A stretch of 64,000 nt of DNA from Dysgonomonas hofstadii (GTDB lineage Bacteria; Bacteroidota; Bacteroidia; Bacteroidales; Dysgonomonadaceae), in NCBI RefSeq assembly GCF_014196915.1, contig NZ_JACIEP010000003.1, positions 62,001 through 126,000 on the forward strand, read 5' to 3'. This document shows, in pieces, positions 1 through 64,000 of this stretch (the stretch's first letter is position 1; each line of letters begins with the position of its first letter). Below the pieces are notes generated by a model that was given only the letters and a program-made list of their open reading frames with translations, searched no databases and was not told the DNA's origin. A program made the position numbers and the translations under genes.

Positions 1-269
1 CAGAAAAGGTAAAACTTGTAGTTGATGCCGGTGTTTACTTTAAGTGTGGAATAGCTGGAAATTACAAGCTTAAAGGTGTAGATGATTTGACCGGTTCTTC
101 ATACGATGATTTTAACCGTTTCGATTTCGGGCTTAATATAGGTGGCGGTGTCCAAATCAGTAAGATTTATATCGGATTGGGGTATCAGTATGGGCTGATT
201 AATGCTGAAAAAGGAATAAGTGATTATCACAACCAGATTACCCGTATTAGTCTGGGATATAAATTCTGA
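1..269 (+). CDS. Outer-membrane beta-barrel protein, 3' end only
   Basis: An open frame enters from the left edge (first full codon at base 3) and stops at 267-269; the true start lies outside the window. The visible part is about 88 residues of alternating polar/hydrophobic strands with Gly and aromatic residues (GLNIGGGVQ, IYIGLGYQYG, ISLGYKF) and ends in Phe, the usual C-terminal signal of barrels inserted by the Bam complex. It fits the small porin-like barrel families common in Bacteroidota. The substrate or role cannot be read from this fragment. It is convergent with the next gene and shares a bidirectional terminator with it. Confidence 0.7.
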   Translation, partial: EKVKLVVDAGVYFKCGIAGNYKLKGVDDLTGSSYDDFNRFDFGLNIGGGVQISKIYIGLGYQYGLINAEKGISDYHNQITRISLGYKF

Positions 270-285
270 TTTCAATGTAATATAA

Positions 286-336
286 TATAATAAGAAAGGG
301 TTCGATAACTAACTATCGAACCCTTTCTTATTATAT
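286..336. terminator. Bidirectional Rho-independent terminator
   Basis: A 16-bp perfect stem (arms 292-307 and 314-329) with a 6-nt loop, extended by A/T pairs to about 22 bp, lies between the convergent barrel gene and the OmpA/TPR lipoprotein gene. Runs of A and T on the two sides suit both directions. Confidence 0.85.
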
Positions 337-358
337 AAATAGAATCAATGTCTTATGA

Positions 359-2059
359 TTAATTCAACAACATATTCCTTATATCCGAATTAGTAAGGAA
401 ACGTGTAAATTCGATATCATTCAGTATCTCGCTTGTCGGAACACCTTTGTCGATAGCCGATTTCAGGTTGCCTGCTACGCCTGATGCATTATTCGTTCTG
501 GCAGCAACAATCGCAGACAGATAACTTGTAGTAGCATCTTTGTTCGGTACAGCATTCAGTATTTGCTGGGCTTTATTGTAGTTCTTGGTTAATATCTGAG
601 CTACAGCGGCATTGTTTGTATTTGCGTTGCCAAATGCCTGAACAGCTTTGTTGTAATCTCCTTTCTGAAGATACAATAATCCCATTGCTTCACCCAGTGT
701 ATTTGCTCCGGATGCATTACCTAGCTGTTGCTCTGCCTTGGAAAGGTTTCCTTCAGCCAAAGATAACAATGCCTGGTTCATGTTTGCTTCAGGTGCAAGA
801 GATGTAACGCTGGCAGCTTTACTGAAAGCCTGTGCAGCTTTTGCTGTTTGTCCTGATTGATAGTAGTAAGCTCCGAGGTTGTTCCAGCCGCGATAATCGT
901 TAGGGTATTTCTGAGTTATATAAGTATATACCTTTTCTTTTGATACTCCGTCAAGATTTGCACTGTAAAGCAATTCTTCAACAGTAAGGCCCGACAGGTC
1001 AGAATCTGCTGCCTGCTGTAATTCCTGGTCTGTTTTTCCTATTACTTCAACGTTAGCGATTAAGCGGGAACGGCGAAGTTGTGGAAGTATAGTTTCTGCA
1101 AGACCTGAATAAACCGCTGAGATATTTTTAATTTCTCTTTCTCTGGTTTCAGTGTCAGGATACATAGATAGCACTCTTAATACAAGATCTTTATCCTGTA
1201 GGCTGGAAGCTTGTACCAGTTTCTGGAAGCCTTCCCAGTCCTGAGCAGTGTATTTTGCGTTTATTTCAGTATCTATATCTTTCTTCTGGAATTCCTTTAC
1301 TAAATAGTCTGTTGTGTTTTTCTCACGTTTTTCAGCTAGTTTTTCATTCAGTTCCAAACCACCGTCTGGTGAAGCATAAGCAGAAATTTCCACATTAAGA
1401 TTTTTACGTTGGTTGTCGTTAGCTTCTTTTACTAAATTCTGCCATGCGGCGAGATTTGAAGAGTTCAATTCGCTTGAGCGCAATTCGGCTTGTTGGATAA
1501 GGAACATGATATCTGCATCATAAGCTTCTTTTATGATACGTTGGAATGCATCGGGAGCCACAGCCGGAGTAGTTGTCGCTGCACTGGCCAGTGCTTGTGT
1601 TGCGATTACACCGTCAGCAATTTTTATATCACTGAAACCGGGAACAGTCTGGCCTTTTCTTGAAAAATCGAATCTTAGGAAGAGTTCAGATTTTTTCATT
1701 GCCGGAATGTAGTTGAATTCTGAACGCATTGTTATGGCGCTTCCGTTCTCGTAGCTTACAGTTACTCCGTTTCCTGCTACTTTTTCACCCTGATAAGTAT
1801 AAGGTGTACCCAGAGTTTCTCCTCCCTGATACTTCAATACAGGAGTAATAACAACCGTAGTTTCTTTTTCGAACCATTTAGCAGGGAAACGTCCGTTGAT
1901 GGTAACAGGGACTTTTGTGCCAACAAGTTCAAGAGGGGAAGGATTTGTCGTAAACAGCGAATTCGCTAAGGGAGTGATTGTCTTTTTACTACAGGATGTA
2001 GCTAATACAGCAACAATCATAATCAATGAAAAAAATGATTGGAGTTTTTGCCTCTTCAT
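359..2059 (-). CDS. OmpA-like lipoprotein with TPR repeats
   Basis: The 566-residue protein starts with a lipoprotein signal peptide (lipobox ATSC, Cys23), so it should be anchored in the outer membrane. A middle region around residues 225-265 carries an OmpA-like peptidoglycan-binding signature (AYASPDGGLELNEKLAEKR, with later Asp/Arg positions). The C-terminal half holds TPR-like helical repeats (for example GWNNLGAYYYQSGQTAKAAQAF). This combination is typical of Bacteroidota envelope proteins that tether the outer membrane to peptidoglycan; a more exact role is unknown. It is a monocistronic gene with a possible promoter at 2114-2121. Confidence 0.75.
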   Translation of the reverse strand: MKRQKLQSFFSLIMIVAVLATSCSKKTITPLANSLFTTNPSPLELVGTKVPVTINGRFPAKWFEKETTVVITPVLKYQGGETLGTPYTYQGEKVAGNGVTVSYENGSAITMRSEFNYIPAMKKSELFLRFDFSRKGQTVPGFSDIKIADGVIATQALASAATTTPAVAPDAFQRIIKEAYDADIMFLIQQAELRSSELNSSNLAAWQNLVKEANDNQRKNLNVEISAYASPDGGLELNEKLAEKREKNTTDYLVKEFQKKDIDTEINAKYTAQDWEGFQKLVQASSLQDKDLVLRVLSMYPDTETREREIKNISAVYSGLAETILPQLRRSRLIANVEVIGKTDQELQQAADSDLSGLTVEELLYSANLDGVSKEKVYTYITQKYPNDYRGWNNLGAYYYQSGQTAKAAQAFSKAASVTSLAPEANMNQALLSLAEGNLSKAEQQLGNASGANTLGEAMGLLYLQKGDYNKAVQAFGNANTNNAAVAQILTKNYNKAQQILNAVPNKDATTSYLSAIVAARTNNASGVAGNLKSAIDKGVPTSEILNDIEFTRFLTNSDIRNMLLN

Positions 2060-2113
2060 AAGTTCTAAGATTAGTTTATTTATAATTATTTATTCAAATG
2101 TTTTTCCTTCACG

Positions 2114-2121
2114 CAAATCTA
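2114..2121 (-). promoter_or_regulatory. Possible -7 element (TAGATTTG) for the OmpA/TPR gene
   Basis: Read on the minus strand this is TAGATTTG, matching the Bacteroidota -7 consensus TAnnTTTG, about 55 nt upstream of the start codon. I see no clear -33 TTTG at the expected distance, so this is only a candidate. Confidence 0.4.
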
Positions 2122-2301
2122 CCCTTTTTCTTTCTGAATGAGAAATGTAGATGTTCATTTTTTAAGATAAATAAGAGTTTTAATATTTTTTAATCCTTTA
2201 TTAAGAATCCTTACACTTACTTTGTTTTACAGCTGTTGCAAGATAGAAAGCAAATGTTTTTAAAGTTTAATGAAATATTCGGTTTAAAGTCAACTATAAT
2301 T

Positions 2302-2595
2302 TTAAAAATTCCAGGCTTCATATCCGCCAATAATACTGTACACTTTACCAAATCCTTGCTCTGACAGGTATCCAGCTACTATCTGGCTGCTGTTTCCATG
2401 ATAACAGATAACGAGCACCGGAGTGTTTCTATTTGTATCTTTCAAAAAAGAAGGAAGATTATCTTGTGTAAGATGGAATGCTTCTGGGGCATGGCTTTGG
2501 CTGAAGCTTTCGCTATCTCTGATATCGACTAGCAATGCGGAGTTTGTTTTTAATATTTTTTTAGCTTCCGATGCGCTTATTTGTTCAAATGACAT
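2302..2595 (-). CDS. GlpE-like single-domain rhodanese
   Basis: This 97-residue protein is a single rhodanese domain without a signal peptide. The active-site loop CYHGNSSQ begins at Cys64 and is nearly the same as the loop of E. coli GlpE, a thiosulfate sulfurtransferase that moves sulfane sulfur to cyanide or thioredoxin. The family-typical VDIRD (residues 23-27) and the C-terminal GGYEAW are also present. It is likely a cytoplasmic persulfide carrier; the physiological acceptor is unknown. It is divergent from the methionine gene metA, which may be a link through sulfur metabolism, but that is only context. Confidence 0.85.
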   Translation of the reverse strand: MSFEQISASEAKKILKTNSALLVDIRDSESFSQSHAPEAFHLTQDNLPSFLKDTNRNTPVLVICYHGNSSQIVAGYLSEQGFGKVYSIIGGYEAWNF

Positions 2596-2673
2596 ATTAT
2601 CTGATCTGTTTTACAGAATTTATTACTAACATATAATAAGAACAAAAATAATATACCTTGCCCTTAAAATCAT

Positions 2674-2681
2674 TAACTTTG
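2674..2681 (+). promoter_or_regulatory. -7 promoter element for metA
   Basis: TAACTTTG matches TAnnTTTG and lies about 28 nt upstream of the metA start. A -33 TTTG at 19 bp is not obvious. No SAM riboswitch-like structure is visible in the short leader. Confidence 0.45.
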
Positions 2682-2709
2682 CGAATTAATTTTTAATAAA
2701 AAAGCAAAT

Positions 2710-3657
2710 ATGCCTGTTACCATACCAGAAAGTCTTCCGGCAATAGAGATTTTAAAGAAAGAAAATATCTTTGTAATGAATCAGTTAAGGGCCAATCAGC
2801 AGGATATCCGTCCGCTGAGGGTTCTTATCCTCAATCTGATGCCGATAAAGATAATGACAGAGACAGATTTGATCAGGTTGTTATCGAATAATCCTTTACA
2901 GGTAGAAATAGATTTCCTGAAGCTGGAGACTCATGTTTCAAAAAATACACCCGAAGAGCATTTGCTGATGTTTTATAAAAACTTCAGTGAGGTGAAAGAA
3001 GATTATTATGACGGGATGATCATTACAGGTGCTCCGGTTGAGCTCTACGAATTTAAAGATGTGACCTATTGGCCCGAAATATCATCTATATTCGATTGGG
3101 CGCGCACTCATGTTACATCTACGCTATATATCTGTTGGGCAGCACAGGCGGCGCTTTATCATTTCTATGGAGTGAAGAAATATCCATTATCCGAAAAAAT
3201 GTTTGGTGTATTCAAACATATAGCCCACGATAAGAAATTCCCTTTATTCAGAGGGTTCGATGATGAATTTTATATTCCGCATAGCCGGCATACTACAGTA
3301 ACTCGGGAAGATATACTGAAATATCCTGAATTAAAGATATTATCGGAATCGGACGATTCGGGTGTAGGCATTGTTATGTCCCGTGGCGGGAGGGAATTTT
3401 ATTTCACAGGGCATTCCGAATATGCGCCATATACGCTTCATAACGAATATGTGCGGGATGCAGAAAAAGGACTTCCTATAAAAATACCTTATAATTATTA
3501 TAAGAACGATAATCCTGAAAATCCTCCTGTTGTGAGATGGACAGGTCATGGTAATTTGCTGTTCAATAATTGGCTGAATTATTTTGTTTATCAGGAAACA
3601 CCATACGATAAAACAAAGATACAGGAGCTGGGGGATATATTACCTGTTAATGAATAA
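2710..3657 (+). CDS. metA: Homoserine O-acyltransferase, predicted acetyl-CoA type
   Basis: The 315-residue protein is a full-length MetA-family enzyme that acylates L-homoserine in the first committed step of methionine synthesis. The catalytic Cys142 (YICWAAQ) and the His235/Glu237 pair (FTGHSEYAP) are present and fall on the E. coli numbering. Residue 111 in TGAPVELYEF is Glu, where succinyltransferases such as E. coli MetA have Gly. From published work on this family, Glu111 marks acetyl-CoA-using members, so the product is probably O-acetylhomoserine despite the usual annotation as succinyltransferase. No methionine genes lie next to it; a U32-family gene follows after 21 nt. Confidence 0.93.
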   Translation: MPVTIPESLPAIEILKKENIFVMNQLRANQQDIRPLRVLILNLMPIKIMTETDLIRLLSNNPLQVEIDFLKLETHVSKNTPEEHLLMFYKNFSEVKEDYYDGMIITGAPVELYEFKDVTYWPEISSIFDWARTHVTSTLYICWAAQAALYHFYGVKKYPLSEKMFGVFKHIAHDKKFPLFRGFDDEFYIPHSRHTTVTREDILKYPELKILSESDDSGVGIVMSRGGREFYFTGHSEYAPYTLHNEYVRDAEKGLPIKIPYNYYKNDNPENPPVVRWTGHGNLLFNNWLNYFVYQETPYDKTKIQELGDILPVNE

Positions 3658-3678
3658 TCAATAAGGAAATAAACAGAC

Positions 3679-5514
3679 TTGCTTAAAACGCGAAAAATAG
3701 AACTTCTTGCTCCGGCAAAAAACATGGAGTGCGGTATCGAAGCCATCAATCATGGAGCCGATGCCGTTTATATAGGTGCACCTCGGTTTAGCGCTCGGGC
3801 TGCTGCAGGTAATACGTTGAAAGACATTAAGCAGCTATGTGAATATGCACATCTGTTCAATGCTAAAGTATATGTGGCTCTGAATACAATATTAAACGAT
3901 AAAGAACTTCAGGAAACAGAACTGCTTATCCGGCAGCTTTATAATGAAGCTAAGATCGATGCGCTCATTATACAGGATATGGGCATTACAATGCTCGATC
4001 TTCCCCCCGTGGCTTTACATGCCAGCACACAGGTTGACAATAGGGGAGTCGAGAAAGTGAAATTCCTTGAAGAAGCAGGTTTCAGACAAGTGGTACTGCC
4101 TCGCGAACTTACAGTGGATGAGATACACGACATTGCTTCGCAGGTAAATATTCCTTTGGAAGTCTTTGTGCATGGTGCTTTATGTGTGAGTTATAGCGGC
4201 CAGTGTTACCTCAGTCAGGCTCTTTCGGGTCGTAGCGCTAATAAAGGTGCTTGTGCCCAGTATTGCCGTTTGCCCTATTCGCTGGTAGACTCAGCAGGCG
4301 AAGAGATTGTTTCGAAGAAACATCTTTTATCGATGAAGGATTTGAATCTTTCCGGTAATCTGGAAGAATTACTGGACGCAGGCGTAAGTTCACTGAAGAT
4401 AGAAGGGCGGCTAAAAGATGTTTCGTATGTGAAGAATGTGGTGGCGTATTACAGAAAGAAGCTGGATGCTATATTTGCAAAACGCCCCGAGTATTTAAGA
4501 GTGTCATCGGGTGCGGTCACATATGCATTTGAACCGAATTTGGAAAAAAGCTTTAACCGTAGCTTTACTAACTATTTTTTGCACGACCGTAGTAAAGATA
4601 TCTGGTCTTTGGATTCTCCTAAATCGGTAGGCGAGCCAATCGGCAAAATCACAGAAATAACAACAAAATATATTAAGATTAATACTCAGAAGGAATTTCA
4701 TAATGGTGACGGGCTTTGTTTCTTTAATCACAGGAAGGAATTGGAGGGGATCAATGTAAACAGGGTAGAGGGTGACCGTATTTATCCGGCTTCGATTCCC
4801 GACATAAAACGTGGCGCGTTTGTCTATCGTAATTATGACCACGAATTCGAAAAGGTTTTATCAAGGAAATCCGCCGAACGGAAAATAAAGGTGGAAATAG
4901 ACGTCGATGAAATACCTTTCGGGTTTTCTTTACAGGCAACAGACGAGGATCAAAACGTTGTTGTCCTTAATTTTGAATATGATAAACAAGCAGCTCAGAA
5001 ACCTCAGACTGAAAATATAAAAAGCAATCTGGGCAAAACGGGCAATACTATTTTTACAGTAGACAGTGTCGATATAAAATTCGCATCATCATGGTTTATT
5101 CCGGCATCTGTTCTGTCGGATTGGCGCAGGCAGTTGACGGATAAATTACTCTCTGTCCGGAAAATAGCATATAGACCGGAAATTGTAAAACACCGGCAAA
5201 CTTTCCATCCGTTTCCTCAAAAGGAAATCAATTATCAGGGGAATGTGATGAACACAAAAAGCAGGCAATTCTATGAACAGCATGAAGCCAGGGTAGCTCA
5301 ACCTGCTTTCGAAAAGCAGGAGCAAAAAGATGTTCCTTTAATGTTTATCCGCCATTGTATTAAATATTCATTGGGCTGGTGTCCTAAAGAAAAGGGAGAG
5401 AGGCATCCATATAAAGAACCTTTCTTTTTGATATATAATAATACTAAATTAAAGCTTTCGTTCGATTGCAAGGTCTGCGAGATGAAAGTCTTTAATGATT
5501 CTGCCGCAGAATAA
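3679..5514 (+). CDS. Peptidase U32 family protein with DUF3656-like region (RlhA-like)
   Basis: The protein has 611 residues and the U32 core from its first residues (IELLAPAKNMECGIEAINHGAD, here interrupted only by reading frame start choice). The start is a TTG at 3679-3681: an in-frame stop lies just upstream at 3670-3672, and the first ATG, at codon 16, would cut into the core. The Cys-rich stretch GACAQYCRLPY (about residues 190-200) and late cysteines (RHCIKYSLGWC, FDCKVCEMK) suggest an iron-sulfur cluster. Well-studied relatives are RNA hydroxylation enzymes: TrhP/YegQ, about 450 aa, on tRNA U34, and RlhA/YdcP, about 650 aa, on 23S C2501. Length and the extra C-terminal region favour the RlhA type. 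Protease activity is doubtful. Confidence 0.8.
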   Translation: MLKTRKIELLAPAKNMECGIEAINHGADAVYIGAPRFSARAAAGNTLKDIKQLCEYAHLFNAKVYVALNTILNDKELQETELLIRQLYNEAKIDALIIQDMGITMLDLPPVALHASTQVDNRGVEKVKFLEEAGFRQVVLPRELTVDEIHDIASQVNIPLEVFVHGALCVSYSGQCYLSQALSGRSANKGACAQYCRLPYSLVDSAGEEIVSKKHLLSMKDLNLSGNLEELLDAGVSSLKIEGRLKDVSYVKNVVAYYRKKLDAIFAKRPEYLRVSSGAVTYAFEPNLEKSFNRSFTNYFLHDRSKDIWSLDSPKSVGEPIGKITEITTKYIKINTQKEFHNGDGLCFFNHRKELEGINVNRVEGDRIYPASIPDIKRGAFVYRNYDHEFEKVLSRKSAERKIKVEIDVDEIPFGFSLQATDEDQNVVVLNFEYDKQAAQKPQTENIKSNLGKTGNTIFTVDSVDIKFASSWFIPASVLSDWRRQLTDKLLSVRKIAYRPEIVKHRQTFHPFPQKEINYQGNVMNTKSRQFYEQHEARVAQPAFEKQEQKDVPLMFIRHCIKYSLGWCPKEKGERHPYKEPFFLIYNNTKLKLSFDCKVCEMKVFNDSAAE

Positions 5515-5535
5515 TATACATATTGATATTTTCAG

Positions 5536-5543
5536 TATCTTTG
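5536..5543 (+). promoter_or_regulatory. -7 promoter element for the vanZ-tlpA-his gene train
   Basis: TATCTTTG is an exact TAnnTTTG match, 120 nt before the VanZ-like start. It is the only good promoter signal before a run of same-strand genes separated by few bases or overlaps, so it may drive the train into the his genes. Confidence 0.45.
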
Positions 5544-5663
5544 ATGTCTTGTATATGAGTGGTAGATAGTATTTAAAGATAAGTTTCTATATTAAAAACT
5601 ACCAATGGTTGTGCTTGTAAAAGCAATAAATAGGTCTGTGACCTTAATACCCTGTAACCTTAT

Positions 5664-6083
5664 ATGTTGAAAAGAATATTTAAATACACCTGGCCTCCGG
5701 CTATTGTAGCCGTTATAATATTTTACCTGTGCTGCCTTATTCCGCCTGACGATGTTCCGGATGTAGGATTTGAGTTCTTTATACCAACAGATAAGGTCGT
5801 TCATTTTTTGATGTATTTTGGTTTGGCAGGTATTGCGTCTTTCAATTATGTATATGATAAGAAAGGGCATATTATCATACTAAAATTATTAGTATTTGCT
5901 ATATTGGTTCCAATCCTGTATGGTGGTTTGATCGAAATTCTGCAGGCAGAGTTTTTCCCGCTACGATCGGGCGATTGGTACGATTTTTTAGCGGATGTGC
6001 TGGGAGCTTTAGCCTCCATCCCATTCTCTCTATGGTTTAGACGTATATTATTAAACAGACAATTAAAAGAAGAAGAAGCATGA
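5664..6083 (+). CDS. VanZ-like membrane protein
   Basis: This 139-residue protein has four hydrophobic segments. Family positions of VanZ are visible: DKVVHFLMYFGLA (about residues 42-54), then GGLIEILQ, then RSGDWYDFLADVLGAL near 105-120. VanZ itself gives low-level teicoplanin resistance, but most small VanZ-like proteins have no known function; a role at the membrane is all that can be said. Its stop overlaps the start of the TlpA-like gene by 4 nt (ATGA), so the two are translationally coupled. Confidence 0.8.
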   Translation: MLKRIFKYTWPPAIVAVIIFYLCCLIPPDDVPDVGFEFFIPTDKVVHFLMYFGLAGIASFNYVYDKKGHIIILKLLVFAILVPILYGGLIEILQAEFFPLRSGDWYDFLADVLGALASIPFSLWFRRILLNRQLKEEEA

Positions 6084-6610
6084 AAGCCAGATTATTTATA
6101 TTATTAAGCGGTTTGTTTTTTGTCCTGGGAGCAGTTGCTCAGAACATATACCCCGATCAGTATAAGGTGAAGGTAGGGGATATGGCTCCCGATTTTGAGA
6201 TGAGTTTGCCATCCGGTGAAAAAGTGAAACTATCCTCTTTAAGGGGAAAGGTGGTTATGCTTCAATTTACTGCCAGCTGGTGTGGTGTATGCCGGAAGGA
6301 AATGCCTCATATAGAAAAAGAAATATGGCAAAAGCATAAGGACAATACTGAATTTACTCTATATGGTATTGACCGTGAAGAGCCTGCGGAAACTGTATTG
6401 AAATTTGCTAAAGCCACAGGAGTTACTTATCCTATAGGTCTCGATCCGCAGGGAGATATATTCGCTTTGTATGCAGAGAAAAATGCAGGTATTACCCGGA
6501 ATATAATAATCGACAGGGATGGCAAGATTGTAATGCTTACCCGGCTTTTTAAATTGGAGGAATTTGGAGAAATGGTTGAACTGATCGATTCTCTGTTGGA
6601 AAAGAAATAA
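6080..6610 (+). CDS. TlpA-like periplasmic thioredoxin
   Basis: The protein has 176 residues: an N-terminal signal peptide (cut near LGAVAQ, residue 21), then an AhpC/TSA-Redoxin-type thioredoxin fold. The redox motif WCGVC gives Cys68 and Cys71. The stretch PDFEMSLPSGEKVKLSSLRG and a cis-Pro-type TRNIIID are typical of the TlpA/ResA group, which reduces disulfides in exported proteins. Its partner is unknown. It overlaps the VanZ-like gene by 4 nt and ends 1 nt before hisH, so it is probably in the same transcript as the histidine genes. Confidence 0.85.
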   Translation: MKARLFILLSGLFFVLGAVAQNIYPDQYKVKVGDMAPDFEMSLPSGEKVKLSSLRGKVVMLQFTASWCGVCRKEMPHIEKEIWQKHKDNTEFTLYGIDREEPAETVLKFAKATGVTYPIGLDPQGDIFALYAEKNAGITRNIIIDRDGKIVMLTRLFKLEEFGEMVELIDSLLEKK

Positions 6611-6611
6611 A

Positions 6612-7208
6612 ATGGATATAGCTATTATTAAATATAACGCTGGAAATATTTTTTCTGTAGAGCACGCTTTTAAGCGTTTAGGTGTAGATGCTGTTGTAAC
6701 AGAAGATAAGGAATTGATAAAAAAAGCAGACAAAGTAATTTTTCCCGGAGTGGGGGAGGCCAGCACTACCATGGATTATTTGCGTCGATCAGGTTTTGCC
6801 GATCTCATTCCTGATCTGAAACAACCTGTGCTGGGTATCTGCCTGGGAATGCAGCTGATGTGTTCATATTCGGAAGAAGGAGATGCCGATTGCCTGAATA
6901 TCTTTGATGCACCGGTGAAACGGTTTATACCACAGAAGCAGGAGGATAAAGTACCCCATATGGGATGGAACAATATTATGGATGTAAAGAGTGCTTTGTT
7001 TGACCAGTCGCTGGAGGATCAGTTTGTCTATTTTGTACATAGTTATTATGTACCTGTGACAAACGATACCATAGCAACGACTAATTATATACAACCTTTT
7101 AGTGCCGCTTTGCATAAGGATAATTTTTATGCCACACAATTTCATCCCGAAAAGAGTGGGAGCGTAGGAGAAAGAATCTTGAAAAACTTTTTGTCAAATA
7201 CTAAATAA
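6612..7208 (+). CDS. hisH: Imidazole glycerol phosphate synthase, glutaminase subunit
   Basis: The 198-residue class I glutamine amidotransferase has the nucleophile Cys77 in GICLGMQ and the His178/Glu180 pair in QFHPEKS. It makes ammonia from glutamine and passes it to HisF, forming IGP and AICAR in histidine synthesis. The partner hisF lies 1.7 kb downstream in the same gene train. Length is normal for the family, and no catalytic residue is missing. Confidence 0.96.
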   Translation: MDIAIIKYNAGNIFSVEHAFKRLGVDAVVTEDKELIKKADKVIFPGVGEASTTMDYLRRSGFADLIPDLKQPVLGICLGMQLMCSYSEEGDADCLNIFDAPVKRFIPQKQEDKVPHMGWNNIMDVKSALFDQSLEDQFVYFVHSYYVPVTNDTIATTNYIQPFSAALHKDNFYATQFHPEKSGSVGERILKNFLSNTK

Positions 7209-7217
7209 AATTAAGTC

Positions 7218-7679
7218 ATGGATAAATATGACGATTTAAGGAAACTGGAAGAACTTCGTGAAAGAGGGGTTATTTCGGAAGAAGAGTTTCAGAATGAAAA
7301 ACAACGGATATTGAATTCTGACAACTACTATCGTAAAGATATCGGAGGTATGTCGATAAATACATATCTGTTACTTATGCACCTGTCCCAGTTTGCCGGG
7401 TTTATTGTTCCCGGACTAGGCTTTATTGCGCCTATTGTAATGTGGGTAGTAAATAAGGAAAATCCTGAAGTAGACAAGCATGGTAAGAATATTGCCAATT
7501 TCATGATAAGCATGATCATATATGCCATTGTTTCAGCCATATTGATCATATTGATTATAGGTATTCCGATGCTGATTGCCATAGCTGTCATCGAACTTGT
7601 CTTTATAATAATAGCTGCGGTTAAAGCAGCAAACGGAGAATATTGGAAATATCCGTTGGCAATACAGTTTTTTACATAA
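7218..7679 (+). CDS. SHOCT plus DUF4870 membrane protein
   Basis: The 153-residue protein has an N-terminal SHOCT-like motif ([20 protein letters not shown], residues 4-23), a short helical oligomerization module, and a DUF4870 core. The core includes [20 protein letters not shown], then HGKNIANF and two or three membrane helices to about residue 140. DUF4870 proteins are small inner-membrane proteins of unknown function. It lies 9 nt after hisH and 7 nt before hisA, so it is embedded in the histidine gene run without an obvious link to the pathway. Confidence 0.8.
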
Positions 7680-7686
7680 ATATAAA

Positions 7687-8409
7687 ATGATAGAAATTGT
7701 TCCGGCTATTGATATCATCGATGGTAAGTGCGTGCGCTTATCGCAAGGAGATTACAATGCCAAGAAAGTCTATAACGAAGACCCTGTCGACGTCGCTAAG
7801 ATGTTTGAGGATGCGGGTATCCGCCGCTTACATCTTGTCGATCTCGATGGAGCTAAAGCCAAACGTATTGTTAACCAGACGATTTTAGAAAAGATCACTT
7901 CCAACACTTCGCTTATTGTCGATTTTGGCGGAGGGGTACAAAGTAATGAGGATATAGAGATCGCTTTCAACTCAGGAGCTTCTATGGTTACAGGAGGCAG
8001 TATTGCTGTCCGAAACCGGGATTTGTTTCTTAGCTGGATACAGAAATACGGATCAGGAAAAATCATTCTGGGTGCTGACTGCAAAGACCATAAGATCGCT
8101 GTTTCGGGCTGGCAGGAATCTACCTCTGTCGATATCATTCCCTTTCTGGGAGATTATACCAAAGAAGGAATCACAAAAGTTGTTTGTACCGATATAAGTA
8201 AGGATGGTATGCTTCAGGGCCCTTCCTTAGATTTATATAAGGAAATATTGGAAACATACCCTGACATGTACCTTATTGCCAGTGGTGGAGTAAGTTGTTT
8301 TCAGGATATACTTGATCTGGAGGCCGCAGGGGTTCCTTCGGTAATATTAGGTAAGGCTATATATGAAAATAGAGTGACTTTGAGGGAGTTAGCTGGTGTG
8401 AATTTATGA
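7687..8409 (+). CDS. hisA: Phosphoribosylformimino-5-aminoimidazole carboxamide ribotide isomerase
   Basis: This 240-residue (beta/alpha)8 barrel isomerizes ProFAR to PRFAR, the step just before HisF/HisH. The N-terminal catalytic Asp9 ([10 protein letters not shown]) and the second Asp in LGADCKDH (Asp131) are in place, together with two phosphate loops (FGGGVQ near 80 and ASGGVS near 204). The stop overlaps the start of the following hypothetical gene by 4 nt. All residues expected for activity can be seen. Confidence 0.95.
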
Positions 8410-8942
8410 GATATTGTCTGCTCTTAGTTCTGGCTCTTTTTTGTATAAATATTATGGGGCAGGACTCTATCCCTCGCACAATATATTATCCGAGGTTCCG
8501 AGAAGGGACAAAGGATATAAGCCTGTACACGGGCTTCGTTATGAGCGGAGAGGAGAAAGTTTCTACCAGAGGCTTTGAAGTTGGCTTGTCCAAAGATTAT
8601 CTTGTACCCCCATTACTCATAAGTTATGGCTATTATGGTGCAAGTGAGTTTTTATTTAACCGGGATGGTTTTCTTATGGGACCGAAAGCGGGGTGCTACG
8701 CCAGTTTTTTTATAGCATATATTGGTAATGAACTGGTACTCTATAACGATTTCAAGAAAAGTTCCCTGCATTATGCTCCCTATTTTGGGATAGGGGTTCC
8801 CGGAGGCAGGATATCGATTGCATATCATCTGCCATTTTATAATAAAGACTTCCGGTATAAGAGAAACTTTACAATAAATATAGCTGTAAATATTTTCAAT
8901 ATCTCTAAAAAGAAATTTTATTGGCACAATCTCAATAAATAG
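8406..8942 (+). CDS. Secreted hypothetical protein inside the his gene run
   Basis: I do not recognise this 178-residue protein. It starts with a signal peptide (cut near INIMGQ, residue 19). The mature part is rich in Gly, Tyr and Phe with alternating strand patterns ([41 protein letters not shown]), which suggests a small beta-barrel or other beta-rich envelope protein. It has no cysteine pair of note and no lipobox. Its start overlaps the hisA stop by 4 nt and hisF begins 12 nt after it, so expression is tied to the histidine genes. A functional link is not evident. Confidence 0.65.
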
Positions 8943-8954
8943 GAAAAAATAAAG

Positions 8955-9707
8955 ATGCTTGCAAAAAGAATAATACCCTGCCTCGATGTAAAAGATGGCA
9001 GAACTGTAAAAGGAACCAACTTTGTAAATCTGCGTGAAGCCGGAGATCCGGTGGAACTTGGAGTAAAATATAGCGAACAGGGAGCCGATGAACTGGTCTT
9101 TCTCGACATTACTGCATCTCACGAAGAACGGAAAACTTTTACCGATCTTGTAAAGCGCATTGCGGCAAATATCAATATACCGTTTACTATTGGCGGAGGA
9201 ATAAATGAATTGTCGGACGTAGATCGCCTGTTGAATGCCGGAGCCGATAAGGTATCTGTTAATTCCACAGCCATAAGAAATCCTAAGATTATAGAAGAAA
9301 TTGCAAAAAATTACGGTTCACAGGTATGTGTATGCGCAATAGATGCTAACTTTGAGGGTGGAATATGGTCTTGCTATACAAGTGGCGGACGCAATAAGAC
9401 GGAAAAGGAACTGTTTTCGTGGGCAAAAGAAGCTGAAAACCTGGGTGCAGGCGAAATCCTGTTCACCAGTATGAACCACGACGGCGTGAAAACAGGCTAT
9501 GCGAACGAAGCTTTACGCCGATTATCCGAAACATTGGATATTCCGGTAATAGCCTCTGGTGGCGCTGGAAATATGCAACATTTCCGGGATGTATTTGTTG
9601 AGGGTAAAGCAGATGCTGCATTGGCTGCCAGTGTTTTTCATTTTGGAGAGATTGCTATAGAAGATTTGAAAGAGTATCTCAAGATTCAAAATATTATAGT
9701 GAGATGA
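8955..9707 (+). CDS. hisF: Imidazole glycerol phosphate synthase, cyclase subunit
   Basis: The 250-residue (beta/alpha)8 barrel carries the two catalytic aspartates at Asp11 ([10 protein letters not shown]) and Asp130 ([11 protein letters not shown]), the same numbering as the well-studied Thermotoga enzyme. It uses HisH-derived ammonia to convert PRFAR to IGP and AICAR. The phosphate-binding GGGI near 80 and ASGGAGN near 220 are intact. Its stop overlaps the next start (S41 peptidase) by 4 nt. Confidence 0.96.
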
Positions 9708-11311
9708 AAAGTAGATTTATACCTGTATTATTCTTGTTATTAGGGGTACTCTCTTCCAGGGCGCAGGTATTGTCACGGGATTCACTATATAATGAATTCC
9801 GGTATTTTGTAAAGTTGCTGGAAGAAACTCATCCTGATCCGTACAGCGAATATGGAGGAAAGGTATCATTTCATAAAAAAGCTTTTGAAACGGGGCAGAC
9901 ATTAAAATCAACTGACTATACACTGGAACAATATCAAGATGTACTTGCATCCTTTATCTCAGGACTTCATGACGGGCATACCAATGTAAATAATTCGTCT
10001 CAACTTGAGACAACACGCTATATTTCTCTTATGCTCAAAGCGATTCCGGAAGGTATGATTGTAAAAGGTCTACCAGAAAAAGATGTTAAATATCTGGGTA
10101 GCAGGGTTATTTCTATAAATGGAATCTCACTTGATTCGTTGTGTGCCGGAATGTCAGAAATATTACCCAATGAGAATAAGTATGGGGAATATATGAATCT
10201 GGAATACATAGTCTACAATCCTTCCCGTCTGATGCAACTGTTTTCTGGTTTGAAAAACAGTGAAAGTCTTGTGATGCAAATACAAACACCGGAGGGAGAA
10301 ATAAAAAATATAGTAATTCCGGTCACAGAAAATAAAGAATGGTATAAAGTAGATTTTGTTCAACTGCCGAAACAGAGTAGATTGTCGCATGATGAATATT
10401 TATATTACAATATGGCTGATGGAGGACAGACAATGTATCTACGAATGAAGTCCGTGATGGCGCGAGAGAATTTTCTAGCCATGCAACAACAGAAGTGGCC
10501 TTCGTTTGAAAATCAGCTAAAAGGTTTTTATCAATGGACAATACGCAAAGAAATGCCTGAAAATACAGATGAAGCTATACTTCAGTTGCCTTGCTTTGCT
10601 GAGGTTTTTCGTAATATGCTTTCTGAAATGAAAATGAATAATACCCCTAATCTCATTATCGACCTCAGGGGTAATGGTGGAGGGTGGACGCCGATTACAT
10701 TGCCGACATTATATATGATGTACGGAGATAAATATCTGAATACAGATATAGAAACCCATTACTACCGGATGTTTTCGCCTCTTTACATGAAGAAGCTTGG
10801 AACTACTTTAGAAGACTTTAACAGGAATAATAATTCAGATTACTTCTATGGAGATTACTCGTTCGGCAATTCTTCCGGTGAAGATTTGACACAAGAGGAA
10901 AAACGGGCGCAGTTCGTGAAAAACACTATTGGTAATGGTGGAGATTATATAGAAGATCTGAATGGAAAACCTGTATATACACCTGAAAAAGTTTATGTGC
11001 TGACTGATGTGGGTACATTTAGCGCGGCATTCCATTATGCATTTTACCTGTGGAAAATGGGGGCTGTCGTGGCTGGGGTTCCTTCCGCGCAAGCACCTAA
11101 CACATTTATGGAGACAACTGCGTTTGAGTTACCATATACAAAGACTAAAGGAAGCATTTCCAACAGCGCACAATACTTTTTGCCGTCAACGGATAAAAAA
11201 GCTAAGACATTCTGGCCCGATGTAATGCCTGAATACGAAGACTATAAAAAATATAATTTCGACCAGGATGCTGAACTATTGTGGCTCCTCGATCGTATTA
11301 ATAATAATTAG
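9704..11311 (+). CDS. Secreted S41-family peptidase-like protein
   Basis: The 535-residue protein has a signal peptide (cut near SSRAQ, residue 21), a helical N-terminal region, a possible PDZ-like segment ([14 protein letters not shown]) and a C-terminal S41 (Tsp/CtpA) domain. The hallmark [10 protein letters not shown] is near residues 320-330, and the nucleophile is probably Ser440 in [13 protein letters not shown]. Such proteins cleave the C-termini of periplasmic or surface proteins. A catalytic Lys at the usual spacing is not certain from reading alone. It overlaps hisF by 4 nt and directly abuts hisIE with no gap, an unusual place for a peptidase. Confidence 0.8.
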
Positions 11312-11914
11312 ATGGATATGAATCTCGATTTTGATAAAGTAAACGGCTTGATTCCTGCTATCATACAGGATAATGAGACAAACAAGGTTTTGATGCTTGG
11401 CTATATGAATGAAGAAGCCCTGCAAAAAACACAGAAAACAGGGCGGGTGACATTCTTTAGCCGCACTAAGCAACGCCTTTGGACAAAAGGAGAGGAAAGT
11501 GGAAATTTTCTGAATGTGGTGAGTATTAAGGACGACTGCGATCATGATACCCTGCTGATAAAGGTAAATCCTGTAGGGCCTGTGTGCCATACCGGAGCCG
11601 ATACCTGTTTTGACGAAGAGAATAAGGAAGATATTTTATTCTTAAAATATTTGCAACATTTCATTGAGAAACGTTATAAAGAGATGCCGGAAGGTTCTTA
11701 TACAACGTCTCTTTTCCAGTCGGGGATAAACCGCATGGCTCAAAAAGTGGGAGAAGAAGCGTTGGAGTCGGTTATCGAAGCTTGTAACGGTACAGATGAC
11801 CGTCTGATATATGAATCGGCCGATATGATGTACCATCTTATCGTTTTGTTAACATCGAAAGGATTAAGTATAGAAGATCTGGCAAGGGAATTACAGAAAC
11901 GTCATAAGAAGTAA
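11312..11914 (+). CDS. hisIE: Bifunctional PRA-cyclohydrolase / PRA-pyrophosphohydrolase
   Basis: The 200-residue fusion catalyses steps 2 and 3 of histidine synthesis. The N-terminal HisI half holds the metal-binding motifs DDCDHDT and VCHTGADTC (about residues 70-100). The C-terminal HisE half has the MazG-like helices with GEEALESVIEA and ESADMMYHLIVLL. The ATG at 11312 follows the S41 stop immediately; an alternative ATG lies two codons later. It is the last histidine gene here; hisG, hisD, hisC and hisB are not in the window. Confidence 0.95.
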   Translation: MDMNLDFDKVNGLIPAIIQDNETNKVLMLGYMNEEALQKTQKTGRVTFFSRTKQRLWTKGEESGNFLNVVSIKDDCDHDTLLIKVNPVGPVCHTGADTCFDEENKEDILFLKYLQHFIEKRYKEMPEGSYTTSLFQSGINRMAQKVGEEALESVIEACNGTDDRLIYESADMMYHLIVLLTSKGLSIEDLARELQKRHKK

Positions 11915-11918
11915 TATT

Positions 11919-12617
11919 ATGGACGAAGAAAAAGATGTAATCGTAAAATACGAAGGTGTCGATCTCGATCGTGACAGGAATACAATTTTGAGCGATATCA
12001 ATATTGCGATCAGGGAAGGTGAATTTATATACCTCATAGGTAAAGTCGGTTCAGGAAAAAGTACTTTTCTGAAAAGTCTTTATCACGAAATTCCTTTGGA
12101 AAAAGGTCATGGCCGTATTTTAGATTATGAATTGGAGAATCTGAAAAAAAAGCAAATACCATACTTGCGGAGGAAAGTCGGGATTGTCTTTCAGGATTTT
12201 CAGTTATTGACAGACCGGACTGCCGAAAAGAATCTGGAATTTGTATTACGGGCAACAGGCTGGAATAATAAAGACCTGATCTCTATTCGTATTAATGAGG
12301 TACTCACACAGGTAGGAATGCAGAATAAAGGATATAAAATGCCGCATGAATTGTCTGGTGGGGAACAGCAGCGTATTGTTATTGCGCGTGCTTTGCTGAA
12401 TTCTCCCGAAATAATCCTTGCGGATGAACCTACCGGAAACCTTGACCCTGAGACTGGCAATCAGATCGTGCAATTGTTGCATACAATTTCACAGGAAGGT
12501 ACAGCGGTGATCATGTCTACACATAACTATGCTGTGGTACAAAAATATCCGGGGCGTATAATCAAATGTGAAGACGGACATCTGAAAGATGTGAAACTGA
12601 ATAGTCATCATAACTAA
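11919..12617 (+). CDS. ftsE: FtsE-like ABC transporter ATP-binding protein
   Basis: The 232-residue ATPase has Walker A GKVGSGKST (41-49), a Q-loop near FQDFQLL, signature LSGGE (145-149), Walker B ILADEPTGNLD (about 166-176) and the switch His (MSTHNY). The best family fit is FtsE, which works with the membrane protein FtsX to control peptidoglycan hydrolases at division. No ftsX lies next to it, so the partner must be encoded elsewhere. Other MacB/LolD-type ATPases remain possible. The start is 4 nt after hisIE. Confidence 0.75.
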   Translation: MDEEKDVIVKYEGVDLDRDRNTILSDINIAIREGEFIYLIGKVGSGKSTFLKSLYHEIPLEKGHGRILDYELENLKKKQIPYLRRKVGIVFQDFQLLTDRTAEKNLEFVLRATGWNNKDLISIRINEVLTQVGMQNKGYKMPHELSGGEQQRIVIARALLNSPEIILADEPTGNLDPETGNQIVQLLHTISQEGTAVIMSTHNYAVVQKYPGRIIKCEDGHLKDVKLNSHHN

Positions 12618-12644
12618 ATCGGTGGAGTCAATTATGAATGCATT

Positions 12645-12665
12645 GTTAACTGTTAACTGTTAACT
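12645..12665. repeat. Three tandem copies of GTTAACT
   Basis: A 7-bp unit is repeated three times without interruption in the short gap between ftsE and the GNAT gene. It is probably simple-sequence slippage; it could vary in copy number between strains. Confidence 0.8.
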
Positions 12666-12679
12666 GAAAAGAGGGAGTT

Positions 12680-13210
12680 ATGGAAATTAGAAATTTGGAC
12701 TTAAAAAATAACCACGAGGTTTCATTTGTGGAGAATCTGTATATCGAGTCTTTTCCGTTGAGCGAGCGTCGCCCGGTGGAAACGATGTTCGACCTGTATA
12801 AAGAAAATTCTCCGTTTGTAATATCAGTTACTATCGAAGATGATAACCTGGTTGGTTTCCTTACCTACTGGGATCTGGATGATTTTATATTTGCAGAGCA
12901 TTTTGCGATATCGCCCGAATTCAGGAATGGAGGCTATGGACGTAAAGTAATGGAACTCTTCAAGACTAATATGGTAAAACCTATTGTTTTGGAGGTTGAA
13001 CTGCCAGCCACAATATTGTCAGAGCGCCGGATCGGTTTTTATCAGCGTTTGGGCTTTAAGTTGTGGGAAAATATACAGTATCAGCAACCTGCTTATTATG
13101 AGCATACCGGAGCTATACCAATGAAACTGATGTCGTATGGAGATATAGATGTTGAAAAAGAACTGGTAGAAATAAAAGGTAAAATATACAGTATTGTCTA
13201 CGAATGCTGA
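12680..13210 (+). CDS. GNAT family N-acetyltransferase
   Basis: This 176-residue protein has the GNAT fold: the beta-strand pair with VGFLTYWDLDDFIFAEHFAISPEFR, then the acetyl-CoA pyrophosphate loop NGGYGRKVME (about residues 96-105) and the late strand ERRIGFYQRLGFK. The substrate cannot be predicted. It follows a small gap with the GTTAACT repeats and is the last gene of the long + strand train. Confidence 0.8.
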   Translation: MEIRNLDLKNNHEVSFVENLYIESFPLSERRPVETMFDLYKENSPFVISVTIEDDNLVGFLTYWDLDDFIFAEHFAISPEFRNGGYGRKVMELFKTNMVKPIVLEVELPATILSERRIGFYQRLGFKLWENIQYQQPAYYEHTGAIPMKLMSYGDIDVEKELVEIKGKIYSIVYEC

Positions 13211-13330
13211 TAAAAAACATTCCATCTTTATCGTGTTTGATATTTTTTCGAAAAATATGTTTGTATATTCGTGAATACTTTTTTCCTTTGTTTGTAATTT
13301 AAAAACATTCTATATATTTAAGATCAAGTA

Positions 13331-15178
13331 ATGCAAAACACAGTAGAAATTAAGGACGTAAAGGACATAGTCATACGTTTTTCCGGCGATTCGGGAGATG
13401 GTATGCAGTTAACCGGAACCATCTTTTCCAATCTATCCGCTATTTTCGGGAATGAAATATCTACATTTCCCGATTATCCGGCTGAAATACGAGCTCCGCA
13501 AGGAACTTTATCCGGAGTTTCGGGATTTCAGGTACATCTGGGAAACCGTATTTATAATTCGGGAGATCAATCGGATGTATTAGTAGCAATGAATCCGGCG
13601 GCATTGAAAGTAAATGCCAAATACCTGAAGGAAGATTCAGTTATTATTGTCGATACCGATTCTTTTGAAAAAAGGGATCTGGAAAAAGCCTTATTTGCTA
13701 CCGAAAGCCCTTTTACCGAATTAGGACTTACTTCTCAGCAAATTATATCTGTACCCATCACTTCACTGACAAAAGAAAGCCTTGAGGGAATGGAACTGGA
13801 TATGAAATCGCGTATCCGCTGTAAGAATATGTTTGCGCTGGGACTTGTGTGCTGGTTATTCAACCGTCCTTTAGATGTTGCCAATAATATGCTTTCATCC
13901 AAATTTGCAAAGAAGCCTGTTTTGGTCGAAGCAAACCTAAAGGTATTGGCTGATGGGTATAACTACGGGCACAATACAGATATGTCCATAACATCATATA
14001 AGGTAGAAACCGTGAATGTGGACAAAGGTTTTTATCTGGAAGTAAATGGTAATACAGCAACAGCATACGGACTGATCGCAGCTTCGGAAAAAGCAGAGCG
14101 GCCTTTGTTTCTAGGCTCTTATCCGATCACTCCGGCAACTGATATATTGCATGAACTGGTTAAATTTAAACAACTGGGAGTAAAAGCCATCCAGGTGGAA
14201 GACGAAATCGCAGGTGTTTGTACTGCGATAGGCGCAAGCTTTGCCGGAAATCTGGCAGCTACATCTACATCCGGCCCCGGACTGGCTCTGAAAAGCGAGG
14301 CGATAGGCCTTGCCGTGATGGCCGAATTACCGCTTGTTGTTATAGATGTTCAGCGTGGTGGGCCTTCCACAGGATTGCCTACAAAAACAGAACAGACAGA
14401 CCTTCGTCAGGCTTTATACGGGAGGAACGGTGAAAGCCCTATCGTAGTGATGGCTGCCGCAACTCCTACCGATTGCTTCGATATGGCCTACTGGGCATCG
14501 AAAATTTCCCTTGAACATATTACGCCTGTCATATTACTTACCGATGGTTATATTGCCAACGGTGCATCGGCATGGCGTATACCTGATATGGATAAGTATC
14601 CGGCAATTGCACCACACGATCAGACTTTAGTTGATAGTAACGAATGGCGTAGTGCCCTGCGTGACGATACAACCTATGCACGTTATTGGGCTGCCGCGGG
14701 AACAGAAGGCTATACTCATCGCATAGGCGGCCTCGAAAAAGATTATGATACAGGCGCTATCTCTACCGATCCGGCAAATCACCAGAAAATGGTGGATACC
14801 CGCCGTATGAAAATAGAGAAGATATCTGAATATATCCCCCAACTGGAACTTGTAGGCGGTGAAGACGCCGAATTGCTGATTGTAGGCTGGGGTGGTACAT
14901 ACGGACATTTGCGTGAAGCTGTGGAAAGACTGAATGATATGGGACATAAAGTCGCATTGGCTCATTTCCGTTTTATCAATCCACTGCCTAAAAACACTTT
15001 GTCAGTATTGAGCAAATTCAAGAATATTGTTGTGGCAGAACAAAACAACGGCCAGTTTGCGGGTTACCTGATGGAGAAAATCCCGGGCTTGCAGGTCGAA
15101 TTATATAGCAGGGTAGAGGGACAACCGTTCTCTATATCCGACTTGGTAGAAACATTTAAAAATAAATTAGAAAAATAA
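13331..15178 (+). CDS. korA: 2-oxoacid:acceptor oxidoreductase, fused gamma-alpha subunit
   Basis: The 615-residue protein joins an N-terminal gamma domain (RFSGDSGDGMQLTG, residues 14-27) to the alpha part. The alpha part has a pyrimidine-binding domain from about 205 (LGSYPITPATDILHEL) and a C-terminal domain ending near 610. With KorB it oxidises a 2-oxoacid, most likely 2-oxoglutarate, to the acyl-CoA while reducing ferredoxin. This is the standard anaerobic replacement of the 2-oxoglutarate dehydrogenase complex in Bacteroidales. The beta subunit gene follows after 2 nt. No delta ferredoxin-like subunit gene is adjacent. Confidence 0.9.
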   Translation: MQNTVEIKDVKDIVIRFSGDSGDGMQLTGTIFSNLSAIFGNEISTFPDYPAEIRAPQGTLSGVSGFQVHLGNRIYNSGDQSDVLVAMNPAALKVNAKYLKEDSVIIVDTDSFEKRDLEKALFATESPFTELGLTSQQIISVPITSLTKESLEGMELDMKSRIRCKNMFALGLVCWLFNRPLDVANNMLSSKFAKKPVLVEANLKVLADGYNYGHNTDMSITSYKVETVNVDKGFYLEVNGNTATAYGLIAASEKAERPLFLGSYPITPATDILHELVKFKQLGVKAIQVEDEIAGVCTAIGASFAGNLAATSTSGPGLALKSEAIGLAVMAELPLVVIDVQRGGPSTGLPTKTEQTDLRQALYGRNGESPIVVMAAATPTDCFDMAYWASKISLEHITPVILLTDGYIANGASAWRIPDMDKYPAIAPHDQTLVDSNEWRSALRDDTTYARYWAAAGTEGYTHRIGGLEKDYDTGAISTDPANHQKMVDTRRMKIEKISEYIPQLELVGGEDAELLIVGWGGTYGHLREAVERLNDMGHKVALAHFRFINPLPKNTLSVLSKFKNIVVAEQNNGQFAGYLMEKIPGLQVELYSRVEGQPFSISDLVETFKNKLEK

Positions 15179-15180
15179 GC

Positions 15181-16215
15181 ATGATGGATATAAATTTGAA
15201 ACTAGCCCCATCTCATCAGGCTAAAGATTATAAGAGCGACCAGTATGTACGCTGGTGTCCGGGTTGCGGCGACCATGCCATACTTAATTGTCTACACAAA
15301 GCTATGGCCGAACTCGATATAGAGCCACATATGACGGCTGTCGTGTCGGGTATAGGATGTTCGTCCCGTTTGCCATATTATATGAATACTTATGGCTTCC
15401 ATTCTATTCATGGTCGTGGCGCGGCAATTGCTACGGGCGTAAAAACTGCTAACCCGGAATTATCGGTATGGTTGGCAACAGGCGATGGAGATAGCCTTGC
15501 TATCGGTGGTAACCATTTTATTCACGCTGTACGTCGTAATATAGATATCAATATTCTTTTGTTTAACAATAAGATATATGGCCTGACTAAAGGGCAATTC
15601 TCCCCGACTTCGGACAGGGGAGCTATTACCAAATCGTCACCATATGGTACAGTAGAAGATCCTTTCCATCCTATCGAACTGGCTTTAGGGGCAAGAGGAA
15701 CTTTCTTTGCACGTTGCGTTGATGTCGATCTGGCTAACACCACAGAGATTTTGGCTGTAGCTGCACGACATAAAGGTACTTCGGTTATCGAGGTGTTGCA
15801 GAATTGTGTGATATTTAATGATGCTATTCACAGCAACATAGTAGATAAAGCATGGCGTGCCGAACGTACAATTCTACTGAAACATGGAGAGAAGATGCTG
15901 TTCGGAACCAATAAGGACAAAGGCCTTGTTATGGACGGCTGGAATCTGAAAGCGGTGACAATAGGCCAGGAAGGATACACAATAGATGATGTATTGATAC
16001 ATGATGCCAAAACTCAGGACAATACATTGCATCTGAAGCTTGGTCTTATGACCATCGAAGATAACCTGCCTGTGGCTCTAGGTGTCATCCGTGACGTGGA
16101 AGCTCTTGCATACGATCAGTGTGTCGCAGATCAGATCTCGGAAGTTCAGGCTAAAAATCCTGTGAGAACTTTGCACGACTATCTGATGACAAAAGATGTC
16201 TGGGAAGTGAAATAA
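15181..16215 (+). CDS. korB: 2-oxoacid:ferredoxin oxidoreductase, beta subunit
   Basis: The 344-residue TPP-binding subunit shows VRWCPGCGDHAIL (near 20-32), the TPP/Mg loop ATGDGDSLAIGGNH (about 100-113) and NNKIYGLTKGQFSPTS. These match the beta subunit of 2-oxoglutarate:ferredoxin oxidoreductase, and its conserved cysteines fit the proximal iron-sulfur cluster of the family. It is co-transcribed with korA. Substrate choice between 2-oxoglutarate and other 2-oxoacids is inferred from family resemblance only. Confidence 0.9.
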   Translation: MMDINLKLAPSHQAKDYKSDQYVRWCPGCGDHAILNCLHKAMAELDIEPHMTAVVSGIGCSSRLPYYMNTYGFHSIHGRGAAIATGVKTANPELSVWLATGDGDSLAIGGNHFIHAVRRNIDINILLFNNKIYGLTKGQFSPTSDRGAITKSSPYGTVEDPFHPIELALGARGTFFARCVDVDLANTTEILAVAARHKGTSVIEVLQNCVIFNDAIHSNIVDKAWRAERTILLKHGEKMLFGTNKDKGLVMDGWNLKAVTIGQEGYTIDDVLIHDAKTQDNTLHLKLGLMTIEDNLPVALGVIRDVEALAYDQCVADQISEVQAKNPVRTLHDYLMTKDVWEVK

Positions 16216-16231
16216 AAAAGCTTATATACGT

Positions 16232-16256
16232 AATCACTCTTGTAAACAGAGTGATT
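16232..16256. terminator. Hairpin after korB
   Basis: Arms AATCACTCT (16232-16240) and its complement (16248-16256) with a 7-nt loop lie just after korB. No clean T-run follows, so it is a weak terminator or mRNA-stabilising hairpin. Confidence 0.5.
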
Positions 16257-16298
16257 GCAGTAAAAAGCATATTTTAGATGAAATAGCGGGCGCAAAAA

Positions 16299-16330
16299 TT
16301 TTGCAAAAAAGAAAAAACGCATTATCTTTG
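16299..16330 (+). promoter_or_regulatory. Textbook Bacteroidota promoter of the tRNA pair
   Basis: TTTTG at 16299-16303 is followed by exactly 19 bp and then TATCTTTG at 16323-16330, the consensus TTTG-N19-TAnnTTTG recognised by the primary sigma factor of this phylum. The tRNA-Gly starts 11 nt after it. Confidence 0.85.
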
Positions 16331-16341
16331 CGCTCACCAAT

Positions 16342-16414
<73 letters not shown>

Positions 16415-16452
16415 CAAATGTGACAGTGGTCACATTTTTTATTTAAAGGTAT

Positions 16453-16536
16453 GCGCACGTGGTGAAATTGGTAGACACGCTACTTTGAGGGGGTAGTTTC
16501 TGTAAGGATGTACGAGTTCGAGTCTCGTCGTGCGCA
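16453..16536 (+). tRNA. tRNA-Leu (anticodon GAG)
   Basis: The 84-nt class II tRNA has a perfect acceptor stem (GCGCACG with CGTGCGC), anticodon loop TTGAGGG (GAG) closed by CTACT/GGTAG, a short variable arm, T-arm ACGAG/CTCGT and discriminator A. CCA is not encoded. It follows the tRNA-Gly after 38 nt and probably shares its promoter. Confidence 0.96.
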
Positions 16537-16537
16537 C

Positions 16538-16569
16538 AAAGGTTTTCAAGAAATTGGAAGCCTTTTTTG
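16538..16569 (+). terminator. Terminator after the tRNA pair
   Basis: Imperfect arms at 16538-16547 and 16556-16565 (G-U pairs allowed) are followed by a T-run on the + strand. It ends the tRNA transcript. Confidence 0.7.
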
Positions 16570-16844
16570 TTTTAGGAATGTGGTCAATTTTGTGGTCAAA
16601 AAACATATAGAAAAAGATTACATTCTAAATACTCCTTCTTGTTTCTGTGTTGTAAATTTATAAAATAATTATTTCTGGCTTATCATGTTTCTTCCCTTTT
16701 CGAGATGGTTTTTTCTTTTCTGAGTAGCAACTAACAGGCTGGTCCTTCTGGAGTAGATATAACTTTTTTACATTCAATACAAATTTTATGATTGTGAACC
16801 ATTTTATATTTAAAATATATTTACATTTGCTTTTAAAATAGAAT
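16570..16844. other. Gene-free stretch after tRNA-Leu, possible integration scar
   Basis: No gene is visible. The stretch starts with the 8-mer GTGGTCAA twice (16580-16587 and 16592-16599, 12-bp period) just 3' of the tRNA-Leu, a usual attachment site for tyrosine recombinase elements. The rest is AT-rich filler up to the accessory gene at 16845. No second copy of the tRNA 3' end was found in the window. Confidence 0.4.
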
Positions 16845-17690
16845 ATGAAAAGAGATTTAAGAAGAATATTTGATAAAAGTTTTAAAGTCTGTTGCCTTGT
16901 TGTAACTCTGATTGTTGGAGTTATTAGTTTGTTAGATGTTGCAGGGTATCAAACATCTCTATTCAATATCTGCCTTTTTATAGGAATTCCGGTAGTTCTT
17001 GTTTTTATTTATTTTTTTATTAAAGATTCAAGCATAAATGATACTATCTATGATCCTGAATTATTAGATGAGAATTCCGGATTCTCTATTTCATATGACA
17101 CTAAAGATGATTGTCGGTTTTTAAATCAAAATACACAAAGGGTATTTGGTAGCGATTTCATTGATGATGCGGTCGCTGAATCATGGAGACGTGTTAATCC
17201 AAAAGGGTTTTTATGTCTAAAAGACTCATCGAAAAATATTTGGGCAGGATTGACCTTATTATCTATTGAGCCAAAGTGTTTTAAGTTTTTTAAAGATGGT
17301 ATAATAAAAGAATCTGATATAGACTATGAGAGTTTAAACAGTTTTGAGGAATCTTTTGATTTTAATGATTTATATATTACATTAATAATAGTAATAAAAG
17401 CCCCTTATGTGAGGAAAAGACATGCTTTACCAATCATGATATGGGGATTCTTTGAGTATTTAAAGAAAAACTATTATTCTGAAAATGGAAAGAAATACAC
17501 ATTATATGCATTGCCTATTAATCAAGACAGTGAGAATTTGTTGATCAACTTCGGTTTTACTGTTTATCCTAATTTACAAAGAAAAGATAAACATCGATTA
17601 TATTATTTAGAATTAACGTCCGAAAACCTTGAACGTGCATCATCCCGTGTGCCAGACTATTCTAAAAAATGTAAACTTGATATCGATTAA
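16845..17690 (+). CDS. Membrane-anchored protein with acetyltransferase-like domain, accessory
   Basis: The family of this 281-residue protein is not recognised with certainty. Two hydrophobic helices at about 14-33 and 38-58 anchor it. The soluble part reads like a degenerate GNAT fold: WAGLTLLSIEP, then LYITLIIVIKAPYVRKRHALPIMIWGFF (the acetyl-CoA region, without a clear Q/RxxGxG/A), then SENLLINFGFTVYPN. Its base composition is visibly more AT-rich than the surrounding backbone genes. It sits directly downstream of a tRNA-Leu and convergent with the efflux operon, so it was probably acquired by integration at the tRNA. No partner gene is present. Confidence 0.55.
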   Translation: MKRDLRRIFDKSFKVCCLVVTLIVGVISLLDVAGYQTSLFNICLFIGIPVVLVFIYFFIKDSSINDTIYDPELLDENSGFSISYDTKDDCRFLNQNTQRVFGSDFIDDAVAESWRRVNPKGFLCLKDSSKNIWAGLTLLSIEPKCFKFFKDGIIKESDIDYESLNSFEESFDFNDLYITLIIVIKAPYVRKRHALPIMIWGFFEYLKKNYYSENGKKYTLYALPINQDSENLLINFGFTVYPNLQRKDKHRLYYLELTSENLERASSRVPDYSKKCKLDID

Positions 17691-17698
17691 AAACCACC

Positions 17699-19306
17699 TT
17701 ATCCCGACATATCATTACCCATCTTCATTAGCTTAACAGGAGTAAACTGAAGGAGATAGAGAACAATACATACTAACAGGATGATCCCTAAAATCAGCAT
17801 CCATCCGGCAATGGTTTTTATACTAACTGTCGTTGATTGTATTTGTATAGTTTGGTATAAAGTATTTGTCGCCAGTTTTTGAGCATCTTCCAGGCTCCAG
17901 CCTTGTGCCAGAGCATTATTTACAGATGTTGTAAACTGGCTTGATGCCAGTTGGTTTTGCATATCCACACCTTGCGATAGTATGCTGATATTCTTTTGTT
18001 GTAGGCGATACAGCCAATTGGTCAGGACAGATGCGCCTACAGCAGGAGCTATCGCAGAACGGGCTGATATAAGGAAAAAAGCATTGTAAATCAATTGTTT
18101 TGGAGAAAGCCCGTATATACCATAAATGGCGAATGCCACAAACAATACAAGCATTCCAACCCCTCTTAGGAACATTAACAAGTATAAATCTTCATAAAGC
18201 CCGTATGGGGTGATCTTAAAATACAGGATGGCTATAGATACTGTAAAACAGGCAAATCCCAGGAAGATAAGCCATGTCATACGGATTTCTTTCAAAAACC
18301 AGTAATAGCAGATAATGCCTCCGACTATAAATCCCGGAATCATATAGAGATAGAGTTCATTTACATGTGTACTGTCGAGCCGTAAAACGTTGGTGGTATA
18401 TGATGATACCAGAATACTGAAAGATGCGTAAAACATCAACAGGAATGAAAGCAGATAGACAGTAACCGAGTTGCGGTTCTTTAGCACACTCATATCCAAG
18501 AACGGTTTGTCGGAGAACTGACGGCGTATAAAAAGCCATCCGGTAAGAGGGATAAGTATAGTCGCTATCAGTATGCTGCCCGAAGCAAACCAGTCTTTGG
18601 TTTTACCATAAGTGGCCACATAAATAATAGACATAAAACAAACCGATACAAGAAAGAAACTCAGCCAATCTATATCTTTCAACGGAATGCGTATCAACCG
18701 CCTGGCAAAAGACATGCAGGTGACAACGGCGATAATAGCGACCAATAGCATCAATATCATAAAATAATACATATACTGCCAGTTAAACATATAGGCGAGT
18801 TCGGCGGTAAGTACCAGGGATAACTGCCCGCAGGCAAGTGTTATGGGGTAAAATTTGGCATAGAATTCGTTACGTGTGCCACTGGGGCTCAGGGCAGGCA
18901 TCAGTATATTGATGGTCTCTATCATCGAGAATGCTTTGAAATACCCGATAAAGAAACTGCAAACGATGATCACCTCCATGTAATTCGTTTCAGCACAGAT
19001 AAGGCTTAACAGTACCTGAAACAAGAGGACTATAAGAATGATCGTTTTAGCGGTAGCAATGGGTTTCACCTTTGGAATGACCAGGTGAGCCACAGCCATA
19101 CCTGCGGATGAGGCATAATAGGCCATATTTATATCCTCGGAGATTACACCCAGGTAACCGGATATATCTATGTTACTCCCTGTATACGCTCCGTTGACAA
19201 GTAATATAGGAATAAGTATTAATAGCGCGACGATCACCTTCAGCCAGTTGGGAACCCAATGCCTGAAAGGACTTATCGTTGCTCGTTGTATTACGGGAAT
19301 TATCAT
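17699..19306 (-). CDS. emrB: MFS drug efflux permease, DHA2/EmrB type
   Basis: The 535-residue protein has about 14 hydrophobic helices, the DHA2 layout, and a large loop between helices 13 and 14 containing a Gln/Ser-rich stretch. It should export hydrophobic compounds by proton antiport through the HlyD-type adaptor and TolC-type channel encoded just upstream. It starts 1 nt after the adaptor stop. The substrate is unknown. In Bacteroidota such permeases often lack the strict motif A; only partial resemblance is visible here. Confidence 0.85.
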   Translation of the reverse strand: MIIPVIQRATISPFRHWVPNWLKVIVALLILIPILLVNGAYTGSNIDISGYLGVISEDINMAYYASSAGMAVAHLVIPKVKPIATAKTIILIVLLFQVLLSLICAETNYMEVIIVCSFFIGYFKAFSMIETINILMPALSPSGTRNEFYAKFYPITLACGQLSLVLTAELAYMFNWQYMYYFMILMLLVAIIAVVTCMSFARRLIRIPLKDIDWLSFFLVSVCFMSIIYVATYGKTKDWFASGSILIATILIPLTGWLFIRRQFSDKPFLDMSVLKNRNSVTVYLLSFLLMFYASFSILVSSYTTNVLRLDSTHVNELYLYMIPGFIVGGIICYYWFLKEIRMTWLIFLGFACFTVSIAILYFKITPYGLYEDLYLLMFLRGVGMLVLFVAFAIYGIYGLSPKQLIYNAFFLISARSAIAPAVGASVLTNWLYRLQQKNISILSQGVDMQNQLASSQFTTSVNNALAQGWSLEDAQKLATNTLYQTIQIQSTTVSIKTIAGWMLILGIILLVCIVLYLLQFTPVKLMKMGNDMSG

Positions 19307-19307
19307 T

Positions 19308-20408
19308 TTAGTCCTTAACGGCTTCTGTTATTACCATCATACCGGCACGTAGTTTTTTCATATCTTCCGGCGAAATATCTTCAAATTCGATACGTACGGG
19401 AATCCGCTGTTGTATTTTAACAAAGTTACCGGCCGAGTTGTCTGTCGGTAGCATTGAATATTTAGAGCCTGTGGCTTCTGAAATCGCAGTCACCCGTCCT
19501 TTAAATGTTTTATTACTGATGGCATCCACACGGATTTTCACTTCCTGACCAATGGATATATTTTCTATCTGTTTCTCCCGATAGTTGGCTATGATCCATT
19601 TATTGTCATCTTTAATCAGATTGGTAATCGTTTGTCCGGCCTGTACCAGCTGTCCGGTTTCCAGTGTTCGCCGTCCTATATATCCGTTATAAGGGGCTGT
19701 TATAACTGTATAGGAAAGGTTTAGTTTGGTCATCGCCAGATCTGCTTCACGCCGTAGGATTGTAGCCTCGACATTTCCTTGTCTTTTTGTTGTTTCGGTA
19801 GAAGTTGACAAGAGTGCTTCCCGCTGTTTCAGTAAAGCATTGTAATGGGCCGATTGCGCATCATATTCACTTTTAACCTGTTCGTATTGCTGACGTGAGA
19901 CAGATTCAGCATCCAATAGATTTTTATAACGCTTCATATCCTGTTCTGCACGCCATAACCTCGCTTTAGCCTCTTCAACATTGGCATCGGAAACGGCTAC
20001 ATTCGTTGAGGTGGTGGTTATACTGGACGATAATACAGACCCTGAGTTTTTAGCATCCATCAGGGCGGCTTCCGCATCCATCTCTTTTATCCTGAATTCC
20101 CGGTCATCGATTATCAGTAGCGTGTCACCCGAATTTACCCATTGGTGTTCGGTAAAACGTATCTCTTTAATATATCCTGTTATGCGGGAATTGACAGGGG
20201 CAATGTATTGCTCAACAGTGGCATCGTTTGTTATTTCATATCTATAGTAATGGATGAAGAAATTTACTCCCCAGATAATACCAGCCAATGCCAATAAGAT
20301 ACTGATAGAATTGAGTATAACATTCCTTCTGCGCTTATTTTTAAGTTTCCTGTAAGCTTCCTTTTCAGCTTGTTTGAGTTCCGGTGCTTCTGATTTATCT
20401 GTATCCAT
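19308..20408 (-). CDS. emrA: HlyD/EmrA-family periplasmic adaptor
   Basis: The 366-residue protein has a cytoplasmic N-terminus, one membrane helix at about 29-50, a first half-lipoyl segment (VEQYIAPVNSRITGYIKEI), an alpha-helical hairpin from about 95 to 215, the second lipoyl half (TVITAPYNGYIGRRTLETGQ) and a beta-barrel domain with KIRVDA. It links the inner-membrane permease with the outer-membrane channel in a tripartite pump. It begins 2 nt after the TolC-like stop and is part of the marR operon. Confidence 0.9.
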   Translation of the reverse strand: MDTDKSEAPELKQAEKEAYRKLKNKRRRNVILNSISILLALAGIIWGVNFFIHYYRYEITNDATVEQYIAPVNSRITGYIKEIRFTEHQWVNSGDTLLIIDDREFRIKEMDAEAALMDAKNSGSVLSSSITTTSTNVAVSDANVEEAKARLWRAEQDMKRYKNLLDAESVSRQQYEQVKSEYDAQSAHYNALLKQREALLSTSTETTKRQGNVEATILRREADLAMTKLNLSYTVITAPYNGYIGRRTLETGQLVQAGQTITNLIKDDNKWIIANYREKQIENISIGQEVKIRVDAISNKTFKGRVTAISEATGSKYSMLPTDNSAGNFVKIQQRIPVRIEFEDISPEDMKKLRAGMMVITEAVKD

Positions 20409-20410
20409 AA

Positions 20411-21715
20411 TTATAAATTTCCGCTTACTTTTTGTAGTTGATAATAAGTATATATTGCATTGGTTCTGGCCGCGGTAAGTTGAAGTTCCGAGTTAAGTTG
20501 TACTGTATTGGCATCCAGCAGGTCGGTCAGTATGGCCAGTTGATTAAAGTATTTATTTTTAACTATACGGTAGTTTTCCTTCGATTGTCCGAGCGATTCC
20601 TCCAATGCCTTTATCCTGTCCAGTGCTTCCATATGCTTAATATAAGCTGATTTTACATCGGTGCGTATTGTTTGTTTTTGTTGTTCCTTTGCCAGCTCTT
20701 GTAGTTCGATCTGCTGTTTGGCTACACTGGTGTTATGTTTTTTATCGAAAAATGCCGATATGTGGAATGACAGGTTCAGTGTCACTCCCCATGCGTTCAG
20801 GTACAGATCCTGCGCCGGTGAGACATTCGGTATCGGGCGCGCCAATGTATTGCTGGCCTGTAATGACAGGGTAGGGAGGTAATCAGCTCTGGTCAGTTTC
20901 AGGTTGTTATTTGCCAGTGCGATATTTGCCTGCGCTATTTTCATGTCCGGATACCGGACATAAGCCTGATCTACATAATCAGTCTCGGTTTCCATTGCGA
21001 ATTTCGAATCCAGAATATCCTGCTCCGGTTCCAGCAATATATTTTCATCAAGCCCCAGAACTACGTCCAATTGCTGTGATACGAGTATAATGTCGTTCTG
21101 TGTTTCCTTATATGATAACTCGTAATTGGTCAGTACAAGCTGACTACGAAGAACATCGTTTGTTGTGATCATTCCTTCTTCTTTCATCTTTTCGATGTCG
21201 TGCAGACGTTTTTTGGATTCTTCTATATTTTGTGAATAAACTTCACGCTCTTTATACAGATTGAACAGGTCAAGGTACTTACCAATAAGCCATAATTTAA
21301 TTTCTGCTTTGTCTTTCTCTAAGGCCAGCCCGACGATTTCCTGTTCCAGTTCGGCTTTCTCTATATTATTCTTAATTCGTCCTCCCTGATAGATCGGCTG
21401 TGTGGCTACCACCTGATAGTTTTGTTTCCACGAAGGTGTTTCCGAATGTTTCAGGAAAGAGAAGTCCTTATCTAATATGGTGGGGGTACCTACATACCCA
21501 ACAGCGCCCCCGATTGTAATATCGGGCAACCGCTTATTCTTTGCCAGGCTTACTTTTCCTGCGGATATCTGTGATTTAATTTCGGATGATCTGATAACAA
21601 GGCTGTTTTGAATGCCCCGTTCAAATAATTCGGTTACAGAGAGCCTGTATGTGTTTTGTGCCTTCATAATCAATGATATGGCCAATAACAGTATTGTAAA
21701 GCTAATACGTTTCAC
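20411..21715 (-). CDS. TolC-family outer-membrane efflux channel
   Basis: The 434-residue protein has a signal peptide (cut near IMKAQ, residue 20) and two outer-membrane-efflux repeats of long helices (for example VATQPIYQGGRIKNNIEKAE and the second-half counterpart near 290-310). It forms the exit duct for the pump completed by the two following genes. Its start overlaps the marR stop by 4 nt, so translation is coupled to the regulator. Confidence 0.9.
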   Translation of the reverse strand: MKRISFTILLLAISLIMKAQNTYRLSVTELFERGIQNSLVIRSSEIKSQISAGKVSLAKNKRLPDITIGGAVGYVGTPTILDKDFSFLKHSETPSWKQNYQVVATQPIYQGGRIKNNIEKAELEQEIVGLALEKDKAEIKLWLIGKYLDLFNLYKEREVYSQNIEESKKRLHDIEKMKEEGMITTNDVLRSQLVLTNYELSYKETQNDIILVSQQLDVVLGLDENILLEPEQDILDSKFAMETETDYVDQAYVRYPDMKIAQANIALANNNLKLTRADYLPTLSLQASNTLARPIPNVSPAQDLYLNAWGVTLNLSFHISAFFDKKHNTSVAKQQIELQELAKEQQKQTIRTDVKSAYIKHMEALDRIKALEESLGQSKENYRIVKNKYFNQLAILTDLLDANTVQLNSELQLTAARTNAIYTYYQLQKVSGNL

Positions 21716-22146
21716 GTGGTTTGTTCATCTTTAACTGTTTGCGTAAATTCTTTCATATAATCGATGCATAAGCGTATATGCCCGGGATTCTGGTTCTTTT
21801 CCAGTTCCTGGTATACATCCTCTATGATCTTTCTGATCCGAATATATAATTCTTCTCCTTTAGAAGTGAGAATCACCTGTTTGCTGCGTTTATCGCTCTC
21901 ATCTTCTTCTCTCCTTACAAGTTCTCTTTTTTCCAGATTCTTGATAAGGTATGACAGGCTCGATTTATCTTTATACGTCAGATTCGCCAGTGTTTGTTGA
22001 TTCACTCTGCCAGCTCCGTCCAGGCACCTTAATATGTGTAACATTTCAAATGTTACGTCTATATTATGTTCTCGTATTTTTCTATGGATTATCTGACGGT
22101 AAAAAGATTGAGTCTGCAATATTGTTTGTACAAATTCCTGCAACAT
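21712..22146 (-). CDS. MarR-family repressor of the efflux operon
   Basis: The 144-residue winged-helix protein contains LANLTYKDKSSLSYLIKNLE (recognition helix region, about 55-75) and the wing with REEDESDKRSKQVILTSKGEE, the DxRxx-type wing of MarR. As the first gene of the operon it most likely represses itself and the pump and is relieved by pump substrates. A 34-bp perfect palindrome in its promoter (22177-22210) is the obvious operator. Confidence 0.9.
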   Translation of the reverse strand: MLQEFVQTILQTQSFYRQIIHRKIREHNIDVTFEMLHILRCLDGAGRVNQQTLANLTYKDKSSLSYLIKNLEKRELVRREEDESDKRSKQVILTSKGEELYIRIRKIIEDVYQELEKNQNPGHIRLCIDYMKEFTQTVKDEQTT

Positions 22147-22164
22147 ATCTCTTTTTTCTTACTG

Positions 22165-22172
22165 CAAAGATA
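22165..22172 (-). promoter_or_regulatory. -7 promoter element of the marR-efflux operon
   Basis: On the minus strand the bases read TATCTTTG, an exact TAnnTTTG match 19 nt before the marR start. The expected -33 position falls inside the palindromic operator. Confidence 0.6.
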
Positions 22173-22176
22173 TAAC

Positions 22177-22210
22177 AAATAATTTAGTTAAATGTTTAAC
22201 TAAATTATTT
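22177..22210. promoter_or_regulatory. Palindromic MarR operator
   Basis: Two 16-bp arms (22177-22192, AAATAATTTAGTTAAA, and its exact complement at 22195-22210) are separated by TG. It is a perfect inverted repeat lying over the -33 region of the operon promoter, ideally placed for repression by the dimeric MarR protein. Confidence 0.75.
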
Positions 22211-22251
22211 TTATTGTTGTTTGATAAATTCTGTATAATATGAGGATAAAA

Positions 22252-22288
22252 AAAGGGAGATAATGGCTTTAAACCATTATCTCCCTTT
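22252..22288 (-). terminator. Strong terminator of the Spy-like gene
   Basis: A 15-bp perfect stem (22252-22266 with 22274-22288) with a 7-nt loop is followed on the minus strand by a T7 run. It separates the Spy-like gene from the marR operon promoter. Confidence 0.9.
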
Positions 22289-22310
22289 ACTTTCATTATA
22301 TAGACTCAAA

Positions 22311-23147
22311 CTATACAGGCTTAGTGTCATTCACTTTGCGTGCATCTTTTATCACCTGACGTTTGTCGTCCCTGTATTTAGTGGTAAGGTTTTTAATCTT
22401 TTGTTTTTGGGCATCCGGAGCGATACGGCTAAGCTCTACGGCTTTCTTTTCTTTAAGATAATTCTCCTTTAGTTCTTTCAGTTTTGTCTTACTGGCATCA
22501 TCAATATTAAGATTGCCTCTGTGACCCCTGAAAGAGAATCTGTCGTCTTTCTTGAAATTTTTCTTCATTTCATCCAGCTTCACGCGCTGTTCAGGAGTGT
22601 ATACCTTATTCAATTCTTCACGATGCTGTTGGGATAGTTCTTTCGATTTTGTTCTGAAATCATCATTCAGGGCTTTTATTTTTTGCTTCTGATCGTCAGT
22701 CAGGTTCAGGTCTTTCATGTGATCTCCACGTTGAGCCATGTTTCCTCTTTTTGGCATATCATTTTTCCCTCTCATAGCCATATCTTTCCCCTTTCTGCCA
22801 TCGCGTTTTTTTGCCATTTCACCTCTCTTATCTTTCCATTCCTTCATTTTAGCTTGTTGGTCGGGTGTAAGAACCTTGTTTACTTCGGCCATGTGCTGAT
22901 CTCTCAGTTCCTTCATTCTAGTCTGTTTGTCATCTTTTGATAATGCGGCATTATCTTTCAGTTCTTTCATCTTTGTACCGAAATCGGAACGTAAAGACTC
23001 CATCTTTTGCTTTTGGTCGGCAGTAAGATTCAGTTCTTTTTCCATACGCTCTCCCGGACGACCATCTCTTCCCTTATTCTGTGCATCAACTTGCATTGTC
23101 AGTGATGCTGCTATTAATATTGCTAATGATAAAAACAATCTTTTCAT
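22311..23147 (-). CDS. Spy/CpxP-like periplasmic protein with LTxxQ repeats
   Basis: The 278-residue protein has a signal peptide (cut near MQVDAQ, residue 23) and a very charged helical body. The Spy-family motif occurs at least twice (NLTADQKQKMESL near 40 and NLTDDQKQKIKAL near 145), each followed by a second helix with VLTPDQQAKMKEW or VYTPEQRVKLDEM. This looks like an internal duplication of the roughly 100-residue Spy unit with a Lys/Gly/Met-rich linker between. Relatives act as periplasmic chaperones or stress sensors. The size, about twice the usual, is in line with the duplication. Confidence 0.8.
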   Translation of the reverse strand: MKRLFLSLAILIAASLTMQVDAQNKGRDGRPGERMEKELNLTADQKQKMESLRSDFGTKMKELKDNAALSKDDKQTRMKELRDQHMAEVNKVLTPDQQAKMKEWKDKRGEMAKKRDGRKGKDMAMRGKNDMPKRGNMAQRGDHMKDLNLTDDQKQKIKALNDDFRTKSKELSQQHREELNKVYTPEQRVKLDEMKKNFKKDDRFSFRGHRGNLNIDDASKTKLKELKENYLKEKKAVELSRIAPDAQKQKIKNLTTKYRDDKRQVIKDARKVNDTKPV

Positions 23148-23356
23148 AACTTTCTCATTTTAAATGTTTCTATGTGCTTAGATACAAATTAAAACCGGAG
23201 GTTTAATCGGAAAATTGTTTTTAACATTTATTGGACTTGTGCGTAATTCGCTCTATTATAACAGTCTGCTATTCAGGTTCGGTCAGTAAAGGAATTTTGG
23301 TTCGTGACGGTTTTGTGCGGATATGGTTATTTTAACTAACTTGCATGAAAAATTAG

Positions 23357-24409
23357 ATGGCAATGTATAAACTTATTATATCTATGGCACTATGCACGTT
23401 TGCTGCGACTTCATGCGGTAATAAAGAAACAAAAGCTGAATATTCGGGAAAAGATATTTCTAATGATGTTAATATCATCAGGGCAAAAACGACTAAGAAT
23501 GCTTCTGTCCAGGTATATACAAAAGGGGTGTGGAAATTATATGCCGGGACTTCCATTGAAAGTATCGACCTTACAGAGCCCATTACCGGAGGTAAAGACA
23601 GTGGCACTTTCCCTATAAATGTGCCTGACAATGTGCGTTCTTATTTTCAGATAGAGACCGAAGAAGGCAAAGCTATCTTGTCGGACAGGCATCTTCCTAT
23701 GTCCGGAGGATATAACTTCCGCGATCTTGGAGGCTACCGGACTACAGATGGGCGATATGTGAAATGGGGAAAGATATTCCGCTCCGACGACCTGCATAAT
23801 CTTACAGATGAAGATCTTAACTATTTGTCATCAATCCCGTTGGTCTCTATTGTCGATTTCAGATCTGACGATGAACGGGAAGCCGCTCCGGATAAGAATC
23901 CTGAGTCGGTAAAGGAGAATTATAAATATGCCATCTCTCCCGGAAACCTGATGGGTGCTATCAAAGCAGATTTACAGAATATCACCGAAATGAAAGCCGA
24001 TACGCTGATGATGGGTATGAACGAATTGCTGGTTAGTGATCCGGCTTGTATAGATCAGTATCGTAAATTCTTCGAACTACTGCAGGATGATAAGAATGTG
24101 CCTTTGATGTTTCATTGTTCAGCCGGCAAAGACCGTACGGGAATGGGTGCCGCACTGATTTTGTTTTCGCTGGGTGTGGATGAGCAGACGATAATTAATG
24201 ATTATTTACTATCAAATAAATATCTGGCAAACAAGTATGCTGCATATAAAGCGGCTTATCCTGCATTATCTTCTCTGTTTGAGGTAAAGCCTCAGTTTTT
24301 GCAGGCCGGAATCGATAAGATAAGGAAAGATCACGGTTCTGTTGATAATTATCTGACTAAAGTACTGAATGTCGATATTACTAAAATGAGAGATAAATAT
24401 CTTTACTAA
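23357..24409 (+). CDS. Lipoprotein tyrosine phosphatase
   Basis: The 350-residue protein has a lipoprotein signal (AATSC, Cys20), a small beta-rich N-terminal domain (about 30-105) and a Y_phosphatase3-type domain. That domain opens with GGYNFRDLGGYRTTDG (118-133) and carries the P-loop HCSAGKDRTG with Cys254 and Arg260. An Asp-rich VDFRSDDERE lies upstream, as in this family. Cellular location is the outer or inner membrane facing the periplasm. The natural substrate is unknown; relatives act on phosphotyrosine or phosphoinositides. Confidence 0.85.
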   Translation: MAMYKLIISMALCTFAATSCGNKETKAEYSGKDISNDVNIIRAKTTKNASVQVYTKGVWKLYAGTSIESIDLTEPITGGKDSGTFPINVPDNVRSYFQIETEEGKAILSDRHLPMSGGYNFRDLGGYRTTDGRYVKWGKIFRSDDLHNLTDEDLNYLSSIPLVSIVDFRSDDEREAAPDKNPESVKENYKYAISPGNLMGAIKADLQNITEMKADTLMMGMNELLVSDPACIDQYRKFFELLQDDKNVPLMFHCSAGKDRTGMGAALILFSLGVDEQTIINDYLLSNKYLANKYAAYKAAYPALSSLFEVKPQFLQAGIDKIRKDHGSVDNYLTKVLNVDITKMRDKYLY

Positions 24410-24436
24410 GATATTGTGCGATAGACTATAATAAAA

Positions 24437-24463
24437 AAGAGAACTGAATCTTCAGCTCTCTTT
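24437..24463. terminator. Bidirectional terminator between phosphatase and sigma factor genes
   Basis: Arms of 13 bp with one mismatch (24437-24449 and 24451-24463 region) with A-run before and T-run after lie between two convergent genes. Confidence 0.75.
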
Positions 24464-24496
24464 ATCATTTTAAACTTAGTAATCAATGCATCTGCA

Positions 24497-25357
24497 TTAT
24501 CCTAAGTAGCTTTTTAGTAATTTGCTTCGTGAATTCTGGCGTAAACGCTTTATTGCCTTTTCCTTGATCTGACGGACACGTTCCCGTGTCAGTTGGAATT
24601 TATCGCCGATTTCTTCGAGGGTCATTTCCTGATATCCGATACCGAAGAACATTTTGATAATTTCACTTTCTCTTTCCGTCAGTGTTGATAATGCACGGTC
24701 GATCTCTTGCTGGAGCGACTCGTTTATCAAGGTACGGTCGGCAATAGGTGCGTCGTCATTTACAAGAACATCCAACAGACTGTTGTCTTCCCCTTCTACA
24801 AAGGGAGCATCCATTGAGATGTGACGTCCTGAAACTTTCAACGAATCGGCTATTTTATCTACCGGTATGTCCAATTGCTCGGCTAGCTCTTCTGCTGATG
24901 GCTTGCGTTCGTTTTCCTGCTCAAATTTAGAAAAGGCTTTACTGATCTTATTCAGTGAACCCACCTGATTGAGCGGAAGGCGTACGATACGCGATTGTTC
25001 TGCTAGCGCCTGCAATATGGATTGGCGAATCCACCATACCGCATAACTGATAAATTTAAACCCTCTGGTTTCGTCGAATTTTTCAGCAGCTTTGATTAGT
25101 CCTAAATTTCCTTCGTTGATAAGGTCAGGTAAGCTTAGCCCTTGATTCTGATACTGTTTTGCTACAGAGACTACGAACCTTAGATTAGCTCTTGTCAGTT
25201 TTTCTAAAGCGGCTCTGTCGCCTTTCTTAATTGCCTGTGCTAACTCAACTTCTTCTTCAACTGTAATAAGGTCTTCGCGACCAATCTCTTGTAAATACTT
25301 GTCTAAAGACGCGCTCTCACGATTTGTGATTGATTTTGTAATCTTTAACTGCCTCAT
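24497..25357 (-). CDS. rpoD: Primary sigma-70 factor, short Bacteroidota type
   Basis: The 286-residue sigma factor has regions 1.2 ([14 protein letters not shown]), 2 ([33 protein letters not shown] and [15 protein letters not shown]), 3 and 4 ([24 protein letters not shown]). Region 1.1 and the non-conserved insert of E. coli RpoD are absent, which is the normal form in this phylum. It recognises the TTTG / TAnnTTTG promoters seen in the window. Its own promoter is probably the pair at 25395-25424. Confidence 0.93.
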
Positions 25358-25394
25358 ATATAATTATATATGTTTAATGCCCGAAAAATGTCTG

Positions 25395-25424
25395 CAAATA
25401 TAGTAAAAATCCAGCAAATTCAAG
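25395..25424 (-). promoter_or_regulatory. Candidate promoter of the primary sigma gene
   Basis: On the minus strand CTTG (25424-25421) is followed by 18 bp and TATATTTG (25402-25395), fitting the Bacteroidota consensus with one weaker -33 base. Confidence 0.5.
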
Positions 25425-25529
25425 GCTTATGCCTCCTTAATAATGGGATAGCTTTAGTTAATAATATTCAATTGCTATTTTGCTGCGTCTAGAGTATATA
25501 AAAGTTTATTATAGCTTATTTACATAATT

Positions 25530-25573
25530 AATAACGCTTGAGCCACTATTTTGTTTCAGGCCCAAGCGTTATT
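25530..25573 (-). terminator. Terminator of htrA
   Basis: Arms AATAACGCTTG (25530-25540) and its complement (25563-25573) extend inward by a further G/C-rich step around a 14-nt loop, 25 nt after the htrA stop. Confidence 0.7.
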
Positions 25574-25597
25574 CTGTTAGTTTTAACTTATTTACTA

Positions 25598-27121
25598 TTA
25601 TTCACTTAAGTCAACAGCGTAATATTTTCTTCCACCGTTAGAGGTAATAGCTGAAATGAACAATACCTTATCTTGGCTATTGGCTGTAGATTGTATTATT
25701 CTTTCTACTTCGGCTGGTGTAGATACTGACTGGTTATTGATCTTCAATATAACAAATCCTTTCTGTATACCTTCTTTATGGAATTTACCTGAATTGTCCA
25801 CTCCGGCAACTTCTACACCATAACTGATGCCTAATTGTTTTTTCTTATCGGCAGTCAGTTCTTTGAATGCCGCACCTACAGTTCCTATAGCATCTTCTTT
25901 CTTCACAACGGAAGTACTGCCTGTGCTTGTTTTCAATGTAACATCAAACGATTTGGTTGCTGAACCCCGGACAACCTCCAATTTTACCTTTTCGCCCGGA
26001 CGGAATCTATTCACCTGATCCTGAAGTTCACTTACACTTCTTACTTTAACTCCATTTACAGAAGTGATCACGTCACCTTCTTCTACTCCGGCCTGTTTAG
26101 CAGGACTCATTTCAGCGAATCCACCTACATAGGCTCCTTCGTTAACTTTAATATCTTTAGTTTTTTCAGGATTTGCTTCTTTTGCAATATTCATATCCTG
26201 TATCATAACTCCTAAAACAGCGCGTTGTACTGTACCAAATTCTTTAATGTCGGCAACAACCTTGCCTGCAATGGAAATAGGCACCGCAAAACCATAACCG
26301 GTAAAGTCTCCTGTCTGGGAATATATAGCGGTATTGATACCTACCAGTTCGCCATTGGTATTAACGAGTGCACCACCACTGTTACCTCTGTTGATGGCAG
26401 CGTCTGTCTGGATGTATGACTGAATGTTCGCAGGACCTGAAGAACCTATTCCTCCCCGGCCTTTTGCACTAACAATACCGGCTGTAACTGTAGATGTGAG
26501 GTTGAAAGGGTTACCAACAGCTAACACCCATTCTCCGACCTTCAGATTATCGGAATTGCCAAATGGAATATAAGGAAATTCTTTGCCTTCTATTTTTAAT
26601 AAGGCTATATCGGTCTGAGGGTCTGTACCTATAAGTTTAGCTGTATATTTACTATTGTCATTCAGCGTAACTTCTATTTCGTCGGCTTTATCTATTACGT
26701 GGTTGTTGGTAACGATATATCCGTCTTTATTAATAATGACACCCGATCCAAATCCCACACTGGGCTGAGGGTTTGAATAGCCTCCGCCACCATCACGATC
26801 ACCAAATCCAAAGAAATATTCGAAAGGGTCTATCATCCTTTGGCGTCCCTGTCCCTGAGGAGCCTGTGCTTTAACGGTTGACTTGATATGTACAACCGCA
26901 TGTATGGAATTTTCTGCAGCTTTTGTGAAATCGGGATAGCCATCGGCAGTTAAACTGGCTAGGCGTACTCCTTTCTGATCGAATTCAGCTCCATAATTAT
27001 AAGAATCGGAGGAACTATAATTTCGCTTACTTTCCATATAACTATAAGTAGCGTATGTGGCTCCACCACTTATTAGTGCAGCCAATGCAAGTACTGATAA
27101 AATTTTTCCAAAATTTTTCAT
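25598..27121 (-). CDS. htrA: Periplasmic serine protease/chaperone HtrA (DegP/DegQ)
   Basis: I place the start at the ATG at 27121 (MKNFGKILSV) because it begins the signal sequence; the frame stays open for eight codons upstream. The protein has about 507 residues: a signal/anchor segment, a trypsin-like domain with His141 (TNNHVID), Asp171 (QTDIALLKI) and Ser248 (RGNSGGAL), and two PDZ domains, the first with VGGFAEMSPAKQAGVEEGDVI. It degrades or refolds damaged envelope proteins. A glycine-rich loop (GFGDRDGGGGYSN) replaces the longer LA loop of DegP. It is monocistronic. Confidence 0.93.
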   Translation of the reverse strand: MKNFGKILSVLALAALISGGATYATYSYMESKRNYSSSDSYNYGAEFDQKGVRLASLTADGYPDFTKAAENSIHAVVHIKSTVKAQAPQGQGRQRMIDPFEYFFGFGDRDGGGGYSNPQPSVGFGSGVIINKDGYIVTNNHVIDKADEIEVTLNDNSKYTAKLIGTDPQTDIALLKIEGKEFPYIPFGNSDNLKVGEWVLAVGNPFNLTSTVTAGIVSAKGRGGIGSSGPANIQSYIQTDAAINRGNSGGALVNTNGELVGINTAIYSQTGDFTGYGFAVPISIAGKVVADIKEFGTVQRAVLGVMIQDMNIAKEANPEKTKDIKVNEGAYVGGFAEMSPAKQAGVEEGDVITSVNGVKVRSVSELQDQVNRFRPGEKVKLEVVRGSATKSFDVTLKTSTGSTSVVKKEDAIGTVGAAFKELTADKKKQLGISYGVEVAGVDNSGKFHKEGIQKGFVILKINNQSVSTPAEVERIIQSTANSQDKVLFISAITSNGGRKYYAVDLSE

Positions 27122-27339
27122 ATGCAAGTATTTTTTAGTTATCAAATATCATTTATTCTTTTCTCAAAATTAAACACAAAAATCATTCATTTGATGCGTG
27201 TGACATCTATTTTTTAACACTTTTAACCGAGTGCGAATTCTTTATTGCTATTTTAACAATTTCGACGGACTTTTTGTCATGTCAATAGATTATTATCTCT
27301 TGAAATAGAGTTTTTTCATATTCTCTGTAAAAAATATTA

Positions 27340-27347
27340 TATTTTTG
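27340..27347 (+). promoter_or_regulatory. -7 element for the glycosyltransferase gene
   Basis: TATTTTTG matches TAnnTTTG, 37 nt before the start codon. The -33 box is not convincing. Confidence 0.4.
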
Positions 27348-27384
27348 TAGTGCCCCAATTGGTATCTTATTTTTTACAAAGAAT

Positions 27385-28794
27385 ATGAAAACTATAAAGC
27401 TATTTTTCTCCAATGCGATCCATGCAATCAAAGGGATTTTTTCGAACCTGAAAGATTGGAAATTAATACTTGTCCTCACTATACCAACTATAGCTGCCAT
27501 ATATTTTGCATCTACAGTGGCCATTTCCTGCGATGAGAGTGTAACATTCTTTAATTATGCGAAACGCCCGCTCGAAAAATGCATGGTACGTTACCCCGAA
27601 CCGGGAAACCATATATTAAATTCTATCCTGATCTGGTTCTCTAACAGATTGCCGATTACTGACATTTTATACAAGATAAGGCTACCCTCTGTTATATTCT
27701 CTTTTTTTACCTGGCTTGTCGCCTATTCCTTTATAAAAAAGAATTGGGGGGAGAAAAGCGCTTTGTTTGTTGTTGCCATATATCCGATACTTTTCATGTC
27801 TGTATATTACAGTTATATGGCCAGAGGATATGCCCTGTTAATTTTGATGTTCATCATTAGCCTACACTCCATCTATAACATAATAAAATATGGTGGACAA
27901 AGAAAGGATTGGATGTTTTTTACTGTCGCTTCGGTATTGGGGTTTTACACAATGCCATCCTTCTTATATCCCTTTATAACACTAAACATCATTATCCTGG
28001 TATACGACCATAAGCTATTTAAACCGCTATTTCGCTACGATTGTTATATAGCTATTTCTGCTATTCTTTTATATTCTCCCATACTATTTAATGATGGTAT
28101 AGGAGCTTTGGCAAATAACCAGTATGTAACCCCCAAAAGTCGTTTCTGGGTACTAGAGAATCTTTTACCTTTCGCAAATGAAACGATATCCTTCATGTTT
28201 GGCTTTCCGGCAATTATAATAGCTATATTAATTATTCTGACTGTTTTTTTTGTTATAAAGCAACATAATAATACTCTAATAAAAGTATGGTTTATCTGTC
28301 TGTTTACTCCGTTTATACTATTATTCATCCATTCGGTAATACCATTTCCCCGGACTTTCTCATATTATGGGTTTTTATTCATATTTCTTTTTGTTGTATC
28401 TTTCAGGGAATACATTGGCAGAATAACTTACAAATGGTTATTGTTCTTTGTAATAGCTATTCAGATAGCAGGCTTCATAAACTTTAAGACAAATATAAAA
28501 GAGGCTGAAACATTCAATACCTATAATATTGAGATAACAGATCATGTACTTCAGGAAAACAAATCATATTATGTACTTTCGTTCGGAAATCATCCGACAT
28601 TCAGATTTGAAGTGGAAAGACGAAAACTGGATGTAAATGTTTTTTATGACGATTATTATTATAATGACAAAAGAGCATCAGCTGACACTATCAACAATTA
28701 CGACTATATCATCATCGATACCGAAAGGGATGATACAAAAATAAAGAAACCGATCTACTCGAACGTATGGCAGAGGGTATATGGGAAGGAATAA
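27385..28794 (+). CDS. GT39/PMT-like membrane glycosyltransferase
   Basis: The 469-residue protein has about 11 hydrophobic helices. After the first helix comes SCDESVTFF (Asp50-Glu51), the acidic pair that begins the first periplasmic loop in GT-C enzymes of the PMT/ArnT group. NHILNSILIWFSNRL and YYSYMARGYALLI also match that group. It should move a sugar from a polyprenyl phosphate donor to an acceptor on the outer side of the inner membrane. The acceptor is unknown. It ends 4 nt before the symporter gene and is likely in the same transcript. Confidence 0.7.
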   Translation: MKTIKLFFSNAIHAIKGIFSNLKDWKLILVLTIPTIAAIYFASTVAISCDESVTFFNYAKRPLEKCMVRYPEPGNHILNSILIWFSNRLPITDILYKIRLPSVIFSFFTWLVAYSFIKKNWGEKSALFVVAIYPILFMSVYYSYMARGYALLILMFIISLHSIYNIIKYGGQRKDWMFFTVASVLGFYTMPSFLYPFITLNIIILVYDHKLFKPLFRYDCYIAISAILLYSPILFNDGIGALANNQYVTPKSRFWVLENLLPFANETISFMFGFPAIIIAILIILTVFFVIKQHNNTLIKVWFICLFTPFILLFIHSVIPFPRTFSYYGFLFIFLFVVSFREYIGRITYKWLLFFVIAIQIAGFINFKTNIKEAETFNTYNIEITDHVLQENKSYYVLSFGNHPTFRFEVERRKLDVNVFYDDYYYNDKRASADTINNYDYIIIDTERDDTKIKKPIYSNVWQRVYGKE

Positions 28795-28798
28795 ATAA

Positions 28799-30253
28799 AT
28801 GGGAATATATATATTAATAATTATCGCTATATACTTCGGAGCCTTATTGCTCATTTCTTATTTTGTAAGTAAGAAGAATAGCGATAATGAAGCTTTCTTT
28901 CTTGGCAACAGGCAGTCGCCATGGTTTATTGTAGCTATAGCTATGGTGGGTACTTCCATATCAGGAGTGACATTTGTTTCCGTGCCAGGTATGGTGGGTA
29001 AGTTCGATATGACATATATGCAGATGGTGTTTGGTTTTGTCGCCGGATATTTTGTTATTGCTTATTTGTTGCTGCCTTTGTATTACCGGTTGAGCCTGAC
29101 GACTATATACGGTTACCTGGATCAGCGATTCGGCTTGTATTCTTATAAAACAGGCGCTTCGTTTTTTATCTTATCGAAGATTATCGGGGCTGCTGCACGG
29201 CTTTATCTTGTAGCTATGATTCTGCAAACGCTTGTTTTCAGCCAATGGGGTATCCCATTTTGGGTTACAGTTACAGGGATTATATTATTGATATGGGGAT
29301 ATACTTTCCGAAGTGGTATAAAAACTATTATCTGGACCGATACCTTGCAGACATCGAGTCTCATATTGGGAGCTATATTAATAATCTGGCAGGTGGCTGT
29401 CAAAATGGATATGAACTTTCCGGAGATGGTACAGACTATCGCTGATAACGAACATTCCCGCATATTCGTCTTCGATGATTGGGGTTCGCGTCAGAACTTT
29501 TTCAAGCAGTTCCTTAGCGGGATGTTCATTACCATCGTAATGACCGGGCTCGATCAGGACATGATGCAAAAGAACCTGACCTGCAAAAATCTGAAAGACG
29601 CACAAAAGAACATGGTGACTTATGGTTTTTCCTTTGCGCCGATCAATCTCCTGTTTTTATCGTTGGGGATATTACTTTTGTTGTTTATGAGCCGGTACAA
29701 TATTTCTATACCAGAAAATTCAGATCAGATATTGCCAATGCTGGCGACCGAATATCTTGGTTTCCCCGTGCTCGTATTCTTTACTATCGGTATAATAGCC
29801 GCTGCTTTTTCCAGTGCTGATTCTGCTCTTACAGCCTTAACTACTTCGGTATGTGTGGATATACTGAATATAAAACGGGAAGATGCGGTAAAAGCTAAAA
29901 AGACAAGGAAAAGAGTACATATAGTAGTAAGCTTTGCTTTTCTGCTGGTGATACTCTTGATAAATACAATACAGCAGGAAAATGTCCTCGATACAATATA
30001 TAAAGTGGCTTCATACACATATGGACCTTTGTTGGGGTTGTTTTTCTTCGGCCTGTTTACCAAGATAAATATCAGGGACAGGATGGTGCCCTTTATATGT
30101 ATGTTGGCGCCTGTTCTAAGTTATGTGTTGGAGTATGCTTTATTCAAGATATATGACTATCGGGTAGGGTATGAGATCTTATTATTTAATGGATTGCTTA
30201 CAGCTTTTGGCCTGTTGTGTATTTCTAATAAGAAGAATTCCAAGCCTTTGTAG
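28799..30253 (+). CDS. Sodium:solute symporter (SSS family)
   Basis: The 484-residue protein has about 13 membrane helices. The SSS core appears as FLGNRQSPWFIVAIAMVGTSISGVTF (helix 1 and the Na+ site), DQRFGLYSYKTGASFFILSK, WTDTLQTSSLILGA and AAAFSSADSALTALTTS (helix 8, with the Na2-site serines). The co-substrate may be a sugar, sialic acid, proline or other small organic solute; nothing here decides between them. Confidence 0.85.
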   Translation: MGIYILIIIAIYFGALLLISYFVSKKNSDNEAFFLGNRQSPWFIVAIAMVGTSISGVTFVSVPGMVGKFDMTYMQMVFGFVAGYFVIAYLLLPLYYRLSLTTIYGYLDQRFGLYSYKTGASFFILSKIIGAAARLYLVAMILQTLVFSQWGIPFWVTVTGIILLIWGYTFRSGIKTIIWTDTLQTSSLILGAILIIWQVAVKMDMNFPEMVQTIADNEHSRIFVFDDWGSRQNFFKQFLSGMFITIVMTGLDQDMMQKNLTCKNLKDAQKNMVTYGFSFAPINLLFLSLGILLLLFMSRYNISIPENSDQILPMLATEYLGFPVLVFFTIGIIAAAFSSADSALTALTTSVCVDILNIKREDAVKAKKTRKRVHIVVSFAFLLVILLINTIQQENVLDTIYKVASYTYGPLLGLFFFGLFTKINIRDRMVPFICMLAPVLSYVLEYALFKIYDYRVGYEILLFNGLLTAFGLLCISNKKNSKPL

Positions 30254-30257
30254 ATAA

Positions 30258-30290
30258 AAAAGGACTAATGATTGTTCATTAGTCCCTTCT
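30258..30290. terminator. Bidirectional terminator after the symporter gene
   Basis: A 10-bp perfect stem (GGACTAATGA at 30262-30271 and its complement at 30276-30285) with a 4-nt loop has A-run before and T-rich sequence after, between convergent genes. Confidence 0.85.
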
Positions 30291-30310
30291 TTATAATCTG
30301 TCAAGCGGGA

Positions 30311-31183
30311 TTATCCTACTTCAACTACTAAGAATTTAGTAAGGCTCCAGAATCTCTTATAGTCTGTAATCTTCACAACGATCTTGTTGTTGGCATCTTT
30401 TTCCAGTGTATAGCTGTCTTTCGGGTGGTCGGATAGTAGCTTCGCTTTCTTGTCATAAACAGGGATACTTTGTGTGTCACGAATGTCGATTCTTACGAAT
30501 TTGCTTTTTTCGATTCCTTCGTTCAGTATTTTAGAAGACGCAAGGAAGCCACCTGTTACCACTTTCGCTTCTTTCAATTCTTTTGATGTTCCGAACATAT
30601 AATAAGCTGTATTCAGCTCTTTGTCTTGTTCTTTAATCTTTGAAGCCTGTTCAGCTGTCTGACCAGATAATACTTCAACGTTTTCTGTCAAAGATTTTAC
30701 ATCTGTCTCTAATGCAGCGATCTGGGCATCACGTTTCGAAAGAGCTCCTTGAAGTTCTGTTATTGTATTGGCTCTTTCTGTCAGTTCTGCATTCAGGTTC
30801 TCGATGGTTTTCTTAAATGTGGCCATCTGTCCTGAGTTATTTTTCAGTCTTTGATTCAGTTTGTCAATATCAGCCTTATTCTTTTTAAGGATGTCATTGA
30901 TCATTTCAAAATTGTCTTTGACACGTGTTTTTGTATCATTCGACATTTCGCCTTTTGTTTTAGACTCAATAGTCAGATACTTTTCAGCTTCCCTTATCTG
31001 ACGGAAGTTTTCTTCTATCTGATTTATTAAGTTATTGGTTTCTTCCAATTCACTATTACTTTGCGCACTTGCCTGCATCAAAGAATCTCTTTCAGCCTGC
31101 AAAGCCTTGTATTCATCCGAACTTTTTACATTACATGAAGCCATTGCCAATAAGCACAGGCATCCTACTAATAGTTTTTTCAT
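30311..31183 (-). CDS. Coiled-coil lipoprotein, conserved in Bacteroidota
   Basis: The 290-residue protein has a lipobox (MASC, Cys17), a long heptad-patterned helix from about residue 25 to 190 with many Glu, Asn and Leu, and a small beta-rich C-terminal domain (FVRIDIRDTQSIPVYDKKAK, then VVKITDYKRFWSLTKFLVVEV). I do not know a function. The layout suggests a membrane-anchored periplasmic stalk with a compact head. It is upstream of nothing on its strand; rsmI precedes it by 49 nt. Confidence 0.75.
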   Translation of the reverse strand: MKKLLVGCLCLLAMASCNVKSSDEYKALQAERDSLMQASAQSNSELEETNNLINQIEENFRQIREAEKYLTIESKTKGEMSNDTKTRVKDNFEMINDILKKNKADIDKLNQRLKNNSGQMATFKKTIENLNAELTERANTITELQGALSKRDAQIAALETDVKSLTENVEVLSGQTAEQASKIKEQDKELNTAYYMFGTSKELKEAKVVTGGFLASSKILNEGIEKSKFVRIDIRDTQSIPVYDKKAKLLSDHPKDSYTLEKDANNKIVVKITDYKRFWSLTKFLVVEVG

Positions 31184-31232
31184 ATAAAAATTGTTTAACT
31201 TGTTAGTTCTATAATTTATTTATTTTATCCTT

Positions 31233-31907
31233 TTAATTATCCTTACCAGACACTACTATAACAAATTCACCTTTCGGTTCGTTCACAGAAAAGTGAGATA
31301 TTAATTCTTTCAGAGTTCCCCGCCGGGTATCTTCATATACTTTCGAGATTTCCCTGCATGTAGCGGCATACCTGTCTTCTCCCATATACTCCGCCAGTTG
31401 TGTCAGTGTTTTTACGACTCTGTGGGGAGACTCATAGAATACGATCGTGCGAGGTTCTTCCGATAATATTTTCAATCGTGTCATACGTCCTTTTTTCGGA
31501 GGGAGAAAACCTTCGAAGCAAAATTTATCGGAGGGGATGCCTGAAGACACCAACGCCGGCACAAAAGCCGTTGCCCCCGGCAGACATTCAACTTTTATCC
31601 CGGCCCTTACACATTCGCGCACGACAAGGAAGCCCGGATCGGAAATACCGGGTGTACCGGCATCTGATACCAGGGCTATATCTTCACCACCATCGAGCCG
31701 CTCTACAATATGAGAAACAGCCTTATGTTCGTTAAACTTATGATAAGATTGCATTTTGTTCTGGATATCGAAATGTTTCAGCAATATCCCTGTAGTACGG
31801 GTGTCTTCAGCCAGAATAAGTCCGACCTCTTTTAAGACCCGTACAGCCCTGAATGTCATATCTTCCAGATTTCCAACCGGGGTAGGTACTACAAATAATT
31901 TTCCCAT
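31233..31907 (-). CDS. rsmI: 16S rRNA (cytidine1402-2'-O)-methyltransferase
   Basis: The 224-residue SAM-dependent enzyme has the RsmI signature at its N-terminus (FVVPTPVGNLEDMTFRAVRV) and AEDTRTTGILLKHF, SDAGTPGISDPG (SAM binding) and VFYESPHRV. It methylates the ribose of C1402 in the decoding centre. Its length is shorter than the E. coli enzyme (about 286) because the C-terminal extension is absent, which is normal in this phylum. Confidence 0.93.
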   Translation of the reverse strand: MGKLFVVPTPVGNLEDMTFRAVRVLKEVGLILAEDTRTTGILLKHFDIQNKMQSYHKFNEHKAVSHIVERLDGGEDIALVSDAGTPGISDPGFLVVRECVRAGIKVECLPGATAFVPALVSSGIPSDKFCFEGFLPPKKGRMTRLKILSEEPRTIVFYESPHRVVKTLTQLAEYMGEDRYAATCREISKVYEDTRRGTLKELISHFSVNEPKGEFVIVVSGKDN

Positions 31908-31995
31908 CCTTTACCTTCGAATATAAGCCTTTTACGTTGCAAATATACGAATTTTTTAACCCGTTATATATAGAACGTTAATAATGTCAGTTTTA

Positions 31996-32784
31996 TTATA
32001 TTTTCTTTATGATACATTTTTCTTCGATGGAGATACCGAATAATGCAAAATCATACTTCACAGGATCATCCTTGTCCAGTAACTGCAGATTTGCTGTCAA
32101 TTCAAGGGCTGCCCGCCAATCAGGTTTGTCGCGTTCCAACAGGCCAAGCATACGGGCTGTGCGCTCGACGTGCAAGTCCAGAGGACAGATCAGGGAAGAA
32201 GGCGATATTTTTTTCCACAAGCCGAAATCCACTCTTTTATTATCATTCCTGACCATCCAGCGCAGATACATATTTAATCGTTTGCATGCCGATTTCTGTA
32301 TTGGGGATGGTATGTGCTTGCGTGTACGGTGAGGAGCATCGGGCGAAGAAAAAAAGTAATTTTGAAAATGATTTAATCCGCTTTCCACATCCATATCGTC
32401 ATGTGGGAAAAAAGCTGTTTCCAATGTATTACTTTCTTTATAATGGCGTTTCATAAAATCGATACAATATAATAGATCGGTATCATTGAACGTCCGATGT
32501 TTGAACCCCAGAAGACTTTTCAAGTTTTGTTCGTTATGATTCTTTACAAAATCTGAAGGAGCATTATCCATTCTTTCCGATAATTCCCTGCATTTGTTTA
32601 TTATAGTCTTGCGTTGTCCCCACGCGAAGATGGAGGCAAAAAAGCCCATGATCTCTTTATCTTGTTTCGAAGTATAGCTATGAGGAATGCAGATTGGATC
32701 ATTGGCTATAAAGGCAGGAGTGTTGTATTGTTCAACTTTCTTGTCCAGTAGTGTTTTGATATCCTGCAAATACTGATGTTTCAT
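31996..32784 (-). CDS. DUF2400 (TIGR02757 family) protein
   Basis: The 262-residue protein matches the conserved Bacteroidota family TIGR02757: DKEIMGFFASIFAWGQRKTI (about 41-60), RTFNDTDLLYCIDF near 97-110, and late PLDLHVERTARMLGL. It has a helical, HhH-glycosylase-like feel in the part MYLRWMVRNDNKRVDFGLWK...PLD, which resembles the 8-oxoguanine glycosylase-related families, but activity has not been shown. It has no clear operon partner. Confidence 0.8.
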   Translation of the reverse strand: MKHQYLQDIKTLLDKKVEQYNTPAFIANDPICIPHSYTSKQDKEIMGFFASIFAWGQRKTIINKCRELSERMDNAPSDFVKNHNEQNLKSLLGFKHRTFNDTDLLYCIDFMKRHYKESNTLETAFFPHDDMDVESGLNHFQNYFFSSPDAPHRTRKHIPSPIQKSACKRLNMYLRWMVRNDNKRVDFGLWKKISPSSLICPLDLHVERTARMLGLLERDKPDWRAALELTANLQLLDKDDPVKYDFALFGISIEEKCIIKKI

Positions 32785-32848
32785 ATACGTTCTTTTTTAG
32801 CGACTGCAAATGTAATATTTTTAATATCAAAAATAATGAATCAATAAC

Positions 32849-33394
32849 TTATGTAAGTTTTAATATACTCAATATAAAATCTGCCCTTTCCTTTACGGGC
32901 AGGCAAGGCACATCGATAACATTATATCCCGATTTTTTATAGATATTACACATTACGTTATAGGTTTCTGTTGCTTCATCGAAATCCTGCTTCCGTTCGT
33001 TATCTGTTCCATAAATCTCTTTCCAGGGTGGAAGTATGAACACAGTAGGATTATACCTGTATTTAACAACAGCCTCTTCGAGAAGCTTGCTTATTTCCAG
33101 GTTGATAAGGACTTCATAGCCATAGGTGTCAGGTATTCCCCTGTCGAAAAATAGCAGACTGTCTACGCTTTTGTTTTGCACAAAATCGTCAACAGACCGG
33201 AATAACATCAGGTCGGAGTATTTACGGGTATTTGCCCAGGGCAGTGCATCTCCGTTACCGGCTATTTGTTCTTTTATAATTTTACGGGCTACTTCCTCTA
33301 TGTATTGATAACCTCTGTTCCTGAGTTCTTCCAAAAGAGTGGTTTTACCCACTCCAGGGCCTCCTGTTATAATATGAAAATTCGATTTGATCAT
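32849..33394 (-). CDS. NadR/AAA_28-like P-loop NTPase
   Basis: I take the ATG at 33394 (MIKSNFHIITGG) as start; the frame is open 12 codons further up but that part is not family-like. About 181 residues: Walker A GGPGVGKTTL near residues 10-19, FFDRGIPDTYGYE (the Asp-Arg pair, Walker B-like) near 95-107, and a C-terminal VFILPPWKEIYGTDNERKQ. This is the ATP/GTP-binding family related to the NadR kinase domain. The substrate is unknown; a small-molecule kinase is the likely class. Confidence 0.75.
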   Translation of the reverse strand: MIKSNFHIITGGPGVGKTTLLEELRNRGYQYIEEVARKIIKEQIAGNGDALPWANTRKYSDLMLFRSVDDFVQNKSVDSLLFFDRGIPDTYGYEVLINLEISKLLEEAVVKYRYNPTVFILPPWKEIYGTDNERKQDFDEATETYNVMCNIYKKSGYNVIDVPCLPVKERADFILSILKLT

Positions 33395-33735
33395 AATAAA
33401 ACATTTTAATAAAAACCTGAAACCTGACACTTCTTTCAGTTATCAGTTAATAAAAAAAGTTACAAAAGTTACACTTTTGCAGTATTTTGTTGAGGTGTAT
33501 CACATACATCTGCATGATAAAACCTGACAGATCTGACATATTTTCTCGCAAAGATGCTAAGCCGCAAAGTATATTCATAACTCATAATTTATAACTCCTT
33601 TACTTATATAGATAAATAAGAAAATAAAATATGCAGATAAGAAAGGTTGGAGATAATAATAATCGAAAAGTAATACAAATATACGAAAAAGCCACGATCC
33701 GAATGAATCGTAGCTTTTAAATTTTTATATGTAGG
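33395..33735. other. Intergenic stretch with a degenerate dispersed repeat
   Basis: No gene is seen. The unit CGCAAAGATGCTAAGCCGCAAAG-type sequence (33551-33573 region) resembles one at about 35895-35917. Short runs such as AAGTTACAAAAGTTACA add low-complexity repeats. The right end holds the terminator of the Ig-like lipoprotein gene. Confidence 0.5.
33687..33718 (-). terminator. Terminator of the Ig-like lipoprotein gene
   Basis: Arms of 12 bp with one mismatch (33687-33698 and 33707-33718) enclose an 8-nt loop, 18 nt after the stop codon at 33736. Confidence 0.7.
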
Positions 33736-34596
33736 CTATTTTTCCCGAACTTCTACTTCTATTTGTTTGCTTTGTCCCGATTCATCACTTACTGTCAGTA
33801 TCGCTGTCCCTGGCTTAAAACTGTCAACATTGAATGCTATGGGATTATAATTGGCATTTGTTATATCCCAGACATATTCAGAAAAATAACCAGTTGCGAC
33901 AGTAGGGTCAGACGATTCTACTTTATAACCGCCATTCCCCATTCCAATACCGAAGCCACTCCCCTTGGAATTCTGAGATAAAGAATATTTTCCAATTGGG
34001 ACTATTAAGGGATATTCTTCCACGACTCTTATATCATAATTGTATTCAGTCCAGTAATTCTTACTGACGGACAGTACTGTACGCCCGCCTTCTTTACCAT
34101 CAACAATAAGTTGATCTGTCCCAATAGTAGTAGCTATTATTTCACTATACTGGTCTGGCAAGAGTGTGTAGCCCATATCGGCAGGATAGGGATGTTTAAA
34201 AACCCGGGTCTCACCTTTTTTTACAAAAACTACTTCGGTTATTGTTTGTACCCTGATTATTTCGTTTTCAACAGATATTTTTACTTTTGCTGTATTGGCC
34301 TTGCTATCAGAAACTATTATATCCGTTTCCCCGGTTTTAAATCCCAGAATAATTAGCTTTTCCCCGTCAATTTCGGCTGTAGCCACATTCTGGTTAGAGC
34401 TGGAGGCAAAGCATTCACCAACAGGTTCGAGAATATCTATCACTTCAAAGTTTTTAGAATTATTCAGTGTTGCTTCATTCAGGCTCAACCTTAATCCGGC
34501 TTCTGGTTCGGGCCTTGGAATTATGTTTTCCTCATCTTCGTTGTTACAGGCTATAAATAAGATAGATGCTAATAATAAGAAAAGAATTTTTTTCAT
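33736..34596 (-). CDS. Surface lipoprotein with bacterial Ig-like domains
   Basis: The 286-residue protein has a lipobox (FIAC, Cys17) followed by an acidic Asn/Glu/Asp linker, the pattern that sends lipoproteins to the cell surface in Bacteroidota. Two or three BIG2-type Ig modules follow: SNQNVATAEIDGEKLIILGF with TDIIVSDSKANTAKVKISV, then a second with TVLSVSK, then PTVATGYF with TAILTVSDESGQ. No enzyme domain is present. It may bind a polymer or another surface protein. Confidence 0.75.
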   Translation of the reverse strand: MKKILFLLLASILFIACNNEDEENIIPRPEPEAGLRLSLNEATLNNSKNFEVIDILEPVGECFASSSNQNVATAEIDGEKLIILGFKTGETDIIVSDSKANTAKVKISVENEIIRVQTITEVVFVKKGETRVFKHPYPADMGYTLLPDQYSEIIATTIGTDQLIVDGKEGGRTVLSVSKNYWTEYNYDIRVVEEYPLIVPIGKYSLSQNSKGSGFGIGMGNGGYKVESSDPTVATGYFSEYVWDITNANYNPIAFNVDSFKPGTAILTVSDESGQSKQIEVEVREK

Positions 34597-34699
34597 AGGA
34601 TAGGCATTAGTTAATTGATGGAATACAAATTTAAGAAAAAAGAATCTTATAATGAATAGAAAGTTTGTTTTATCTTTACTACTTAAATTTTAATAAGAA

Positions 34700-35482
34700 A
34701 TGGAACTTCGCACAGTAAATGTAATACGCTATATCGCACCTTTACGCGAAGGTGGATCACTTCCCGCACTGGCCGAAGCTGATGACGGATTCAAATATGT
34801 TGTCAAATTCCGTGGATCGGGACATGGTACAAAAATGCTCGTGAGCGAACTTATAGGAGGATTAATTGCCCAAACTCTGGGTTTTCGTGTTCCGGAAATG
34901 GTTTTTATCTACCTTGACGAAGCTTTTGGCCGTAACGAAGGCGATGAGGAAATACAGGATTTATTACAAGGTAGTAAAGGATTGAATATGGGCTTGCATT
35001 TTTTGTCGGGTGCGCTGACTTTCGACCCGTTGGTTAATATGGTGGATGAAAAGACCGCATCGCAAATTCTTTGGGTGGATGCCTTGCTTACGAATGTAGA
35101 CCGCACGGTGAAAAACACTAATATGCTGATCTGGCATAAAGAACTATGGCTGATAGACCATGGTGCGTCACTCTATTTTCATCATTCATGGACAGGCTGG
35201 GAAAAGTATGCCTTGAGTCCTTTCGTACAGGTAAAAGATCATGTTATGCTGCCTCATGCGACTATGCTGGAGGAAGTAGATAAAGAGTTTAAAGGGATAC
35301 TTACTACAGAAAAAATTACTGAAATAGTAGGTTTATTACCTGATGACTGGTTGCATTGGGGTGGGGAAGAAGAGTCGCCTGAACAGATAAGACAGGTATA
35401 TATCGATTTCCTGAACGAGAGACTGAAACATTCCGATATATTTATAAAAGAGGCTCAACATGCAAGGAAAGCATCTGTATGA
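34700..35482 (+). CDS. HipA-like kinase (short form)
   Basis: The 260-residue protein lacks the N-terminal domain of full HipA and has only a compact kinase-like core: FKYVVKFRGSGHGTKMLVSELI (P-loop/Lys region, 31-52), TNVDRTVKNTNMLIW with Asp134 and Asn139 (catalytic loop), and LWLIDHGASLYFHH with Asp153 (metal-binding Asp). This matches the HipA_2 family. The frame overlaps the next gene by 23 nt. HipA proteins phosphorylate aminoacyl-tRNA synthetases or other targets, but the target of this short family is unknown. Confidence 0.75.
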   Translation: MELRTVNVIRYIAPLREGGSLPALAEADDGFKYVVKFRGSGHGTKMLVSELIGGLIAQTLGFRVPEMVFIYLDEAFGRNEGDEEIQDLLQGSKGLNMGLHFLSGALTFDPLVNMVDEKTASQILWVDALLTNVDRTVKNTNMLIWHKELWLIDHGASLYFHHSWTGWEKYALSPFVQVKDHVMLPHATMLEEVDKEFKGILTTEKITEIVGLLPDDWLHWGGEEESPEQIRQVYIDFLNERLKHSDIFIKEAQHARKASV

Positions 35483-35843
35483 ATACGCTGTTATTCGTGT
35501 TGTGCCAAGGGTGGAACGCGAAGAATTTATCAATGTGGGTATCATCATGTACTCTAAAAGGGCAAAGTACCTGAAAGCCCGTTATCTGGTGAATGAAGAA
35601 AAATTAAGGTTATTTTCTACTGAACTGGAATCAGAATCATTATACGCTAATCTGAAAACATTCGATCTGGTATGTTCGGGTAATAAAAACGGAGGGCAGA
35701 TAGCCTTACTCGATATTCCGGAGCGATATCGCTGGCTAACGGCCACCCGTAGTACATCTATTCAAACATCTGTCTCCCGACAGGGATTCTCTGATAATCT
35801 GGATATTACATTCGAAAAACTGTTCGAAGAATATGTGTTGTAA
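35460..35843 (+). CDS. DUF3037 protein, partner of the HipA-like kinase
   Basis: The 127-residue protein starts with YEYAVIRVVPRVEREEFINVGIIMY, the DUF3037 signature. The family is usually encoded right after a short HipA-like kinase, as here, with a 23-nt overlap of the reading frames. No function is known; the coupling suggests that the two act together, for example as kinase and regulator. It has no membrane segment or signal peptide. Confidence 0.75.
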   Translation: MQGKHLYEYAVIRVVPRVEREEFINVGIIMYSKRAKYLKARYLVNEEKLRLFSTELESESLYANLKTFDLVCSGNKNGGQIALLDIPERYRWLTATRSTSIQTSVSRQGFSDNLDITFEKLFEEYVL

Positions 35844-36030
35844 GTTATCAATGATAATGCGAATCAGTTGTTAGATGTAAAAAAAACAGTCTCATGCAAA
35901 GTCGCTAAGACGCAAAGAATAAAGAGAGGGATAGTCATTTCAAACGAGAGATGTTATCGGATAAAAACAAGTCCTGCGAATCTCACGACTAACAGGACTC
36001 AACCTTAACACAAACTTTACAAAACTACAC

Positions 36031-36054
36031 AGCAATCGTGCGATTGCTTTTTTA
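36031..36054 (+). terminator. Terminator after the HipA-like/DUF3037 pair
   Basis: AGCAATCG at 36031-36038, TG, then CGATTGCT followed by a T6 run on the + strand. It overlaps the stop codon of the convergent AraC gene. Confidence 0.75.
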
Positions 36055-36954
36055 CTTTATATTTTCGTTTTTATCGTACATTCTATACTCTGTTGGTGAC
36101 ATTCCTGTATGCTTCCTGAAAAAGCGACCTAAAGAAGCCTGGTTGGAAAAATTCGTTTTCAATGCAATTTCCTGCACATTCATAGACGAATTTTTCAATA
36201 AAGATTTTATTTCCAGCAGGAGGTATTCGGTGATCCATTCTTTGGCTGATCTTCCACTGACCTCTTTTATAATAGCAGAAAGGTATTTGGGTGTAATAAA
36301 TAGTTTTTCTGCATAAAAAGACACTTCTTTTTCTTCTTTGTGATGTTCCAGTATCAACAGGAAAAAATTGTATACCAATTGCTCTTTTCTCTTTTCCGGC
36401 ACTGCTTTTGTCGACAGCAGATCGTTTTTATAATTATTATATAAGTCCAGATAAAACAACCTTAAAATATTTACAATATACTCTTGCTGAAACGATTGGT
36501 TGCGTGATAAGAGCCTGTTATATATCAAGTTATAATATTCTGTATATCTGTATACTTCATCTTCTGTCAGATTGTATAAGTACTTTTGCCTCATATGGAT
36601 AAAGAAAAGAGGAGATAGGCGCGAGATACCACTCAACGTTTCATTGATAATATTTTCAGATAACAGAAAATAATTAATCAGAAAGTCCTCACTTCTGTTT
36701 TTCAATGCTGCTACTTGTCCGGGAAGAATGACAATCAAATTGTCCTTGATAAAATTAAACTCCTGAAGATAAACTTTTAAGGTTGCACTTCCTGATTTGC
36801 ATATTCCCAATATACCATAAGGTATATATGTGGGGATATCAGGGATAAAAATCGACTGGGCGTTTATAAAAGTTTTAAAATCATCGTTTAAAGTATATGA
36901 AGTTTCTGGTCCGTCTTCCAATTGTATATTATTTAAAGTTCTACTACTCACCAT
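36052..36954 (-). CDS. AraC-family transcriptional regulator
   Basis: The 300-residue protein has a sensory N-terminal domain (cupin-like, ILGICKSGSATLKVYLQEF) and a C-terminal double HTH: VSFYAEKLFITPKYLSAIIKEVSG (about 215-238) and IALKTNFSNQASLGRFFRKHTGMSPTEYR (about 263-292). Ligand and targets are unknown. The gene is not in an operon; the gap on its upstream side contains only a serpin gene scrap and a terminator. Confidence 0.85.
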   Translation of the reverse strand: MVSSRTLNNIQLEDGPETSYTLNDDFKTFINAQSIFIPDIPTYIPYGILGICKSGSATLKVYLQEFNFIKDNLIVILPGQVAALKNRSEDFLINYFLLSENIINETLSGISRLSPLFFIHMRQKYLYNLTEDEVYRYTEYYNLIYNRLLSRNQSFQQEYIVNILRLFYLDLYNNYKNDLLSTKAVPEKRKEQLVYNFFLLILEHHKEEKEVSFYAEKLFITPKYLSAIIKEVSGRSAKEWITEYLLLEIKSLLKNSSMNVQEIALKTNFSNQASLGRFFRKHTGMSPTEYRMYDKNENIK

Positions 36955-37180
36955 TAGAGATGAAATCTAAAAACCGGATGCAAATATATAATTAATTATT
37001 TATGATTTCCTATTAGTGGAGATATGGTATAAATTTGCAGTGGTTTGGTACCGTATTTCTTTATTAGCTCTATTTTTGTGTTGTTATTTATCTTCTTTAC
37101 GCAAATGTAAAGAAAAGCTTTGTATAAACACAACAAAAATTAAGAATTTATGCCTGGATATATTCTTTTTGTAAATCATA

Positions 37181-37213
37181 AAAGACGGACATGTTACTTA
37201 CATGTCCGTCTTT
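37181..37213 (-). terminator. Terminator of a decayed serpin gene
   Basis: A 13-bp perfect stem (37181-37193 and 37201-37213) with a 7-nt loop lies about 20 nt after the stop codon of the serpin remnant on the minus strand. No intact gene uses it. Confidence 0.8.
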
Positions 37214-37233
37214 TGTAGTTTGGGCTATCACTG

Positions 37234-37341
37234 CTATTGTATTATTACTCCTATTTTTCCGATAAATAAAATGATGCCGGTACTTTTTTCCCTGATGGCT
37301 AATGCAAAAGGTTCGTTGACAATAAATAATATATTACGCTA
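37234..37341 (-). pseudogene. Remnant of the 3' end of a serpin gene
   Basis: Read on the minus strand from an in-frame stop at 37341-37339 to the stop at 37236-37234, the frame gives RNILFIVNEPFALAIREKST followed by GIILFIGKIGVIIQ. This is the conserved C-terminus of serpins, where the pattern is x-PF-x-x-x-IR-(D/E)-x-(T/S)-G-x-I-L-F-x-G-(K/R). The rest of the roughly 380-residue protein, including the reactive loop, is gone. The natural terminator still follows. The piece lies directly behind the STN protein gene on the same strand. Confidence 0.65.
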
Positions 37342-37394
37342 CTTATCTACTTGATGCATATCAATTGAATAAAGTTGCATACCGGGTAACTTTA

Positions 37395-38972
37395 TTATTC
37401 GTCGGGATAATTCTCCATTATCTCACTAAGATTGGAGAGGATAAACTCTTTGAGCTTGTCTTCGGGGACTATGATATTAAAATCCCCCCAGAAGTTTTTA
37501 TCGTATTTGTACTTGGTTTCCGAAAAAATTTTGTGTACAGGCAGCCGGTCTTTTCTCCTGATGCCTTTCACGTTTTCGGTCTCTGTTTTGCAATTTACCA
37601 TCTCAAACCATATATGTAATGCCGATCCGGAGCTGAACAGCCTTCGTTTCCTTTTTATATTGAATTTTATATCGGCACGTATATGATTGACATTATACAG
37701 TCCATTATCTAGCTTGCGGTATGTGACTATGTATTTTGCTTCTTTTAAGATGATGTCTAGTTTGGGATCTTTCTTTTCTATGAAACTCCTGCTGGCCAGC
37801 CTTGCATATTGGGGATTAACTTCAAAACGGGCTTCTACGAGTGCCGAGTTTTCAGGGTCTATATATAATTCTCCTTTATACAAAGGGGTTTTTATATGGT
37901 CTTTTTGTTCAAAAGAGATAACGTTTACCCGTTTGTTGTCTATATAAGAAATATCAGTGTGTGTGTAATTGTATTCTTCAGCTCTGTTAATATCAAGGAA
38001 ATCCGGTGTTTTCTTCATGATATCCAGGAAAAGGCTCGATTGTATTCCCGACTTCATTTTCGGAACTATAGAGTCTTTTTCGATCTGGCTTACTATGCGG
38101 CGCATTTTTATCAGTTTCACCTGATCCGATTCGGAAGAGTGCTGATAACCTGTTTTATATATTTGAAGCACTGCTTCGCTTATATCTGTATTGTTCTTTT
38201 TATGATCTACACCTTCCCTGTAAAAGGTAGTGAGTAGAGTAGGGGTGGATGGATAATTTTGCAAGCGCTTTTCGAGCATTTTATTTACTTCCTCCTGCGG
38301 ATTGACAATGCGTACAACTACTTCCTGAAGTGGAACAATTTTGGGCTCGAGCGATAATTTTATATTTTGTCCTGCCAGAAAGGATGCTTTTATTTCTTCG
38401 GTTTGATATCCCACGTGGCTAAATCTGACAGACGATTCATTCAACGAATCGGGGATAATGAATTTGAATTCCCCATTCCGGTTCGATACGGTGCCGATAG
38501 AACTCTGGTTTATACTAACAGTTCCATAGATAATAGGCTCATTGCTCATCCGGTCGTATATTGTACCACTTATTACAATATGATTATCCTGTTTGTTGTC
38601 TGGTGTCGCAATTGACGTTCTGGCTGCCACATATGGATTTTCTCCGTTGCGTAAAAGTATGTGTTTCCCTATTATGTTTATTTTCCACTGATTACTGCCT
38701 GTTATTGTGTAAATAGCTTCCCTGAGAGAATATTCTCCTTTCTTTATCTTTATTTTTTTATCGTTGTTGATTATCTGGCTATCGTAGATGAACTGATAAC
38801 CGGATTTCTCTGATACGTGGTTAAGTAATTCATAGATAGTTCCTTTGTCTTTATCCAATTTCAGTTTCAGACTCAAAATATTCCCATCGTCGGCCTGTGC
38901 CGGGATTACTGTAAGTATTAGTAATACCCAGACCGAAAAACGAAGGAAAATATTTTCAGCCGTCTTTTTCAT
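37395..38972 (-). CDS. STN plus carboxypeptidase-regulatory-like domain protein
   Basis: The 525-residue protein has a signal peptide (cut near IPAQA), an STN domain (about 33-107, DKGTIYELLNHVSEKSGYQF), a CarboxypepD-regulatory-like beta domain (about 131-220, VISGTIYDRMSNEPIIYGTV) and a C-terminal region of about 300 residues. That region is shared with the 40550-41809 gene (TLLTTFYREGVDHKKNNTDISEA; GELYIDPENSALVEA). STN domains normally receive anti-sigma contact in TonB receptors, but no plug or barrel is present. It follows fecR by 15 nt, so it is probably the signal sensor of this ECF system. Confidence 0.75.
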   Translation of the reverse strand: MKKTAENIFLRFSVWVLLILTVIPAQADDGNILSLKLKLDKDKGTIYELLNHVSEKSGYQFIYDSQIINNDKKIKIKKGEYSLREAIYTITGSNQWKINIIGKHILLRNGENPYVAARTSIATPDNKQDNHIVISGTIYDRMSNEPIIYGTVSINQSSIGTVSNRNGEFKFIIPDSLNESSVRFSHVGYQTEEIKASFLAGQNIKLSLEPKIVPLQEVVVRIVNPQEEVNKMLEKRLQNYPSTPTLLTTFYREGVDHKKNNTDISEAVLQIYKTGYQHSSESDQVKLIKMRRIVSQIEKDSIVPKMKSGIQSSLFLDIMKKTPDFLDINRAEEYNYTHTDISYIDNKRVNVISFEQKDHIKTPLYKGELYIDPENSALVEARFEVNPQYARLASRSFIEKKDPKLDIILKEAKYIVTYRKLDNGLYNVNHIRADIKFNIKRKRRLFSSGSALHIWFEMVNCKTETENVKGIRRKDRLPVHKIFSETKYKYDKNFWGDFNIIVPEDKLKEFILSNLSEIMENYPDE

Positions 38973-38987
38973 TTCGCCATGTTATTA

Positions 38988-39893
38988 TCACCTGAATATG
39001 GTAATGATATTTGATTCCTGTTTATATTGTAGATCCAGAGCCATGCTGATCAATTGCGCCATAGTATCCGGAGAGTCGTTGGTCAGTACCATCGTTAGCA
39101 TTCTGTCAGCTATCTCAGGTGAAACTTTGAGTTGTATGGAATCTGAATTCAAATTGATGATATGCACTACATTTGCCAGTTTTTCGTCTTTAAACTGTAT
39201 TTGGTTGAAATACTTGTCGAATAGTTTCTTTTCACTTATTTTCTCCGTAGTTAAATGACCCGATTCTATCACAGCCCTTTCGCCTGCCTTTACGTGAACA
39301 ATTTTGCCACTGCTTTTTGAGGTTACTTTTACTTCTCCATTTTTTACCGATAGCGAAAATGCGTTGCTATTGCTGCTTTTAACGTCAAAGGCAGTTCCCA
39401 ATACTTCGATTGTAGCCAGCGATGTTTCTATGAAGAAAGGTTTTTCTTTATTCTTACTGATCTCAAAAAAAGCATCACCCTGCAGATTTATTTCTCTTTT
39501 TGTTTCGGCAAACTGTTGTGGATACTGTATTGATGCCAGATCGGACAGGTATATAACAGATCCGTCTTCGAGAGTTGTAACCAGAGTTGGTGCTCCTTCG
39601 TCATTTTGGAGAGTGATAAGATCCTGCCTGGTGGTTTCTCCCGAAGAATTAAAGACTAATGCAAATACCAGACTGATGCAGGCCACCAGACCTCCGGCAA
39701 TATATAGCCATTTCAGGTTGACTTCTCTATTCTGAGTATTTATTGAATCCCTGAAGTCTTCATGTATAATGGCTGCTTCTTTTTCCGCAGGGGTTGTATT
39801 CTTCCGTTCGAGCAAGCCGTCCTGTTGCAGGCGCGAATAGAGTTTATCCCAACCCTGATCGGTAAATTTATCAGTCCTTTCTTTTATTTTCAT
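38988..39893 (-). CDS. FecR-family anti-sigma/sigma regulator
   Basis: The 301-residue protein has a cytoplasmic N-terminus, one membrane helix at about 63-81 and a periplasmic FecR domain (TLEDGSVIYLSDLASIQYPQ, then INLQGDAFFEISKNKEKPF and TSLATIEVLGTAFDVKS), followed by a C-terminal STN-like DUF4974 region (KLANVVHIINLNSDSIQLKV). It passes a signal from the outer envelope to the ECF sigma factor, whose gene it overlaps by 4 nt. Confidence 0.9.
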   Translation of the reverse strand: MKIKERTDKFTDQGWDKLYSRLQQDGLLERKNTTPAEKEAAIIHEDFRDSINTQNREVNLKWLYIAGGLVACISLVFALVFNSSGETTRQDLITLQNDEGAPTLVTTLEDGSVIYLSDLASIQYPQQFAETKREINLQGDAFFEISKNKEKPFFIETSLATIEVLGTAFDVKSSNSNAFSLSVKNGEVKVTSKSSGKIVHVKAGERAVIESGHLTTEKISEKKLFDKYFNQIQFKDEKLANVVHIINLNSDSIQLKVSPEIADRMLTMVLTNDSPDTMAQLISMALDLQYKQESNIITIFR

Positions 39894-40441
39894 GATGTAT
39901 GTGTATATTTTTCTATTTCCAACCTTAATGCCTGATAGGTTTTTGTCATTTCTGCTTCTACGGTTTTTACCGACAAAGACAGTATTTCGGCTATTTCTTT
40001 ATATTTCTTTCCGTCATTGCGATGCATCCGGAATATTTTGAGGCGACGTTCGGGTAACCTCTTCAATGCCTGATCGATTATTTTTTCCAGCTCCCTGTAT
40101 TCCATCTGTTCATGAGGGGTTTCGTCATGGGTTGCTTTATGCTGGTACAGCGCTTTTTCTTTATAACGGTTCTGTATATTTTTATGTTCTATGTATTGCA
40201 GCGACTGGTTACGAATGGCACCATATAGATAGCTTTTTATAGATCGTAGTATTCGTAGCTCTTGCCGGTCTCTCCACAATACATAGAACAGTTCCTGTAC
40301 TACTTCTTCCGATGCTTCCTGTTGCCCGGTTATGCTGTATGAGTACATGCACAAAGGAGCATAATATTGACGAAAGACATGTTCAAATGCCTTTATGTCT
40401 CCGTCTTTTATCCTTTTAAATGCAAGCAGATCGTTCAACAT
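39890..40441 (-). CDS. ECF RNA polymerase sigma factor
   Basis: The 183-residue sigma factor has region 2 (FEHVFRQYYAPLCMYSYSITGQ) and region 4 (LPERRLKIFRMHRNDGKKYKEIAEILSLSVKTVEAEM), the form typical of Bacteroidota FecI-like factors. It is co-transcribed with the FecR gene downstream (4-nt overlap). Targets probably include the local STN-protein genes, but no promoter set can be read. Confidence 0.9.
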   Translation of the reverse strand: MLNDLLAFKRIKDGDIKAFEHVFRQYYAPLCMYSYSITGQQEASEEVVQELFYVLWRDRQELRILRSIKSYLYGAIRNQSLQYIEHKNIQNRYKEKALYQHKATHDETPHEQMEYRELEKIIDQALKRLPERRLKIFRMHRNDGKKYKEIAEILSLSVKTVEAEMTKTYQALRLEIEKYTHTS

Positions 40442-40549
40442 ACGTAGTTGTCAGTTAATACCGAATATAGTGAAAGCAGAAGTCAGAGACCGGGTTGGCC
40501 CGGAAGTGTGCTAAAGCGCATCCTATATTCTATAAATATATGAAAAATA

Positions 40550-41809
40550 TTATTTGTCGTGTTGTTTTTTCAATTTATTCACAGCGTCTTCCAGCGATTC
40601 GGTAGGTTCTATGATATTGTAATCTTCCCAAAAGCCCGGATCAAGGAAACTGCTCACTTTCTCCGATAGCGAATTTTTTGCATCGAAAGCCAGCTTGTTC
40701 GATATTTTTTCCACATTGTCTTCTTTACGGTCGGTTACTACCATCTCAGATACAATGGTATATCCGGTAGAGAACAATTTACGTTTCCAGTCACATTTAA
40801 ATCGTACTTCATTCCTTATGTAGCTGAGATAGCTGATTCCGTTATCTTGCTTATATGTGATCAGGAATGTTACTTCTTCTGGTTTGAAACGTAGTTTGAA
40901 AGGTTTTTTACGCAGGATGACTTTCGATACTTTATCTTTATCGTCCATGCTCAGATTGATATCTGCCTGTGAAAATGCCAGATTTTCCTGATCGATATAT
41001 AGTTTTCCGAAATATAAAGCATATGGGCTTATTGCATTCGGTTTGAATTTTACTACATAGTGGGGGCGTTCGTTTATCATCACCGATTCGTCCCATTCAA
41101 ATTCATGAAGTGATAACATTTCTTCATCTAAAAAGAAATTCGGATTCTTCACAACGTCCATATATGTTGACAAATTCGGCCCCCCAATAAATTTAACCGC
41201 CAGAGTATCATCCAGCTTCGGACTCAATAACTTACGTCCTTTATATACCTGCACCTTGTCGCGGGATGCATCTTCACTATATGGAGTTTTGTAGATATTT
41301 ATAATCGCCTCGGATATATTTATATAGTTACGCCTTTTCTTTATAGTTTCTCTGTAGAAGCCTGTCAGAAGATTTACCTTGTCGGGATTGTTTTCGGCAA
41401 TCTTACCCATGGCTGTTTCTACAAGCTTGCGCGGGGTCATATTGTCGGGAACTATTACAATGTCTTTTAGCTGTCTGGTATTCGATGACAAATATATTGT
41501 AATGTCTTTCTCATTGTTGTTTTTTATAGGGTATGTTCTGTTTTCATATCCCAGATGTCTGACCTCGAGGGCCTTTGCCTGTAATGAATCGTTTATTTTT
41601 ATACTGAAAGTGCCATCAGAGTTCGTTACTGTACCGATACCTGTTCCCTGAACAGAGATAGAGGCATATTCAAGCTTTTTGTTGTTCCGGCTGTCTTTTA
41701 CAATTCCATTGATAGTCGTATAAGACATTTCTTGTCCATGAAGAAAAATAAATCCGGATGTCAACAATAAAATAAATAATTGTGCTGTACGTAAGTATAT
41801 TGTTTTCAT
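40550..41809 (-). CDS. Carboxypeptidase-regulatory-like domain protein, paralogue without STN
   Basis: I choose the ATG at 41809 (MKTIYLRTAQLF); the frame is open four codons further up. About 419 residues: signal peptide, then directly the CarboxypepD-regulatory-like domain (INGIVKDSRNNKKLEYASIS, about 33-115) and the same 280-residue C-terminal region as the protein at 37395-38972 (LTGFYRETIKKRRNYINISEA; GKLYIDQENLAFSQA). It looks like a paralogue that lost, or never had, the STN domain. Together the two flank the sigma/FecR pair. Function is unknown. Confidence 0.7.
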   Translation of the reverse strand: MKTIYLRTAQLFILLLTSGFIFLHGQEMSYTTINGIVKDSRNNKKLEYASISVQGTGIGTVTNSDGTFSIKINDSLQAKALEVRHLGYENRTYPIKNNNEKDITIYLSSNTRQLKDIVIVPDNMTPRKLVETAMGKIAENNPDKVNLLTGFYRETIKKRRNYINISEAIINIYKTPYSEDASRDKVQVYKGRKLLSPKLDDTLAVKFIGGPNLSTYMDVVKNPNFFLDEEMLSLHEFEWDESVMINERPHYVVKFKPNAISPYALYFGKLYIDQENLAFSQADINLSMDDKDKVSKVILRKKPFKLRFKPEEVTFLITYKQDNGISYLSYIRNEVRFKCDWKRKLFSTGYTIVSEMVVTDRKEDNVEKISNKLAFDAKNSLSEKVSSFLDPGFWEDYNIIEPTESLEDAVNKLKKQHDK

Positions 41810-41914
41810 AACTGTAAACATTAAAGGTGAATAATAACCGGTTTACTTATATGATCGGGAAAGAAGTAAAAACCCTATTAAAAAAACAATTTATTTTTGA
41901 TTAAGATACAAAAT

Positions 41915-41949
41915 AAAAAAGTTATCCCCCATAATATGGGATAACTTTT
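41915..41949 (-). terminator. Terminator of the hsp20 gene
   Basis: AAAAGTTATCCC at 41917-41928 pairs with 41938-41949, a 12-bp perfect stem followed on the minus strand by T6. It is 45 nt after the hsp20 stop. Confidence 0.85.
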
Positions 41950-41993
41950 CTGATTATTCACCTAAAACCTAAAACTATTTACCAAACAAATCT

Positions 41994-42431
41994 TTATTTT
42001 ATCTCTATTTTCTTCACTTTATCTTCTAATGCTTTATTCATCTTGGGTAATGAAACCTGTAGTATTCCGTCTTTCTGAGTAGCCGAAATATTTTCAGTAT
42101 CAATGTTTTCAGGAATGGTAAAGCTGCGGGTAAATGAAGATTTCCGGAATTCCTGACGAATAACTTTTTGATTTTCGTCTTTTTCTTCATTATTTACTTC
42201 ACTCTGAGCCGAAATTCTGAGTATGTCCTTTTCTATTTCTATTTTAATATCCTCTTTATTGTATCCCGGTACAGACACTTCAATACTGAAAGCCTTATCG
42301 TTTTCAGATACATTAATAGCAGGAAGTTCTCCTTCTATAAAATTGTTGAATAAGCTATCGTTCAGATATCCATTGAAGAATGAAGGGAAGAAGTTTCCGC
42401 TACGGTCAAATTTTCTGATTTGATTTCTCAT
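41994..42431 (-). CDS. Hsp20 small heat-shock protein
   Basis: The 145-residue protein carries the alpha-crystallin domain from about 40 to 130: FSIEVSVPGYNKEDIKIEIEKDILRISA, then SFTRSFTIPENIDTENISA and DGILQVSLPK, followed by a short C-terminal tail without a strict IxI motif (it ends KKIEIK, which may serve). It holds unfolded proteins for refolding by ATP-dependent chaperones. A strong ribosome-binding site (AGGAGGA) lies before the start. The upstream region contains a sigma-54-like box and two similar palindromes. Confidence 0.92.
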   Translation of the reverse strand: MRNQIRKFDRSGNFFPSFFNGYLNDSLFNNFIEGELPAINVSENDKAFSIEVSVPGYNKEDIKIEIEKDILRISAQSEVNNEEKDENQKVIRQEFRKSSFTRSFTIPENIDTENISATQKDGILQVSLPKMNKALEDKVKKIEIK

Positions 42432-42496
42432 AATTTTATCCTCCTATAATTGTTTATGTTATTATCGACTTATTTAATGCCGTTTGATAACAATAT

Positions 42497-42512
42497 TGCA
42501 AAAAGTGTGCAA
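42497..42512 (-). promoter_or_regulatory. Sigma-54-like promoter box upstream of hsp20
   Basis: On the minus strand the bases read TTGCACACTTTTTGCA. Compared with the sigma-54 consensus TGGCACG-N4-TTGCW, 10 of 12 fixed positions agree; the -12 GC is intact and one base of the -24 GG is changed. It lies 66 nt before the start codon. Confidence 0.4.
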
Positions 42513-42516
42513 AAGG

Positions 42517-42637
42517 GACATTTTGTCATATTTTGAAAAGTTAATTTGTTTAAATATTTTTGTAATTATTTGTTTGTAAGATTATTGTATAAATTTAGTT
42601 TAGAGATATAGGTTTTAAAAATATGACATTGTGTCAT
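42517..42637. promoter_or_regulatory. Pair of GACATTkTGTCAT palindromes upstream of hsp20
   Basis: GACATTTTGTCAT at 42517-42529 and GACATTGTGTCAT at 42625-42637 differ at one base, lie about 108 bp apart and each have an inner inverted repeat (GACA-N3-TGTC). They look like binding sites for a dimeric regulator; which one is unknown. Confidence 0.5.
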
Positions 42638-42671
42638 TTTTGGTCAACTTATTTCAGAACGGGACAGGTAT

Positions 42672-42717
42672 AAAAAGTAAAAGAGGAGAATCACAAGATT
42701 CTCCTCTTTTACTTTTT
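42672..42717 (-). terminator. Very strong terminator of the lipoprotein gene
   Basis: A 21-bp perfect stem (42672-42692 and 42697-42717) with a 4-nt loop lies 15 nt after the stop codon at 42732. Confidence 0.92.
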
Positions 42718-42731
42718 ACGGTTTGACTCTC

Positions 42732-43364
42732 TTATTTCTTTTTTGTTACGGTAATCTTTACATTTTTTATGTCAGCGAAAGTTTTTTCTTCATCAGGATT
42801 AAGCGCAAAACTAACAAGTGAATATTTACGTTCTCCGACTATTTTTTCTATTTCGGCATCTTTGGTCAGGAATACTTTTCCGCTCGTGTTTTCACATTCA
42901 AATTTACATCTATATGTGCCACCTTCCATAATAAGGAAGTAGGCATCTATAATCGGTTTTTCCTTATATTTTGCGAAATAGTCCAAAGAAACCCCCGAAG
43001 AAAAGTTTGCTGTATATGGTATCACATCATAATGAGTTTCTACTTCCTTGTTGAACCCGTCAGCAAAACCATCGACCGCTTGTACTACAGTCCGGCCACC
43101 TACCGAGAATACTTTTTCAGCGTGTTCATTTAGCTGTCTGTCAAGGCTGCGTCCTACACCTTCTGCCAACTTTCCGGCTGCGTCAGTAGCCTTTTCTCCT
43201 ACACGGGCACCATGTTCGTCTACAGCTTCAGATATGCCTTCAATGGCTTCCAAACCAGTTTCAGTTGCACTTTTAGCTGCTTTTTTTACACATCCCGAGC
43301 AAGAACTAAAAAGCCCGATAATTGACAAAGATAAAATAGTTAATAGGATCAATGATTTTTTCAT
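42732..43364 (-). CDS. Lipoprotein with amphipathic helical region, function unknown
   Basis: I take the ATG at 43364 (MKKSLILLTILSL) as start because it begins a lipoprotein signal with FSSC; 23 further codons upstream are open but not signal-like. The 210-residue protein has Ala/Gly-rich amphipathic helices (AAKSATETGLEAIEGISEAV; GEKATDAAGKLAEGVG) and a beta-rich C-terminal domain (SLDYFAKYKEKPIIDAYFLI, RCKFECENTSGKVFLTKD). I do not recognise a family. A -7-like TATCTTTG lies at 43397-43404 (minus strand). It marks the left border of the accessory island. Confidence 0.7.
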   Translation of the reverse strand: MKKSLILLTILSLSIIGLFSSCSGCVKKAAKSATETGLEAIEGISEAVDEHGARVGEKATDAAGKLAEGVGRSLDRQLNEHAEKVFSVGGRTVVQAVDGFADGFNKEVETHYDVIPYTANFSSGVSLDYFAKYKEKPIIDAYFLIMEGGTYRCKFECENTSGKVFLTKDAEIEKIVGERKYSLVSFALNPDEEKTFADIKNVKITVTKKK

Positions 43365-43396
43365 AATTTGCAAAAGTTTGAGTATATTAATTGTAA

Positions 43397-43404
43397 CAAA
43401 GATA
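43397..43404 (-). promoter_or_regulatory. -7 element of the lipoprotein gene
   Basis: On the minus strand TATCTTTG, an exact TAnnTTTG match 33 nt before the start codon at 43364. No TTTG is found at exactly 19 bp upstream. Confidence 0.45.
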
Positions 43405-43530
43405 ACAAAATCTTTAGAAGAAGAAAATGCCAAACAAAAAAGGGGCTATCCCAAAAGTATTTTTATCTCTCTGAGAATTGAATATTTGAAAACAGTCTCA
43501 GATACAGACCCGAAGAAAAAGCATAGAAAA

Positions 43531-43563
43531 AGGGGCTTGTCCCAAATGGGAGCAGCCCTATTA
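43531..43563 (-). terminator. Terminator-like hairpin with GTCCCAAATGGGA core
   Basis: On the minus strand GGGCTGCTCCC, ATTT, GGGACAAGCCC and then T5 form an imperfect hairpin (9 of 11 pairs). No intact gene directly feeds it; its core resembles a second copy at 46421-46433. Confidence 0.55.
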
Positions 43564-43692
43564 AAGAGCAATAGGCTGTATATCAGATGTAGATATTTGT
43601 GGTTTTTGCCATATCCTGCATATATTTCTACATAATGGCTTGGTTATTACTATATTTATACGATTGCAAATATATACAGTTTATCTCAATTT

Positions 43693-43745
43693 AAAAGCCT
43701 ATGAATGATAAGATTTTTGAAGTCTTACATTTATAGGCTTTTTAT
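43693..43745 (-). terminator. Terminator of the HEPN/ATPase pair
   Basis: AAAAGCCTAT (43693-43702) with its extension pairs imperfectly with 43722-43743, giving a stem of about 20 bp with a few mismatches and a T-rich flank, about 60 nt after the ATPase stop. Confidence 0.65.
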
Positions 43746-43803
43746 ATTAATACGGCTAAAATTATTTATCTACAACTGAACTTAAATATTTGATTGTAGA
43801 TAA

Positions 43804-45420
43804 TTAACCAGAAATATATTCTAACAATTCTGCATCCACTGCCTTTTTAATAAGTCTAGCTCTTTTGGGTCCGACATTATAAATTTTAAGTATTAAATCA
43901 GACTCTGTTTTGTTATGCAAATCATCTATAGTATAAATACCTGCTGCGTTCAATTTTCTTTTCTGCCAATCTGTAAGCATTTGTAATACACCAATTGGCT
44001 TTTTAAGCATACTCTCTAGAGATTTATGAAAGGCTTCATCCTCATCCGTTATTACATTTTTTAAATTTATTACAGAAGTAAAAGCAGAATTATTTTTTCC
44101 AAATTCAGGAAACTTTGCAATCGATAAATTATTATAAAAACTTTCAGAGATAGAATGAGGATTGGACTCTAGGCTAATAATGCACCCATATTTCACTTCG
44201 TATCGAGTACCAAGTTCAGACCTAGTTGCTCTAATTCCCGAATCCATTTTTCTTATAATCCCCGTATATGTTAATAATCGCAGAGATTCATTGACGGTTT
44301 CAGGTGCATCTTTATGAATCCAAAAATAAGTAGTAGTTTCATTCTTACCATCAGCTTTTCGGACATTATTATACTTGACTATTGAAGGGACAACACTTTT
44401 TTCCAGAAAATCTCTACCCCAATCTATTAAGACTTTATGTCCCTGATATTTATCTCCTAAATCGGTATGTTCCGCCCATATCTTATTTCTATAAAAATCC
44501 TTGATAATTTGCTCTACATTTCTAGAATTAAATGGAGTTATATCTTGTAAAGTTTTTAATAAAAAACGAGGATTTCCCCCACAACAATACGCTAAAGTTA
44601 TAAATAATGAAATATTGTTTTCTATGGCTTTCTTTAAGCTGTCATCTGATTGATTAAATACTATTTCTTTAAAATATTGTAAATAGTTAGAATCTCTAAT
44701 ATCTCTTTCTAGTTTCAGATATATACAATCATGCAAAGGTTCAAAAGATTTTCCAAAATATGTAACACCTGGATAAATTGCAGCATTACAGGTTATATAA
44801 GGAGACCTAAGATCCTTAAATAAACTAAAAAATTGCCTTTGTTGCTCAGGCCGAAACACATGAGCTGCCTCATCGAATAGAAAATAGATCCTTTCTAAAT
44901 TATTTTCTTTACAAATTAATTCGATTGCCTCTTTTACGTCCTCAATATCAGGCAATGCATCTATATTTATAGAAGAATGATCTTTATATGATTTTTCATA
45001 TAATTTTACAATCTCTTTTAGACTTTTAGAAACTTCTTCATCATTTTCTTTTTCATCATTACTTAATAAATTTGCAGAATGCTGATTTATTATAATCCCT
45101 TTTTTTCTCAAAGTATTCATGAGTCCTTTTAAGGTTTTCGCAAGCATCCAATGATAAAATTGCAGTTTATCATCAGTGCTTATTAAGGAACTAATATTAA
45201 ACGACATATAAACACATATGCAGTTATTATGACTCTCTTCAATTTCCAATTCTGTAAGTCTTAAAAGAAAAGATTTACCTGTTCCTCGAGAGCCTTCTAG
45301 CAGACATGGGTCTGGTAATATGAGAGATTTAATTATATCCTTATCTTGTTGACTAATAACTGAAAGACTTTTTATATCTTCCAACTTAATACTCTCTGTT
45401 CTTAAATAGAATGTAGACAT
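43804..45420 (-). CDS. ORC/Cdc6-like AAA ATPase with C-terminal helix-hairpin-helix
   Basis: The 538-residue P-loop ATPase has Walker A EGSRGTGKSF (42-51), Walker B RIYFLFDEAAH (Asp183-Glu184), a winged-helix-like region and a C-terminal helix-hairpin-helix (WQKRKLNAAGIYTIDDLHN, then KIYNVGPKRARLIKKAVDAE, about 485-530), a non-specific DNA-binding module. The ATPase part resembles bacterial ORC-CDC6-type AAA proteins found in conflict loci. Codon use and base composition are AT-rich. It starts 10 nt after the HEPN-like gene on the same strand, so the two form one unit. It would be the sensor or DNA-binding half of a possible defence pair. This is inference. Confidence 0.65.
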   Translation of the reverse strand: MSTFYLRTESIKLEDIKSLSVISQQDKDIIKSLILPDPCLLEGSRGTGKSFLLRLTELEIEESHNNCICVYMSFNISSLISTDDKLQFYHWMLAKTLKGLMNTLRKKGIIINQHSANLLSNDEKENDEEVSKSLKEIVKLYEKSYKDHSSINIDALPDIEDVKEAIELICKENNLERIYFLFDEAAHVFRPEQQRQFFSLFKDLRSPYITCNAAIYPGVTYFGKSFEPLHDCIYLKLERDIRDSNYLQYFKEIVFNQSDDSLKKAIENNISLFITLAYCCGGNPRFLLKTLQDITPFNSRNVEQIIKDFYRNKIWAEHTDLGDKYQGHKVLIDWGRDFLEKSVVPSIVKYNNVRKADGKNETTTYFWIHKDAPETVNESLRLLTYTGIIRKMDSGIRATRSELGTRYEVKYGCIISLESNPHSISESFYNNLSIAKFPEFGKNNSAFTSVINLKNVITDEDEAFHKSLESMLKKPIGVLQMLTDWQKRKLNAAGIYTIDDLHNKTESDLILKIYNVGPKRARLIKKAVDAELLEYISG

Positions 45421-45430
45421 AATAATTTTA

Positions 45431-46129
45431 TTATTTAGGTCCTCCCATGTAGACTCGAATATGCTCTATATGAGATAACTCCGTTAGTAGAAAATCTAGA
45501 TTATCTTTATTTATAGACTTAAGATATCTTGCCGATAATGAAAAAAATATAATTTCTGAAATTTCTTTAAAAAAATAGAAGAAGTCTTTTATTAAGGTTT
45601 CATTATATTTTAGTTGGAGCCCACTTTTTGTCCATGTTTCATTATTTCCATGAACAAATTCTGACAAAGATCTATATACAGTAGAAGCTCTTTCATTAAA
45701 TGATTCAACATATTCAGTTAAATCAGCATTGAATGCATTTGTAAATCGTTTCGACAAAATCCCATCTACTTTATCAATCAGATTATGCCATTTTATGTCT
45801 TGCTTTCCTTGTTGCCACTCTAAATATTCTAATCTATTTATAGAGTAATGTACAGACCCTAAAATTAATTCAAAACTTAATCTTAGACATGAATATGATT
45901 GTCTATACAAACCAATGGTTAAACAAAAAATGCTTGTTTCTAACTGTGAGATTGCGTTTTTTAATATATAGACGTCGTCATTAGACTTCACAATTTCCTC
46001 TGTATAATCAAATATACAACTTGTTAGATAATGAGATTCTGCAATTAGCCCTTCATGATGCTTTAACGTTTCAGTGAAGATAGATTGAGACTGAGAATTA
46101 ACATTGTTAAAATATTGATTTATATCCAT
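45431..46129 (-). CDS. HEPN-like helical protein, putative RNase effector
   Basis: I do not recognise a named family for this 232-residue, all-helical protein. Helix-rich parts AISQLETSIFCLTIGLYRQS (59-78) and CLRLSFELILGSVHY look like HEPN-related proteins. The segment VYRSLSEFVHGNNETW contains Arg153-x6-His160, the Rx(4-6)H motif that forms the active site in HEPN ribonucleases. A toxin or effector role is plausible but unproven. It has no membrane helices or signal. It lies upstream of the ORC-like ATPase with a 10-nt gap. Confidence 0.55.
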   Translation of the reverse strand: MDINQYFNNVNSQSQSIFTETLKHHEGLIAESHYLTSCIFDYTEEIVKSNDDVYILKNAISQLETSIFCLTIGLYRQSYSCLRLSFELILGSVHYSINRLEYLEWQQGKQDIKWHNLIDKVDGILSKRFTNAFNADLTEYVESFNERASTVYRSLSEFVHGNNETWTKSGLQLKYNETLIKDFFYFFKEISEIIFFSLSARYLKSINKDNLDFLLTELSHIEHIRVYMGGPK

Positions 46130-46463
46130 GTGTATGAGAATGAAGTCTAATATTATTTATACTAATTATAAATGTAAATATAATTTAAAAATACAAAAAA
46201 AACAATCATTATATTTCAAAAAGAAAGAAATGAGTATTTATATAAATGAAAGACAATTTTAATATGACTGAAGTATGCCTATACAAATCTTAGTGTATCT
46301 CCTTGAATGTTTAGTTTAACCCTTAATACTTTCCTAAGATTTATGTAATTCAAGAGTAACTTAATTATTTTTTTTCAAACCTTCCCTATTTTGACCTCCT
46401 ATTCTTATAAAAATTAATCAGTCCCAAGTGGGATTATGTATAACAATTAAGTTTTATAAGAAA
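46130..46463. other. AT-rich gap with a GTCCCAAGTGGGA palindrome
   Basis: No gene is visible. The region separates the HEPN gene start from the truncated integrase gene and should hold promoters for both. Near the right end (46421-46433) is GTCCCAAGTGGGA, one base different from the sequence in the hairpin at 43539-43551. Confidence 0.45.
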
Positions 46464-47381
46464 ATGAACAAAGAATTATCAATTTCAGAAGTCATCGATT
46501 ACTTAATCGAAAAATTCAGTACACAAGTTAGGATCAAGAATGGTCGTGAAGTCATCGGCTCCACCAATGCCAAGGACTATAAGATGCTGAAAAACTCATT
46601 GGAGAAGTTTGTATCAGAAAAATATAAGAAGCCACTTACATCCTATCAGTTTCAGGATATAGATACTCATTTTCTCATTGATTACATTTCTTTTCTGGAA
46701 AGACGGGCTGCCGACATGGGCACAAAAGGTGCCATACCCAACCGATTGAAGAAACTTCAGGCTGTCTTCAATCATGCCCGGGAAATGGGAGTTAAGAACG
46801 CCGATTCATCCATATTCAAGAATGTATCAGAAGAAATGAAGATATCTGAGGTAGCTCCTTTAATTCTTTCTGCTGACACTATGCATAAGATAGAGAACAT
46901 TGATCGCTCGGCCTTTTCCCGTACCGAACTGTTTCATGTTGACCTGTTCCTCTTTAGTTTATATACCGGCGGCATGACTTGTTCCGATATGGCTTATCTA
47001 ACTTATAGCCAGATCAAAAAGGGCATAATTACCTGCGAGAAGATGAGAACCCATAAGACAGTTATTGTCTCTCTTATCACAAAATCTCAGGATATAACAG
47101 ATCATTACCGGAATAAGTGTTATTCCAATTATGTCTTACCCATATTTACAGCAAAGCATCTGACAGAAAAACAACAGCGTGAAAGAATAGACCGATTGAC
47201 ATTTAGCGTTAATAAGACACTGATCAAAGTATGTAAACAAATTAAGTTCCGAAAGAAAATAACATTGGGCTCAACACAGGCTGCCTATATAGCCCAGATG
47301 CTGAAGTCTGGGGTTGATCCATTCTACATAGCCCAAAGTACCGGATGCACAACAGAATATATCTGTAAACATTTTCTATAA
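46464..47381 (+). pseudogene. Truncated tyrosine recombinase lacking catalytic residues
   Basis: The 305-residue product (start ATG at 46464; the frame continues 12 codons further up from a GTG) matches the middle and C-terminal parts of the two full recombinases in this island. It lacks the roughly 95-residue N-terminal arm-binding domain. At the first Arg position it has YTGGMTCSDMAYL. At the usual AR position of box II it has GSTQAAYIAQM, and the nucleophile Tyr position reads ICKHFL, with Cys. The frame is intact, so the product may exist as an inactive DNA-binding protein. It shares CYSNYVLPIFTAKH with the recombinase at 57372-58658. Confidence 0.65.
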
Positions 47382-47467
47382 TATTATACTATTCTATTTA
47401 TATACTGAGAGTCTTTGTGAAAAGAGTATATTGATTGTAAACATTAATGATTTTAAAGTGTAAGTAC

Positions 47468-47498
47468 AACAGTGCGGCTTATCATCAGCTGCACTGTT
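47468..47498 (+). terminator. Terminator after the truncated recombinase
   Basis: AACAGTGCGGCT (47468-47479) pairs with AGCTGCACTGTT (47487-47498) with one mismatch around a 7-nt loop, followed by a T-rich run on the + strand. It lies between two convergent recombinase genes. Confidence 0.7.
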
Positions 47499-47528
47499 TG
47501 CTTTTTCATATGTTAGTATTACTTATAC

Positions 47529-48800
47529 TTAGAACAGTTCATTTAAGTGTTTCCTCATTTTCTCCTTATTGGTATTGATATAGTAGTATTTATAAATAGT
47601 CTGCGGATTATTACCAACCTGTTCGGCTATCTGTAAAGGATGATAACCCTCATCGATCAGCCTGGAAATAAAACAACTGCGGGCTGTGCCCCAGGTTACT
47701 CTTTCCGTAATGCCCTGATACAGGCATATTTTCTTGAGTGTCTTATTTACCTTAACGGTAAGCCTTGATACCAGCTCATATCTGTTCTTCTCTGACTGGT
47801 TGCATAACTTGAATATCGGAAAAATATAATCCATACAAGCTTCTTTCCTGTATTTTTCGATTAAGTCTTTTGCTTTGTCTATTAATACTACACGGACCTG
47901 CTTATTACACTTTATGCGTTCAAAAGCTATTTCGTCATTCTTTATACATTTACGGGTAAGATAACATATGTCGATATTGGATATACCTCCGGCATAGTAG
48001 CTGAATAAGAATAAATCCAGATGAAATCTCTCATACTTCTTTAGAAAAGACCTGTCCATATTCTCTAATAACTGCATGGATATATTCGTTACGGCTTTGG
48101 GAATGAAGAAACGGGATTTGAACTTATCCCGTATAGGTTCGAAGACGGACAGGTTAACTCCGTACACATTATACTTCTTTGCATAGGTAAAAGTAGCATG
48201 AAGGTACTTTAGTTTTGCATAAATGCCACCGTTATTTCCTTTCTTAGCACCCTGTTGCTGGATAAAGACACCAAAATCCAAAATGAACTTCTCTGTTATA
48301 TCCCGGAACAGGTATCTTGAAAATTCTTTCCGGTATTTTAGCTTGGTAAACTTTTCCAGAGATCTTTTCAGAAATCGATATCCTCTGGCTGTATTGGAAC
48401 TGGAAATCGTTATACCGTTCTTGACACGTTTCCGGTGTTCAAAGTAATTGACAATACGGTCAAGAATAGCCGAAACGCTAACCTGCCGGTCCTTATACTT
48501 TTGGTTATCATCATAATAATGGGATAGCTCAGCGGGAGACCAATCCTTCTCTTCACATTCCCACCGTTCGGCAATTTTCAGATATTTTAGGATTGTTTTG
48601 CGGAGCAGATGATTCTTTGAGCTGATTTCGGCTGTATTTCCGATGAAACATTGTCCTTTCTGATCCCAGTCCTTATACAGTCCGGAGATACAAATGGTTT
48701 TGGTGATCCGTGAGTAACTTGTCCGGTAAAATACAAGTTTCAGACGGACCATTTCGATGTCTTTTGGAGTTCGGTCTCCTTTGAGTCGGATAGAAAACAT
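47529..48800 (-). CDS. Tyrosine recombinase, full-length (Bacteroidota family)
   Basis: The 423-residue protein has an arm-binding N-terminus (KTICISGLYKDWDQKGQCFIG), a SAM-like core-binding domain from about 100 to 210, and the catalytic domain. Box II is intact (WGTARSCFISRLIDEGYHPLQIAEQVG) and so is the Tyr of IYKYYY near the C-terminus. At the first Arg site it reads YYAGGISNIDICYL, with Gly where the common Bacteroidota form is xRGM. A shifted Arg may do the job. It is the central of three related genes; the neighbouring AT-rich gap 48801-49764 probably carries its control region. Confidence 0.8.
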   Translation of the reverse strand: MFSIRLKGDRTPKDIEMVRLKLVFYRTSYSRITKTICISGLYKDWDQKGQCFIGNTAEISSKNHLLRKTILKYLKIAERWECEEKDWSPAELSHYYDDNQKYKDRQVSVSAILDRIVNYFEHRKRVKNGITISSSNTARGYRFLKRSLEKFTKLKYRKEFSRYLFRDITEKFILDFGVFIQQQGAKKGNNGGIYAKLKYLHATFTYAKKYNVYGVNLSVFEPIRDKFKSRFFIPKAVTNISMQLLENMDRSFLKKYERFHLDLFLFSYYAGGISNIDICYLTRKCIKNDEIAFERIKCNKQVRVVLIDKAKDLIEKYRKEACMDYIFPIFKLCNQSEKNRYELVSRLTVKVNKTLKKICLYQGITERVTWGTARSCFISRLIDEGYHPLQIAEQVGNNPQTIYKYYYINTNKEKMRKHLNELF

Positions 48801-49764
48801 AGTTGAATAATTTATGTGTTAGTACTGTAAAATTTCAACTAGGCGACTATCTCGCCTTAACAATTTTGAAAGCCTAAAATGCAAAACAATGTAAAAATAA
48901 AATGAAAAGATAGGACTATTTTAGGTTTATGCAGATTTACGGGTCAAAGTCCGTACTGGAAACGCTGAAAACCTATTATCCTACAGTAACTTACAAGGAA
49001 TTAGCTATATATGTACGAAATAGCAGGTTGTCATCACGACAACCAATTAATATATGGAATATTAAGTTAATTCTGGATTTCTATTATTTTCATATTATAC
49101 TTATATACTGTCTGTTACAAAAAAAATGAAATTTTGAGGTCTTTGAGATGTCAATTAGTAAAAAACACAAAAATAAATCTAATTGTTAACTTTTCAACCG
49201 AAACAGTATATACAATATAATACCCAGAAGGGTATGCAAATGTAATAATCTTTTTGGAATAGTACATAGAGGAAGCCATATCTATTTGAGTAATGCCTCA
49301 AAAGATTTTATAATGAAAGCATATTTTGATCTGTATATATTCTAAGTATATGAATTGACACATTCCATTAACAAATAGAAATGCAAGATTCTTGAGATTT
49401 TGACGAGGTTCTTTTCGAAGTATCTAATATTATAGTAATTCATCATGAGCCTTCCTTTGTTATTGAATACTCTTTCAGTCAAAAGTAGTTTTTAAATTTC
49501 GTTCAAGTAAATGTTAAATTTAGATTAAATCTAAGGTTGAAATTTTAATTATATTCATTACATTTACGAATTAACATGATAAATCACAAATACACTCAAA
49601 GGTTTATGAGACACGAAAAAACAAGTAAGACATCAGCTGATTCTTTTTTAAGAATTGAAGTAAATTATTATCTTATATAAAAGTATAAGATTATTTAGGG
49701 ATGGCTCTATTTGTTTTGTAATGGAGGATATTTTGAGTGTCTGGAAATTAAAAATATTGAGTTA
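48801..49764. other. Long AT-rich gap; two hairpins and a possible HTH scrap
   Basis: No convincing gene. Inverted repeats AGGCGA-N5-TCGCCT (48841-48857) and GGTTGTC-N5-GACAACC (49026-49044) are perfect. The open frame 48929-49129 begins MQIYGSKSVLETLKTYYPTV and may be a broken CI-type helix-turn-helix. The remainder is low-complexity AT-rich sequence that must contain the promoter of the three-component cassette. Confidence 0.45.
48929..49129 (+). pseudogene. Possible truncated CI-repressor-like helix-turn-helix
   Basis: Sixty-six codons; the first 45 align by eye with the N-terminus of phage CI-type repressors (VLETLKTYYP, KELAIYV, then a stretch ending NIW). The rest is random hydrophobic residues, and a perfect hairpin crosses the frame. 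It is probably the relic of a regulator from one of the inserted elements rather than a working gene. Confidence 0.25.
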
Positions 49765-50988
49765 ATGAGTTGGGATGCATCACCTACTTGGTCTGGCTAT
49801 ATCTTTCAAGGAGAGGTAGCTTTATGTAAAGCGATTGAAGTTATAAATTGTGTTGAAAATCTTCCAGATGACTATTGTTTAAAGATAGAAGAGGAGGAGG
49901 ATTTTTCTTTGCATGAAATTGACAAGCAAATATTCCAAGTGAAGGCTTATACAAAGCATAATTATACAAAGTATAAAGAAGCATGGGGGGATATGATGAG
50001 ACGTTATCCCGCTAATTGTGAGAGAAACTATCTTATATTACACAAAGAAGATGTAGATTGTGATAGTTTTGGAGAGATAATAGAGAAAGATAAATTAACG
50101 TCTAATGTAATATCTGGGATATATACTCTTAATAATGTTTGTACAAAACTTGATGATGAGATAAAAAAACTACTTATAGCGAATCATATAAATTTAGTTG
50201 ATGCAGATATCGCGCTCAAACGAAATTTTTGCTGTGAAAAAATATATCAATCAATCAAGAAAAGACATCAAAATAAAACGCCTGAGTCCATATGTCTAAA
50301 TAGTATTAAAAAGTGGATATTAGAAGATTCTTCCCTTGCTTTAACTGAAGAAATTGTTTGGTATGAAGCTACCAAAATATTTTTTGATAATATCCGAGTT
50401 GGTATTGAACATTATGACATATCTGACCCTAATGATAAAATTAAGATAGAAAAGTTAAATTTGGCTATTAATGAACTAGAAAAATTATCTATACAGGAAA
50501 CAAATAAATTATTGGATGAACATCTTTTACCACATAAGCGATTAGATAAAAATAATTTGAGAGCTACATCTATGGATTTGATTAATAGTGCTACAATCAA
50601 AAATGTGATACAGAATGCAATAAAGAAGATTCAACTTGCCCCTATATATAAAACTTTACAATATATTAAAGCAAATGATGACTCTACTCGATATCAATTA
50701 ATAGTGCATAATGAAGATTTTGATTTAGAGGATATTGCTAGCAAAATCGATTTTCAAAAGCATTGTGAATTGATAAATAATCAACCTGTATCAAAAGATA
50801 TTGATTACTTCGTAACTCAATCTTTAGAAAAAAACAAAGAAGAAGTAAAGAAGCATTTAGAAAAAGTAACAGAAGTACCTTCCGATTATAAAGAAGATGA
50901 AGAGGCGAGTTTGAACTTAGAAGAGAAGAAACAATTTGCATTTAGAACAATCGAAAATACAATAATAGACTTAAACGGAGAATTATGA
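49765..50988 (+). CDS. ABC-three-component system effector, PD-(D/E)XK nuclease-like
   Basis: I choose the ATG at 49765 (MSWDASPTWSGYIFQGEVAL), which is the usual beginning of this family; a TTG-started frame extends 18 codons upstream. The 407-residue protein begins with WSGYIFQG, then a predicted PD-(D/E)XK-type core: LKIEEEEDFSLHEIDKQIFQVKAY with Glu/Asp44-46 and Gln58-Val59-Lys60. The layout is as in DUF4297/Cap4-like nucleases. The C-terminal half, from about 170 on, is helical and is likely the shared ABC-3C C-terminal domain. It should cut DNA when the ATPase complex is triggered. The stop overlaps the next gene by 4 nt. Confidence 0.65.
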   Translation: MSWDASPTWSGYIFQGEVALCKAIEVINCVENLPDDYCLKIEEEEDFSLHEIDKQIFQVKAYTKHNYTKYKEAWGDMMRRYPANCERNYLILHKEDVDCDSFGEIIEKDKLTSNVISGIYTLNNVCTKLDDEIKKLLIANHINLVDADIALKRNFCCEKIYQSIKKRHQNKTPESICLNSIKKWILEDSSLALTEEIVWYEATKIFFDNIRVGIEHYDISDPNDKIKIEKLNLAINELEKLSIQETNKLLDEHLLPHKRLDKNNLRATSMDLINSATIKNVIQNAIKKIQLAPIYKTLQYIKANDDSTRYQLIVHNEDFDLEDIASKIDFQKHCELINNQPVSKDIDYFVTQSLEKNKEEVKKHLEKVTEVPSDYKEDEEASLNLEEKKQFAFRTIENTIIDLNGEL

Positions 50989-51689
50989 AAGAACTAATCA
51001 ATAATATCATTAGAGACAATCAACTAAAAGTCATGATTGATAATTTTTATGATGTGGATATTATATTTTCTTATTTTGAAGATAAAGAAGATTTTTTCAT
51101 TTTTCTATTTTGTACTTATTCTGAACTATCACAAAAAATTAATAAAGACAATAATAATGAGAATGATATTGAATATGCTTTAAATTCATTTGTATATGAA
51201 TTTAAAAAGAATAGGTTAAATGATTTCAGAAATCGAAATATTGATAATAATCTATCTTTAATCATTGTGATAGAAGAAACTAGTAAAGATATGTCCCATC
51301 TGTATAAAATTGAAGAGAATTCGATCATTTCTAAAAAATATATTTTATCTTATGATAAACAGGAGCTCGAAAAATTAAAAAATGAAATTGATGACTCTCA
51401 AAACATAGTCAATGTATTTAATGAACTTGCAATAAAGCACAGTAATAAATTACAAAATGAAGAGGAAGCATGGTATAATCTATTGTTAAAAATATTTATA
51501 AAAATTCCCTTTTTAAACTATGTCTCTACTATTAATACAGAAGTAAATAAATTAGAAAAGCTTGAAGACTTGATTGTTCAAGAATTAAGTGTAGAACAAC
51601 ATTCAATATTAAATAAAATATTGAATGTGTATAATCCCAATGACATGGATTTAGAACTATTTATATCATTAAATCAAGACAATGAATAA
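50985..51689 (+). CDS. ABC-three-component system middle component
   Basis: This 234-residue acidic, helical protein has no motif I can name. Position decides the call: it overlaps the nuclease-like gene by 4 nt and the SMC-like ATPase gene by 8 nt, the gene order of ABC-three-component conflict systems (effector, middle component, ATPase) described by Aravind and co-workers. It should bridge the ATPase and the effector. Low complexity runs such as NKDNNNENDIE occur in the middle. The composition is strongly AT-rich. Confidence 0.6.
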   Translation: MKELINNIIRDNQLKVMIDNFYDVDIIFSYFEDKEDFFIFLFCTYSELSQKINKDNNNENDIEYALNSFVYEFKKNRLNDFRNRNIDNNLSLIIVIEETSKDMSHLYKIEENSIISKKYILSYDKQELEKLKNEIDDSQNIVNVFNELAIKHSNKLQNEEEAWYNLLLKIFIKIPFLNYVSTINTEVNKLEKLEDLIVQELSVEQHSILNKILNVYNPNDMDLELFISLNQDNE

Positions 51690-54000
51690 CAAAAATACAC
51701 TTAGAATCAACTCATTATACGTAAAGAATTTTAAAAGTATAACAGAGGCTTCATTCAAATTTGATGAAAATAATTTAATTATTTTTGATGGACCAAATGG
51801 ATATGGAAAAACAACAGCATTCGAAGCAATTGAAATTATTCTTTCAAAAACGCCTCGGAAATATAGAACTATATTGATAGATGCAAAAATAGGCTATACC
51901 AATAGTCCAATTCATAATGATGAAAACTCTCCCATTGAACTTATGTTGCATTTAAACAATAATGGAGAGTCTTTATTTATAAAACGATACTTTGAAAAAG
52001 CTCCACAGAGAAAGAGTCAAGATAATAACATAAGAAATATATTTGAAACATCTAAGCTCTTTATCAATGAAGAGGAAAGCACAGAAGATAAATTAGAAAA
52101 AAGATTAGATTTCCCTAATATAAATATCTTATTTAATGTTCTGAATTATGTGGAACAAGATGAAAATACATTCTTTCTGAAAAAGAATCCAAAAGAAAGA
52201 TATAAAGAGTTATCTTCTTTATTAGGTGCTGAAAAAGAATTATTCCAACTTGAAAAAATAAAATCTTTAGAGAAAGAGTTATCAGGTTTAATTAGACAAA
52301 AGAAAATAGAGCGGGATAATATTATAGAAAGGAATCGAGAGATATTAAGTTCCGAAACCTTAACCATATCATATAAGCAATTTATTAAAGATAAAGTTTT
52401 TGCATGGGATCAAGAAAATATCGTGAATACTGATATTAACATTAGAAATAGCTATTTATCAGAGGTTGAAAAGATAAAATATCTATATTCTAACAAGGGC
52501 TTATTAAAAGAAATCTATGACTGGCATAATATACAAACTTATATAGGTGATGATTTCTTAGATAAATTCATTAGTTTTTACTGGAAAATAGAAAATTATG
52601 AGGTTCTTAAGGTTGAACTTGGAGAAAGAAGACGGAATGATTCTATATTAAAAAATAACCAAACTCTTATTGAGGCAATAGACCAACTTAACTATAATTA
52701 TCTTAATCAAGATTCGACTTGGGAATATCTGAAAGAAAAAGGTATTAATATAGATATCCCTAAAACTAAATTAATTCTGTTTATCGCACAAAGGGAGGCT
52801 CTTGGTGCACAAAGTAAAGTGTTGAATAATTTGAAGAATAAACGAATCGAATTATTATCAATACAGAGGGAGCATAGATATCTAATTAATTTGGCAGATG
52901 GTGAATGTCCTACATGTGGATTTGATTGGGAATCATCTGATATATTGATAAATCATATACAGCAAACAGAACAAAAAATATTTCAAGAATATAATGTCCT
53001 AAATGTAGAGTTTGAAAAGCTTAAAGGAGAAATAAATTTTTTATTAGAATCTTTTAGAGATAGACTAATAAAAGACAGTGAATTAATTACAGAAATAACA
53101 AATAAATTTATTACTTATGATAGTTTTGCTTATCTAGAAGATATCTATTTACAACAGAAAGAAAAATTCGATGTATTTCTAAGCGATATGAATGAAGATG
53201 ATAAGGTATCTATAATTTCTTTGGTTAATAATCGGATACAAGCAGACGATCAAAATAATCTAAAAAATAGCATTCGATTTATTATTAATCAGAAAAAGCC
53301 TAGCATAGATTCATCTATCAATACCTTTCAACTGGTTAATGATTTTGATGTGTATTTTCAGAATAACATACAAATATTAAATAATATATCAGAAAAAGAT
53401 ATTAATGATAAATCATTATACATAATAACTCAGTATAATTTGGCAATTAATAGAGACCTTAATAGTCTCAAAGATAAGATCGAACAGCAAGAATCTTTTC
53501 TTGTCAAAGTACAGGGGATTATAAAGATCTTTGATAACGCAATAAAAAACTATACTAAGAATATTGTTGATACAGTAACAATACCATTTTATATATATAC
53601 AGGAAAAATACTTCAGCGCCACTCTTTAGGTTCCGGATTAGTGTTAGATTTAGATGTTAGTAAAAAAGATCCTCAACTAAAAATAAACCCGACTGGAAGA
53701 GATCAAGAAGTATCCTACACTCTAAGTTCAGGCCAATTATCAGCAACTGTTATTTCATTAATGTTAGTATTAAATAAAGTCTATAGCAAATCTAAGTTTG
53801 GAACTATATTAATTGATGATCCTTTACAGACCTTAGACGAGATAAATACTCATTCTTTAATTGAAGTTTTGAAATATAATTTTTCTGATCAGCAAGTTGT
53901 ACTATCAACACATGAAGATAGATATTCAAAATTGATTAGATATAAATATGATAAATTTAATTTACTCAATAAAAATATTAGAATGAAAGATATCTTTTGA
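51682..54000 (+). CDS. Rad50/SMC-like ABC ATPase of a three-component system
   Basis: The 772-residue protein has Walker A FDGPNGYGKTT (35-45), a long coiled-coil interrupted by a zinc-hook-like ECPTC (Cys409 and Cys412), a second coil, then the ABC signature LSSGQLSAT (near 680) and Walker B TILIDDPLQTLDE (near 708-720) with the STHED switch. This is the layout of Rad50 and of the ATPase in ABC-three-component systems. It probably senses foreign or aberrant DNA ends and licenses the nuclease-like first gene. Its start lies 8 nt inside the middle-component gene. Confidence 0.8.
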   Translation: MNNKNTLRINSLYVKNFKSITEASFKFDENNLIIFDGPNGYGKTTAFEAIEIILSKTPRKYRTILIDAKIGYTNSPIHNDENSPIELMLHLNNNGESLFIKRYFEKAPQRKSQDNNIRNIFETSKLFINEEESTEDKLEKRLDFPNINILFNVLNYVEQDENTFFLKKNPKERYKELSSLLGAEKELFQLEKIKSLEKELSGLIRQKKIERDNIIERNREILSSETLTISYKQFIKDKVFAWDQENIVNTDINIRNSYLSEVEKIKYLYSNKGLLKEIYDWHNIQTYIGDDFLDKFISFYWKIENYEVLKVELGERRRNDSILKNNQTLIEAIDQLNYNYLNQDSTWEYLKEKGINIDIPKTKLILFIAQREALGAQSKVLNNLKNKRIELLSIQREHRYLINLADGECPTCGFDWESSDILINHIQQTEQKIFQEYNVLNVEFEKLKGEINFLLESFRDRLIKDSELITEITNKFITYDSFAYLEDIYLQQKEKFDVFLSDMNEDDKVSIISLVNNRIQADDQNNLKNSIRFIINQKKPSIDSSINTFQLVNDFDVYFQNNIQILNNISEKDINDKSLYIITQYNLAINRDLNSLKDKIEQQESFLVKVQGIIKIFDNAIKNYTKNIVDTVTIPFYIYTGKILQRHSLGSGLVLDLDVSKKDPQLKINPTGRDQEVSYTLSSGQLSATVISLMLVLNKVYSKSKFGTILIDDPLQTLDEINTHSLIEVLKYNFSDQQVVLSTHEDRYSKLIRYKYDKFNLLNKNIRMKDIF

Positions 54001-54070
54001 TTATTCTATTCAATTAAGGTTTTACTAACTGTTGTTTGAGTGGTTCTATGTGATTTACTAAATTAAGAAT

Positions 54071-56068
54071 ATGAGTTTTTATACCCGTCCCAAAATAGAT
54101 TTCAATGCCGAAAGATCTGAAAAATCAGTATTGCTTGTTCGGCAATTCTTTTTAATGGAAAATGGATTTGTATCAAGAGAGATTGATGGAACAAAGGACT
54201 ATGGTGTTGATATCTATACAGAACTTGTTGATTCTGATGGCCCGATGGGAGTATCGTTCCCTATTCAGATCAAAAGTGCAAAAAAAGGACAAATAATAGA
54301 AAAGAAAAATGGAGATTACATTTCTCTTCAATTCAAAACAAGCAGGTTAGGATATCTATGTAATCATATTCCTTATTATGGGTTAATTGTATATTATGAT
54401 GAATATACTGAATCTCTCTATTTTGATTACGTATGGAAAATATATGAACGCTTAATGTTGATAAAAGGAGATGATAGTTGGAAAAACCAAGAAACAGCTA
54501 TTATTCATATTCCTATTGAAAACACCCTTTCTAAAGACTCATTACTGGAAATTTACAATACTTTCTCAAATATCTCAAATAATCATATTAGCTTAATTAA
54601 AGACAAGGGGGCAGAATATGGACTTAATTATATAGAAACTAGATCTAACATAAGTAAAGAGAAGGCTTTAGATAAAAATCAAGTAATAGAATATTTAGAA
54701 ACCAGTGGAAAGGATTTGATAGATTCATATAAATTTGAACAAATCATTCAGATAATAGAAAACTGTTTATGCTATAAGGACTATAAAGATCATTATTTGA
54801 TACATTTCTTAGCTGCTATATCTTACACTAAATTAGGTATCTATATAGAAGCGAATGTTTCTTTTTTGAGATGTCAAAAGTATAAAGCTAATTTTCATGA
54901 AGGTTTATGGGAGATTCTTGAATTAGTAAAATTTGAGTTGGATTATGGATTAGGAAAATACTCGTCGCAAGATGCATTGCTGAAATTGGGAGAGTTGAAA
55001 AGCCATGTTGTAGATATTAATAATATTGCTTCTATTGATCAAATATCAAGCATGATCCGAGTTGGGGAACAAATTGGCAAAAAGGAATTTAGTATCAATG
55101 AAGTAGAGAAATTGATGGAGGTATTCGAGATTATTGAAAATAATACAGATAGTGAAAACCAAAAATATTTTCAGAAAGTATTTCAATCAGAAAATTTGTT
55201 ATTTGCAATAACTAGATTACATGCCGATTTTATAAATGATGAAAGACTTATAGATAAATCTGAGCCCTATCCGAAACATAGGAAAAACCTATATGATTAT
55301 ATAAAGAATAAAATTGTATTCATAATAAAAATCAATACAGATGCTTTAGAATATTCCTTAAAAATAGAAGATAAATTTTTAGAAGCAACGACTAAACACA
55401 ATATAGCAAGAACCTATTTTTCGATAAATTACACACTGTTTATTGATAAGACAGAACTAAATCATAAGCAGGGATTCATTAAGTTAATGGAAGATAGTAT
55501 AAAACTTGCGATTGAAAGCTATAACCTATTTTTAACTTTATCAGTAAATAAAGAAGCGTATCTTTCAATAAGAACAGTTTATGATTTATATCGTTTAACA
55601 AAAGAGTATATAAATACCAATTTGGATTATTTAATTACTTTGGATGAAATCAATAAAATAATAGAGAGCTTCTCCGAATATGATTTCTATAGTAAATATG
55701 GTTCAACTATTGATGAATACTGTATGACATATAGTCATCATCAATATTCGGACAATCCTCTTCTAGAACAAACAGACGAAGATATTGAGTTCTTAGCAAA
55801 ACGTTATATAGAAATACAAGGTCTACCTCAAGATAGAATTCAGAATCTGAAAAATGAAATGGTCAGTTATCGAATATTTTTTCAATTCTGCAATAACCCA
55901 GATTTGATGTTATTTACTAATCAAAATAAAGTAAATGATAATGAACTTTGGGAACTTCCTTCTATGTATCAAATAAGGAGTCAGCATACAGGACTCATTT
56001 GTGCAGAAGGATCTGATGTCAAAAAGATGTTAGCTTCAATAGGAATTGACACTAGTACTAATACATAG
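54071..56068 (+). CDS. DUF4365 nuclease-like protein with helical repeats
   Basis: The 665-residue protein opens with a DUF4365 domain (about 1-170), a predicted PD-(D/E)XK fold: NAERSEKSVLLVRQFFLMENGFV, then DYGVDIYTEL with Asp47, and FPIQIKSAKK with Gln66 and Lys68. The remaining about 490 residues are helical with TPR-like pairs (IHFLAAISYTKLGIYIEANVSF; NIARTYFSINYTLF). DUF4365 occurs as the nuclease in several conflict systems. It begins 70 nt after the ATPase gene and may be a second effector or a separate stand-alone module. Confidence 0.65.
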   Translation: MSFYTRPKIDFNAERSEKSVLLVRQFFLMENGFVSREIDGTKDYGVDIYTELVDSDGPMGVSFPIQIKSAKKGQIIEKKNGDYISLQFKTSRLGYLCNHIPYYGLIVYYDEYTESLYFDYVWKIYERLMLIKGDDSWKNQETAIIHIPIENTLSKDSLLEIYNTFSNISNNHISLIKDKGAEYGLNYIETRSNISKEKALDKNQVIEYLETSGKDLIDSYKFEQIIQIIENCLCYKDYKDHYLIHFLAAISYTKLGIYIEANVSFLRCQKYKANFHEGLWEILELVKFELDYGLGKYSSQDALLKLGELKSHVVDINNIASIDQISSMIRVGEQIGKKEFSINEVEKLMEVFEIIENNTDSENQKYFQKVFQSENLLFAITRLHADFINDERLIDKSEPYPKHRKNLYDYIKNKIVFIIKINTDALEYSLKIEDKFLEATTKHNIARTYFSINYTLFIDKTELNHKQGFIKLMEDSIKLAIESYNLFLTLSVNKEAYLSIRTVYDLYRLTKEYINTNLDYLITLDEINKIIESFSEYDFYSKYGSTIDEYCMTYSHHQYSDNPLLEQTDEDIEFLAKRYIEIQGLPQDRIQNLKNEMVSYRIFFQFCNNPDLMLFTNQNKVNDNELWELPSMYQIRSQHTGLICAEGSDVKKMLASIGIDTSTNT

Positions 56069-56115
56069 ACGAAAAGTCTCTTAATAAATAATAAATTAAT
56101 ACACTCTTATATGTT

Positions 56116-57336
56116 ATGTTAGACATAAAAGGTTCGAAATATTCTTCAAATGATTATAGAAGTCGAAATTTCAAGGGGGATTGGACTAAACATTTTATAA
56201 ATGACTACGTAACATCTACCCTAAATAAAGGTGTAATAGAAGCACAAAAAGAGTTCACTGGCTATAAAGAAGAACACCTACCCTCTCAATTATACAAATT
56301 TATGCCACCGACTGTGTATAGTCTCATGAGTTTGCAACAACAAACCGTCTATCTATCATCTCCACGTAATTTCAATGACCCTTTCGATAGCTACTTATGT
56401 GTAAATCGAGAAATATTTTTAAAAATGTACATCTTAAATAAAATTAAAGATATTGGAACAATATCAAAAAATGGTACACCTGATACTCTGTCTGAAGAAG
56501 AATATTGGAATGTGTTTTACTCCCATTGTGAAGGAGAAAAAAAGAATTATAATCGAGGTCCATTTTGGAAAACATTCTGGGAAATAACAAAGGGGAAATC
56601 AGAGGACTTTATGTATCTGTTGGGCATAAAGTTAATGGTTGAAGCGCAAAGAGAGTGTGATTTAAGAATGGATTATCTTCGTAATACAATGTTTCGAATT
56701 TCTTGTTTTTCATATTTTGAGGAAGACAATGAGCTAATGGAAAATACAACAATGTGGTCTCATTATGCAGATAATCACAGAGGATTTTGTATAAAATACT
56801 CCCTAGATGAAATAAATAACCATAAATACAAAGATATTCTATCTTGTGGCCTATATCCTGTAAGATATACAGCAAGGACACAAGAAATAACTCCCTATCA
56901 ATTGCTTAAAGTAGAGCAAAATTCAGATAGTATAGATATAAAGATACAGCAGAAGTTACTTAAATCTTTTTTAACTAAATCAAGATTTTGGAGCTATGAA
57001 AAAGAGTGGAGGCTTATTGTAAGCGAGGAAGATTCATTTTTGTTCTATGAAAATAATATACCTTTTCTGAAGATTAATGCTATCTACTTGGGTTGTAGAA
57101 TCGACCAAAGCCTAAAAAAACTCCTCGTTACAATAGCAGAAGATAATGGAATATTAATATACCAGACTAGACAATCTGACAATAAATACAGCCTAGCTAA
57201 CTATTCTATAAATAAAACAAGTCTGTTATCGGATGAAAACTATCTTAAACAAAAAAAAGTAATGACAATTAAAAACGAAAATGAAAAAAGGGATAGATTA
57301 AGGCGAATAGATAATGATTTTCAGGAGAACCTTTAA
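56116..57336 (+). CDS. DUF2971 protein
   Basis: The 406-residue protein contains the DUF2971 signature: LYKFMPP, then VYLSSPRNFNDPFDS (about 75-90), ISCFSYFEEDNELMENTTMWSHYADNHRGFCIKY (about 197-230) and FWSYEKEWRLIVSE near 290-305. The family is scattered in mobile and defence-rich regions, and its chemistry is unknown. The conserved His/Asp/Glu/Tyr set could be enzymatic. It follows the DUF4365 gene by 47 nt and converges on the third recombinase. It may belong to the cassette or be a passenger. Confidence 0.7.
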   Translation: MLDIKGSKYSSNDYRSRNFKGDWTKHFINDYVTSTLNKGVIEAQKEFTGYKEEHLPSQLYKFMPPTVYSLMSLQQQTVYLSSPRNFNDPFDSYLCVNREIFLKMYILNKIKDIGTISKNGTPDTLSEEEYWNVFYSHCEGEKKNYNRGPFWKTFWEITKGKSEDFMYLLGIKLMVEAQRECDLRMDYLRNTMFRISCFSYFEEDNELMENTTMWSHYADNHRGFCIKYSLDEINNHKYKDILSCGLYPVRYTARTQEITPYQLLKVEQNSDSIDIKIQQKLLKSFLTKSRFWSYEKEWRLIVSEEDSFLFYENNIPFLKINAIYLGCRIDQSLKKLLVTIAEDNGILIYQTRQSDNKYSLANYSINKTSLLSDENYLKQKKVMTIKNENEKRDRLRRIDNDFQENL

Positions 57337-57371
57337 GTTGTACCTTTTAATCATTATTTCAGATAAGTGAT

Positions 57372-58658
57372 TCAAAACATTTCATTCATATGCTTAAGCA
57401 CATCATCCTTATGAGTTTGATCCCAATAATGCTTATAGATTGTATTGGGACTATTCCCTGCAAATTTTGCTACGGCAATAGGATGATAACCTTCATCAAT
57501 CATCTTAGTGATAAAAGTACCTCTGGCAGCATACCAAGTAAACTCTTTTTCAATCTTTAGGATTCGGGCAATTTTCTTCAAAGTCCTGTTCACTTTCTCT
57601 CTAAGACGTATTATTCGTTTCGTTTGTTGGTATTCACTCTTATGCTTAGCTGTAAATATCGGCAAGACATAGTTCTGATAGCATTTGTCTTTATATTTCT
57701 CTACAATTACTTTTGCCTTATTATTAAATGGTATTTCAGCTTCCTTTGGAAATTTTGTACGTTCATAAACAATCATACCATCGACAATACAATCCCATGT
57801 CAAGTAACAAACATCTACGCTGGCCATGCCTCCAGAATAAAAGCTAAACAGGAACATATCAATCCAAAAGATTTCTTTTTTGCTGAATTGACTTTTATCC
57901 ATTTCTTCAATCTGTGTAATAACATCATAAGATATTGCTTGTGGAGGGTTTTCTTTTCTTTTAAAATGAGGACTGACACACTCGAATATTTTCTTGTCAG
58001 CATGAGGTTGTCCCATCCGATTCGCATAATAAAATACTCCGTAAAACTTTTTTAGTCTTTCTGGAAGAGAGGCATTTGTTCCTTCCCGGGCTCCTCTTTC
58101 CTGAAGATATTGGACAAAATCTTTCAGGAACTTCTCGTCAATATCCCGGAAATAAAAAGAAGAAAAACTCTTATCATACACCTCTTGAGTAAATTTCTGT
58201 AATTGCAAACGAAGATAATAGTATTGACGGGCGGTATTAGCACAAGATACAAACTTGCCGTTTTTCAATCGTTTCTGGTTCTTTATATCCTCGATGATAA
58301 TGTCAATACACTGCGATATCGGCATCACCTTTACTTTTTTCACTTTGGGAGTTTCTTTATTATCAGCATCGAAGTAATGAGACCATTGGACAGGTGACCA
58401 TTTGATGCCTTCGGCTTCCCAATCCTCTGCTACTTTTTGATATTTGAGTCTAAGATCGAAAAGAATTTTGTTCTTGCTGATAGCATCTTTAGACTTAGGC
58501 CTAAAGTTTTGTGCTGTCTGATCCCAATCTTCAAACCGTCCGGTTAAGTTCAACGATTTTGATACTCTGGGATAGCCTGTCTGGAATAAGATCATATCCA
58601 GTTTTACCAACTTACTGTCTTTAGGGTGTGGTTTTCCTTTGAAGTTAATTGTATACAT
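57372..58658 (-). CDS. Tyrosine recombinase at the right end of the island
   Basis: The 428-residue protein has the same layout as the recombinase at 47529-48800: arm-binding N-terminus (SLNLTGRFEDWDQTAQNF), core-binding domain and catalytic domain. Box II is TWYAARGTFITKMIDEGYHP and the nucleophile region is NTIYKHYW. At the first Arg position it has FYSGGMASVDVCYL, again Gly. Directly upstream is a cluster of ATGTAGAA repeats (58682-58718), a good candidate for its attachment or arm sites. Its cargo would be the cassette to its left. Confidence 0.85.
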   Translation of the reverse strand: MYTINFKGKPHPKDSKLVKLDMILFQTGYPRVSKSLNLTGRFEDWDQTAQNFRPKSKDAISKNKILFDLRLKYQKVAEDWEAEGIKWSPVQWSHYFDADNKETPKVKKVKVMPISQCIDIIIEDIKNQKRLKNGKFVSCANTARQYYYLRLQLQKFTQEVYDKSFSSFYFRDIDEKFLKDFVQYLQERGAREGTNASLPERLKKFYGVFYYANRMGQPHADKKIFECVSPHFKRKENPPQAISYDVITQIEEMDKSQFSKKEIFWIDMFLFSFYSGGMASVDVCYLTWDCIVDGMIVYERTKFPKEAEIPFNNKAKVIVEKYKDKCYQNYVLPIFTAKHKSEYQQTKRIIRLREKVNRTLKKIARILKIEKEFTWYAARGTFITKMIDEGYHPIAVAKFAGNSPNTIYKHYWDQTHKDDVLKHMNEMF

Positions 58659-58680
58659 ACTAAGTGGTTTTAATTGCCAT

Positions 58681-58718
58681 TCATGTAGAATTAGTTTCTA
58701 CATATTATTCTACATGAG
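58681..58718. repeat. ATGTAGAA repeat cluster upstream of the right recombinase
   Basis: TCATGTAGAA (58681-58690) is perfectly inverted at 58709-58718, and between them is another copy in the second orientation (TTCTACAT). Three copies of ATGTAGAA lie in 38 bp, just before the recombinase start. They resemble recombinase arm sites or an operator. The left border of the island has TTTCTACATA near 43625. Confidence 0.6.
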
Positions 58719-58736
58719 AATAGGGCTATACCACAA

Positions 58737-58790
58737 AAAAGGTTTACTCCGAGTATATTTTAGTATATAACCCGTACGAGTAAACCTTTT
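58737..58790 (-). terminator. Second terminator behind ilvC, or a relic
   Basis: Arms AAAAGGTTTACTC (58737-58749) and the complement (58778-58790) around a loop of 28 nt that can fold further; on the minus strand a T7 run follows. It lies 52 nt beyond the first ilvC terminator. Confidence 0.65.
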
Positions 58791-58841
58791 AAATATCTTA
58801 CAATCTTTTAGTTACAGATATTACTCCGTATATCTATGAAA

Positions 58842-58875
58842 AAGAGGCTGTTCGACTTTTGGGACAGCCCCTCTT
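58842..58875 (-). terminator. Terminator of ilvC and right border of the island
   Basis: On the minus strand AAGAGGGGCTGTC (58875-58863) and its partner ACAGCCTCTT (58851-58842) form the stem, followed by T5. It lies 21 nt after the ilvC stop. The left border sequence at 43438-43458 is very similar to the upstream arm and loop. Confidence 0.85.
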
Positions 58876-58895
58876 CTATAATAAATATGAACTGA

Positions 58896-59942
58896 TCAGT
58901 TGTTTTCCGGTCTCAACTTACGTACCACTGCACCTGCGCGCCACATTTCGCTTTCGCGAAGAGCTTTCAGTTCTTCTTCCAGCTTTTCACGGTAGTCAGG
59001 TTTTGAGTTAGTGTCGATAGAACGCTGAGCTTCATTTCCACAGGCAACTTCTTTATAAAGTTTTTCAAACACAGGTTTTGTGGCATCATGGAAAGGTCCC
59101 ATCCAGTCAAGGGCACCACGTTGGGCTGTAGTAGAACAGTTTGCATACATCCAGTCCATACCGTTTTCTGCGAATAGAGGCATTAATGATTGAGTAAGTT
59201 CTTCCACTGTTTCATTGAACGCTTCTGAAGGAGAGTGTCCGTTTTCGCGAAGTACCTCGTATTGAGCCTGAAGGATACCTTGTATAGCACCCATCAGTGT
59301 TCCCCGCTCACCTGTAAGGTCAGAATAAACTTCACGTTTAAAGTCTGTTTCGAACAAATAACCTGAGCCTACACCTATACCCAGTGCAATAACACGTTCT
59401 TTGGCACGTCCTGTTGCATCCTGGAAGATAGCATAGCTTGAGTTTAATCCACGACCTTCCAAAAACATACGGCGAAGACTTGTTCCCGATCCTTTAGGTG
59501 CAACAAGGATAACATCTATATCTGCCGGAGGAATAATTCCTGTACGTTCTTTATAGGTGATACCAAATCCATGAGAGAAATAAAGAGCCTTACCTGCTGT
59601 AAGATATGGTTTGATGCGTGGCCAAACTTCTATTTGAGCGGCATCTGAAAGAAGATATTGGATGATTGTTCCTTTTTCGGCAGCTTCTTCTATTTCTAAT
59701 AGTGTTTCTCCCGGTACCCAACCATCGGCAATAGCTTTTTCCCATGTTTTGCCACCTTTGCGCTGTCCTATGATAACGTTGAAACCATTGTCACGAAGAT
59801 TTAAAGCTTGTCCCGGACCTTGCACTCCGTAACCGATGACTGCAATGGTTTCATTTTTTAATACTTCTCTTGCTTTTTCCAATGGAAATTCGTTACGGGT
59901 AGCCACTTGTTCTACTACTCCGCCAAAATTCATTTCTGCCAT
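58896..59942 (-). CDS. ilvC: Ketol-acid reductoisomerase
   Basis: The 348-residue NAD(P)H-dependent enzyme rearranges and reduces acetolactate or acetohydroxybutyrate in valine, isoleucine and leucine synthesis. The Rossmann start IAVIGYGVQGPGQALNL (about 33-50) and the catalytic His in ALYFSHGFGI are present; metal-binding acidic residues are in FETDFKREVYSDLTGERG. The nucleotide-specificity loop reads GQRKGGKTW, compatible with NADPH. It is the last gene of the ilv operon. Confidence 0.95.
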   Translation of the reverse strand: MAEMNFGGVVEQVATRNEFPLEKAREVLKNETIAVIGYGVQGPGQALNLRDNGFNVIIGQRKGGKTWEKAIADGWVPGETLLEIEEAAEKGTIIQYLLSDAAQIEVWPRIKPYLTAGKALYFSHGFGITYKERTGIIPPADIDVILVAPKGSGTSLRRMFLEGRGLNSSYAIFQDATGRAKERVIALGIGVGSGYLFETDFKREVYSDLTGERGTLMGAIQGILQAQYEVLRENGHSPSEAFNETVEELTQSLMPLFAENGMDWMYANCSTTAQRGALDWMGPFHDATKPVFEKLYKEVACGNEAQRSIDTNSKPDYREKLEEELKALRESEMWRAGAVVRKLRPENN

Positions 59943-60025
59943 TTTTTTTCTAGTTGTTTAATTAATTAAAATCAGTTATTTGTATTTTATTTATTTCTAT
60001 ATAAATCCGGTTTATTGTAAACTGT

Positions 60026-60763
60026 TTATCTCCAAATTACTTTTGCCGAACAAACATTCGTTTGTTCATCTCTCATTTCAAGAATAAAGACACTGTCTTC
60101 CTCTTCACGCTTCAGTATATCCAGCCTTTTTCCATAATGCGCTTCGGAAATGTAATTAACCTCGATGCGGCGTATTTCCTTTTCACGAAACATATCTATA
60201 TCGAAAACGTCGACAAAGTGTTCGATATACTTCATGCTGTTCAGGTGTTTGTTTATATCCACATCGCTGTATTTCACTACAAATTCTGCTGCTTGTTCAT
60301 AGTCATCTTTCAATGCCGGAATTTTACTTAAAGCATCTATTGGGGCTTCTTTTTCACTATTAATATAATCTGATAAACCGTACAGTTCCATCAGATTTGT
60401 TGGCCTGCGGGTTTCCAGATCGATAGATGCCCATAGGGAACGGGCATAGCCTAAAGGTTTACCATTTTCATCCTCAAAAGCAAAATGCCGTTCTGTGAAC
60501 AGGCGGTTTACGCTCACAATCCATGTTTTGATAATAAAAACTGTATCGTTTTTAGGATATTCATGCACTTGTATCGCCATACGTGATAGTACCCATACCC
60601 GTTGTTGCGATGTCATATCGGAATAGCCGAACCCCCGTTCTTCAGCATGTTTTGTTGCAGCCTGCAACAAGAATCCTCCAATCATAGGCAGAGTGGCTTT
60701 TCCTCTGAAATCCGTTAAATACGCGTCTATCGTGAATTCGTATTTTCCAACAAGTGCTATCAT
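60026..60763 (-). CDS. Acyl-ACP thioesterase
   Basis: The 245-residue double hot-dog protein matches FatA/FatB-type acyl-ACP thioesterases: RGKATLPMIGGFLLQAATKHAEERGFG at the start, VLSRMAIQVHEYP, then the second hot-dog with VKYSDVDINKHLNSMKYIEHFVDVF that carries the Asp-Asn-His catalytic arrangement. It releases free fatty acids from ACP. Its place between ilvN and ilvC links it with branched-chain metabolism, perhaps branched fatty acids of this phylum, though this is only inferred. Confidence 0.9.
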   Translation of the reverse strand: MIALVGKYEFTIDAYLTDFRGKATLPMIGGFLLQAATKHAEERGFGYSDMTSQQRVWVLSRMAIQVHEYPKNDTVFIIKTWIVSVNRLFTERHFAFEDENGKPLGYARSLWASIDLETRRPTNLMELYGLSDYINSEKEAPIDALSKIPALKDDYEQAAEFVVKYSDVDINKHLNSMKYIEHFVDVFDIDMFREKEIRRIEVNYISEAHYGKRLDILKREEEDSVFILEMRDEQTNVCSAKVIWR

Positions 60764-60850
60764 AAAAATTAAGAATTAAAAATGAAAAATTAAGAATTCA
60801 AAGTTACAAGGTAAAATTATTATTTGCATAATAAAAGAATTTTTAATTCC
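60764..60850. repeat. Imperfect inverted repeats between the thioesterase and ilvN genes
   Basis: AATTAAGAATT is present twice (near 60770 and 60788) and the opposite strand pattern (GAATTTTTAATTCCTCATTC) follows at 60838-60857. It is the low-complexity AT-rich filler often seen between genes in Bacteroidales, able to fold into a loose hairpin. Confidence 0.5.
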
Positions 60851-61402
60851 TCATTCTTCATTCCTCTTATATTTCCTATCCAGTTCAGCCAGCATATCGC
60901 TCAGGCGTTCTATTTTCGATTTGGTGATCGCCACCCGTCCCGAGCGAATGAACTGCAACACACCGATGGTTTTGCTTAGCTGTTCGAACAGATCCTGTGT
61001 TTCCTGATAATGTCCTGTTTTTTCCAATACAACACTGTTTTCGTTAATATCCAGTATACGTGCATTATGGTTGCGTACAAGTTCTTCTACAGACGATATT
61101 TTCAAGAATTCGGGTGTAGATAGCTTATAGAGGGCGATTTCTTGAAATACCAGTTCATCATTCGTATTGTAATATGACTTCAGGACGTCTACACGTTTAT
61201 CTATCTGAAGGACTACTTTCTTGATGGTTTCTTCGTCACAGAACACGGTGATGGTGAATTTATGTATTCCTTCGAGAGCTGATGCCGATACCGATAAGGT
61301 CTCGATATTCAACTGGCGCCTTACAAATACACTGGTTACCTGACTTAGCAATCCTACGGTATTTTCTGAAAATATAGTTATTGTATATAATGTTTTATCC
61401 AT
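60851..61402 (-). CDS. ilvN: Acetolactate synthase, small regulatory subunit
   Basis: The 183-residue protein begins with an ACT domain (LYTITIFSENTVGLLSQVTSVF, then RQLNIETLSVSASALEG) that binds valine and feeds back on IlvB. The second half is the usual ALS small-subunit C-terminal domain. It starts 102 nt after ilvB, longer than the other gaps of the operon. The gap carries a palindrome at 61444-61466. Confidence 0.92.
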   Translation of the reverse strand: MDKTLYTITIFSENTVGLLSQVTSVFVRRQLNIETLSVSASALEGIHKFTITVFCDEETIKKVVLQIDKRVDVLKSYYNTNDELVFQEIALYKLSTPEFLKISSVEELVRNHNARILDINENSVVLEKTGHYQETQDLFEQLSKTIGVLQFIRSGRVAITKSKIERLSDMLAELDRKYKRNEE

Positions 61403-61443
61403 GATGTTAATTTGAAAATTTGAAAATTAGCATATTAGCAAAT

Positions 61444-61466
61444 ATTTAAAACAAATTGTTTTAAAT
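61444..61466. repeat. AT-rich palindrome in the ilvB-ilvN gap
   Basis: TTTAAAAC (61445-61452) and its complement (61458-61465) flank five bases. The surrounding ATTAGCAAAT / ATTCGCTAAT pieces form a looser outer stem. It could stabilise or attenuate the transcript, but similar filler is common. Confidence 0.4.
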
Positions 61467-61504
61467 CATTATCAAATTCGCTAATATCCGAATTTACTCA
61501 TTAG

Positions 61505-63208
61505 TTATTCATTTCCTAATAAAATATTCGTTACACACGTCCCGGCAGGAACCATCGGATATACCATCCCTTTGGCTTCTACCTGTACATCGAGCAGGTA
61601 AGAACCTTTATGGGCAATCATTTCTTCGATGGCTTTGTCCAGATCGGCACGGTCTTCCACTTTCTTACCAGGAATATCATATGCTTCTGCTATTTTTACA
61701 AAATCCGGATTATGCATTACTGTGTTGGAATAGCGTTCATCAAAGAATAATTCCTGCCATTGGCGAACCATACCTAAGAAGTGATTATTCAATAATATGA
61801 TCTTCACATCTATCCCATACTGCATGATTGTTCCCAGTTCCTGTATCGTCATTTGTATTCCGCCATCGCCAACGAACAGACATACAGTTCGATCCGGGGT
61901 TCCGTATTTTGCGCCGATCGCAGCAGGCAGGCCGAATCCCATTGTTCCCAATCCGCCGGAAGTAACCACACTGCGGCTTTGAGAGTATTTGAAATAGCGT
62001 AGTGCCATCATCTGGTGTTGCCCGACGTCGGTAACCAGTACAGCCTTGTTTCCGGTGGCTTCCGATACTTTATTGATCACTTCGCCCATCTTTAGCTGCC
62101 CCGATTCCGGATATAGTTCTTCTTTGATTACAACATTGTATTCCCTGTCATAGCAAACTTTAAATTCATCCAGCCATTCAGTGTATGATTTTCTATCTAA
62201 AAGCTCTGTAACTAAAGGCAATGTTTCTTTTACATCTCCTAGTACACAGGCTGTTACAGGTACATTTTTATTTATCTCGGCCTTATCGATATCGAAATGT
62301 ATAATCTTTGCCTGTTTGGCATATGTATTCAGATCGCCTGTAACACGGTCATCAAAACGCATGCCTATGGCTATAAGCACATCACATTCGTTAGTTTTTT
62401 GATTTGGGGCTATATTCCCATGCATGCCAAGCATACCTACATGTTGAGGATGATCTGATGGCATAACAGATAGACCCAGGACTGTAGAGGCCACAGGTAT
62501 ACCCGATTTTTCGGCAAAAGCAAGGAATTCTTTTTCAGCGTTCCCCAAGATTACACCTTGTCCGACAAGTACTAATGGTTTTTTTGCCGTATTTATAATT
62601 TGTGCCGCTGTTTCTATCTCCTGTTGCTTTACCTCGGGTTTTGGTTGATAACTGCGTATAAATGTTGCTTTTTCGTATTTGAAGTTTTCGAGTAACCCGA
62701 ATTGTGCATCTTTGGTGATATCCAGGATAACAGGTCCGGGACGTCCCGTGGATGCTATATAAAATGCCCGTGATACTGCCCATGCAATATCTTCGGGGCG
62801 GCGTATCTGGTAGGCCCATTTGGTAACAGGTTGCATAATACCTACTACATCGGCTTCCTGGAATGCATCGCTTCCTAACAGAGAGGATACTACTTGTCCT
62901 GAAATAACAACAATAGGAGTACTGTCAAGCATGGCATCGGCAACACCTGTTACAGCATTAGTCGCTCCCGGCCCTGAGGTAACGAGGGCTACACCAACCT
63001 TTCCCGATGTGCGTGCGTATCCTTGTGCTGCGTGGGTAGCACCCTGTTCGTGACGTACAAGGATATGGTTTATTCTGTCCCGATAGTCATACAGACAATC
63101 GAATACGGGCATTATAGCTCCGCCCGGATATCCGAAGATAGTATCTGCTCCTTCGTTCAGTAACGATCGCATAAGAGCTTCACTTCCTGTTATTTTACTA
63201 TTGTTCAT
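61505..63208 (-). CDS. ilvB: Acetolactate synthase, large catalytic subunit
   Basis: The 567-residue TPP enzyme has the catalytic Glu in VRHEQGATHAAQGYA (Glu55), the FAD-binding middle domain, and the TPP/Mg motif VGDGGIQMTIQELGTI through LLNNHFLGMVRQWQ. It condenses two pyruvates, or pyruvate and 2-oxobutyrate. With IlvN downstream it forms the holoenzyme. The gene follows a DUF2628-like gene by 24 nt, which may place the operon promoter further upstream. ilvD is not in the window. Confidence 0.95.
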   Translation of the reverse strand: MNNSKITGSEALMRSLLNEGADTIFGYPGGAIMPVFDCLYDYRDRINHILVRHEQGATHAAQGYARTSGKVGVALVTSGPGATNAVTGVADAMLDSTPIVVISGQVVSSLLGSDAFQEADVVGIMQPVTKWAYQIRRPEDIAWAVSRAFYIASTGRPGPVILDITKDAQFGLLENFKYEKATFIRSYQPKPEVKQQEIETAAQIINTAKKPLVLVGQGVILGNAEKEFLAFAEKSGIPVASTVLGLSVMPSDHPQHVGMLGMHGNIAPNQKTNECDVLIAIGMRFDDRVTGDLNTYAKQAKIIHFDIDKAEINKNVPVTACVLGDVKETLPLVTELLDRKSYTEWLDEFKVCYDREYNVVIKEELYPESGQLKMGEVINKVSEATGNKAVLVTDVGQHQMMALRYFKYSQSRSVVTSGGLGTMGFGLPAAIGAKYGTPDRTVCLFVGDGGIQMTIQELGTIMQYGIDVKIILLNNHFLGMVRQWQELFFDERYSNTVMHNPDFVKIAEAYDIPGKKVEDRADLDKAIEEMIAHKGSYLLDVQVEAKGMVYPMVPAGTCVTNILLGNE

Positions 63209-63232
63209 AATTATATTATATATGCTATTTTG

Positions 63233-63754
63233 TTAATAATAAAGATTCTCAATATAGTTGATCAGAAATACTAAACCAATAAGGATAAGGACAATGACTG
63301 CCAATACTATAGCTGGTCCTGTAAATGAAACGCCACCTTCGTATTCGAGGTAATCCAGCTGGTCTTTTGTATTGTTATAGGATTCTTTAGCACGCCTGAC
63401 TGTGCGCTCAGCTTTTTTCATATAGAAAATGTTGGCATAACAGCCTGCAAATATTACCCCTAAAAGAATAGTCCATACATAAGGGTAGAAGCCCATAACG
63501 ATCATAATAAAATTGTTGAGCAAACCTATGGCAAGAACGAAGACAACCAATTCTGCATACATTTTACGATATGGCAACCAAAAGATACTAAGCAGGAAAG
63601 CATATGGATTGAAGATGATCGACTCTCCCGACAGCATCCTTTTATATATCTTTTCGTAATAGGTGGCATCTTTCCCGAAAAAGGTCTTATAGTATAGACT
63701 TTCGTCAAAGATATCGTCTAATTCTGCTTCTTTGTTTTGATTGTCGTATTTCAT
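63233..63754 (-). CDS. DUF2628-like membrane protein
   Basis: The 173-residue protein has an acidic N-terminus, then SGESIIFNPYAFLLSIFWLPYRKMYAE (about 48-74), the DUF2628 hallmark, then two hydrophobic helices (74-110), a charged stretch with KKAERTVRRAKESYNNTKDQ and a last helix (148-168). Function is unknown. It precedes ilvB by 24 nt on the same strand. A second gene of the same type follows at the window edge. Confidence 0.7.
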   Translation of the reverse strand: MKYDNQNKEAELDDIFDESLYYKTFFGKDATYYEKIYKRMLSGESIIFNPYAFLLSIFWLPYRKMYAELVVFVLAIGLLNNFIMIVMGFYPYVWTILLGVIFAGCYANIFYMKKAERTVRRAKESYNNTKDQLDYLEYEGGVSFTGPAIVLAVIVLILIGLVFLINYIENLYY

Positions 63755-63760
63755 TTGATA

Positions 63761-64000
63761 TTACATTGCCGGATCACTCATTATAAATGATACAAATATT
63801 ATGAAAGCTATTAGAAATAAAACCGGAATAAAAACTATTAATAAAGAATCAAAAATATTTGTTCCGCCTTTTTCTCTTATATAAGTGAATTTATCTCCCA
63901 ATCTTTCATATTCATTTGCCTTTTTAATCACTTTGATTGCTTTTTTTATATATAAGTAATTTCCAATAAGTCCTAAAATAAGAGAAAATACAATATATAA
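63761..64000 (-). CDS. DUF2628-like membrane protein, C-terminal part (cut by window edge)
   Basis: On the minus strand an open frame enters from the right edge and stops at 63763-63761. The visible 79 residues end with IFDSLLIVFIPVLFLIAF and then IIFVSFIMSDPAM. Its layout of helix, basic helix (YIKKAIKVIKKANEYERLGD) and last hydrophobic helix is the same as in the previous gene, so the two look like tandem paralogues. The start is outside the window. Confidence 0.65.
   Translation of the reverse strand, partial: LYIVFSLILGLIGNYLYIKKAIKVIKKANEYERLGDKFTYIREKGGTNIFDSLLIVFIPVLFLIAFIIFVSFIMSDPAM

Follow-up and report, generated by a model that had tools for sequence, protein, structure and literature searches.

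We describe a four-gene cassette, on the minus strand of the window (the whole stretch of 64,000 nucleotides of Dysgonomonas hofstadii DNA that was analyzed), that is a conserved system and not an oddity. The cassette codes for an ECF sigma factor and a FecR-type anti-sigma factor, placed between two outer proteins that, as judged from sequence and structure prediction, have the same body of a CarboxypepD_reg domain and a LolA/RseB-like domain, one of them with an extra STN domain. With moderate confidence, we read the cassette as a self-contained ECF circuit for the cell envelope that regulates itself, acts on little more than its own operon, and has an RseB-like STN sensor.

Results

The cassette and its conservation

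As shown in Table 1, the two regulatory genes overlap and the two outer genes flank them. The sigma factor matched the Bacteroidetes model TIGR02985 above the cut-off (E 5.7e-47), and the FecR of the window matched PF04773 (E 8.4e-13), which bears out the ECF sigma/FecR locus proposed in an earlier note on this DNA. Both outer proteins clearly matched CarbopepD_reg_2 (E 1.4e-16 and 3.8e-18). The same note had placed the start of the first gene at 41809, and the alignment of the relatives agrees, with Met5 of the open reading frame as the conserved start of the STN-less protein. It had also placed an STN-less paralogue across the sigma gene; this protein is present and has no STN domain, and we add that its gene is the first of the same operon. 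The STN-less protein consists of a hydrophobic N terminus (by eye a signal peptide), the CarboxypepD_reg domain, and the LolA/RseB-like domain, and STN was absent from the families matched by 50 STN-less relatives.

Table 1. Positions of the cassette genes, promoter, and domains in the window
Feature	Position	Strand	Remarks
Predicted cassette promoter	41850..41877	-	TAGGGT-N14-CGATCATA, ECF-type -35/-10
STN-less protein gene	40550..41809	-	About 419 aa; ORF reaches 41821; first gene of the operon
ECF sigma factor gene	39890..40441	-	183 aa; Bacteroidetes type, TIGR02985
FecR-type anti-sigma factor gene	38988..39893	-	301 aa; 4-base overlap with the sigma gene
STN-type sensor candidate gene	37395..38972	-	525 aa
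STN domain of the sensor candidate	38643..38882	-	Residues about 31-110
CarboxypepD_reg (transthyretin-like) domain of the STN-type protein	38313..38573	-	Residues 134-220
LolA/RseB/MucB-like domain of the STN-type protein	37533..38309	-	Residues about 222-480

The order STN-less gene, sigma gene, fecR, STN-type gene was found in 78 of the best 80 relatives, with median gaps of 53, -4, and 13 bases, and in the remaining two the locus was interrupted by contig ends; because the order recurs in this way, we reject the idea that it arose by chance. Conserved neighbors beyond the four genes were sought in the 78 loci and none was found (the commonest flanking family occurred in 11 of them), and since the flanking genes vary between loci, the unit is the four genes. 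fecR preceded the STN-type gene in 79 of the 80 loci, the exception (L138) being cut at that point. Among distant loci, 20 stretches were looked at, of which one holds an STN-less gene, leaving 19 to be counted; in 18 of these, fecR lay at most 1.7 kb upstream of the STN-type gene (15 adjacent and 3 with a gene or gap between), and beside the distant STN-type gene of L224 there was no fecR or sigma gene within the 12 kb read. The cassette is widespread, Bacteroides fragilis, B. xylanisolvens, and Parabacteroides included. In a profile survey of 345 genomes of the phylum, which scored up to four first-look candidates per genome and whose list was filled by SusC-sized frames, the matches listed held no full-length STN-type protein from outside the order, a result that is not evidence of absence. 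The host bacterium is of gut and environmental habit.

A promoter motif marks the head of the operon

In 70 of 74 loci the consensus TAGGGT-N14-CgaTCwTA stood before the STN-less gene with at most one mismatch; before the other three genes it never occurred (0/78, 0/78, and 0/79). A base table was built from 67 of the 70 motif sites. The loci without it were L090, L125, L141, and L152; by eye, L125 reads TAGGGT-N14-CGGTCGAA and L152 has a copy with a 15-base gap, and the L141 ORF has an over-long N terminus, so that its search window may be misplaced. All nine further linked cassettes had the motif. In ten genomes in which an unlinked STN-less gene accompanies an STN-type gene elsewhere, the motif was found in three, which belong to one family (L218, L250, and L253), and not before the unlinked genes of the other seven. 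It was likewise missing from extra STN-less copies beside a linked cassette in five genomes (L248, L249, L263, and one copy each in L271 and L272) and from all 20 genomes with an STN-less gene and no STN-type match. The motif is putatively assigned to the cassette sigma factor purely from its position.

The promoter in the window matches the consensus exactly and is the sole exact match in its genome. In 18 genomes there were 21 exact sites, of which 19 precede STN-less genes, 2 precede an alcohol dehydrogenase gene, and none precedes a SusC-type gene. With relaxed matching, the sites fell below those of a backwards control, both in the window's own genome (43 versus 68 at up to two mismatches) and in the 18 genomes (95 versus 181 at up to one mismatch, or 77 once the 18 operon sites are subtracted), and we reject a broad regulon with the exact motif. 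The genome of L073, with 8 non-operon sites versus 6 in the control, was the one genome above its control. The lone one-mismatch site of the own genome (L154) falls within an ORF of the opposite strand, and six sites in the genus had no ORF behind them, one of which (L329) was an exact match. Weaker sites may also be used by the sigma factor. The STN-less paralogue is the predicted main target of the circuit, joined in some Dysgonomonas by a zinc alcohol dehydrogenase that is exported, also as a predicted target.

The STN-type protein has no recognizable receptor barrel

The earlier note took the protein after fecR to carry an STN domain without a receptor barrel. In the window protein the Pfam STN match was below threshold (residues 59-108, 16.1 bits versus a cut-off of 28.4, E 0.0097), and STN was found at E ≤ 0.01 in 33 of the 51 aligned STN-type relatives (best E 1.7e-10); further, model residues 36-144 overlap weakly in structure with FpvA, a receptor (5odw, Z 7.3). 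The CarboxypepD_reg domain resembles the NTE domain of a SusC (9hfj, Z 12.7). TonB-receptor barrel models gave no match to the C-terminal part, and the single receptor model that matched anywhere in the protein, SusC TIGR04056, did so over the CarboxypepD_reg stretch, with 38.4 bits versus a cut-off of 368. The description of an STN protein without a barrel thus holds. A barrel in the predicted C-terminal structure, which the note had named as evidence against it, is not seen in the model, and we discarded a hidden receptor barrel, as the profiles match none and the model predicts a LolA-type half-barrel. Of the features of FecR-type cell-surface signaling, the locus has a sigma gene followed by fecR and STN on a third component, and it has no TonB-dependent receptor with plug and barrel.

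The C-terminal part is predicted to have a LolA/RseB/MucB fold

For folding, alignments were made of the proteins of normal length, 51 of 75 STN-type and 50 of 73 STN-less, own proteins included. The last 250 residues of the STN-type protein were predicted as a half-barrel of the LolA/RseB/MucB type, for which Foldseek returned the MucB-MucA complex 6in9 (E 2.5e-7) and 2v43 (E 6.5e-7). VIA Z scores for the domain were 9.7 for LolA3, 9.4 for MucB, and 8.9 for RseB; MucB and RseB are equaled by LolA3 of P. gingivalis and by other proteins of the LolA type, and values of 9.7, 9.5, 9.4, and 8.9 are ties, so that the fold fails to tell RseB/MucB from plain LolA carriers. In most of the RseB/MucB rows the alignment reaches no further than about chain residues 192-208, and a small C-terminal domain of the kind that binds RseA/MucA could still exist. 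Whole-chain Foldseek superpositions were poor (query TM 0.14-0.20, rmsd 11-20 Å in the LolA/RseB/MucB rows among the first 19). Pfam LolA_like (PF17131) was matched at E ≤ 0.01 by 5 of the 50 STN-less proteins and by 1 of the 51 STN-type proteins, and a sequence search of the PDB with the profiles found the CarboxypepD_reg part only, plus weak unrelated matches. A large LolA-like domain in a periplasmic protein is thus predicted from the fold, with the location judged by eye from the N terminus; a LolA fold by itself demonstrates no function. The C-terminal part had been called unique, and this we correct: the predicted fold is common to the STN-less paralogue, to which this part aligned by hhalign at 100% (E 1.4e-56).

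FecR of the cassette and of SusC-type loci

The FecR domain (PF04773) was found in all 22 members of the FecR alignment, and the partner of the sigma factor is not of the RseA/MucA type. FecR_C was matched in 8 of the 22, the window's own FecR not among them, and hhalign of the STN part against the C-terminal part of the cassette FecRs was negative (probability 0.7%); docking of STN onto FecR is therefore argued by analogy. The same genome holds 11 SusC-sized frames with a match in the STN region; eight of these were fetched and all eight have FecR alongside, and none of five SusC-sized frames without STN has a FecR beside it. The usual design, an STN-bearing SusC receptor as the partner of fecR just as the earlier note had it, therefore coexists with the cassette in this genome. 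A SusC gene for the cassette sigma factor elsewhere, the other finding that would speak against the note, was not seen: the exact promoter occurs only here, which leaves room for other linkage.

Discussion

The anatomy of the cassette comes from sequence and model; the ligand, the STN-FecR contact, and the pairing of sigma factor and promoter are inferred. What holds FecR seems to be a periplasmic protein that is free and has the fold of a lipid sensor, not a nutrient receptor. Because the candidate guard has this fold and is no receptor, the circuit probably senses envelope trouble, not food, and a circuit apart from nutrient uptake is the most probable interpretation. Excerpts of work on FoxA describe a signaling domain that binds FoxR without signal and guards it from proteolysis (PMC11637429), and excerpts on MucB describe protection of MucA until lipid binding makes MucB let go (PMC7400510). 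In a scheme of this kind, the STN-type protein would be a free periplasmic co-regulator whose STN domain contacts FecR at its C-terminal part in the periplasm, in the manner of the signaling domain of a TonB receptor, and shields FecR from proteolysis or keeps it inactive. The LolA/RseB-like pocket would sense a lipophilic ligand, for example a mislocalized lipoprotein, LPS, or another lipid, and binding would alter the STN-FecR contact, so that FecR is cleaved and the sigma factor freed. The latter would transcribe the operon from the TAGGGT-N14-CGATCWTA promoter, with the STN-less paralogue as chief product, which may bind the same ligand, but not FecR, and remove it, giving negative feedback in which effector rivals sensor for the signal. 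This would be RseA-RseB logic, with FecR replacing RseA and STN as the docking piece.

The level fold scores of LolA3 and other LolA-type proteins with MucB and RseB would also suit two effectors that are only co-expressed, LolA-like carriers or chaperones in the periplasm, with FecR sensing alone or via another partner and STN a receptor leftover, and STN-less relatives do occur in genomes without an STN-type match. A leftover STN domain would, however, be expected to erode, whereas the STN-type sequences form one clade (a split of 98 of 231 sequences, support 0.735) that has been kept with fecR across distant families, and we consider this explanation rather unlikely. It is also conceivable, if improbable, that the circuit reports nutrient or host polymers and not envelope lipids, through a glycan or peptide that is set free at the outer membrane and bound in the LolA/RseB-like pocket or by the CarboxypepD_reg domain. 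CarboxypepD_reg domains are found on SusC receptors, as in 9hfj, and B. thetaiotaomicron, according to parts of one source, has 50 ECF sigma factors of which nearly half lie in polysaccharide loci (PMC12596196), but outside its four genes the cassette has no constant companion among gene families, and the exact sites of the 18 genomes precede STN-less or alcohol dehydrogenase genes and no SusC-type gene. We give very little credence to ordinary cell-surface signaling in which one of the 11 STN-bearing SusC-type frames, unlinked to the cassette, is the true transducer of its FecR: each of the eight looked at has its own adjacent FecR, the exact promoter stands once in the genome, before the cassette operon, and the cassette's own STN protein is present in 80 of 80 loci, albeit by construction of the search.

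The envelope circuit that we favor resembles FecI-FecR-FecA, FoxI-FoxR-FoxA, and Pup in that an ECF sigma factor and a FecR-type anti-sigma factor are encoded together, STN sits on a third protein, and self-activation is predicted; it differs in its STN protein, which lacks plug and barrel and has a LolA/RseB-like body, and in its chief predicted target, which is no receptor but the STN-less paralogue of that protein. In the Rse and Muc systems, the genes for sigma factor, anti-sigma factor, and periplasmic protein stand together. RpoE-RseA-RseB of E. coli and AlgU-MucA-MucB of Pseudomonas thus share with the cassette a sigma factor, a membrane anti-sigma factor, and a periplasmic LolA-fold protein encoded together, the gene for the last lying by position in the predicted sigma/anti-sigma operon in 78 of 80 loci, and by analogy the periplasmic protein is likely a lipid-responsive guard of the anti-sigma factor. 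In contrast to these systems, the anti-sigma factor is of the FecR type and the candidate guard carries STN and CarboxypepD_reg. The regulon of RpoE is broad, whereas that predicted for the cassette is nearly one operon. The barrel-bearing anti-sigma factors of Bacteroides (Das1-Dma1, the EcfO pair, and the BcpT-induced pair) likewise belong to envelope-tied ECF circuits of Bacteroidales, but there the anti-sigma factor itself is predicted to reach the outer membrane by its own barrel (PMC9308784), and the cassette has a short FecR with a second protein for this side of the circuit. LolA/LolB carriers of Bacteroidota (9tp6 and 9tpm) share the fold of the C-terminal domain, which in the cassette is instead fused to CarboxypepD_reg (with or without STN) and sits in a sigma/anti-sigma operon. 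In a term search, the main text of a LolA/LolB survey does not mention RseB, FecR, or carboxypeptidase (PMC11885536).

We recognized no description of an STN-LolA/RseB fusion or of the cassette in the open-license literature. More tentatively, the cassette may represent an undescribed class of Bacteroidales envelope sensor, in which an STN docking domain is fused with an RseB/MucB-type lipid-sensing LolA fold, the near-sole target is the sensor's STN-less paralogue, and both compete for one lipid or lipoprotein ligand. To our knowledge, little is known of how outer-membrane defects are sensed in Bacteroidota. The cassette is widespread and compact, its one predicted promoter is sharply defined, and it unites two textbook mechanisms that are usually handled separately. 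It offers a direct and genetically simple test of whether an RseB-like protein monitors lipid or lipoprotein mislocalization outside Proteobacteria, with its promoter as a clean reporter for that signal. If the proposal is true, B. fragilis, Parabacteroides, and their relatives would possess a dedicated homeostat for periplasmic lipid and lipoprotein traffic.

Results

The four open reading frames of the cassette lie in the window where an earlier note had placed them, all on the minus strand, and their features are collected in the table. We refer to the outer proteins, which combine a CarboxypepD_reg domain with a LolA/RseB-like part, as STN-type or STN-less, depending on whether they carry an STN domain, and L-numbers denote loci of relatives in other genomes. 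The STN match in the window STN-type protein (E 0.0097) falls under the Pfam cut-off. Despite this weak match, the STN domain is, on sequence grounds, genuine in the STN-type family: it was found at E ≤ 0.01 in 33 of 51 aligned STN-type relatives (best 1.7e-10) and was missing among the family matches of 50 STN-less relatives. Signal peptides were assigned by visual inspection alone, as was the cytoplasmic part of window-type FecRs, which is short (about 58 residues) in alignment A5 of 22 FecRs from the cassettes; in the same alignment, FecRs of the more distant cassettes L143, L145, and L146 have a longer N-terminal extension.

Coordinates of the cassette genes, neighboring genes, and motif sites
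Feature	Position	Strand	Evidence or remark
STN-less gene, first in transcription direction	423-codon ORF, conserved start Met5 = window 41809	minus	CarboxypepD_reg domain; family alignment
ECF sigma factor, second gene		minus	TIGR02985, E 5.7e-47
FecR-type anti-sigma factor, third gene	window 38988-39893	minus	E 8.4e-13
STN-type protein, fourth gene, 525 residues		minus	CarbopepD_reg_2, E 1.4e-16; weak STN match
Promoter-like motif	window 41850-41877	minus	sole exact site in D. hofstadii genome
Hsp20 gene	window 41994-42431		upstream of cassette
P-loop ATPase-like ORF	window 43804-45420		upstream, beyond Hsp20 gene; by eye
Phage-integrase-like ORF	window 46428-47381		upstream, beyond Hsp20 gene; by eye
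Alcohol dehydrogenase site, L210	motif 1501-1528; gene from about 1579
Alcohol dehydrogenase, L195	gene 1457-321	minus

Genome contigs were scanned with nine STN-type proteins, and the best 80 of 200 relatives were retained. The same four genes occur on one strand and in the same order in 78 of these best 80 loci, the two exceptions (L138 and L151) both ending at a contig edge; in L079, L104, L112, and L142, the contig end coincides with the beginning of the first gene, and two frames stand in place of one for the STN-type gene of L133 and fecR of L139. Median gaps are 53 bases between the first gene and sigma, -4 between sigma and fecR, and 13 between fecR and the STN-type gene. Judged by gene order and spacing, the cassette is a conserved four-gene operon. 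Its flanks are not conserved, the commonest family within five genes on either side occurring in 11 of 78 loci. Record titles of the best 80 of 200 name Dysgonomonas, Parabacteroides (distasonis, goldsteinii, gordonii, and others), Bacteroides (fragilis, xylanisolvens, faecis, graminisolvens, and others), Tannerellaceae, and other Bacteroidales/Bacteroidetes MAGs. A family survey found a relative at E ≤ 1e-30 in 50 of 61 genomes and an STN-type protein in 14 of the 61 (row count). An order survey, which scored no more than six candidates from each genome, found a match at E ≤ 1e-25 in at least 68 of 247 genomes and one beginning at query residue 60 or earlier in at least 57 (row count).

AlphaFold2 models were built for the STN-type protein from 51 family members (mean pLDDT 82.7, pTM 0.56) and for the STN-less protein from 50 (85.5 and 0.69). 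When the STN-type model was compared with the PDB by Foldseek, the top match was MucB-MucA (6in9, E 2.5e-7), followed by a DUF1329 protein (E 4.0e-7), RseB (2v43, E 6.5e-7), and MucB (6jau). Superposed over the whole chain, these structures fit poorly (query TM 0.14-0.20). A match confined to one domain of several would be expected to do so, although we still count this as a weakness. VIA-align 2 matched residues of about 222-480 to LolA3 of P. gingivalis (Z 9.7; 188 residues, 4.7 Å), a Vibrio LolA-like protein (Z 9.5), MucB (Z 9.4; 149 residues, 3.5 Å), LolB (Z 9.2), and RseB (Z 8.9; 142 residues, 3.4 Å); these scores are ties and lie modestly over the 7 to 8 that VIA-align 2 states for models without clear matches. 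Structure comparison of the STN-less model agreed, Pfam LolA_like was found at E ≤ 0.01 in 5 of 50 STN-less and 1 of 51 STN-type members, and hhalign paired the two profiles at 100% (E 1.4e-56). The structure matches and hhalign indicate that the C-terminal part of the STN protein, previously called unique, is instead predicted to be a LolA/RseB-type half-barrel common to both outer proteins.

The motif TAGGGT-N14-CGATC(A/T)TA precedes the first gene in nearly every locus. With at most one mismatch, it lies before the STN-less gene in 70 of the 74 loci whose upstream DNA was long enough to check, 64 of them with an exact match, and the windows ahead of the other three genes held no site (sigma 0/78, fecR 0/78, STN-type 0/79). 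The motif is also present in 9/9 further linked cassettes. Exact sites number 66 in the 80 loci (2.59 Mb, both strands); shuffled sequence (6.47 Mb) contained 2. A TANAA box, also conserved, starts four bases past the -10-like element (positions 32-36 of the motif base table) and could represent either the start region or an additional binding site. In L090 of P. distasonis, the promoter region upstream of 6251 seems, by eye, to be deleted compared with L088, with the four genes intact.

By gene neighborhood, the STN domain accompanies fecR. In more distant loci, fecR is directly upstream of the STN-type gene in 15 of 19; another protein separates them in L213 and L214, a 1.6-kb gap does so in L226, and the distant STN-type gene of L224 has neither fecR nor sigma within the 12 kb inspected. 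A sigma gene was also not found in L222 and L225, where contigs end, or in L229 and L231. The extra protein (L213, 3588-5153; L214, 4159-5718) has ~520 amino acids and a weak family match (20-22 bits) over the STN region. Twenty genomes had no STN-type match in the family survey (61 genomes) and order survey (247 genomes, at most six candidates each), and in 19 of these 20, the stretch inspected around the STN-less gene held no sigma or fecR. L239, also from a genome without an STN-type match, has a different, weakly matching sigma ~1 kb downstream of the STN-less gene, then fecR and an STN-bearing SusC-like frame. In a tree of 231 sequences, a single split (support 0.735) sets the STN-type proteins apart in a group of 98; four of the 98, with frames begun at an inner Met, were counted as STN-type, being the STN-type genes of L216, L223, L271, and L272 by place and score. 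This confinement points to one old duplication behind the STN-type/STN-less pair.

Across 18 genomes, 18 of 21 exact motif sites belong to the operon. One more lies at a second, tandem STN-less gene in the genome of L118, and the other two, in D. mossii and D. alginatilytica, stand before the gene of an exported zinc alcohol dehydrogenase. In L118, the tandem copies (4645-5913 and 6265-7533) each follow an exact motif, the genome's two exact sites lying 1620 bases apart. Within the window's genus, 25 genomes together contain 23 sites with at most one mismatch, of which 14 have the STN-less gene behind them, 3 the same kind of alcohol dehydrogenase (two by eye), and 6 no ORF; the backwards-motif control gave zero sites in 24 genomes and ten in one. 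Four genomes have the motif ahead of the exported zinc-dependent alcohol dehydrogenase (L210, L195, L325, L323, and L328), namely D. mossii, another of the genus, strain ZJ279 (one mismatch), and D. alginatilytica; two of the enzymes were assigned by Pfam and the rest by eye. This enzyme is a possible second target. Where an unlinked STN-less gene has an STN-type gene elsewhere in the genome, the motif is kept in three genomes of one family (L218, L250, and L253), as the sole exact genome match in two and one of two in the third, and is absent in seven others. It is also absent before five additional STN-less copies whose genomes carry a linked cassette as well, and before the STN-less gene in 20/20 genomes without an STN-type match (70/74 versus 0/20, Fisher p 8e-17, the sequences not being independent). 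This distribution looks like that of a dedicated sigma-target pair, and we predict a sigma-promoter pairing.

Discussion

Pardue et al. 2024 reportedly belongs with the barrel-bearing anti-sigma envelope circuits of Bacteroidales. Barrel-bearing anti-sigma factors (PMC9308784) were the nearest such circuits found, together with a B. thetaiotaomicron sigma survey (PMC12596196), and the text examined of these two papers does not describe the cassette. According to the parts consulted of further papers, the STN-like end of the anti-sigma factor in cell-surface signaling is bound by the TonB receptor's signaling domain (PMC11637429; PupR structure, PMC7186176), which in the Fox system binds FoxR in the absence of signal and guards it against proteolysis (PMC11637429). 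In the Muc system, MucA is shielded by a protein of the LolA fold, whose E. coli counterpart is RseB, until the cavity of that protein takes up lipid (PMC7400510, likewise in part). The STN-type protein shares its docking piece (STN) with cell-surface signaling and its sensor body (LolA fold) with the Muc/Rse system. FecR_C was matched in 8 of the 22 cassette FecRs, comparing the profiles of STN and of the FecR end gave a negative result, and the modeled likeness to the LolA/RseB fold does not prove lipid sensing. The sequences and models give the gene content and order, the domains, the promoter motif, and a predicted fold class; around these we infer an STN-FecR contact, proteolysis, a ligand class, and feedback. 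In the simplest model, the STN-type protein would be an RseB-like guard, docked on FecR through STN, and the STN-less paralogue, subject to negative feedback, would be both the effector and a sink for the ligand.
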